30,027 nt of DNA, taken from positions 1 to 30,027 of the IMG/VR virus record IMGVR_UViG_3300028844_006010; one strand, given 5' to 3'. The stretch is from a virus. This document shows, piece after piece, positions 1 through 30,027 of the stretch (position 1 is its first letter; the number at the start of each line of letters is the position of its first letter). Made by a program: the position numbers and the translations under genes. Below the pieces are notes generated by a model. That model worked only from the letters and a program-made list of their open reading frames with translations, ran no database searches and was not told the DNA's origin.

Positions 1-70
1 CCCCCAATCGTGGCCCATGTTGTTCGTTGCTAAGTACGCCACCACACGTCCGCACCACAACGGCTGAGTT

Positions 71-134
71 TTCGGTAAATGACTGGTATTACCCCGCAAA
101 ATGTCTTGACGGAAATGACTGAAATAACTATTCA
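71..134 (+). promoter_or_regulatory. Putative early promoter with two operator-like direct repeats
   Basis: A sigma70-like promoter is visible: TTGACG at 106-111, a 17-bp spacer, and TATTCA at 129-134, placing the start near 141, just before the Cro-like gene. Two near-identical direct repeats lie here: CGGTAAATGACTG at 73-85 and CGGAAATGACTG at 110-121. The second overlaps the -35 box and spacer, the usual position for a Cro or repressor operator. The promoter match is moderate and the operator role is inferred only from repeat position. Confidence 0.4.
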
Positions 135-152
135 GGATCTATGGAGACTGGC

Positions 153-416
153 ATGGATACGCGATCAGCGACAATCAAAGCTTTGGACCGCATCCAAGAG
201 CGGTACGGGATCGATACGGATTCAGGCATTGCTGACGTTCTGCAGACGTCACGTCAGGCCGTTTTTTACTGGCGCAAAGTAGGACGCGTTGGATCGCAGC
301 GCGTGCTTTTGGTTGAAGAGCACTCGGGCGTTTCGCGTCACCAACTAAGGCCCGATGTCTATGGGCCGCCTCCCGCGGAAAATCTGCCAAAGAGTAGCGC
401 TTTCGCAGCGGCGTAG
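153..416 (+). CDS. Cro/YdaS-like helix-turn-helix regulator
   Basis: An 87-aa DNA-binding protein likely to repress early or lysogeny genes in the cytoplasm. The N-terminal half has a helix-turn-helix pattern (IADVLQTSRQAVFYWRKVGRV) and the end of the domain carries GVSRHQLRPDVYG, the signature of the YdaS/Cro-like family in which the RHxLRPDIY motif closes the fold. The start at 153 is preferred over the in-frame ATG at 141 because GGAG at 143-146 sits 6 nt upstream of it. It is the first gene after a putative promoter with operator-like repeats, which fits a Cro that acts on its own promoter. The family call is fairly firm; its target is inferred. Confidence 0.75.
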   Translation: MDTRSATIKALDRIQERYGIDTDSGIADVLQTSRQAVFYWRKVGRVGSQRVLLVEEHSGVSRHQLRPDVYGPPPAENLPKSSAFAAA

Positions 417-431
417 TTGACTATTTTCGAA

Positions 432-447
432 GCCCGATCATTCGGGC
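432..447 (+). other. Short hairpin after the Cro-like gene
   Basis: GCCCGA (432-437), a 4-nt loop and TCGGGC (442-447) form a perfect 6-bp stem 16 nt after the stop codon of the Cro-like gene. There is no T-run behind it, so it is not a convincing intrinsic terminator; it could stabilise an mRNA end or be chance. Confidence 0.3.
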
Positions 448-545
448 GCGTTGTATCGCGTAACACGGCGCTGGCTGCGCGGGCAGTTTTGGGGGAGCGT
501 AATGCTAGCGCGCCGCGCCGTGTAATCTTTCAGAGCGGGGGGAAT

Positions 546-689
546 ATGAGACAGAATCCGCTGCTTACAGTGCAGCTATCCAGGTCTGCTGAGACTAGCC
601 ACACAAGCTCAGCTGACGAGCGCCTGATGGTGCTTTCCTCCCACTGGGGCCGGTCAGCAATGATCGGCCCTTCTTTGAGGGCAATCTGA
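546..689 (+). CDS. Short coupled protein, unknown
   Basis: A 47-aa candidate gene (MRQNPLLTVQLS...) whose function I do not recognise. Support comes from a run of six G at 537-542 three bases ahead of the ATG and from its stop, which overlaps the start of the GcrA-like gene as TGATG (687-691), so it could couple translation of that gene. The reading frame is open further upstream with only a TTG start at 417, which I reject because no ribosome-binding site precedes it. The sequence is polar, rich in Ser, Thr and Arg, with no visible domain. It may be a leader peptide instead of a functional protein. Confidence 0.4.
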   Translation: MRQNPLLTVQLSRSAETSHTSSADERLMVLSSHWGRSAMIGPSLRAI

Positions 690-1201
690 TGTCTTTTTGG
701 ACCGATGAAAGAACCGAGTTCTTGCGCAAGCATTGGGGCAAAGGCGTGTCAGCGTCCCAAATAGCTAATCGGCTAGGCGGAGGGTGCACAAAAAGCGCAG
801 TCATAGGCAAGGCGAATAGACTTGGCTTGAAAAGCTTGACGGGGCGTGAATTCAAACCAGGAGCCGGCCGCTCAGGTCACAGGAAGCCGCATCGAAAACC
901 AGTCGAACGCAGGCAGCCGATTACTCCAAGGTTTGTTTTTGAACCTTTGCCGCATACTCGTGAGTCTCACGTACCTTTCGATCAGCGAGTCAACAGCATA
1001 ATCGACATAGCTGATGATCAATGCCGCTACATTTTCGGCGATAGCAACGACGCGCATTTTTGTGACCGCAAGCAATTGCTTGGTCTGCCTTATTGTGCCG
1101 AGCATCAAGCGCTTTGCACGGTGCAAATTGAGCCAAGGCGGAAGCGGACGCGCTCATACGCATATCATTCCAATAAACTGCGGAGGCGCGTCTATGCCTA
1201 A
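689..1201 (+). CDS. gcrA-like: GcrA-family cell-cycle regulator homologue
   Basis: A 170-aa homologue of GcrA, the alphaproteobacterial sigma70 cofactor that activates promoters carrying CcrM-methylated GANTC sites. The N-terminal residues 1-48 read FWTDERTEFLRKHWGKG, then SASQIANRLGG and SAVIGKANRLGL, matching the GcrA DNA-binding helix-turn-helix. A basic linker follows (about 50-90). The C-terminal part (about 108-145) has CRYIFGD, then FCDRKQLLGLPYCAEH, matching the Cys/His-containing GcrA C-terminal segment that contacts RNA polymerase. GAGGG lies a few bases before the ATG. A phage copy may redirect host transcription or read the methylation state of phage DNA. The family call is strong; the phage role is inferred. 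Confidence 0.88.
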   Translation: MSFWTDERTEFLRKHWGKGVSASQIANRLGGGCTKSAVIGKANRLGLKSLTGREFKPGAGRSGHRKPHRKPVERRQPITPRFVFEPLPHTRESHVPFDQRVNSIIDIADDQCRYIFGDSNDAHFCDRKQLLGLPYCAEHQALCTVQIEPRRKRTRSYAYHSNKLRRRVYA

Positions 1202-1571
1202 TTTGATTAAATGGTTTTCGGCGAGCCCTGTAGCCGGAAAAGTCATCGCTGCCCCACAAGAGCCGATGCCCCGGCGGGTCGGCGATGACTTTGAATTTCC
1301 AGATGTGAAAATCAAAAAGGGTTTAGCTGACCCGCATGACTTTGCTGCCTGGCTTGTCGATGAAGGAGTCCAGACCGTTGAATCGTGTCCAGACCTTCAC
1401 GAGCTATGGACATCGTATTCGATGATACACGGCTACCAGTACGCTTCTAAGCTTAAAGTGACCTACCTGGTTTCGCGCTGTTGTTTCATTGAGAAATGGC
1501 GCGATCGGAGCGCCAACAACGCCACTAAATATCGTGTTCACCAATCTATCGAGCAGTCAAAAGCTGCATAA
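1194..1571 (+). CDS. Unknown 125-aa protein, possibly a winged-helix
   Basis: The start at 1194 is chosen because GGAGG at 1182-1186 precedes it by 7 nt; the frame is open further upstream inside the GcrA-like gene but without a good start. It overlaps the end of the GcrA-like gene by 8 nt. Residues 45-105 (DFAAWLVDEGVQTVES, then LHELWTSYSMIHGYQY) resemble the helical pattern of winged-helix domains found at the C-terminus of D5-type viral primases, a weak likeness. There is no membrane segment or signal peptide. A DNA-associated early protein is the most I can say. Confidence 0.6.
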   Translation: MPNLIKWFSASPVAGKVIAAPQEPMPRRVGDDFEFPDVKIKKGLADPHDFAAWLVDEGVQTVESCPDLHELWTSYSMIHGYQYASKLKVTYLVSRCCFIEKWRDRSANNATKYRVHQSIEQSKAA

Positions 1572-1575
1572 GTAA

Positions 1576-1606
1576 AAGCGCTGCCCAACCGCGTCAGGCA
1601 GCGCTT
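1576..1606 (+). terminator. Perfect 10-bp hairpin, possible weak terminator
   Basis: AAGCGCTGCC (1576-1585), an 11-nt loop and GGCAGCGCTT (1597-1606) form a perfect stem 5 nt after a stop codon. On the + strand no T-run follows. On the minus strand the stem is followed by TTTTACTT, so it fits an intrinsic terminator better for leftward transcripts. It marks the break between the regulator cluster and the replication operon. Confidence 0.4.
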
Positions 1607-1682
1607 GTGGAGTTAGTGAGTCACCTTTCAACGCGGGGCCGGACGGCCTCCGGCTGATCCCGCAAACCAATAGGGAAACCAA

Positions 1683-1889
1683 ATGGCGAAAGATCACACA
1701 ATACGGAACTACATAGGCGAGATCGCTGAATCCGTCAATCCCCGGCAAGATGCTGGGCCGTGGATGCACTTAAAAGATGCATCACGATCAGTGCTCAAGA
1801 GAGCCATTTTGCGGGGGTATTGCCACGGCGCTTTAAGCTTTGAGCAGACGCAAAGCCTCATTGATAAACTTGATTTGAATGAGGCTTGA
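1683..1889 (+). CDS. Small unknown protein before the replication initiator
   Basis: A 68-aa soluble protein beginning MAKDHTIRNYIGEIAES. AGGGA at 1672-1676 gives a good ribosome-binding site 6 nt before the start. The second half (SVLKRAILRGYCHGALSFEQTQSLIDKLDL) is predicted helical and could bind DNA or protein, but I recognise no family. The gene follows a 111-nt intergenic stretch holding a hairpin and ends 1 nt before the replication initiator start, so it is the first gene of the replication operon and probably works with it or sets its translation. Confidence 0.6.
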   Translation: MAKDHTIRNYIGEIAESVNPRQDAGPWMHLKDASRSVLKRAILRGYCHGALSFEQTQSLIDKLDLNEA

Positions 1890-1890
1890 G

Positions 1891-2882
1891 ATGATCGATC
1901 AAGAAACAAAATCTGCCGTGGATATTGCTGCCGACCGCTCCATCAAAGCCGGGCGCCTTTTGCTGGTTGAAAGGGCGCTCGCCAATGCCGTTTATGACGA
2001 TCGCCTTGATAGGGCAGATCTCCGCATTCTCGCGTGCATTTGCATGCTCATGCGAGATGACCACAAGGCGTTGTTTTCACGCGCCGCAATTGTCATGTAT
2101 TTGGGCTTGGCGCCCAAGACGGTTTCCAACCGACTCAGCAGATTGCGAGTGCTTGGCTACATCGTTTGCGAACCGATACCCGGCACGCAAAAACAGATCT
2201 TAGCTTTCGGCGATTCGGCTGTCCGATTGGGTGAAATCGAGGCCGCGATAACGGCCCACATCAGCAAAATTAGAGGCAATAACGTTCCTCCTATACAGGG
2301 AAGTCAGGACAATAATGTTCCCCCTATACAGGGAACTGGACAGGAAAACGTTCCCTCTATACGGGGAACAAACGTTCCCCCCATACAGGGAACTTCCCCG
2401 CCGGAAGGGAACATTAATCAAGAACGTTCCCCCCATACAGGGAAGTTCCCTGCGGAGGGGGAACAAACGTTCCCTCTATACGGGGAAGATCAAAAAAACG
2501 CACATATAGACTCTAAGACTCTAGATAAGAAGAAAGAGTCTAAGAAAGATTCTAGTCGCGCGCGCGGAACTCGACTTGAAGACGGCTGGAAGTTGCCGAA
2601 GTCGTGGGGTGAGTGGGCGTTAAACAATTTCCACGTCACGGCCGAAGAAGTTCGAAACGCTGCAGCGTCGTTTCGCGATCACTGCACTCGCAGTCTGGCG
2701 CGAAGGCGAAGAAGGTCGACTGGCATGCCACGTGGCGCAATTGGTGCCGAAATTCCATTCAGGGCTGGAAACGGCGGGCCAACGCCGAGTCGGATGCTGT
2801 TGACGCTTCACTTCTCGAAAAACAGAAAGATCCACGCAACGAAGACGGCTTGGTCGGTACGATGTGGGATCACGACGACTGA
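1891..2882 (+). CDS. Replication initiator (lambda O-like), reading frame broken near 2685
   Basis: The N-terminal part (about residues 40-95) is a winged helix-turn-helix: DRADLRILACICMLM, FSRAAIVMYLGLAPKTVSNRLSRLRVLGYI. The middle (about 132-200) repeats NVPPIQGT-type units because eight 20-bp iterons are translated there. The start at 1891 has GAGG at 1881-1884. The unshifted frame runs on to 3012, but its end is Arg-rich and shadow-like. The -1 frame encodes GAKAKKVDWHATWRNWCRN, typical of the C-terminus of such phage initiators, and stops at 2882 in a TGATG overlap with the next gene. A base is therefore probably missing near 2683-2692, or a frameshift occurs. By analogy with lambda O the protein would bind the iterons and load the helicase. 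The role is well supported; activity as sequenced is doubtful. Confidence 0.75.
2284..2488 (+). repeat. Eight-copy 20-bp iteron array (probable phage origin)
   Basis: Eight 20-bp units follow the pattern GTTCCC-YCYATACR-GGGAA(C/G), each with inverted GTTCCC/GGGAAC ends. They begin at 2284, 2317, 2350, 2374, 2393, 2426, 2445 and 2469. The copies at 2393 and 2445 keep the ends but differ in the centre and each shares one base with the preceding unit. Start-to-start spacings are 33, 33, 24, 19, 33, 19 and 24 nt, so the six good copies remain in one reading frame. The position in the middle of the initiator gene copies the plan of lambda ori inside gene O. Binding by the encoded winged-helix protein is inferred. 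Confidence 0.85.
2489..2560 (+). other. AT-rich, GANTC-clustered segment beside the iterons (candidate unwinding element)
   Basis: Directly after the last iteron comes a purine- and AT-rich tract with four GANTC sites in 44 bp: GACTC at 2509-2513 and 2517-2521, GAGTC at 2536-2540 and GATTC at 2548-2552. An inverted pair TAGACTCT/AGAGTCTA spans the middle. Iterons followed by an AT-rich tract is the order seen in lambda ori. GANTC is the CcrM target in alphaproteobacteria, so methylation could influence initiation. The unwinding role and the methylation link are inferences. Confidence 0.6.
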
Positions 2883-3478
2883 TGAGAAACCACAACGAAT
2901 TACTGGCCGAGAACAAGATCGTTCTGCAGGGCCAATGGAAGTTCGGAGGCGCACCGAATTATACGATCTGCCCGGAGTGTTCACCGCATCGCAAGCGGCA
3001 CAATCAGCGTAAACCGTGCTTAGGCGTAAAGCTCGATGAGTTGGGCATAAAATGGGCTTGTCACCACTGCGGCTGGTATGGTCATGCGTTTCTGAAATCG
3101 GGGAAAGAATATGCAGAATCAAACGGTTGGAATAACCGAACACCACGCCGAGTGGCTAGAGAACAGGGGGATCGACGTCGAGCTGGCGGCGAAGCACGGC
3201 GTGACGTCGAAACGAAACGGAATAGCGATTCCGTACCTGCACAACGGACAGAAAACTCACGACAAAGTCTTGCTGGCTCCACGCAAAGACCAGAAAGCGT
3301 ATTGCGAGCCGACAGGCGTGGATCAGTCGAACGTATGGAACATCGACAGCCTACAGGGGGAAGTCGATCCGAGGGCAGTGCTATACGTGACGGAAGGGGA
3401 GCTCGACGCACTCAGCGTTCTACAGGCGGGCGAGAGCTACGTGGTGAGCATGCCGTCAGGGGCCGCCAATACGATTGA
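2882..3478 (+). CDS. Primase zinc-finger domain, start of a frame-broken primase-helicase
   Basis: The first about 75 residues form a T7 gp4-type zinc-binding primase domain: C30xxC33 (TICPEC) and C60xxC63 (WACHHC), followed by GWYGHAF. Beyond codon 75 (about 3105) the frame turns into an Arg-rich shadow of the TOPRIM gene, so only 2882 to about 3110 is likely meaningful. Dropping one base from the GGGG or AAA run at 3100-3106 joins it smoothly to the TOPRIM frame at 3111, giving the usual zinc-finger/TOPRIM/helicase order. The start overlaps the stop of the initiator as TGATG. Alternatively the zinc finger is a separate small protein whose stop has been lost. Confidence 0.65.
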   Translation: MRNHNELLAENKIVLQGQWKFGGAPNYTICPECSPHRKRHNQRKPCLGVKLDELGIKWACHHCGWYGHAFLKSGKEYAESNGWNNRTPRRVAREQGDRRRAGGEARRDVETKRNSDSVPAQRTENSRQSLAGSTQRPESVLRADRRGSVERMEHRQPTGGSRSEGSAIRDGRGARRTQRSTGGRELRGEHAVRGRQYD

Positions 3479-4097
3479 GGGGTGCTTGTCGAAAGTTCGT
3501 CGCGTTTTCTGCGATGAGATCGAAGGTAAGTTCCATCTGCGCAAACGTTTCACGAAGTTCAAGCGCTTCTGCCTTTTGACCGATCGAGACGCGGATGGCG
3601 AAACGCTCCGCAAGGCACTCATCGAAGTTCTCGGCGAGAATTACTGCTTAGGTACGTTTTATCCAGATGGCTGCAAAGACGCCAACGATATCCTCAACCA
3701 TTATGGTGTTGAGGTTTTGTCGGGATTACTCGGCCAGGCCGCACCAATTGGGGAAGCTTGCATCATACCGTTTTCGCTTGCCCTCAAGATGCCAAGTCCG
3801 AAGCAGCTCAACCTCGGAATGCCCATACTTGACGGGCGGGGAATGCGATTTTCTGAGCCGTTTTTTGTGACCATTGGAGGTCCGGCCAACTCAGGAAAGT
3901 CAACGATTGCACAATGCATGCTGCTCAACTTATTGGCCAGCAACAGGCATCTGAAGGCATCGATTTTCCATGGTGAAGATAAACCCCAACACCGGGGACC
4001 CGCTTGTCCAAGAGCAGAGAAACGCTTGGATGGACGATGTTTTGAGCTTCATGAAGCCATACGGAGACCAGCTTCCGGAATTCGAGTGGCTGCTTGA
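3111..4097 (+). CDS. TOPRIM primase with helicase Walker A, frame-broken at the 3' end
   Basis: Makes RNA primers and forms the front of a ring helicase at the phage fork. TOPRIM motifs are all present: LYVTEGELDAL (acidic motif, about residue 91-101), LLTDRDADGE (DxD motif) and PDGCKDANDIL. A linker leads to the RecA-type Walker A, IGGPANSGKSTIAQ. After GEDKP (near 3985) the frame becomes a shadow to 4097, while the +1 frame continues the helicase. An extra C in CCCC (3984-3987) would explain the break. The ATG at 3111 has GGGGA upstream and could be a true internal start, as with the short form of T7 gp4, or simply the second piece of a broken gene. Confidence 0.75.
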   Translation: MQNQTVGITEHHAEWLENRGIDVELAAKHGVTSKRNGIAIPYLHNGQKTHDKVLLAPRKDQKAYCEPTGVDQSNVWNIDSLQGEVDPRAVLYVTEGELDALSVLQAGESYVVSMPSGAANTIEGCLSKVRRVFCDEIEGKFHLRKRFTKFKRFCLLTDRDADGETLRKALIEVLGENYCLGTFYPDGCKDANDILNHYGVEVLSGLLGQAAPIGEACIIPFSLALKMPSPKQLNLGMPILDGRGMRFSEPFFVTIGGPANSGKSTIAQCMLLNLLASNRHLKASIFHGEDKPQHRGPACPRAEKRLDGRCFELHEAIRRPASGIRVAA

Positions 4098-4530
4098 AAC
4101 GATCGAAGTTCACGCGCTCAACTTTGGTCGCCGCGTATTTATGATCGACCCATGGAATGAAATCATTCACCGCCGGGACATGCGAGGAAACCTTACGGAT
4201 CATATTGCGGAATGCATCGTTCGATTGAAGCGTCTGAGCGATCAGCTGGGCTTGATCATGATCGTCGTGCACCACATCAAAAAACCGTTCAACGCTAAAG
4301 ATCCGCCAACCATGTACGATCTCGCGGACTCTGCGCATTGGGCCAACAAATCCGATCAAGTTGTCATCGCTTGGCGACCACCAAGCATCAAATCGAAAAC
4401 TCTGTTCGAGCTAGCGAAGTCAAAAGATTTCGAACTGTTCGGATCTCCGTTCCGGTCATGGGTCAATCTCGACACCAAAAAGTTTGAACTGTACGAGGTC
4501 GACGCGCCGGAAGGTTACGAGAATATTTGA
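3970..4530 (+). CDS. RecA/DnaB-type helicase C-terminal part of the primase-helicase
   Basis: This 186-aa frame completes the helicase. It shows Walker B (RRVFMIDPWNEI, about residue 54-65), a sensor segment IVVHHIKKP, and LADSAHWANKSDQVVIAWR, the pattern of Twinkle/T7 gp4-like phage helicases. It has no Walker A of its own and no convincing ribosome-binding site before 3970, so it is the continuation of the gene at 3111 shifted by one base near 3984-3997. The stretch between the two halves is short, so a small deletion may accompany the frame break. If the break is real the helicase is inactive; if it is a sequence error the complete gene is 2882-4530. Confidence 0.75.
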   Translation: MVKINPNTGDPLVQEQRNAWMDDVLSFMKPYGDQLPEFEWLLETIEVHALNFGRRVFMIDPWNEIIHRRDMRGNLTDHIAECIVRLKRLSDQLGLIMIVVHHIKKPFNAKDPPTMYDLADSAHWANKSDQVVIAWRPPSIKSKTLFELAKSKDFELFGSPFRSWVNLDTKKFELYEVDAPEGYENI

Positions 4531-4542
4531 GGTAATCTCGCC

Positions 4543-6063
4543 ATGAGCAACGAAACAAGCAAAGCTGAACTGACCATAGGGGTCGATGCCAGCAACTCCG
4601 TTCGAGTCGGCGTGTCTGATATTCGAATTTTATGCCTGGAAGATCTGCGCAAGGAAATTTGCCCAACGTCAAGTTTGGATGGGTTTAAGAAAGCGCTCAC
4701 AAGCAAGAATGTCGATTTAATCGAGGCTCACTTCAACGGTGAGGCAGGGCCTGTCCGGGAGTTGGGAGCAAGGTTCGACTTGATTGTGTCTGTGCTGCGC
4801 GGAAGTCATGACAAGAAAATCCGGCCACACGCCGACAGCTTGTCCGCCGCCTATTTCTCGTTCCAAGAAGATCAGCGCCAGATGACCGAGTCACCGCTCG
4901 AATTCTACATGAATCAGCCCGTTGCTGATAAGCCTAAGCCGGAAGGCGAAGTTGTCGGAATCGATTTTGAGGCATCGAACATTCGTCGCGAGATGCACGA
5001 AGGCAAGCTGCACTATTCAATCATCGACTTCGTGGAGATGCTGGGCGTTAGCGACCTTCCAAAACGCTACTGGTCAGACCTCAAGAAGAAGCTTGAAACA
5101 GAAGAAGAATTCCAACCGTACGATAATATCGTACAGTTGAAGTTGACCGCTCCTGACGGAAAACAGCGCGAAACCGACTGCTGCTCACAAGAAACCTTGC
5201 TGCGGATTGTCCAGTCGATCAACTCCAACCATCCCAACGTTCAGGCGGCCAAGGCGTGGTTAGCAAAAGCGGGTGATGAAAAGATTGAAAGCGCGAAGGC
5301 GGTGCAGGTTGTGTCAAGCCGCCCAGCTTCAGTGGAGTCGGCTGTTGATCTTCTACGCGAGGCCATTGAAGCAGAAGCCGCGTCAAAATTCGAAGAGCAA
5401 ATCGGCGGGCGCATTGAGGAAATGAGGCAGTTTATCGAACAGCCTTTTATTGATCGGCTGTCGGAAATTGAAAACGAAAGAAGTATTGAGCGCGCGGCTG
5501 CGGCCGGTCATCTCCGCTCGCTGCAAGGCAAAATGAATGCAGGGCTTAACAACATCATCTCAGCAGTACAAAGCGGTGACGCTGCGCTACTTGATCAGGA
5601 ATTTGACGAAGATTGGGATTGCCGAGCTGAGTTAAAGCATTTCCGTCCAATCCCCCTGACCGATGTCATGCTTGGCCTTGGCTTTAAGACCAAGATCGAC
5701 GGCGATGCATTTTTGAAAGCGACCTCGAAGGTCGCGGAACTGATGCCGCTGCCGGACGGCGTAAAGCCAAAAAGCCAGTCAGAGCATCGATTTCAAGCGC
5801 TGATTGATCGCAAGTTTTTAGAGTTTTACACCAAAAGCACCGAGGTGATGGTCCCGGCTAGAGGTCGCTCAATGCTCTTCAAACGAGCGGCGTATCAGGG
5901 TGGCTCATACGATCGCCGCCCGCAAGGCGAACGCGAAAGAATGATTAATATAGTATGCGGGCGAACATCCGGAGATATCATCGAGTGTCGACAAGCCTAC
6001 CACGAATGCAGAGCTCCTATAGGGACCGGCTTCTCTGCTCCAATTAAACCATTGCTGCATTAG
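4543..6063 (+). CDS. Large BRO/DinD-like domain protein
   Basis: A 506-aa protein starting after GAGG at 4529-4532. Residues about 138-250 resemble the BRO-N/DinD-type domain of phage antirepressors: a YSIIDFVEMLGVSD segment, then RYWSDLKKKL, IVQLKLTAPDGKQRETD, and LLRIVQSI with AWLAKAGDEKIE. Those domains bind DNA and often relieve repression. Here it is embedded in unusual flanks: about 135 unrecognised N-terminal residues, a charged, probably coiled-coil stretch (about 265-345), and about 130 C-terminal residues of no known family. Its position behind the replication genes fits an early regulator or replication accessory protein. The domain match is moderate; the function is inferred. Confidence 0.65.
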   Translation: MSNETSKAELTIGVDASNSVRVGVSDIRILCLEDLRKEICPTSSLDGFKKALTSKNVDLIEAHFNGEAGPVRELGARFDLIVSVLRGSHDKKIRPHADSLSAAYFSFQEDQRQMTESPLEFYMNQPVADKPKPEGEVVGIDFEASNIRREMHEGKLHYSIIDFVEMLGVSDLPKRYWSDLKKKLETEEEFQPYDNIVQLKLTAPDGKQRETDCCSQETLLRIVQSINSNHPNVQAAKAWLAKAGDEKIESAKAVQVVSSRPASVESAVDLLREAIEAEAASKFEEQIGGRIEEMRQFIEQPFIDRLSEIENERSIERAAAAGHLRSLQGKMNAGLNNIISAVQSGDAALLDQEFDEDWDCRAELKHFRPIPLTDVMLGLGFKTKIDGDAFLKATSKVAELMPLPDGVKPKSQSEHRFQALIDRKFLEFYTKSTEVMVPARGRSMLFKRAAYQGGSYDRRPQGERERMINIVCGRTSGDIIECRQAYHECRAPIGTGFSAPIKPLLH

Positions 6064-6072
6064 GGGGAACAA

Positions 6073-6288
6073 ATGCACAAAATCGAACGGCAGGTCACAG
6101 ATCCAATATGCCCCTCAATAAGCTTACCAACAGCCACGAGGTTTGAGGTAGTGACGTTTGAAGCGATCGGCGTTTACGTTGAGGGGCGTTGTCCTCATTG
6201 CAGCGCGCAAACGTCGGCCAATGGCAGTGACGGGGTCGGAGTTTGCGCACAGCATGGATTTGTAAATTTGCCAGAGGTGAAATCTTGA
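6073..6288 (+). CDS. Small possible zinc-ribbon protein
   Basis: A 71-aa protein with GGGGG a few bases ahead of the ATG. Residues about 40-60 contain CPHC and then CAQH, a CxxC...CxxH arrangement that could bind zinc, within a mostly beta-type sequence (RFEVVTFEAIGVYVEG). There is no membrane segment. It follows the BRO-like gene by 9 nt in the same operon. I know no named family; a structural zinc ribbon is inferred from the cysteine spacing. Confidence 0.6.
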   Translation: MHKIERQVTDPICPSISLPTATRFEVVTFEAIGVYVEGRCPHCSAQTSANGSDGVGVCAQHGFVNLPEVKS

Positions 6289-6322
6289 TTGACCTGTTCT
6301 GGTCATGTCGAGAGGAACAAAG

Positions 6323-6520
6323 ATGAAAACGTACATAGAAAAACAGCGACTAGCGACGCGGCAAGACGGACGGATTCGAGAATTGATTGTCGACCGTAAA
6401 GCGGGTGCACCGAAAGCGAGTGAAAGAGTGTACGTCGAAGGCTTCGGCGAATGCTTTGTCCATAGCTGTCAGCCCGCAGGTCGAGACGGATTTAAGTTAA
6501 CCGTTAGGAAAGCGGCATGA
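6323..6520 (+). CDS. Small basic protein, unknown
   Basis: A 65-aa basic protein. I start it at 6323, where AGAGGAA (6311-6317) gives a well-spaced ribosome-binding site, instead of the upstream in-frame ATG at 6305, which lacks one. The sequence appears to alternate beta strands with loops (VYVEGFGECFVHSCQPAGRDGFKLTV), perhaps a small SH3- or OB-like barrel, but I recognise no family. Its stop overlaps the next start (ATGA), so the two are probably translated together. Confidence 0.55.
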   Translation: MKTYIEKQRLATRQDGRIRELIVDRKAGAPKASERVYVEGFGECFVHSCQPAGRDGFKLTVRKAA

Positions 6521-6828
6521 ACTTTGACGAAGCAATCCACAAAGCTATCTACTCGGTGAGAGAAGAAGCGGACAAAAATCTAGCTCTCGCCGAATTATTG
6601 GACGAAGAGTTGCGGGCATCAGACAATAATCTTTCTCAACGTTTAGTAGAGCTTGTGTTTGAGCATCAAACACGGCGTAAAGATGCAATTACTCTATTGA
6701 TTGGCTTCGCTGAAACAAATCACTTGCACAACCATCATCAGCATCGGCCAGCGTTACAGCAAGAAATTTACGACACAGAAGCAGATCCGCTCAACATTTA
6801 CGGCAGAAGCAATGACACAAAAGATTGA
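6517..6828 (+). CDS. Unknown helical protein
   Basis: A 103-aa, acidic and helix-rich protein (DEAIHKAIYSVREEADKN, ALAELLDEELRASDN) ending in a His-rich stretch (NHLHNHHQHR) that might bind metal. GGAAAG precedes the start, which overlaps the previous stop by 4 nt. There is no membrane segment and no family I recognise. It belongs to a run of overlapping small early genes leading to the methyltransferase. Confidence 0.55.
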   Translation: MNFDEAIHKAIYSVREEADKNLALAELLDEELRASDNNLSQRLVELVFEHQTRRKDAITLLIGFAETNHLHNHHQHRPALQQEIYDTEADPLNIYGRSNDTKD

Positions 6829-7078
6829 ATATGATTTGAGCGCTACGGCTAAAGCGATCGTGGACGACACGGGTGCTTCACATGCGGTCATTTTCCAGTG
6901 GAGAGACAGCGGGGAAATGATCTCAGCCAGCTATGGCAAAAACAAGCTGCAAATCCAACAAGCGAGGCAATGGGCGGATAAGAGAGTCGGCGAAATTGTA
7001 GCGGGATTTATACGGGAACCAGCAAACGAAATATTGGTCAACCCTCGCAGCAAAGACACGAAAGATTCCAGCAGATAA
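6812..7078 (+). CDS. Unknown small protein coupled to the methyltransferase
   Basis: An 88-aa protein; the start at 6812 overlaps the end of the previous gene by 17 nt, although the ribosome-binding site (AGAAG) is weak. It contains SHAVIFQWRDSGEMISASYG followed by a helix (LQIQQARQWADKRVGEIVAG), a compact beta-hairpin-plus-helix layout. Its TAA stop overlaps the ATG of the methyltransferase (TAATG at 7076-7080), so it may couple translation or work with that enzyme. No family is recognised. Confidence 0.5.
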   Translation: MTQKIEYDLSATAKAIVDDTGASHAVIFQWRDSGEMISASYGKNKLQIQQARQWADKRVGEIVAGFIREPANEILVNPRSKDTKDSSR

Positions 7079-7653
7079 TGTCTCAGCGCAATTCCGAATA
7101 TGCAAGAAAACCCAATGACCTTTATGAGACTCCGCGCTGGGTAACAGAAGTATTAATCGATCACCTTCCGCGAATTGCTGGTAAGGTTTGGGAGCCAGCT
7201 GCCGGCAATGGTGCGATGGCCAGAGTTCTTGCCGAGAATTTTGATGTGATCACTTCAGACGTTGAATGTCCGAGTCACTGGCCCGTCGAATTGCCATTTC
7301 TGACCGTTCACGATTTCTTTCACGAGCCAATCACTGCAGCCGAGGCAATCATCACAAATCCACCTTTTGCAAAGGGTATATGCTTGCCCTTTGTCGAAAG
7401 AGCCTTGCAGCTGACCGAGAAGCATCGAGGCGTAGTCGCAATGCTTCAGCGCGTCGATTGGGACTCGGCTAAAACACGAGCTCACCTTTTTGCAGATCAT
7501 CCAGCATTTGCAAAAAAAGTTGTTCTTCGAAAGCGAATAACATGGTTCGTCGAAGCTGATGGCAAACCCAGATCTAGCCCAAGCGAGAACCATTGCTGGT
7601 TCATCTGGGACTGGCGGCACGCGGGGCCGCCCACGATCACCTATGCTCCATAA
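7078..7653 (+). CDS. SAM-dependent DNA methyltransferase, probable adenine N6 type
   Basis: A 191-aa class I methyltransferase. Motif I appears as WEPAAGNGAMARVL (about residue 37-50), an acidic motif II as VITSDVE, and the catalytic motif IV as TNPPF (about 97-101). NPPF/Y motifs mark amino-methyltransferases, here probably adenine N6 on DNA. The protein opens with NDLYETPRWVTEVLIDHL, common in phage enzymes of this kind. It lacks room for a large target-recognition domain, so sequence specificity cannot be read. It may protect phage DNA from restriction or mark it for regulators such as the GcrA-like protein. It is not of the CcrM type, whose motif is DPPY. Confidence 0.78.
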   Translation: MSQRNSEYARKPNDLYETPRWVTEVLIDHLPRIAGKVWEPAAGNGAMARVLAENFDVITSDVECPSHWPVELPFLTVHDFFHEPITAAEAIITNPPFAKGICLPFVERALQLTEKHRGVVAMLQRVDWDSAKTRAHLFADHPAFAKKVVLRKRITWFVEADGKPRSSPSENHCWFIWDWRHAGPPTITYAP

Positions 7654-7689
7654 TTAATCGCGTCGCATTTGTTTAAAGGAGAAGATTCG

Positions 7690-8013
7690 ATGAACTTAAC
7701 AGACATACCAGCAATCATTGAGCTATTCTTGCAGCGCAATATTCTTGGAGAGATCCGCCGGCAGTACGACCAAAATGGCGGGATATGCCTTGCCGTTCTG
7801 GACCAGGACGGCGATCCGGTTGGTTTTCTGCCAGTCATGGCCTCGGACCATCCAGAAATCGGAGCGATGCTTTCGAAAGCAGAATCCGACCTTCACGATC
7901 AACTGACGGCCGCAGGCGTTACTGTAGACGCGCCGCTTTACGAAGAACACGACGACGATCCTGCACTTGAACCAAACGGGCAAGCAGGAACAGCACCGAA
8001 AACCATTCAATGA
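7690..8013 (+). CDS. Unknown acidic protein
   Basis: A 107-aa, strongly acidic protein with an excellent ribosome-binding site (AAAGGAGAAG, 7674-7683) before the ATG at 7690. Residues 1-70 mix helix and strand (AIIELFLQRNILGEIRRQY, GICLAVLDQDGDPVGFLPV); the tail is Asp/Glu-rich and probably disordered (EEHDDDPALEPN). It lies between the methyltransferase and the Q-position gene. Highly acidic small phage proteins are sometimes DNA mimics, but nothing specific supports that here. Confidence 0.55.
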   Translation: MNLTDIPAIIELFLQRNILGEIRRQYDQNGGICLAVLDQDGDPVGFLPVMASDHPEIGAMLSKAESDLHDQLTAAGVTVDAPLYEEHDDDPALEPNGQAGTAPKTIQ

Positions 8014-8043
8014 ACTAAGTTCTGAAGTCGCTGAGGGGGATTC

Positions 8044-8829
8044 ATGTCGTCCGATAGGGAAGACTACCAGCAAGACATTGGCGCGGCTCTTGTCGAAGCT
8101 ATAGAACGATCTTGGTCAGCGTCAAAAACAACCCTTAAACTCAGGGTGTGGGACGTCATGCGCGATGCGGGGTACGACTTGCCCCGTCTCGAAGAAGGAA
8201 TTAGCAACGATATATCTGCCGAAAGGCGACGGAAAGGGCGGCAGCATCCCGGCCCTTACAATCGTCCGCCGAAACAACTGGAAAAAAAATTTGAATCCAT
8301 AGCGAAATACAGTGTTGCGAAGCCGACTAAAAAAGGCGGCGCAGCAACGGTCAGGTACGAGCTTCAAGGCCCGATAGAGAAACATGGCGAGGATGATCTC
8401 ACTCAGGCTGAATTAGAAGCTTGGGGGCGCTTGCTCGCTAACGGCGTTCGAGCTCATCACGGTCAAAGGCTGATTGCGGATCTGAACGCTAATGGCGGTG
8501 GAAGTGGTACTCATTCCGGTGGAGTATCAGATCGCTATCGAGCAGCATACACGTCTTATCAACTTTCGCTTTCGCGTCTGCCCCGAGAAATGTGGCCAAT
8601 TATCGAAGAGCTGGTCAGAGGCGGCGGCGCATCTTTGACGATCGGACGATGGCTGCTGCCTAAGATAAAAGATGAAAAATATCTGCGAGGCGCTGGCCGT
8701 GCTTTTATAAAAGTTGTCGGCATGCTGCTAGTAGACCAAGAAATAAAAGACCGCGGCCTGCGCAAGACCTTGAATGAAAATAATGCGCTGCGCACGATTG
8801 ATCGAGAACAGAAAGCAAGATCCAAATAA
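8044..8829 (+). CDS. Unknown protein in the position of a late-gene regulator
   Basis: A 261-aa protein with a strong GAGGGGG site 5 nt before the ATG. The N-terminal half is basic (ERRRKGRQHPGPYNRPPKQLEKKFES). The C-terminal part (about 164-205, SDRYRAAYTSYQLSLSRLPREMWPIIEELVRGG, then SLTIGRWL) recalls the helical pattern of phage and alphaproteobacterial regulators in which a compact helix bundle ends in a helix-turn-helix. That likeness is weak. It is the last gene before a promoter-like site, a strong terminator and the packaging genes, which is where lambda Q sits, so a role in late transcription is a reasonable guess. Confidence 0.55.
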   Translation: MSSDREDYQQDIGAALVEAIERSWSASKTTLKLRVWDVMRDAGYDLPRLEEGISNDISAERRRKGRQHPGPYNRPPKQLEKKFESIAKYSVAKPTKKGGAATVRYELQGPIEKHGEDDLTQAELEAWGRLLANGVRAHHGQRLIADLNANGGGSGTHSGGVSDRYRAAYTSYQLSLSRLPREMWPIIEELVRGGGASLTIGRWLLPKIKDEKYLRGAGRAFIKVVGMLLVDQEIKDRGLRKTLNENNALRTIDREQKARSK

Positions 8830-8868
8830 GGATTACTAGCGGCATCCGACAACATATCAAATAAACCA

Positions 8869-8897
8869 TTGACTTGACTTCGCGGGCCGAATCATAC
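8869..8897 (+). promoter_or_regulatory. Weak late-promoter candidate
   Basis: TTGACT at 8869-8874 is followed after 17 bp by TCATAC at 8892-8897. The -35 is good and the -10 is poor, as expected for an activator-dependent promoter. Transcription would begin near 8904, only about 20 nt before the terminator stem. Position supports a late promoter; sequence alone is marginal. Confidence 0.3.
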
Positions 8898-8923
8898 ACG
8901 TTTTGCATCACCGTCAGAAATAA

Positions 8924-8956
8924 CGTCCGGAGCAAAATAGCTCTCGGGCGTTTTTT
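8924..8956 (+). terminator. Rho-independent terminator before the late genes
   Basis: CGTCCGGAGC (8924-8933) pairs with GCTCTCGGGCG (8940-8950) across a 6-nt AAAATA loop, with one bulged base and one G-U pair, followed immediately by TTTTTT (8951-8956). This is the clearest intrinsic terminator in the window. It separates the early operon from the packaging and head genes, so late expression probably depends on antitermination or on a promoter downstream. Confidence 0.8.
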
Positions 8957-9075
8957 ATTTGGTGGTCGCGCTCCAAGGGGCGAAGAAGGCAAGCGCTACA
9001 ACCGAACATTATTGACCTAGTCAACCGCTAGCGAAGCACTCGCCTCGCGGAGCAATCAGCTTCGGCCAATCGACA
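8957..9075 (+). other. Intergenic stretch without a recognised gene
   Basis: The bases between the terminator and the first mini-gene hold no open frame that I would call coding. There is no clear promoter, tRNA or repeat. It could contain a late regulatory site or part of the packaging signal, but nothing in the sequence shows it. Confidence 0.4.
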
Positions 9076-9162
9076 ATGAATGACGGCACCTTACTATTGC
9101 TAACTGCTATAGCTGTTGTTGTCATTCAAATCACCTGGGTCGCTTACATCATACGGAGATGA
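9076..9162 (+). CDS. 28-aa single-pass membrane peptide
   Basis: A tiny frame encoding MNDGTLLLLTAIAVVVIQIT... and ending in WVAYIIRR. Nearly the whole peptide is one hydrophobic helix (residues 5-26) capped by two arginines, so it should insert in the inner membrane with the C-terminus in the cytoplasm. No strong ribosome-binding site precedes it. Its end supplies the GGAGA site used by the next mini-gene, which argues for a linked pair. It could be a mini-holin or membrane modulator, or chance; the composition is too regular to ignore. Confidence 0.45.
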   Translation: MNDGTLLLLTAIAVVVIQITWVAYIIRR

Positions 9163-9164
9163 AA

Positions 9165-9305
9165 ATGGCCTGCGGCTGCAAACAAACACGCAAGAGACTA
9201 GCGCGAGAACTTAAGTCGCTTCGCCTTGCAGATGCTGTCAAAACAGCAGCGATTGGTGCGAGGAAAATAGCCCGCGACGCACGAAAGCCAAAAGTTATTA
9301 GATAA
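9165..9305 (+). CDS. 46-aa basic peptide with an N-terminal CGC motif
   Basis: The peptide begins MACGCKQTRKRLARELKSLR and continues as a lysine/arginine-rich helix to PKVIR. GGAGA at 9155-9159 lies 5 nt before the ATG. The basic amphipathic helix suggests nucleic-acid or membrane-surface binding, and the CGC close to the start could hold metal or a disulfide. It lies 2 nt after the membrane peptide and 43 nt before the small terminase gene. No family is recognised. Confidence 0.5.
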   Translation: MACGCKQTRKRLARELKSLRLADAVKTAAIGARKIARDARKPKVIR

Positions 9306-9348
9306 TCTTCTCAGGAGGGCGGCAAGAAATAAAGCCGTATTAGGGGGA

Positions 9349-9867
9349 ATGCAACTCAGTCCTAGACAGGAGAAATTTGCGCAGCACTACGCTCAGAACG
9401 GAAATGCAACGGAAGCATACCGACAAGCTGGATATAGCCAGCGGGGGAAGCCGGAGAACATTCATCGTCGAGCAATTGAGGTTAGAGACAACCGCAATGT
9501 AACGGCAAGGATTGAAGAATTATCTGAGCGGATCAAAGAGAGGGCCGAAAAAGAGTTCGGAATAACAACGGACTGGATGCTCGCTCGGTACAAAGCAATT
9601 GCTGATTTTGATCCTCGCGACTTCTTTGCTTGGAACGGAGAGGCAGTCACGGTCAGGCCCTCGTGCGACCTTAGTGAGCATCAAGCGAAAATGATCACAT
9701 CAGTCAAGCAGACGCGTGGTTCTAACGCTTCGATCGAGGTGAAGTTAGCCGACAAAATGAAGGCGCTTGAAGCTCTCGGCAAGCATATCGGTTTCTTTGA
9801 GCTAGACCAGCGGCAAGGCGCCAGCGAGGTCAATATATATTTGAACGCGGATGACTCAGCACTTTAA
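9349..9867 (+). CDS. terS: Terminase small subunit
   Basis: A 172-aa protein of the Terminase_2 type that recognises phage DNA and feeds it to the large subunit. The N-terminus reads LSPRQEKFAQHYAQNGNATEAYRQAGYS, the family's helix-turn-helix signature, followed by a helical oligomerisation part (VTARIEELSERIKERAEKEF) and a C-terminal segment ending near KALEALGKHIGFF. GGGGG lies only one base before the ATG, unusually close, and no better in-frame start exists; a second GGAGGG is about 30 nt upstream. It overlaps the large subunit gene by 17 nt. Confidence 0.9.
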   Translation: MQLSPRQEKFAQHYAQNGNATEAYRQAGYSQRGKPENIHRRAIEVRDNRNVTARIEELSERIKERAEKEFGITTDWMLARYKAIADFDPRDFFAWNGEAVTVRPSCDLSEHQAKMITSVKQTRGSNASIEVKLADKMKALEALGKHIGFFELDQRQGASEVNIYLNADDSAL

Positions 9868-11149
9868 CGCCTACGAGTTCACGCTAACTGCGAAGCAGGT
9901 GGAAGCAAACAAGCTACTCGGATCTGGCAAGCGTCACGTTATGCTGTACGGCGGCGCGCGGAGCGGAAAAACTTTTGTTCTAACGCGCGCAATCATCACT
10001 CGGGCGATCAAAAGCGCTGGCTCTCGTCATCTGATAGCACGATATCGGTTCAATCACGTCAAAAACTCGGTCGGGCTGGACACTTTCCCCAAGGTCATGA
10101 AGCTGTGTTATCCTGGCCTGAAGTATAAAATTGACAAGTCGGATTGGTACGTCAAATTTCCGCACAACGGTGCCGAGATCTGGTTCGGAGGACTAGACGA
10201 AAAAGAGCGGACCGAAAAGATTCTTGGTCAGGAATACGCCACGACATACTTGAACGAGTGCTCTCAAATCAGTGAGGGCGCGGTTTACATGGTCCGGACT
10301 CGACTAGCTCAAGTGGTCGATGGACTCGATCAGCGCGCCTATTACGATTGCAACCCGTCAGGCTCGGCGCACTGGTCCTACAAGATGTTTGTTGAGGGTA
10401 TAGATCCTCGCGATAAGGTGCCGTTACCCAACGCCGCAGACTACGCCGCTATGGTGCTAAACCCGGCCGACAATGCGGATAACCTTTCTCCGGAGTTTCT
10501 TGCGGAGCTTCAGGCTTTACCAGAGAAACAGAGAAAGCGCTTTTGGCAAGGCCAGTTCGTTTCCGAGCTCGACAATGCGCTTTGGTCGCTGGACGCGATT
10601 GCGCGAACACGGCATTCTGAAGGCAAGACGCTCCCTGATATGGCGCGTGTCATTGTTGCAATCGACCCATCTGGCGCAGCCGGTAAAGAGGACGAGCGAT
10701 CTGACGAGATTGGCATAGTTGTAGCCGGCGAAGGCGCAGATGGTGATTTTTATGTGCTTGAGGATCTGTCACTTAGAGCGGGTCCGGAGCGCTGGGCAAG
10801 AACAGCAATTGGAGCATTCGAGAAATACCAGGCGGATGCAATCGTAGCAGAACGGAACTTTGGCGGCGCTATGGTCACTCACGTAATTCATTCGATCGAC
10901 CCAAACGCTCCGGTGCGGGAAGTCACGGCTGCAAGAGGTAAAGCGGTCCGGGCGGAGCCCATCGCAGCTCTTTACGAGAAGGGCCGGGTCCATCATGTCG
11001 GCGTGCATTCTGATCTCGAAGACCAGTTAGTCAACTTCACGACAGCGGGCTACATGGGCGCGCGATCTCCTGATAGGGCGGACGCTCTAGTCTGGGCCCT
11101 CAGCGACCTATCTCAGACCGAGCAGGTGCAATTCCTGGGAGTGTATTAG
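9851..11149 (+). CDS. terL: Terminase large subunit
   Basis: The 432-aa packaging motor and nuclease. The ATPase has Walker A GGARSGKT (residues 34-41) and Walker B ending in TTYLNE with catalytic E136. The RNase H-like nuclease follows with VIVAIDPSG (first acidic residue, about 270), IVAERNFGG and SPDRADALVWAL near the end. The length is typical of the Terminase_3/6-like group. The pairing with a Terminase_2 small subunit and an HK97-type portal downstream is common in alphaproteobacterial phages. All key residues are present, so it should be active. Confidence 0.95.
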   Translation: MTQHFNAYEFTLTAKQVEANKLLGSGKRHVMLYGGARSGKTFVLTRAIITRAIKSAGSRHLIARYRFNHVKNSVGLDTFPKVMKLCYPGLKYKIDKSDWYVKFPHNGAEIWFGGLDEKERTEKILGQEYATTYLNECSQISEGAVYMVRTRLAQVVDGLDQRAYYDCNPSGSAHWSYKMFVEGIDPRDKVPLPNAADYAAMVLNPADNADNLSPEFLAELQALPEKQRKRFWQGQFVSELDNALWSLDAIARTRHSEGKTLPDMARVIVAIDPSGAAGKEDERSDEIGIVVAGEGADGDFYVLEDLSLRAGPERWARTAIGAFEKYQADAIVAERNFGGAMVTHVIHSIDPNAPVREVTAARGKAVRAEPIAALYEKGRVHHVGVHSDLEDQLVNFTTAGYMGARSPDRADALVWALSDLSQTEQVQFLGVY

Positions 11150-11153
11150 CGGC

Positions 11154-11516
11154 ATGACTGAAAGCGCAACGCAACGAGCCCATGATCGAATTGACAGGGT
11201 CGAGGGTGATGTTCGGTCGCTGCGCAACTCCGTTGCAGAATTGGCAATAGGCCAAGAGGCTATCACCACCCAAATGCAGGAGCAACACGGCGAGCTTCGA
11301 GATTTACTGAGGCAAAACACGACCACAACGCTCACTGATGTCAGCAAAATCATGCAGGTTATAGTAATGGGCGGGGCAATACTGAGCGCCACCATAGGCG
11401 GGATCATTTACGTTAGCGGCAATGCAAATTCCGCTCGACTGGCGCTGCTAGAGTACAAAATGTCATCGATCTTTGGCACTACGAGGTGGTCGGCAGACTG
11501 GAAGCGCAATCCATGA
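11154..11516 (+). CDS. Coiled-coil membrane protein (XhlA-like layout)
   Basis: A 120-aa protein with a charged N-terminal coiled coil (about residues 8-60, HDRIDRVEGDVRSLRNSVAEL) and one transmembrane helix (about 66-88, MQVIVMGGAILSATIGGIIY), then a short tail. This is the layout of XhlA-type haemolysin or holin-accessory proteins, though the position between the terminase and the portal is not a lysis cassette. The start is 4 nt after the terL stop and the end overlaps the portal start (ATGA). It could anchor packaging or assembly at the membrane. The family assignment is tentative. Confidence 0.6.
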   Translation: MTESATQRAHDRIDRVEGDVRSLRNSVAELAIGQEAITTQMQEQHGELRDLLRQNTTTTLTDVSKIMQVIVMGGAILSATIGGIIYVSGNANSARLALLEYKMSSIFGTTRWSADWKRNP

Positions 11517-12847
11517 AAATCAAAGATCGCATAGCAGGCGCTTATCACGCTCTGCAGGGCAAGTCAGCAGTAGCGTCGCCAGTAGAAGCGGCAGCAGCTC
11601 CGCCAAGGCGTCTTTTCGGAATGGAAGACACCGAAATGTCAGCCCGCCAATGCTGGCTGATGTATAAGCAGAACGCGGTTGTAGCCTGGACAATAGATCT
11701 GATCTGCGAAAAGGTGGCAGAACTGAATTTAGACGTCCACGTCAACGGTCAAATTGTGAAGGGCCACTTATCAGAGGTTATACTTGACGCGCCTGGATAT
11801 AACCGGACTAGACGTCAGCTTATTCGAGAAATAGCCCGCCAAATATTGGCCACGGGAACCGGACACGTCATCTCATATGGTAAGCAAGACCGTGAGCCGC
11901 TAGCGCTCGACGTGCTGCATACGCGAGATAGAAACATTGTGACCGACTACTCTGACGGCTGGCCTAGTGTATATCAATTCCACGAAGAAGGACGCGCGCT
12001 CAATTTCCAGCGACAGCCCGGTCGAGATCCGAAATATTTTGCATCCAGCCAGCAAGAGCTTCTGACGATGCACGAAGGTAGCGGCGATTGCAGGGGAGCT
12101 GGGCTATCTAAGCTCAACGGCGTCAGGGCCGAGGTCGAGCTGCGTTACATGGGAATGCTTCATAATCGCTCAATGCTAGGCAAAGGGGCGTCACTGAGCG
12201 GAAATTTGCATTTCAAAGGCAATCTTACACCAGAGCAAATGCGACACGCTCAGGCGCAAGTACAGCAGGTTTTATCAGGCTACCGTAATGCAGGCGCCAT
12301 CATGGTAACAGCTGGCGGTGACGGCAGCGAGTTCAAAGCCATGCAGATGACAGCTAAAGACATGGACTATGCAAAGTTGGTCCAGCTCGTCGAGGAGGCA
12401 GTTGTAGCAAGATTCGGCGTCCCAAAAACTTTGTATAGCGTAGAAGCGCAGACACATAACAATTACAACACGGCCTGGCACATGCTTTATGATAACGCGG
12501 TGCTACCCCTGTTCAACGTCATCTACGGCCAACTTGCTCGACATTTGAGCATGAGGCTCGGCGAGGACATCGAGTTTCAGCATAACAAGCTTTCGTCGAT
12601 GGTCTTGAGAGACAAGGCCATCGATGGCGCGGCGCAACTAAAGCGAGACCAAATTATAACGCTCAACGAAGCACGTCACGAGATCGGGTATGAACCTGTC
12701 GCTGGCGGTGACGCGATCTACGATCTGCCGGGTTTGATTCCGCAATATGAGGACATGTATCTCGAAGGTGAGATCACAAACTACTTAGAGCAAAGCAGAC
12801 AACCTAGTATTTCCGACGAAGTAACACCGCTCAAAGTGGTCAACTAA
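11513..12847 (+). CDS. HK97-family portal protein
   Basis: The dodecameric ring at the capsid vertex through which DNA passes. The 444-aa sequence has the family pattern: AVVAWTIDLICEKVAELNLDV near the N-terminus, REIARQILATGTGHVISYGK, then RYMGMLHNRSMLGKGASLSGNLHF, and FGVPKTLYSVEAQTHNNYNTAWHMLYDNAVLPL. The end (LNEARHEIGYEPVAGGDAIYDLPGL) is typical of HK97 portals. I start at 11513, overlapping the previous stop, with GGAAG upstream, instead of at the longer frame start at 11486. The next gene overlaps by one base. Confidence 0.93.
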   Translation: MKIKDRIAGAYHALQGKSAVASPVEAAAAPPRRLFGMEDTEMSARQCWLMYKQNAVVAWTIDLICEKVAELNLDVHVNGQIVKGHLSEVILDAPGYNRTRRQLIREIARQILATGTGHVISYGKQDREPLALDVLHTRDRNIVTDYSDGWPSVYQFHEEGRALNFQRQPGRDPKYFASSQQELLTMHEGSGDCRGAGLSKLNGVRAEVELRYMGMLHNRSMLGKGASLSGNLHFKGNLTPEQMRHAQAQVQQVLSGYRNAGAIMVTAGGDGSEFKAMQMTAKDMDYAKLVQLVEEAVVARFGVPKTLYSVEAQTHNNYNTAWHMLYDNAVLPLFNVIYGQLARHLSMRLGEDIEFQHNKLSSMVLRDKAIDGAAQLKRDQIITLNEARHEIGYEPVAGGDAIYDLPGLIPQYEDMYLEGEITNYLEQSRQPSISDEVTPLKVVN

Positions 12848-13986
12848 TGTCAGATACACTGCCGATCAAATTGCAGCTTGAGCGCAGGTTGTCGGCGGAA
12901 CTGCTGCGGTTTTTCCGCGATTATTTGATTGATTGGGCTAAGACTGACGGACTCGTGCCGAGGGAAAGATGGCTGCGCGTGCTAGCCGAAATGCTTGCAT
13001 CACATTATGCGTCGGCGACGAGATCTGTGCATGCTGGGCGAGTGATTAGGACGGATGAGACACTTGCGGACATCTTGGGCCCGATAGAGTCTCAGCGCTT
13101 GATCGGCCGGGCTCTCGATCAAGCTCGTATGATCATGTCAACTGTAGACCGGGATTTGGTTGAATCAACCGTTTCGATCAAGTCTTTACAGCTTACGCGT
13201 AAAGATAAGAAGCCGTTCAGCGTCTACATAGTTGGTCAATTGCGCACCGTTTGGGAAAAATTGAAGCGACGAGTTCGCACGATCTCGAACATGAACACGC
13301 AAGAACCTGCCGAAAGCGCGGCACACAGATTCCCGCAGACTGGGATCATCGAGGATAGTGGTCTTGTTGACGTCGTGGGAAACGCGGATTCAAGAAGAGA
13401 GCAGCTCTATGTGAGATGGGTCACGCGTCTTGATGAGCGAGTCAGGGGAGCTCCTGGCGGTAAATACGCCTCAAGTCAATTCAATCACTGGGAGGCTCAC
13501 GGACAGATCGTGCCGATCGGGACGCCGTTCACGGTGTCGGGAGAGCAGCTAAGATTCCCCGGAGATACGACTCTCGGCGCAAGCGTTGGAAATGTCATCA
13601 ACTGCCGATGCGGTACGGAAAGCGGTGTGATGCGTAACGGCGAATTCATACCTATTGACAGAATTCAAGGCGCTGAAGCAAGGCCAACAAACCCGAAATT
13701 TGAAGACCCCAGACCGACATCAATGTTCACTTTCGGTACGGGCCGCAACCCGACCAGAGCCACAATAATTCTCGGGAACGGGCAGCGCGCAAACGTAACG
13801 GCCAGCGGCGGTGGGATCACCATCAGAGTAAATCGTAAGCCTGTAGCTTCAGCTCAAATCACAAGAGATTCAACCGGCAATATGCGGCTTGGATCTGTGA
13901 CAGTAGACCCACGTTATCAGGGTCAAGGAATCGAAAGCATGCTTTCGCGCTCAGTCGAAGCCAGTAATCGACTGAATTCAAACTGA
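12847..13986 (+). CDS. MuF-like head morphogenesis protein with a GNAT-like C-terminal tail
   Basis: The 379-aa minor head protein sits with the portal and is packed into the capsid. The MuF core is seen at about 200-256: YVRWVTRLDERVRGAPGG, HWEAHGQIVPIG, LRFPGD, and N252-C-R-C255. Beyond about 275 comes an extension not needed for MuF: alternating strands (ATIILGNGQRANV, GITIRVNRKPVASAQI) and MRLGSVTVDPRYQGQGIESML, where Q358-G-Q-G-I362 resembles the acetyl-CoA loop of GNAT enzymes. The fold would stop before the last strand and helix of a full GNAT. MuF proteins elsewhere carry C-terminal toxin or enzyme domains that travel with the DNA. The MuF call is firm; the tail assignment is tentative. 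Confidence 0.85.
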   Translation: MSDTLPIKLQLERRLSAELLRFFRDYLIDWAKTDGLVPRERWLRVLAEMLASHYASATRSVHAGRVIRTDETLADILGPIESQRLIGRALDQARMIMSTVDRDLVESTVSIKSLQLTRKDKKPFSVYIVGQLRTVWEKLKRRVRTISNMNTQEPAESAAHRFPQTGIIEDSGLVDVVGNADSRREQLYVRWVTRLDERVRGAPGGKYASSQFNHWEAHGQIVPIGTPFTVSGEQLRFPGDTTLGASVGNVINCRCGTESGVMRNGEFIPIDRIQGAEARPTNPKFEDPRPTSMFTFGTGRNPTRATIILGNGQRANVTASGGGITIRVNRKPVASAQITRDSTGNMRLGSVTVDPRYQGQGIESMLSRSVEASNRLNSN

Positions 13987-13996
13987 AGGAATCATT

Positions 13997-15001
13997 ATGG
14001 AACGGCTTTTTAATGCCTTGGAGCTAAAGCAGTTCCAAGCAAACGAGAAGACATACACGCTTTCCGGCTACGCATCGGTGTTTGGAAACACAGATCTCGA
14101 TGGTGACATCATCGAGAAGGGGGCATTCAGCGAATCACTTTCGCGCCGCGAGCCCCAATTTCTATGGGGTCACGACCAAGGGCAGATACCCATTGGAAAA
14201 ATCAAGTGTCATGAGGACAACTACGGTCTTAAGTTCGAAGCGGTGATGCCTAAAGGCGACAGTCTTGTCAGGGATCGCATCGCTCCACAGTTGGAAATTG
14301 GGGCGCTGAAAGGTGTCTCGATTGGCTTTCGCACAAAACAGCGATCAGGTAAGTCGATTAAGCAAGCAGAGCTTTTTGAGATTTCACTTGTAAACATTCC
14401 CGCAAATCCCCTCGCTACAGTGACAAATTTCAAGTCTTTGGGCGTCCGTGATTATGCAGAACTGCCAGTCGCAGGGCGATCACATAAACACTGGAACGAG
14501 GGCGAAGCGCTAGCGCGAGTAAAAGAGCATCCGGGGTTTCGAAACGCGTTTTTGTTCTGTGATCCTGAAGGCGAAGGCGACGTTTCAGATTGCAAATTTT
14601 TGATTGCCGATGTGATCGACGGTAGACTCACAGCGATTCCTGCGGCAATTATCAAAGCCAGTACAGCGCTTATGCAGGCGCAAGTCTCCGAGGACGGACA
14701 ACTGTCGTCGGAAGCCGTAGTAGCCCTCCAGGATCACCTGGACCGCTATTATGATCGGCTCGAACTTGCACCAGCGTCCAAGTCGTTCTCGAAAGTTGAA
14801 TGGGACGTCTTGGAGGATCGCGAGCGGGAGGCTCGCATGCGTACCCTTGGGATGTCAAAGTCCCTTGCTAAGGCGCTAATTGAAGGCCAGCGGGATGTTG
14901 GTCGCCCCCGGCGGGATGCCGGGCCAGAACTGACGGAACTCCGGGAGTCCGTCAAGGCGATCAAATCACTCGTGGAAGGCCTCAAAGAACATGCCTCTTG
15001 A
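13997..15001 (+). CDS. HK97-type prohead protease fused to a second domain and coiled coil
   Basis: A 334-aa protein with AAGGA 6 nt before the start. Residues 1-150 form the U35/HK97 protease: YASVFGNTDLDGDIIEKGAF, catalytic H59 (LWGHDQ), S108 (GVSIGF) and E128 before ISLVNIPANPLA. Residues about 165-235 are a second domain (HWNEGEALARVKEHPG, NAFLFCDPEGEGD, IADVIDGRLTAIPAAI) that I recall beside or fused to proteases in related prophages. The end (about 265-334) is charged and helical and may act as scaffold for capsid assembly before cleavage. It overlaps the capsid gene by 11 nt. Confidence 0.9.
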   Translation: MERLFNALELKQFQANEKTYTLSGYASVFGNTDLDGDIIEKGAFSESLSRREPQFLWGHDQGQIPIGKIKCHEDNYGLKFEAVMPKGDSLVRDRIAPQLEIGALKGVSIGFRTKQRSGKSIKQAELFEISLVNIPANPLATVTNFKSLGVRDYAELPVAGRSHKHWNEGEALARVKEHPGFRNAFLFCDPEGEGDVSDCKFLIADVIDGRLTAIPAAIIKASTALMQAQVSEDGQLSSEAVVALQDHLDRYYDRLELAPASKSFSKVEWDVLEDREREARMRTLGMSKSLAKALIEGQRDVGRPRRDAGPELTELRESVKAIKSLVEGLKEHAS

Positions 15002-16298
15002 TACCAATGTCGAGATCACGCAAGAGCACCTTGACGCTGTCAAAGACGTGCACAATTTGCTTGACCAATTCAAATCAGCGCTGGAAGCAAAGAACGAAGC
15101 AACCATCGCTAACATCGAAGAGAAGTTTAAGCTTGTCGAAGATGTAAACAGCGAAGTAGCCAAAGCCAGAGCATCTCAAAAAGAAGCTGAAGAGCAGCTG
15201 GCCGAAATCAAGAAATCAGCGGGCGATAATGAAAAGCGGATTGAAGAGCTTGAGCTCGAAATCGCAAAGAAGTCCGGCAAGACAAACCTAGACCTCATCG
15301 ATGCCAGCGATAAGCGGGCGGTGAAGCGGGCGAAAATGGACTCTTGCCCAGTTACTCAGAATTGGGTGCATTGGGTCCAAAAAGGCGATGACGCTGATGT
15401 CAACCTTCGTCAGATGAGCATGGACATCAAGTCCACTCTTCGGACAGACAGAGACGTCCAGGGCGGTTATCTCATTCCACAGGTGATGGATTCTGAACTT
15501 CGCAAAGACATCCGCGAAGTTTCGCCAATGCGCCAGTTCTGCCGACAGAGGCTGATGCCATCAAAGACAATGGAAGTGCCCCGCCGATCACAGGGCATTG
15601 CTAGAGCTTTGTTCGAGGGCGAATCCGAAGAGGGATCGGAAGGCATCAGCACTTACGTCAACGAGGAAGTGACCTGCTACAGGCAGTCTCACACAGTCCC
15701 TGTGACCAAGGACATGCTCTACAATCCGAGCTTCGATGTAGAGTCGGAAATTATGGTTGATGTCTTGGAAGCTTTCGCAGCTGGCGAAGGGTTTTCCATC
15801 GTAAAAGGCACGGGGCACAAGGGCCCGAAAGGCATCGTCAACGACAGTCGGATTGAGACTGTTCAAACGGCAAGCGCTGGCGCCATAGCTTTTGAAGACT
15901 TCGCAACGATCATCGGTAAGCTCAAGCGGGGTCAAAACCCTGGTTTCCTCATGAACCGCGTCACACTTGCGGAAATCTGGAAGCTTAAGGGGACAGACGA
16001 TCATCCGATCTGGGCTCCGATTTCCATGGGTGGCCAAACGCCGGCTACGATTTTTGGCTACGCATACAGCGCCGACGTCATTGATTTGGATAATCACGTT
16101 CCGACAACCAGTAACACTAACCCGGTAATTTTTGGTGACTTTATGCGCGGCTATGAAATTTTCGACATGGCTGGTGTTGAGCTGATCCGCGATGACTACA
16201 CGCAGAAAAAGAAGGCCATCATCGAGATGACTTTCCATCGCTATCTGACGGGACAAGTTATCCTGCCTGAAGCAATCAAAATCCTAACCGTTCAGTAA
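14991..16298 (+). CDS. Major capsid protein, HK97 fold
   Basis: The 435-aa main shell protein. Residues about 5-95 form a charged coiled coil (the delta/scaffold domain), which the protease normally removes. The capsid body follows with RDVQGGYLIPQVMDSELRKDIREVSPMRQFCRQ, the E-loop region with SQGIARALFEGESEEGSEG, and the A/P domains (FLMNRVTLAEIWKLKG, ATIFGYAYSADVIDLD, VIFGDFMRGYEIFDMAGVELIRDDYTQ). GGAAGG at 14974-14979 lies rather far from the start (11 nt), but translation is coupled to the protease gene. The order protease then capsid is diagnostic. Confidence 0.95.
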   Translation: MPLDTNVEITQEHLDAVKDVHNLLDQFKSALEAKNEATIANIEEKFKLVEDVNSEVAKARASQKEAEEQLAEIKKSAGDNEKRIEELELEIAKKSGKTNLDLIDASDKRAVKRAKMDSCPVTQNWVHWVQKGDDADVNLRQMSMDIKSTLRTDRDVQGGYLIPQVMDSELRKDIREVSPMRQFCRQRLMPSKTMEVPRRSQGIARALFEGESEEGSEGISTYVNEEVTCYRQSHTVPVTKDMLYNPSFDVESEIMVDVLEAFAAGEGFSIVKGTGHKGPKGIVNDSRIETVQTASAGAIAFEDFATIIGKLKRGQNPGFLMNRVTLAEIWKLKGTDDHPIWAPISMGGQTPATIFGYAYSADVIDLDNHVPTTSNTNPVIFGDFMRGYEIFDMAGVELIRDDYTQKKKAIIEMTFHRYLTGQVILPEAIKILTVQ

Positions 16299-16309
16299 GG
16301 AGAACGAGC

Positions 16310-16798
16310 ATGGCTGAATACAGCTCAGTGTATGGTTTCTCGGCTCCTATCATCGTGTGGGAACACGAGATGGCAGCTGATAACACTCCGTCCGCACAAG
16401 ATCTCTTGGGCTTCGAAAGCGCAACAATCCTATCTTACGTAGGAGTTGGCGGCATCACATTTGACGCCAGCAACAAGCTAGAGATAAAGCTCCTGCACGG
16501 CGATGACGCAACGTATGGAAATGCGACGGCAGTAGCGGCCTCAGATGTCATTATGCCATCAGGTGAGACGCTAGGGTCAGGCGGCATCATTCGATCTTTC
16601 ACAGCTGCTAAGGCTGCTGCGGATACAGCAATGCATGCGGTCGGCTACGTGGGTAAAAAGCGTTACCTATACGTGCTTTGTGATTTCTCAGGAACACACG
16701 GCACGGGCACGGACGTAACGGCGTCATTGCTCAAGGATCGCGCAGTTAGCCAGCCGGTTGGTCAGACTAACTACGACCCATCGACTACGCCCTACTGA
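16310..16798 (+). CDS. Probable capsid decoration protein
   Basis: A 162-aa beta-rich protein with a strong AGGAGA site 6 nt before the start, as expected for a highly made virion protein. Residues 45-120 carry the pattern seen in small proteins encoded behind HK97-type capsid genes: LEIKLLHGDDATYGN, SDVIMPSGETLGSGGIIRSF, AVGYVGKKRYLYVLCDFSG. Proteins of this kind usually decorate or cement the capsid surface. The identification rests on position and pattern; a head-fibre or stabiliser role is equally possible. Confidence 0.7.
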   Translation: MAEYSSVYGFSAPIIVWEHEMAADNTPSAQDLLGFESATILSYVGVGGITFDASNKLEIKLLHGDDATYGNATAVAASDVIMPSGETLGSGGIIRSFTAAKAAADTAMHAVGYVGKKRYLYVLCDFSGTHGTGTDVTASLLKDRAVSQPVGQTNYDPSTTPY

Positions 16799-16833
16799 TA
16801 ACGGCTAACCTGTTAACTGAAATAAGCGAGAGG

Positions 16834-16861
16834 CGAGGCTGATCAATAGAGATCAGCCTCG
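16834..16861 (+). other. Perfect 11-bp hairpin behind the capsid genes
   Basis: CGAGGCTGATC (16834-16844), a 6-nt loop and GATCAGCCTCG (16851-16861) form a perfect stem 35 nt after the decoration gene and 7 nt before the next start codon. Only AAAAA follows, so it is not an ordinary U-tailed terminator. It could protect the 3' end of an abundant capsid mRNA, pause polymerase, or mask the next start, which has no visible ribosome-binding site. Confidence 0.6.
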
Positions 16862-16868
16862 AAAAAGC

Positions 16869-17108
16869 ATGTTCCCAGTGAAATCACTAGAAAACGGTCT
16901 ATGGCATGACTCCGCGAAGGGTGTGACCCTCGAAGTCAGTGAAGGGGATTTAGTCCAGTTTCAAGAGCGGCGCGATGCGGAACACTTCGTTTCGCTTGGC
17001 AGAGCTGAATGGGCTTTTGATTCAAACGAACAGCCCGCGAAACCAGCCAAGCCAGCAAAGAAAAGCAAAAAGGCGAAGGCGGATGCTCAAGCAGAGACTT
17101 CAGAATAA
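16869..17108 (+). CDS. Small post-capsid protein with an Ala/Lys/Pro tail
   Basis: A 79-aa protein. Residues 1-50 look folded (VKSLENGLWHDSAKGVTLEVSEGDLVQF); the rest is a disordered AKPAKPAKKSKKAKADA tail. No ribosome-binding site is visible, because the hairpin at 16834-16861 occupies that place, so expression is likely low or structure-controlled. Small genes with lysine-rich tails are common after the capsid gene in phages of this type; a minor head role is inferred. Confidence 0.55.
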   Translation: MFPVKSLENGLWHDSAKGVTLEVSEGDLVQFQERRDAEHFVSLGRAEWAFDSNEQPAKPAKPAKKSKKAKADAQAETSE

Positions 17109-17211
17109 GTCGTTGATGCGCACGGACAACACGACGTCCGGGCCGTCAAATAAGGCGAAGATCAAAGCGGCTGCCAAGGCCTCAAAGAAGCGTCGAACAA
17201 AAAAGGCTTAG
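17083..17211 (+). CDS. Short, highly basic protein (uncertain)
   Basis: A 42-aa candidate overlapping the end of the previous gene, with a GGCGG stretch before the ATG at 17083; a 31-aa start at 17116 is also possible. The product is Lys/Arg/Ala-rich (NKAKIKAAAKASKKRRTKKA), so it would bind nucleic acid, if it exists at all. The reading partly mirrors the lysine-rich tail of the overlapping gene. I keep it because the region would otherwise be empty and its stop is followed at once by the convergent minus-strand gene. Confidence 0.3.
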   Translation: MLKQRLQNKSLMRTDNTTSGPSNKAKIKAAAKASKKRRTKKA

Positions 17212-17227
17212 AGAGATGCCGAAGGCG

Positions 17228-17428
17228 CTAGATGGCGGGCTCCAACTCGCCGCCGTCCTCCAAAACCGGAATGAATATAGGGACAGTGTATCGCTTCACA
17301 CGAACCAATCTGCCATCACCTTCCCATTCCAAAGCGTCAAGAGCTTCGTCTTTAGTTTTTCCAGTCGCGTAGTCGCCGTTTTCGTCCCAAGCAACATAAA
17401 TCTCGACGGATTTTTCCTCTGGCTGCAT
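17228..17428 (-). CDS. Lone minus-strand gene, moron-like
   Basis: A 66-aa protein on the opposite strand to everything else. The start at 17428 is chosen because GAAGG lies 8 nt upstream on that strand, and the protein from there looks real: SVEIYVAWDENGDYATGKTKDEALDALEWEG, then RLVRVKRYTVPIFIP. I recall similar small proteins in alphaproteobacterial prophages, without a known function; the first part also resembles the strand-turn-helix start of HicB-like proteins. The longer frame to 17536 is less likely. Being reversed inside the head operon suggests an independently expressed cargo gene, perhaps active in the prophage. Confidence 0.6.
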   Translation of the reverse strand: MQPEEKSVEIYVAWDENGDYATGKTKDEALDALEWEGDGRLVRVKRYTVPIFIPVLEDGGELEPAI

Positions 17429-17474
17429 CGAAACACCTTCGTTGTTTTCGCTACGATTGGAGATCATAAGTAGC

Positions 17475-18941
17475 ATGGATGAGAAGACCATAAAAGCAAC
17501 CAAAGCAGCGCAAGATGCGGCTTTGCGCGAGCTCAAGGCGATGAGCCGATCTCAGTTAAAAGCGTTACAGAGTAAAATAGGTGTTTCGCCAGACGGCCGC
17601 GCCGGCGCGGGTACAGCAGCACGTTTAGTGACATTCAGAGCAGAGCAGGCAGAAAAGAAAAGAGACGACGCAGATATCGCGCAAGCGCAAGCGAAAAAAA
17701 AACAAGCCCTAGCTGATGCGCAAGCGGCTAAAGCCAAGGCGGAAGCAGCGCGAGCGCAGGCAGAAGCCCAGCGAATAATAGCCAAGGCAGCAGCAGACAA
17801 AGCCAAGGCGGAAGCGGAATCGAAAGCCTTAGCATTCAAACGCGAGCAGGAGCGGGCAGCACGCAAATCGACTGAGGCTACTGTTGGCGGAGTCGCAGCG
17901 ATCACAGCCGCGACAGCTGGTGTCACGATTGGCAAGAAGGTGATCGCCAAAACGCTCGACCAGCGTTTCGCTACGTCTGTCGATAATAACCGGGCTCAAG
18001 TTGCGGCTCTAGCGAAGGAAGCTAGATCCGCAATAAAGTCTTATGCGCGCAACGGATCTAACAAGCCAGTAATTGCTGCGAGAATGTTGGAAATGGGCCG
18101 CGCTCAGAAATCTATGCTTCCAGCGGCTAGATCACCTCTGGGAATAGGCATAGCAGCAGCGGCCGGCGGGCTCGGTGCTTTCTCTCTATATCGTGGGTCG
18201 CAGGAAAGTGAATTTGTCTCGAAGATGGCCTTCAACGCCATGGCGGGATTAGAACTGGGTGTAGCTGTGGGAACTGTCGGACAACAGCTAGCCAATCGAG
18301 CTAACCCTACTACGGTTGTGCCCGCCAAGGACATCGCAGACATCAAAGCGGCGGAACGCATAGGCAAAGAGCGACCACACACGAAATCACGAAACAATAT
18401 TTCAAAGGTTGCTGGTCGTGCCTCAACGCTCGGCAGGGCCGCACCATATCTTGGCCCGGCTATTGGTCTTGGTGTTGCTGGTCTTGCACTCACGCAAGGG
18501 TCAACCCCTACGCAAGCTGCAAAATTAGGGGCTGACGTAGCATCGGCGGGCTCAATTTCAGAATATCAAGCGTTTCGCGCTCGCGGTAATAACATGGCTA
18601 TTTCCGGCGCTATGGCAGCTTTGAACTTCGCTACCTTCGGACTGTTCAGCCAAGCGCGCGCAGATAACGTCGACCGATCCGCAATCAGATCCAGAGGTCA
18701 AAGATTAGCCCAGCAACGATCGCGCATGGCTGCCCTTAAATCTCAAGCGCTGGCAGAAGCCCGCAAGCGCGGGAAGCTGACGTCAGGTGATTTCAGCCGA
18801 AGCATTCAACGATCTGCTCAAGAGATGCAAAAAAACACTGGATTTGTAGCGGCTCATAACAAGCGCGTCGGCAACAAGACGATACGAATTGAACGTCGTC
18901 GCAAGACCGCTGCAGAGATGCGACGAGGGCGTAATCTATGA
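17475..18941 (+). CDS. Candidate ejection protein: peptidoglycan-binding-like motif, coiled coil, hydrophobic segments
   Basis: A 488-aa protein. Residues 28-54 (LKALQSKIGVSPDGRAGAGT...) match the LQ..LGV.PDG..G..T core of the PG_binding_1 fold. An Ala-rich coiled coil follows (about 55-130). Then come several Gly/Ala hydrophobic segments: near 134-152 (ATVGGVAAITAATAGVTIG), SPLGIGIAAAAGGLGAFSLY, APYLGPAIGLGVAGLAL and ISGAMAALNFATFGLF, before a very basic C-terminus. Wall-binding motif, rod and membrane-active helices next to the connector genes suit a pilot protein that leaves the head with the DNA. The start is ATG 17475, with GGAG about 12 nt upstream. The motifs are visible; the role is inferred. 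Confidence 0.6.
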   Translation: MDEKTIKATKAAQDAALRELKAMSRSQLKALQSKIGVSPDGRAGAGTAARLVTFRAEQAEKKRDDADIAQAQAKKKQALADAQAAKAKAEAARAQAEAQRIIAKAAADKAKAEAESKALAFKREQERAARKSTEATVGGVAAITAATAGVTIGKKVIAKTLDQRFATSVDNNRAQVAALAKEARSAIKSYARNGSNKPVIAARMLEMGRAQKSMLPAARSPLGIGIAAAAGGLGAFSLYRGSQESEFVSKMAFNAMAGLELGVAVGTVGQQLANRANPTTVVPAKDIADIKAAERIGKERPHTKSRNNISKVAGRASTLGRAAPYLGPAIGLGVAGLALTQGSTPTQAAKLGADVASAGSISEYQAFRARGNNMAISGAMAALNFATFGLFSQARADNVDRSAIRSRGQRLAQQRSRMAALKSQALAEARKRGKLTSGDFSRSIQRSAQEMQKNTGFVAAHNKRVGNKTIRIERRRKTAAEMRRGRNL

Positions 18942-19612
18942 GTTATGCAATCTACGAAGTCTCTCCCTACCCCGGCGTTCCATTCATTGAGCCGGTTCAC
19001 ACTGTCGTCACGCCGAACAGCAATCTCGTGGTGACGGTCGCCGAGACGAAAGATCATCTATCATACCCTGTCGAGGACTCTGCAATCGATACTGAGCTGA
19101 ATGGTCTGATCTTAGCTGCTCAAAGACAAATCGAGCTCGTGACAGGCATAAATCTTCTGCCAACTGTGTGGCGAGCCGAATACCCACAACTAAGCGCAGC
19201 CGTCCAACTGCGCAAGCGACCGTTTCAATCCATCCAGTCAATCGAATACGTCGACAGTGATTCCGGTGAAATTACAACGGTCGACACGAGTTTATACCAT
19301 GTGGCCAATGATCCTCAGATGATGGCTACAGCTTACCTAGGCAAGGGCAAATTGTGGCCTAGCGCAGCTGACAGGGCGGACGCGTACCGCATCACATACA
19401 CGTCTGGCTGGACATCAGATGAGGTCGTCCCGCGAGACATCAAACTCGCCGTACTAATGACCGTAGCCAAGCTGGACTCGAGCCGTGGAGATGTGGACGA
19501 CGCCACGGACACGAGATTTGCCGCACAAATAAACGCTGGCGCAAAGGTAATACCCAACGGCGCGTTAGCTCTCATGGAGCCTTATAAATTGGTTGAGGTG
19601 TACGCGGCATGA
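18938..19612 (+). CDS. Head-tail connector, HK97 gp6-like
   Basis: A 224-aa adaptor that docks under the portal. The family pattern is clear: VTVAETKDHLSYPVEDSAIDTELNGLILAAQRQIELVTGINLLP, then AVQLRKRPFQSIQSIEYVDSDSG and YRITYTSGWTSDEVVPRDIKLAVLMTVAKL. The helical first part and the RPF.SI.SI..D segment are typical of the phage_connect/gp6-like group. It overlaps the previous gene by 4 nt and the next one by 4 nt, inside a connector cassette of three genes. Confidence 0.85.
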   Translation: MSYAIYEVSPYPGVPFIEPVHTVVTPNSNLVVTVAETKDHLSYPVEDSAIDTELNGLILAAQRQIELVTGINLLPTVWRAEYPQLSAAVQLRKRPFQSIQSIEYVDSDSGEITTVDTSLYHVANDPQMMATAYLGKGKLWPSAADRADAYRITYTSGWTSDEVVPRDIKLAVLMTVAKLDSSRGDVDDATDTRFAAQINAGAKVIPNGALALMEPYKLVEVYAA

Positions 19613-19980
19613 GATACGGACGCGAGAATTACAGCTCGGGTGCAATGCGCCACGCGATCACAATCGAGAGACGTACACTAGCAGGCGCAATTCCGGGGTC
19701 TGCTGAACCTCAGCACACATATCAGACCATAATGACGTTAAGAGCGGCGATCGAAACAAGCCGGTCGAGTCCGTCTCATGGCGTCAACACTGATGACTCT
19801 CCAACGCATAAGATCACGATCAGATATTCGTCGATCGAATTTGACACGAGAGACCGCGTCAGAGATGTGCGCGGCAATCTATACAGCATTGATGGCGTTG
19901 AGAATGTAAATCAGTTCAATGATCTTCTTGTCCTATCTTGCACGAAGCGCGGACCTGAAACAACGGAGGCGAACCAGTAA
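19609..19980 (+). CDS. Head-tail adaptor (head closure), SPP1 gp16-like
   Basis: A 123-aa beta-barrel adaptor. Diagnostic features are AMRHAITIERRT near the N-terminus, a strand TIMTLRAAIETS, then HKITIRYSSIEFDTRDRVRDVRGNLYSIDGVENVNQFNDLLVLSCTKR, the standard phage_H_T_join pattern. The start at 19609 overlaps the previous stop (ATGA), and the TAA overlaps the next ATG (TAATG). Such proteins close the portal channel after packaging and present the surface that receives the tail. Confidence 0.85.
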   Translation: MRYGRENYSSGAMRHAITIERRTLAGAIPGSAEPQHTYQTIMTLRAAIETSRSSPSHGVNTDDSPTHKITIRYSSIEFDTRDRVRDVRGNLYSIDGVENVNQFNDLLVLSCTKRGPETTEANQ

Positions 19981-20393
19981 TGCCTTTCCGAGCAAATGAC
20001 CAATCTATTGCCCGCCTAGATGGGATGGGTGGTCGATTTCGCGTAGCGGTAGGACAAGCCGCTGAAAGGTCCGGTCAGGCTTTAGTGGCTGCGTCTAAAA
20101 AGGGGCAACGCAACGGCCCAAAGAGTGGACGGGTGTATGGATCGCACAAAGCATCGGCCCCTGGTGAATATTCTGCTGTCTTGTCCGGACAATTGCTGAA
20201 TTCGACGGATTATCAAGCGAGTCCTGACCAAATTAGGTTCGGTGTCGGTGTGCAGCATAGCAGGTATCAAGAGCTTGGCACCTCAAAGATGGCACCTCGT
20301 CCAAACCTTGGCAACGCGGTCGATGAAACACTGCCGGAAATCAACAGGATATTCGGCGAGAACATGCTTCGCAGAATAGTGGGGCCGTCTTAA
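19980..20393 (+). CDS. Tail completion protein, HK97 gp10-like
   Basis: A 137-aa protein with the gp10-like signature: a helical start, then YGSHKASAPGEYSAVLSGQLLNS, IRFGVGVQHSRYQELGTSKMAPRPNLGNAVDE. The SAPGE...SG.L and Y.E.GT....RP.L motifs define the family. It acts at the head-tail junction or tail neck. The TAATG start and the following gene, which starts directly behind its stop, show tight operon organisation. Confidence 0.85.
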   Translation: MPFRANDQSIARLDGMGGRFRVAVGQAAERSGQALVAASKKGQRNGPKSGRVYGSHKASAPGEYSAVLSGQLLNSTDYQASPDQIRFGVGVQHSRYQELGTSKMAPRPNLGNAVDETLPEINRIFGENMLRRIVGPS

Positions 20394-21563
20394 GTGCAGA
20401 TCACGCCGCTACATACTCACGCTGTTCTGAGGGTTCCGGCATTGACGGGCCTTTTCTCAGATTCGCTTGGCATATCTTCAATTGATGTCGTGGCAGATGG
20501 CACGACCACGATCACAACAGACGCTGCGCATGGTGTGACTGTGAGCTCATCGATCGCGGTGAGCATCACCGATGCACCATACCCAAATCCTATCACGGCA
20601 GCGGTCAAGCAGTCGAATGGCGACTACCTGATCACGACAACCAACGATCACGATCTGACGACAACTCCGAATCCGGAAATTTCTGCTGCTTGGAACACCA
20701 TCGCGACGCTTCGAGGTTTCACAGACTCGAACATGAATGGATCGCTGCAACTCGTATCCGTAAGTGATCGACGTAATTTCACAGTGCGGCCATCAGCACC
20801 AGTCGAAAGCGTAACTTTGAACGGCAGCGAGGAGCAGCTTGTCAACCTGGAATTTGAGCTCGTCGGCTGGCACAAAGTGACAGCGGCAAGCGCAACAACT
20901 CTAACATTTCCGACGCCAGAATTTGTCGTTCGATCGTACACAGCAGACCAAATAACAGCAGCACTAAATCACAGGATCTACGGTCTCGAAAGCGGCGAGC
21001 TGGTCATGAGAAAGTATGTGCTGGACGACACAGCCTTGAACGCTAACGAGCTAGTGATGTTCGTTACGCCTCGTGACAGCGTCAGGTTTCGGTCAAGCTT
21101 ACTCGGCGACCATTACGCGCAGTCAGCTTATCATCCTACTGTCGAAGATGGATTCGACATTATTATTGTTTTCCCTGCGTCCGCTTCGTCTGCAGGCGTC
21201 TCGCCCGTTGATCTAGCTCATGGTGAAATACTTCGGGCGATCATGAAAACATTCAACGGTCTGAATCTGCCTTTGGCAACATCGTACCCATGCGCAAAGG
21301 CGCGTGATGCTGAGATTATATCACACGGGCGCGTAAGTCATGATGGATCGCGCTACGTCCACATTTACAATTTCGGGGTGAATGTCGAGCTCACAAAAGA
21401 CGATCGCATTCAGCCGCACGAAGTAGCGGACATTGTCAACGCCACGTCTGACAATGTCTGGCCAAACGGTTTCCCAGCGTATCGGGATTTGAGCGTGACC
21501 GGTATCTCAAGTCTAGGTGAGCCCGGTCTTTTTACCATAAACCTGCAAGCGGACACGGCCTGA
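20394..21563 (+). CDS. Mu gp37-like tail terminator with an extra N-terminal beta domain
   Basis: A 389-aa protein with a GTG start immediately after the previous stop; GGGG is about 13 nt upstream. Residues about 190-370 look like the tail terminator encoded before the sheath in Mu-like phages (TADQITAALNHRIYGLESGE, DGFDIIIVFPAS, SRYVHIYNFGVNVELTKDDRI). Residues about 28-160 are a beta-rich insertion with two repeats of the type TTTITTDAAHGVTVSSSI and LRGFTDSNMNGSLQLVSVSDRRNFTV, resembling the small FCCH-like beta barrels found in phage structural proteins. This domain may project from the neck. The function is supported by gene order and moderately by sequence. Confidence 0.65.
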   Translation: MQITPLHTHAVLRVPALTGLFSDSLGISSIDVVADGTTTITTDAAHGVTVSSSIAVSITDAPYPNPITAAVKQSNGDYLITTTNDHDLTTTPNPEISAAWNTIATLRGFTDSNMNGSLQLVSVSDRRNFTVRPSAPVESVTLNGSEEQLVNLEFELVGWHKVTAASATTLTFPTPEFVVRSYTADQITAALNHRIYGLESGELVMRKYVLDDTALNANELVMFVTPRDSVRFRSSLLGDHYAQSAYHPTVEDGFDIIIVFPASASSAGVSPVDLAHGEILRAIMKTFNGLNLPLATSYPCAKARDAEIISHGRVSHDGSRYVHIYNFGVNVELTKDDRIQPHEVADIVNATSDNVWPNGFPAYRDLSVTGISSLGEPGLFTINLQADTA

Positions 21564-21751
21564 TGACCCCTATAAAACGCGTGCTATTGCGCAACAAGAC
21601 TACCGTAGAGCTTCACGGGATTCCAGCGGGCGGAGAGATGAACGTCCGGGCGCTGGACAACGGGGAGCCACAAACACTTGAGCATCGGAAGCGCCTAAGA
21701 GACGGCGCGTTCGAGATTGTGAAGCCCGAACGCAAGAAAAAGGCGGACTAA
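21563..21751 (+). CDS. Mu gp38-like small protein (DUF2635 type)
   Basis: A 62-aa protein in a TGATG overlap with the previous gene. In Mu-like phages a DUF2635 protein (gp38) is encoded directly before the sheath. The present sequence shows the same plan: a strand at the start (IKRVLLRNKTTVELHGIPAGGEM), then EHRKRLRDGAFEIVKP with the characteristic RLRDG. It ends in a lysine run. It is essential for tail assembly in Mu by genetics; its mechanism is not known to me. Confidence 0.65.
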   Translation: MTPIKRVLLRNKTTVELHGIPAGGEMNVRALDNGEPQTLEHRKRLRDGAFEIVKPERKKKAD

Positions 21752-21754
21752 TCG

Positions 21755-23344
21755 ATGACAGCAACAAGCGCATACATTTCGAAGCCCGATGTCACGCTCA
21801 CCATGTTGCCGAGAGGCGGTGAGGTCGGCATTGAGCAACACCGGATTCTTCTGGTCGGACAACTTTTGTCTGCTGGTTCCGCTTCGGCTGGATGGGTTCA
21901 AGACGTTCCTAGATCAGACGCAGAAATCAACTCTATGTTCGGTGCAAGGTCACATCTTGCTATGATGGCGCGCGCCATCCGGAAGGTAAACAAGTGGACC
22001 GAAGTCGACGCCATTGCGCTGGCGGATGCCGGTGGTGCAACGCAAGGCACCGCAGTGGTAACGTTGACGGGCACGGCAACGCAAGCAAAGCGGGTGACGC
22101 TTAACATCGTCTCGGCTAGTGATCACAGCTACGCGATCGATGTTGAAGTCGGAGACGACGAAGCTGCGGCCAACGCAAAGTTCAAGGCCCTGATCGACGC
22201 TGACACTGAGGCACCGTTTACGGCTGCACTGTCCACAACTACAAGCACAGATGACACGCTAACGCTGACAGCAGCTAACGGTGGCACGATCTGCAACAAT
22301 TGGGGCATCAATTATTTAGGCGGCCCAGTGGCTGGCCTTGCAGTTGCGCTTACAGGTTGGACCGGCGGCGCTACAGATCCAACGCTGACGACGATATTCG
22401 ATCCTGTTGAGAACGTACGTTACCAGACTGTGATATATCCTGAAGCTTACACGATCACGTATTTGGCCACATGGATCGACGCGCGTAAAAACGTTGCTAA
22501 CGACGTCAAGGACGGGGTTGCTTTCATCTATAACAATGACAGCTTCGCCAACGTTAAGACGGCCGCGCTAGCGCGGAATAGCTCGGAGATCGTGTTCCTG
22601 CACAATGAAGCGCGTAACGACGCTTACTGGAAAGGGCCTCATTTCCTAGAAGCGCCAGATCAGATCTCGTCACAGATGGGTGCCATTCGCGCGCTTAGAT
22701 TCGAAACGGCACGACCAACGGCGGATGTCGTTTCGTCGATCGAGCCGCTCGATCAGTTTGGCGGCATCCATATGTGCACGCTGCCTTATTTTAACACGCG
22801 CTTCCAGAACCTTACACAGCCAGAACGTGGGACAGGTCTAACACAAGCAGAGCAAGGAAATTTGAATGACAATGGCGTCAGCGTGATAGGCGCCAATGAG
22901 TTCAATAACGCCATGCTGGCAGGAACGATCGTCACGACGTATCAAAACGACGATCCGGGCAACGAAGATGACACTTGGCAATACCTGAACTGGCGGGACA
23001 CACACTCTGTTGTTCGCGAGTATTTCTTCGCCAACATCAAAAAGAAGTTTCAGCAATATCGCATGAGCACCGGCGATGCCATTCCTGGCTATGCAATAGC
23101 CACTGAGCAGCTGGTTCGGGACTATGCAATGCGGCTTTACATTCAGCTCTCCGATGTCAGCGTCACAGTCAAGGGCCAAGAGCAGATAAAGCGCTTCAGG
23201 GACAATATGGTCATCACTGCAAAGCCGGATCAGCGTCTCTTTGAGTGTTACTTCTATGTCCCGATCCTTTCTCAAGCCGAAACCTTCAACGGCGGCGTCC
23301 GATTTAATTTCGGCGTGACTGTCGGAGCAACAGCTAACGTCTAG
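21755..23344 (+). CDS. Contractile tail sheath protein (Mu gpL-like)
   Basis: A 529-aa sheath subunit. The N-terminus (YISKPDVTLTMLPRGGEVGIEQHRILLVGQLLSAGSASAG, then DAEINSMFGARSHLAMMARAIRKVN) is typical of Mu gpL-like sheaths. A variable outer domain spans about 85-215 (many Thr/Ala repeats), followed by the conserved core (YPEAYTITYLATWIDARKN, PIEPLDQFGG-like IEPLDQFGG, WQYLNWRDTHSVVREY) and a C-terminal handshake segment (YFYVPILSQAETFNGGVRFNF). It makes the phage a myovirus and wraps the tube encoded by the next gene. Confidence 0.93.
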   Translation: MTATSAYISKPDVTLTMLPRGGEVGIEQHRILLVGQLLSAGSASAGWVQDVPRSDAEINSMFGARSHLAMMARAIRKVNKWTEVDAIALADAGGATQGTAVVTLTGTATQAKRVTLNIVSASDHSYAIDVEVGDDEAAANAKFKALIDADTEAPFTAALSTTTSTDDTLTLTAANGGTICNNWGINYLGGPVAGLAVALTGWTGGATDPTLTTIFDPVENVRYQTVIYPEAYTITYLATWIDARKNVANDVKDGVAFIYNNDSFANVKTAALARNSSEIVFLHNEARNDAYWKGPHFLEAPDQISSQMGAIRALRFETARPTADVVSSIEPLDQFGGIHMCTLPYFNTRFQNLTQPERGTGLTQAEQGNLNDNGVSVIGANEFNNAMLAGTIVTTYQNDDPGNEDDTWQYLNWRDTHSVVREYFFANIKKKFQQYRMSTGDAIPGYAIATEQLVRDYAMRLYIQLSDVSVTVKGQEQIKRFRDNMVITAKPDQRLFECYFYVPILSQAETFNGGVRFNFGVTVGATANV

Positions 23345-23353
23345 GAGGCTTAA

Positions 23354-23761
23354 ATGGCAACCGCTGAGCAATTCCAAATACTTTCAACACCGGGCGTCTA
23401 TGTAGACGGGCAACTTATCAAAGTTGTCCCGAACAGCGTTCGTATGCCGGAGCCGGGTGAGCGCACGGTCATGGCTGTTTCAGCCGGTGGCGGCTCGGTA
23501 TCTCACGTAGTCGGCGTCAATGCCGAGGCTCTTAAGGGTAGCGTGAGTTTTTCGATGTACGTGACTGGCGAGACTATTACAGCCGTCGAGGGTTGGGTCG
23601 CGAAATCGAACCGGGCCGAGCCTGTTACAATTTCTGTGGTGTCCGCAGCTCGAACATCTAGCTTCGAAAATATGTGGCTGACGGAGACACCAGAGTTTGC
23701 GCACGAAGCAGAAGGCCAAGTTGAGTTGACCTTCGAAGGCAACGTACCGGCTCACGCCTAA
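23354..23761 (+). CDS. Tail tube protein (Mu gpM-like)
   Basis: A 135-aa subunit of the inner tube, with AGGAGG 5 nt before the start, the best ribosome-binding site in the tail region and in line with a high copy number. The sequence alternates beta strands (STPGVYVDGQLIKVVPNSVRM, RTVMAVSAGGGSVSHVVGV, GSVSFSMYV, GQVELTFEGN), as in the gpM/tube fold. It directly follows the sheath and precedes the chaperone genes, exactly as in Mu. Confidence 0.88.
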   Translation: MATAEQFQILSTPGVYVDGQLIKVVPNSVRMPEPGERTVMAVSAGGGSVSHVVGVNAEALKGSVSFSMYVTGETITAVEGWVAKSNRAEPVTISVVSAARTSSFENMWLTETPEFAHEAEGQVELTFEGNVPAHA

Positions 23762-23794
23762 CCTGCGAGCACAAATAAATCGGGGGATTTAGAA

Positions 23795-24376
23795 ATGCCA
23801 CAAGTCAAAGGGATCGAGCTTGCAGAATTCAAGTACCCTCACCAGGGCGGATATGAGACCGCAACGTGGATCATTCTGCAAGCTCCGGGCTTGCGCCAGT
23901 ACGGCGTTCACAACCGAATGACAGCTTACATCATGCAAGCGTTTCGCAGCATGAAGAAAGACAATTTGATCGACGATCCATCACCAGATGACCCGATCAA
24001 CCCGACAGCTGACCAATCAGAAGACGATAACTCTGACCAGATCTTGGGCATGCTCGCGTTCGGCCTAGCCAACGAGCCTCAAGCCTATGAGAAGCTTTGC
24101 AATGATGTCCGGTCGCTGCTGACAAACAACCCCACATTATGCCGTATCGAAGGCACAAACGCTCCCATTTCAGACGAGGCGTGGGAGCATATCGCAGATA
24201 CCAACGGGCTAAACGGGATCAACAGAATCCTATCGGTGTTTGTGTCTTTTTTTATGGATCAGACGGCTACCCCGTCACAGAGCGCGAATGGGCCAGACAG
24301 GTCAACTACCTATGCCTCGCCTACGACGGAGCGCTCGATGTTGGGTACGCCACCACGTGTTCACAACGCGAATTGA
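23795..24376 (+). CDS. Tail assembly chaperone, unshifted form (Mu gp41-like)
   Basis: The 193-aa product of normal reading binds the tape measure protein and tube during tail assembly. GGGGGA precedes the start by about 8 nt. The sequence begins PQVKGIELAEFKYPHQGGYETATWIILQAPG and ends, beyond the slippery T7 at 24247-24253, in a low-complexity tail (DQTATPSQSANGPDRSTTYASPTTERS). Position between tube and tape measure is decisive; the sequence itself is poorly conserved in the family. Confidence 0.85.
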   Translation: MPQVKGIELAEFKYPHQGGYETATWIILQAPGLRQYGVHNRMTAYIMQAFRSMKKDNLIDDPSPDDPINPTADQSEDDNSDQILGMLAFGLANEPQAYEKLCNDVRSLLTNNPTLCRIEGTNAPISDEAWEHIADTNGLNGINRILSVFVSFFMDQTATPSQSANGPDRSTTYASPTTERSMLGTPPRVHNAN

Positions 24377-24450
24377 GATGGCTGCAGGAAGACTTGAGAC
24401 GCTACTCAAAAGCCGTTGAAGCAGATCAAAAGAAGCGGATTAAGCGATGA
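23795..24450 (+). CDS. Tail assembly chaperone, -1 frameshift fusion
   Basis: Slipping back one base at T-TTT-TTT (24247-24253) joins residues up to SVFVSFF to YGSDGYPVTEREWARQVNYLCLAYDG and on to DQKKRIKR, giving about 218 aa. This C-terminal frame is well-formed, carries a WARQVNYLCLA helix and a charged coiled-coil end, and its TGA overlaps the ATG of the tape measure gene (ATGA, 24447-24450), so ribosomes that shift are delivered to the tape measure start. This is the equivalent of lambda gpGT. The shift efficiency is unknown. Confidence 0.85.
24247..24253 (+). promoter_or_regulatory. Programmed -1 frameshift slippery heptamer
   Basis: Seven T in the exact X-XXY-YYZ phase: the zero-frame codons are TTT (24248-24250) and TTT (24251-24253), preceded by T24247. 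Both tRNAs can re-pair after a -1 slip. The -1 frame is open from here to 24450. I did not identify a strong downstream pseudoknot by eye. Confidence 0.88.
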
Positions 24451-26657
24451 GATTTACAGTTGAATATCTGTTCAACCTTCGTGATCGCTTCAGCTCGAAA
24501 GCTGGCGCGATGGCGCGAGCATCGACAAAAGCACGCACGTCAATCCACGCGACAGGTACCGCTTTCAACAAAATGGAGGGCGACGCTAACAGAGCAGGCG
24601 TAGCGGTCAACAAATTGGCTACGCGCATGCGATCTCTTAACACTGTCAGTCGTAACATTCGGTCTGGCGGTTTGGGCGGCATCATGACGGGCGTCGGCGG
24701 GGGAATGTTATCGCATCGGGTAACATCTACTTTGTTGAACTACGAAAAAGCCATGAACGTGGTGATGGCAAATATGGTGCGAGCCTTGGGCCCTGACGGC
24801 GAGGTTCTACTAAAAGGCGTGGCAGGGGGAGCTGCAGAGTCCGCCGCAATGATCGCTAAGTTGCGATCCGAAACGCAGAGGATCGCGCAGGTATCGATAT
24901 TCTCTCCAACAGAGGTTGCTGGCGGTTTGCTTGAGCTCGCGCGAGCGGGCTTCAAAGCCGAACAAGCATTGCGGATGCTACACCCTGTCATGCGCCTAGC
25001 CGGTGCTGCAAATGTTGACGCGGCTACGGCAACTGACATCGCAACCAATATTCAAAACAATTTTAAGATAAAGGCAGAGCAAACCGCCAAAACAGTCGAC
25101 CTTCTGGCGATGGCGGTATCCAATACCAACATGAACATCTCGCAGCTTGGTGAGGCGATGAAATTCGCGGGGCCGTCGTCGTTTGCCTCCGGCAGATCGC
25201 TGCAAGAGACCGTTGCGACAATTATGACGTTGGCCTCAGTCGGTCAGAAAGGCTCAATGGCAGGGACCGCTGTGGCTCGTCAGCTAGAGAGCCTATACAA
25301 AAAGTCGGGGCCAGCAACGAAAGCGCTTAAGGCAATCGGCCTTACGCAGGATGACTTTTTGATGCGGGATGGTAAATCCCTTCCAATTGTCGACATTCTT
25401 CAAAAGTTCAACCAAGCCAGCAAAAAGTTTGGCAACAAGAAAGTTCTGTCTGCGATTCAGGCGCTTATGGGCTCTCGAGGCGGCCGAGGCGCAAAAGTCC
25501 TCAAAGACATGATTCCTCTGATCGAGAAGAATATGAAACTGCTTGCCTTAGCGGAAGGGCGAGCAAAACTGATGGAAAGAGTGATGATGTCTGGCGTCTA
25601 CGGCGCCTACGAGCAGATGCGCGCATCTCTAATCGAGCTCGTTATAAAACTTGGTGGCGCCGGGCTTTCTGATGTTTTGACGAAAGCAGCCGACGCTGTG
25701 AAATCAGTAGCAAATGCGATTAGTGAACTATCACCAGAAACAAAAAAGTTTCTCGCCTACGCTCTTGCGATAACTATGGCGCTGTCATCGCTAATCATTC
25801 CTCTAGGCATTTTTGCTATGGCTCTCGGAGCCTTAGCCCCAGCGGCTGCTATGGCAGGATCGGTCCTAAACCGCATCGCAATGATGGCAGCACTGCCATT
25901 TTTTGCAACGATAGGAGCTACTGCTGGCTACATGGTGCATCGACTCACTGAACTTGTTGGGTTCGGTCCCAAGGTAACAACCTTTTTATATTATTATGCT
26001 CGCGCATTTGCCGGATTCACCGCTATTGGTTTAGCTATATCGGGGGTGGTAGCATACTTCTCAGAAATCAAGTCGTTTTTCTCAGGGTTTTTCTCTGGAA
26101 TAGCGGAAAACTGGCAAGGCTCCGAATTGCAGCAAGCTCTCTCTTGGGTGAGCGGTACACTCGAGAGCACAGTCAAATACCTTGCTGATCTGATGGGTTT
26201 TGAATTTAAGTCTGACGGCCTCACAGCTTTTTTTGAAGCTGGTGCAGCAGCAGCGAAAATCCTACTCAATCCTCTGGAAAGTATCAGGAAAGCGTTTGAA
26301 TATCTTCTCGGGCTGTTGGGTAGATCCGTGGGCCTAACAGGGGACGCTCGAGCAACAGCGTCGACTGCTGGAGCGAAACTTGGCTCGACGGCTGCGCTCA
26401 AAAACGCAACATCTGTCCAGAAAAGACAAGCCGCTATGAACGCTATGCTGATGCGTCATGAAAAATCGAAGCCATTATCTTTTGAAGGCGTTCAAAAATA
26501 CCGAGTGCAATCGACCGTCGATGTCAATTTTACAAACCCGACAGTCAACGTGAAAGTCGATGCAAGCGGCTTAGCAAATCGCCAGGTTCCATTGCCTGCT
26601 AGCGTGCAACCAAGGGGAACATCTACTGCTCTTCCAGGCGTGGAGAGCGGCTTATGA
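24447..26657 (+). CDS. Tape measure protein
   Basis: A 736-aa protein that fixes tail length and passes into the cell with the DNA. The N-terminal part has MTGVGGGMLSHRV, then the TP901-type segment with AKLRSETQRIAQVSIFSPTEVAGGLLELARAGFKAEQAL and SNTNMNISQLGEAMKFAGPSS, GTAVARQLESLYKK. Hydrophobic helices lie at about 430-500 (FLAYALAITMALSSLIIPLGIFAMALGAL, MMAALPFFATIGATAG) and near 515-535. At roughly 1.5 angstrom per residue the tail would be about 110 nm. The start is coupled to the stop of the frameshifted chaperone. Confidence 0.92.
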   Translation: MRFTVEYLFNLRDRFSSKAGAMARASTKARTSIHATGTAFNKMEGDANRAGVAVNKLATRMRSLNTVSRNIRSGGLGGIMTGVGGGMLSHRVTSTLLNYEKAMNVVMANMVRALGPDGEVLLKGVAGGAAESAAMIAKLRSETQRIAQVSIFSPTEVAGGLLELARAGFKAEQALRMLHPVMRLAGAANVDAATATDIATNIQNNFKIKAEQTAKTVDLLAMAVSNTNMNISQLGEAMKFAGPSSFASGRSLQETVATIMTLASVGQKGSMAGTAVARQLESLYKKSGPATKALKAIGLTQDDFLMRDGKSLPIVDILQKFNQASKKFGNKKVLSAIQALMGSRGGRGAKVLKDMIPLIEKNMKLLALAEGRAKLMERVMMSGVYGAYEQMRASLIELVIKLGGAGLSDVLTKAADAVKSVANAISELSPETKKFLAYALAITMALSSLIIPLGIFAMALGALAPAAAMAGSVLNRIAMMAALPFFATIGATAGYMVHRLTELVGFGPKVTTFLYYYARAFAGFTAIGLAISGVVAYFSEIKSFFSGFFSGIAENWQGSELQQALSWVSGTLESTVKYLADLMGFEFKSDGLTAFFEAGAAAAKILLNPLESIRKAFEYLLGLLGRSVGLTGDARATASTAGAKLGSTAALKNATSVQKRQAAMNAMLMRHEKSKPLSFEGVQKYRVQSTVDVNFTNPTVNVKVDASGLANRQVPLPASVQPRGTSTALPGVESGL

Positions 26658-27109
26658 GGTTGGATCGCATTAAGCGCGCTACATTCCGAGGCGTTTCCAT
26701 ATTAATACCCGAAGACACGGTCGAGGGCGGCCGCAATACGATCGAGCACAACTATCCCGACAGTAATCGTCGCTGGCTCGAAGACAACGGCGCTATGGTG
26801 GACAATTACAGAGTCCAAGGCATCGTTAGAGACTCTGAAGTGGGCGCGCTCAAAGCTGCATTAGATCGACCTGGCGTCGGGACTTTAAATCATCCTTGGC
26901 TTGGCCGCGCACGCGTAGCAGTCATGGGCCGATATTCGATGGTTCGGTCCGACCAGAATTTGGGATTTTTTAAAGTCGACATCCCTTTTGGAAAAACAGC
27001 TCAGACGGGTCTTACAATACGGGTCAAGGCGATACCGTCAACAGTCACAAGTAGAGCGTCAGACGGTGTATATTTGGCTCTACAGAAAATGGGGAGCGCT
27101 TGGCGATGA
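26654..27109 (+). CDS. DNA circularization protein N-terminal domain (Mu gpN-like, first half)
   Basis: A 151-aa protein containing only the conserved N-terminal domain of the gpN/DNA circularization family: KRATFRGVSILIPEDTVEGGRNTIEHNYPDSNRRWLEDNGAM, YRVQGIVRDSEVGALKAALDRPGVGTLNHPWLGRARVAVMGRYSM. The usual family protein has 400 or more residues; here the gene stops and the remainder is encoded by the next gene. It overlaps the tape measure gene and the next gene by 4 nt each. In Mu gpN it forms a ring in the tail tip or baseplate hub. Confidence 0.8.
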   Translation: MRLDRIKRATFRGVSILIPEDTVEGGRNTIEHNYPDSNRRWLEDNGAMVDNYRVQGIVRDSEVGALKAALDRPGVGTLNHPWLGRARVAVMGRYSMVRSDQNLGFFKVDIPFGKTAQTGLTIRVKAIPSTVTSRASDGVYLALQKMGSAWR

Positions 27110-27804
27110 TATCCACGCGATCCGTTCTGGCTGATGCTATCGTGATCGTGGCCGACGAGCTTATCACGCAATTCGGAGACGCTGCTACGACAGCTAAGCT
27201 CATCAAGCCACAATCTGCATCGTTGGTTGATCGGCCCTCAGACTTGGGCGACATGCTAGCTGAAGCTTTCCGAGAGCCTTTCGAGTCCGACATATCACAG
27301 ATCCGTTTAGTCAATGGGTGCAAGCGGGTCATAACTTATGCCGTTGATGCCATGAGCACTGATGCTGATGCGATCAATCCAACGACATATGATCTGGAGA
27401 TCAGAAAAGACAATCTAACCCTGTTCGCTGACACAATAAGAGCATCGGTCTTTTGTGATTTGGCGGACTCCATGGCTGGCCGCGATTATCAGACAGCCGA
27501 AGAAGTGTCGGCAGACGAAAACTACTTGAGCGATCTTTTTGGCCAAGTGCAAGCCTCGTCTCTTGATGGCGAAACGCTTCGATCGATGTCACAAGTTTTC
27601 GTGGCTGCCACAGAAGTCTTAGGTGAGCTTGAGCTACGGTTGCCGAGTATCATCGATGTTGAGATCAGCGAACTACCGGCTTCGACCTTATCCTCTATGC
27701 TTTACGACGACGATGATCGCGTTGATCAAATCGTTGCACTAAATCCATTGGCTAATCCCATTTTGTACGCTGGCACAGCTAAAGCGTTAGTGGAGCCGCT
27801 TTGA
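27106..27804 (+). CDS. Second half of a split gpN-like baseplate protein
   Basis: A 232-aa helical protein; ATG 27106 overlaps the previous stop (ATGA) and GGGGAG at 27091-27096 serves as ribosome-binding site. The middle has paired helices; the end reads LPASTLSSMLYDDDDRVDQIVALNPLANPILYAGTAKALV, which corresponds to the C-terminal LPARTLAHRLYGDA...D.I...N...HP-type segment of circularization proteins. It therefore supplies the C-terminal half of the protein whose N-terminal half is encoded just upstream. Both genes look intact and each has its own start, so this is a stable split and not a mutation. Confidence 0.65.
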   Translation: MISTRSVLADAIVIVADELITQFGDAATTAKLIKPQSASLVDRPSDLGDMLAEAFREPFESDISQIRLVNGCKRVITYAVDAMSTDADAINPTTYDLEIRKDNLTLFADTIRASVFCDLADSMAGRDYQTAEEVSADENYLSDLFGQVQASSLDGETLRSMSQVFVAATEVLGELELRLPSIIDVEISELPASTLSSMLYDDDDRVDQIVALNPLANPILYAGTAKALVEPL

Positions 27805-28955
27805 TGGCAGTGGTCACAGTCTCATTCAACGGATCTCCTTACGGTGGCTGGAAAGAGGTCGAGATCACCAACCAATTTGACCAGGCTGTCGGTGAGGCGA
27901 CTGTTCAGATGTCAATGACTCCTTATAGTGAAAATTTCCCCTGTCAGCTGGGCGATGTTGCGACCATTACAATCGACGGTCGACCTGTAGTCACCGGCCA
28001 TGTTCATACGGTAAGCGGCTCGGATGACTTTGGTTCTCACAACGTTCGAATCAATATTCGTGACAAGACGCAAGATCTGGTTGACTCAACTATTGGACCA
28101 AAACAAGAGGTAAAGCCGCCAGCTTCTTTAAAACGCGTTTGCGAAGACACGCTCAAAAGAATGAAGCTCAAGATCGGCGTCGTGGACAAGGTCTCTCCGC
28201 AGAATTTCAATCCTGCGGAGATGATCAAGGGCTGGATCGACGATCGAGGGCACAACTACTTAGACAGATATGCTAGGGCCCGTCAGTGTCTGCTTACAAC
28301 AGATGGCAAGGGCAATCTCGTAATCGACCGAAATCAGAAGCGGCGCGGGGCTCAAGCTTTGTTTCGTGGTCGGGAAGATAACCCCGCCAACAATATCGAA
28401 AAATCATCTTTGGAAGTGAGCGACGCGGGACGCCACAACGAACACAGCGCAGCTGGTCAAAAATCCCCGAACGATCGCAAACACTGGGAGTCAAAATCCA
28501 AGGGGGAAGCCTCGGCGCAATCTAACCCTGTGTCCAAAAATTTAGGGCGAGGTGTAGACACTTCTGTCCGTCCAGAGCGCAAGCAGCACTATAGGGGTGG
28601 GATCGGCGTTGAGGGAAAAACGCCGGAAGACGCAGCCAAGTGGAGAGCTAGCGTCGCTCGCGGGCGCGGCGTCGATTACACAGCCACCGTCTCTGGTTTT
28701 TATTGCAACGGCCAGCTCTGGTGGCCCGGCTACATAATACCAGTCAGTGATTCACACTGGAATCTCTCGACTGAAATGCTGATCAAGTCGGTGACGCTGC
28801 GAAAGTCTTTCGAAGGGGGGGAGACCACTGAAGTCAAGCTCACAGAGAAAAATGCGTTTTCGAACGAACCAGAGGCAAAAAAAGAGACCGGCAGGACCGG
28901 CAAAGGCGGCATCGGTAACACGCCGCCAGGAACTTATCCAGACGGGGGTTTCTGA
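27804..28955 (+). CDS. Baseplate hub protein (Mu gpP / gp44-like)
   Basis: A 383-aa gp27-like hub protein. Recognisable pieces are SFNGSPYGGWKEVEITNQFDQAVGEATVQMSM, GDVATITIDGRPVVTGHVHTVSGSDDFGSHNVRINIRDKTQDLVDSTI, and the characteristic GHNYLDRYARARQCLLTTDGKGNLVIDR. The second barrel follows (ARGRGVDYTATVSGFYCNGQLWWPGYIIPVSD), with a Gly/Pro-rich tail (GRTGKGGIGNTPPGTYPDGGF). The stop of the previous gene overlaps the start (TGATG). It joins tube and spike. Confidence 0.9.
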   Translation: MAVVTVSFNGSPYGGWKEVEITNQFDQAVGEATVQMSMTPYSENFPCQLGDVATITIDGRPVVTGHVHTVSGSDDFGSHNVRINIRDKTQDLVDSTIGPKQEVKPPASLKRVCEDTLKRMKLKIGVVDKVSPQNFNPAEMIKGWIDDRGHNYLDRYARARQCLLTTDGKGNLVIDRNQKRRGAQALFRGREDNPANNIEKSSLEVSDAGRHNEHSAAGQKSPNDRKHWESKSKGEASAQSNPVSKNLGRGVDTSVRPERKQHYRGGIGVEGKTPEDAAKWRASVARGRGVDYTATVSGFYCNGQLWWPGYIIPVSDSHWNLSTEMLIKSVTLRKSFEGGETTEVKLTEKNAFSNEPEAKKETGRTGKGGIGNTPPGTYPDGGF

Positions 28956-29317
28956 TGACAGACAGGAATATGTTTTACGCAGAATTGATAGAGGTCAGCG
29001 CAGACAAAGGCCCTTACATGCTGGCGCGAGCTGCTGCTGACGGCGATGAGTTTGACGTCAGAATTCACAATCAACACGGAGTGGCAAGCAACCCGCTAAA
29101 AGGCTCGCTAATATTGGTCAACTGTCCTGACGGCGATTTAGGGAAAGCGGTGGGAATGATCGAACCGCCGCCGGCCGACCGCATCGACCAACAAAAAGAG
29201 GGTGAGGTCAGGATTAAAAATCTCAAATCAGGAAAACAGCAAACCGTGGAGCTGGACGATAACGGCAATGTTCTTGTCACGTCGCCGAACGGGATTGTTC
29301 ACATCAACCCGGTTTAA
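28955..29317 (+). CDS. Baseplate spike protein, short (Mu gp45-like)
   Basis: A 120-aa protein: an OB-type domain (FYAELIEVSADKGPYMLARAAADGDEFDVRIHNQHGVASNPLKGSLILVNCPDGDLGKAVGMIEPP) followed by a short beta stalk (EVRIKNLKSGKQQTVELDDNGNVLVTSPNGIVHINPV). Mu gp45 has a longer stalk and its own metal-bearing tip; here the stalk stops early and a separate PAAR protein follows, which would form the tip. The start overlaps the hub stop by one base. Confidence 0.85.
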   Translation: MTDRNMFYAELIEVSADKGPYMLARAAADGDEFDVRIHNQHGVASNPLKGSLILVNCPDGDLGKAVGMIEPPPADRIDQQKEGEVRIKNLKSGKQQTVELDDNGNVLVTSPNGIVHINPV

Positions 29318-29320
29318 GCC

Positions 29321-29578
29321 ATGCCACTAATTGCTCGACTTGGAGACTCATCAACACACGGCGGCGCGATCATTACGTCGGCCAGTAAAAGCAAGTGTGA
29401 GGGCGCGCTAATCGCACGCAAGACAGACATTCTTGATTGTCCGATCCATGGGGCTAATCCGATTGTTGAGCACTCGACCAAGATGATGTGCGAGGGGCTT
29501 GAGGTGGCGCGGCACGGTGATGCGACGGAATGCGGGGCCAGGCTGATCTCCGGCGCAACAAAGAGCTTTGACGAATGA
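29321..29578 (+). CDS. PAAR-repeat spike tip protein
   Basis: An 85-aa protein with the PAAR pattern: ARLGDSSTHGGAIITSAS, KCEGALIARKTDILDCPIHG, MMCEGLEVARHGDATECGARLISGA. The repeated G.. (I/V)AR..D..(D/E)C pattern and the His/Cys residues (H13 in STHGG, C40 and H43 in DCPIHG, H66 and C72) suit a zinc-binding cone that sharpens the spike. The gene sits directly behind the short spike gene, and no other tip protein is seen. Confidence 0.88.
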   Translation: MPLIARLGDSSTHGGAIITSASKSKCEGALIARKTDILDCPIHGANPIVEHSTKMMCEGLEVARHGDATECGARLISGATKSFDE

Positions 29579-30027
29579 CAAATTCCCCAACAGACATAGC
29601 TTATGAGCAAGATGCTGACGGTATTTTTGATCTAGCCGTTGATGCTGACACGCGTGACTGGAGCATGACGCGAGGGCTAGACTCGGCTCTCTTCGTCTCG
29701 ATCTTTTCTGACGCGCGGGCATTTTCCGACGAGGTAGCTGATCCAATGCGCAGACGCGGCTGGACCGGCGATCTGGTTTCTGACGTCCCTGAAGATCGTC
29801 ACGGGTCGACACTTTGGTTTTTCGAGCAGGCGAGATCTGATCGGTCGGAAGACATCAGGCAATCTGTTTATGACTCTTTGGAATGGCTCATAGATGTCGG
29901 TCTCATAACCTCTCAAGAGGTTTCTGTCGCGCCTAGTCCAGCATCCCGACTAATGGAAATACAAGTAACTCTCTACCTAATCTCTGGCGGCTTAATTCGC
30001 CGAGCTTTCACAATAGCTCAAAACACT
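29575..30027 (+). CDS. Baseplate protein Mu gp46-like, partial at the window end
   Basis: The start overlaps the PAAR stop (ATGA, 29575-29578). The 151 codons in the window show no stop, so the gene continues beyond the edge. The sequence (IAYEQDADGIFDLAVDADTRDWSMTRGLDSALFVSIFSDARAFSDE, then RRRGWTGDLVSDVPEDRHGSTLWFFEQARSD, DSLEWLIDVGLITSQEVSV) is the gp46 pattern. The protein is a wedge component related in position to T4 gp25-type proteins. Further baseplate and fibre genes are expected to the right. Confidence 0.85.
   Translation, partial: MTNSPTDIAYEQDADGIFDLAVDADTRDWSMTRGLDSALFVSIFSDARAFSDEVADPMRRRGWTGDLVSDVPEDRHGSTLWFFEQARSDRSEDIRQSVYDSLEWLIDVGLITSQEVSVAPSPASRLMEIQVTLYLISGGLIRRAFTIAQNT

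Follow-up and report, generated by a model that had tools for sequence, protein, structure and literature searches.

The stretch of DNA analysed here (the window) is a linear virus record of 30,027 bp. A phage-borne GcrA-type cell-cycle regulator is encoded at 689–1201 (PF07750, 3.6e-27), which suggests an alphaproteobacterial host. The closest relative of the terminase, found in a prophage region of an alphaproteobacterial genome (L187), was 55% identical, but its replication module was unrelated, which is a sign of module exchange. The initiator gene of the window lies on the plus strand. Its open reading frame (ORF) is listed as 1879–3012, the start being probably the ATG at 1891, and the part from 1891 to 2690 encodes an N-terminal winged-helix domain and a linker (phrog_11896, primosomal protein, 1.3e-5; winged helix-turn-helix model). 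Near 2680–2690 the conserved C-terminus departs from the frame of this ORF; the frame break in the record may be due to misassembly or to decay of the gene. Because of it, the C-terminal replication domain (RGTRLEDGWKLPKSWGEW...DWHATWRNWCR; 2557–2882, plus strand) was read in two frames.

A Toprim/DnaB-like primase-helicase is encoded downstream on the same strand (3111–4530) by ORFs 3111–4097 and 3970–4530 (phrog_239, 1.1e-27 and 1.7e-15; Toprim_2, 8.3e-7) and is a candidate partner of the initiator. A second frame break, caused by assembly error or decay, was observed within this conserved gene at 3970–4097. The small Zn-ribbon-like ORF at 2882–3110 contains CPEC...CHHCG motifs resembling a primase zinc-binding domain; its ATG start codon overlaps the stop codon of the initiator, its frame differs from that of the following Toprim ORF, and its PHROG match is only weak. 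The GC skew showed no switch across the window, which says little, since the window is a fragment with co-oriented genes. Among the co-oriented structural genes, a 102-aa ORF (17228–17536) lies on the opposite (minus) strand.

The N-terminus of the initiator is predicted to form a winged helix. In the AlphaFold model, which is based on a thin alignment, the winged helix-turn-helix region comprises residues 42–93 (2011–2169, plus strand), with a pLDDT of 78 overall and 84–94 per block within this region. The Pfam matches of the N-terminus to HTH_24 and HTH_Crp_2 were weak, none reaching any Pfam cut-off, and the hhalign match to initiators of the HTH_36 type was likewise weak (43 columns, E 1.3e-4, probability 54%). 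These initiators match PF13730 (HTH_36) clearly, whereas the window initiator did not match it. PF04492 (Phage_rep_O) was likewise not matched up to E 0.1 with the whole initiator or up to E 1 with its N-terminus, unlike in lambda O, which served as a control and matched at 5.7e-36. Judged by these profiles, the window initiator falls outside the lambda O family; an hhalign comparison of the HTH_36 profile with lambda O also found nothing. Foldseek placed the model among helix-turn-helix proteins of phages, a putative replication protein O being ranked 37th, and the PDB fold search returned only generic winged-helix regulators, the best being of the MarR type and none below E 0.001.

The C-terminal domain was assigned by phrog_11896, phrog_3992, phrog_1408 and the A1 family, and the C-terminal part matched PHROGs annotated as "primosomal" or "replication initiation" at E 1e-5 to 5e-4. 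The presence of the A1 domain in the window was supported by tblastn (Massilia, 4e-4; Ideonella, 1e-3) and by genome matches at 9.7e-5 and 9.9e-5. This domain is also part of annotated initiators from Pseudomonas phage F10, Burkholderia phage Bcep176, and Mycobacterium phage Shipwreck. With the winged-helix model and this replication-type domain, the proposal of an earlier sequence-only reading that the array is held by a winged-helix initiator gene stands as a prediction. When the complete initiator was used as a query against phages, plasmids, viral contigs, and GTDB contigs, there were either no matches or C-terminal relatives only, and a close relative was found in none of these sets.

The central part of the initiator gene harbours eight sites of 20 bp, all on the plus strand and pointing the same way, that match GTTCCC-n8-GGGAAC with 0–2 mismatches. 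Iterons 1 to 4 are in frame 0 of the gene (GTTCCTCCTATACAGGGAAG, 2284–2303; GTTCCCCCTATACAGGGAAC, 2317–2336; GTTCCCTCTATACGGGGAAC, 2350–2369; GTTCCCCCCATACAGGGAAC, 2374–2393). Iterons 5 (CTTCCCCGCCGGAAGGGAAC, 2393–2412, centre degenerate) and 6 (GTTCCCCCCATACAGGGAAG, 2426–2445) are in frame +1, and iterons 7 (GTTCCCTGCGGAGGGGGAAC, 2445–2464, centre degenerate) and 8 (GTTCCCTCTATACGGGGAAG, 2469–2488) are in frame +2. The start-to-start distances are 33, 33, 24, 19, 33, 19, and 24 bp. As the sequence-only reading had noticed, neighbouring sites share one base in the pairs 2374/2393 (base 2393) and 2426/2445 (base 2445). Its count of eight palindromic-ended sites was also confirmed: no further site with up to two mismatches was found in the 30,027 bp, the chance expectation was 0.85 ± 0.93, and eight sites were reached in none of 100 shuffles. 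For the fuller motif GTTCCCYCTATACRGGGAAC, the number expected by chance was 0.00.

The distribution of the sites over the reading frames (0,0,0,0,1,1,2,2) allows a DNA element to be distinguished from a protein repeat. The peptides encoded by the sites are NVPPIQG, SPPEGNI, RSPHTGK, KFPAEGE, and TFPLYGE; only four good copies encode N-V-P-P/S-I-Q/R-G, whereas the good copies at 2426 and 2469 give RSPHTGK and TFPLYGE, respectively. Thus, the earlier statement that the spacings preserve the frame for six good copies was wrong, since only four of these are in frame 0. The accompanying claim that a DNA requirement had dictated the protein sequence holds insofar as the linker is shaped by the DNA, but three frames are used and there is no conserved NVPPIQG unit. 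The three exact units and one near unit in frame 0 could be taken to mean that NVPPIQG matters as a peptide and that the DNA similarity is secondary. This is hardly credible and is already contradicted by the frames, since four of the eight sites lie in the other two and encode unrelated peptides; frame mixing was also seen in relatives. The linker peptide appears free to vary. The occurrence of the sites in three frames, with the peptide changing while the DNA repeats, argues more strongly for a DNA-level element than does the evidence offered by the sequence-only reading itself, and such a mixed-frame criterion tells DNA-level iterons from protein repeats without experiment.

The conservation within the sites is uneven. 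Across sites, the arms had a mean pairwise identity of 91% and the centres one of 54%, and a YCYATACR centre is common to six of the eight, the centres of 2393 and 2445 being unrelated. Compared with the nearest full site, these two degenerate sites retain 11/12 and 12/12 arm bases but 3/8 centre bases. The contrast between arms and centres, together with the frame spread, is expected under a DNA-binding constraint but not for a protein repeat. A shift of 52 bp places the 2374/2393 pair on the 2426/2445 pair, which looks like a duplication within the array. The similarity between the sites may in part stem from recent duplication, but this leaves unexplained why only the arms were kept in the degenerate copies.

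REP/BIME repeats are dispersed GC-rich hairpins, often arranged in opposite-facing pairs. In contigs of bacteria and viruses, TTCCC-n8-GGGAA palindromes are common REP-like repeats, and such repeats dominated the results of our paired-palindrome scans. Together with the apparent duplication, this could indicate that the array is a mobile palindrome of the REP/BIME kind, or that it arose recently by neutral tandem duplication within the gene. We consider that very improbable. The sites are confined to one gene and one orientation, their YCYATACR centre contains AT, unlike the GC-rich REP centre, and the degenerate copies have lost the centre while keeping the arms; on these features, the array was rejected as a REP/BIME member. 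The instability of the adjacent DNA and the recurrence of such arrays in initiators, both described below, would also be left unexplained. The iteron itself, exact or with a relaxed centre, gave no matches or single unrelated matches in viral contigs, and none of 385 genomes from the class of Sphingobium contained a TATA-centred pair.

A scan of nearest-neighbour energies showed that the A-rich stretch 2494–2553 is the lowest-stability 60 bp in all 30 kb. It starts 6 bp past the last site and codes for a K/E/S-rich linker, and it represents a candidate DNA unwinding stretch. Two features of an intragenic iteron origin, the functional class exemplified by lambda ori, are therefore present at the locus, namely an initiator-sized repeat array (eight sites) within the initiator gene and easily melted AT-rich DNA adjoining the iterons (2494–2553). 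The unstable flank has no explanation if the palindromes act as RNA hairpins in the initiator mRNA, regulating translation or termination. Every palindrome is able to form a stem, and longer inverted-repeat arms are present. However, Rfam gave no family at the gathering score (matches were far below threshold), and stems would not require direct repeats that all point the same way and have conserved centres; a role as RNA hairpins is thus extremely unlikely.

The distribution of such arrays was explored in relatives sharing the C-terminal domain, namely the best 80 of 526 viral loci from a scan with this domain. The relatives were sorted by their N-terminus, and arrays were defined as 18-nt repeats with up to 4 mismatches, at least 3 copies, and mixed frames. 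Among these best 80 of 526, mixed-frame intragenic arrays were present in 11 of 12 loci with HTH_36-type N-termini vs. 2 of 68 others. After single-linkage collapse at 60% identity, the counts were 8/9 and 2/34 clusters (p = 2.7e-6; the comparison was post hoc, and the value is approximate owing to residual relatedness). Three copies were never obtained when the codons of the window gene, of lambda O, and of four relatives were shuffled. In 10 of the 13 array-bearing loci, the lowest-stability 60 bp of the gene starts no more than about 65 bp from the array end, the exceptions being L205, L248, and L253. The unstable 60 bp likewise starts near the array end in Bcep176 and a Massilia plasmid, and at distances of 2 bp in lambda O and 6 bp in the window.

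The HTH_36-type initiators (C-terminus RLPxDW...DWxATWRNW; Bcep176 gp11, Massilia plasmid WP_099883128, and viral loci including L194, L200, and L247) have in common with the window an N-terminal winged helix (predicted in the window), a related C-terminal domain, multi-frame intragenic iterons, and a low-stability stretch near the array end. They differ in the iterons themselves (e.g., AACAGTCCCAAAAACCGG; CCCCCGCAGAATCCGCA) and in their spacing of 17–25 bp. One HTH_36-type relative, L234, had no array. An intragenic array was also absent from the HTH_36-like protein of Caulobacter phage Sansa (L269:7856–8743), which has another C-terminus; thus, the array rule is not valid for all such initiators.

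The organization of the locus was compared with that of the lambda origin. The latter is located in the middle of gene O and contains 19-bp imperfect inverted-repeat iterons for a dimeric O protein, flanked by an AT-rich region, while the origins of Stx phages have six iterons, the two extra iterons corresponding to 13 more residues in O (PMC7466680). When lambda O (NC_001416) was measured in the same way as the window, its annotated iterons were in frames 0,2,2,1, and the least stable stretch began 2 bp past the array. Like the window, the lambda and Stx origins have imperfect inverted repeats of about 20 bp with TCCC/GGGA arms, placed in several frames in the central part of the initiator gene, and AT-rich DNA directly past the array. 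Their initiators, like that predicted for the window, have an N-terminal DNA-binding domain and a separate C-terminal domain. However, lambda has four sites with 20–24-bp spacing, whereas the window has eight with 19–33-bp spacing and abutting pairs. In addition, no lambda P-type helicase-loader gene is found next to the window initiator; the Zn-ribbon-like ORF and the Toprim primase/helicase (phrog_239) are located downstream instead.

The same layout in replication initiators and in lambda O, whose origin function is known, also bears on whether the sites are operators, bound by the initiator or another phage regulator that controls transcription through the gene with no role in an origin. 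Imperfect palindromes of 20 bp are typical of dimeric regulators, and MarR-type regulators were the best PDB fold neighbours. Nevertheless, the eight sites are deep within the coding sequence, a long way from the gene start; similar sites are absent elsewhere in the window, and the array adjoins its least stable DNA. We regard an operator function as improbable.

Taken together, the three-frame placement, the adjacent least stable stretch, the replication-type C-terminus, and the same layout in relatives and in lambda O support a lambda-type origin, and the sequence-only proposal that the plan is that of lambda ori in gene O with a different repeat is well supported. Thus, 2284–2553 is very probably a phage replication origin inside its own initiator gene, which, by its anatomy, would work like lambda ori. 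In such an origin, the initiator would bind the 20-bp imperfect palindromes of its own gene through its N-terminal winged helix, probably as one dimer per site. Several bound dimers, some of them on abutting sites, would form a nucleoprotein core able to open the adjoining A-rich stretch 2494–2553. The C-terminal domain would then recruit the replication machinery, most simply the neighbouring phage primase/helicase. Since the sites would work as DNA, they can occupy all three frames of the linker, whose peptide would matter little.

The intragenic-origin plan, including the writing of part of the linker protein by the DNA, is already established from lambda, and the general picture of how such origins work stays unchanged. 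Distinct from lambda are the site number, the iteron code, the abutting pairs, the initiator family, and the neighbouring replication genes. An origin and the likely recognition site of its initiator can be named in a phage known from its sequence alone. The mixed-frame criterion flagged 13 of the best 80 of 526 viral relatives and could predict origins widely.

A broader arrangement may be envisaged for initiators sharing the C-terminal domain, in which a DNA-binding domain, its cognate iterons, and a melting stretch form a contiguous cassette inside the gene. A winged helix of the HTH_36 kind would be accompanied by linker iterons in several or all frames, a DUF1376-like or other N-terminus nearly always by none, and the window would add another type of cassette, with a 20-bp code of its own. 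We give this generalization roughly even chances. If it is true, the origin and the initiator specificity of uncultured phages would be readable directly from sequence.

Two further loci are worth recording. In a relative with a DUF1376-like initiator, the linker contains a 12-bp in-frame tandem repeat, ACCCCCCTAGAT (L164:1420–1459). A 366-aa ORF with no Pfam match (L015:3266–4366) contains four TTCCC/GGGAA-type palindromes (3749–3882) followed by a K/E-rich stretch, and is possibly an independent intragenic origin.
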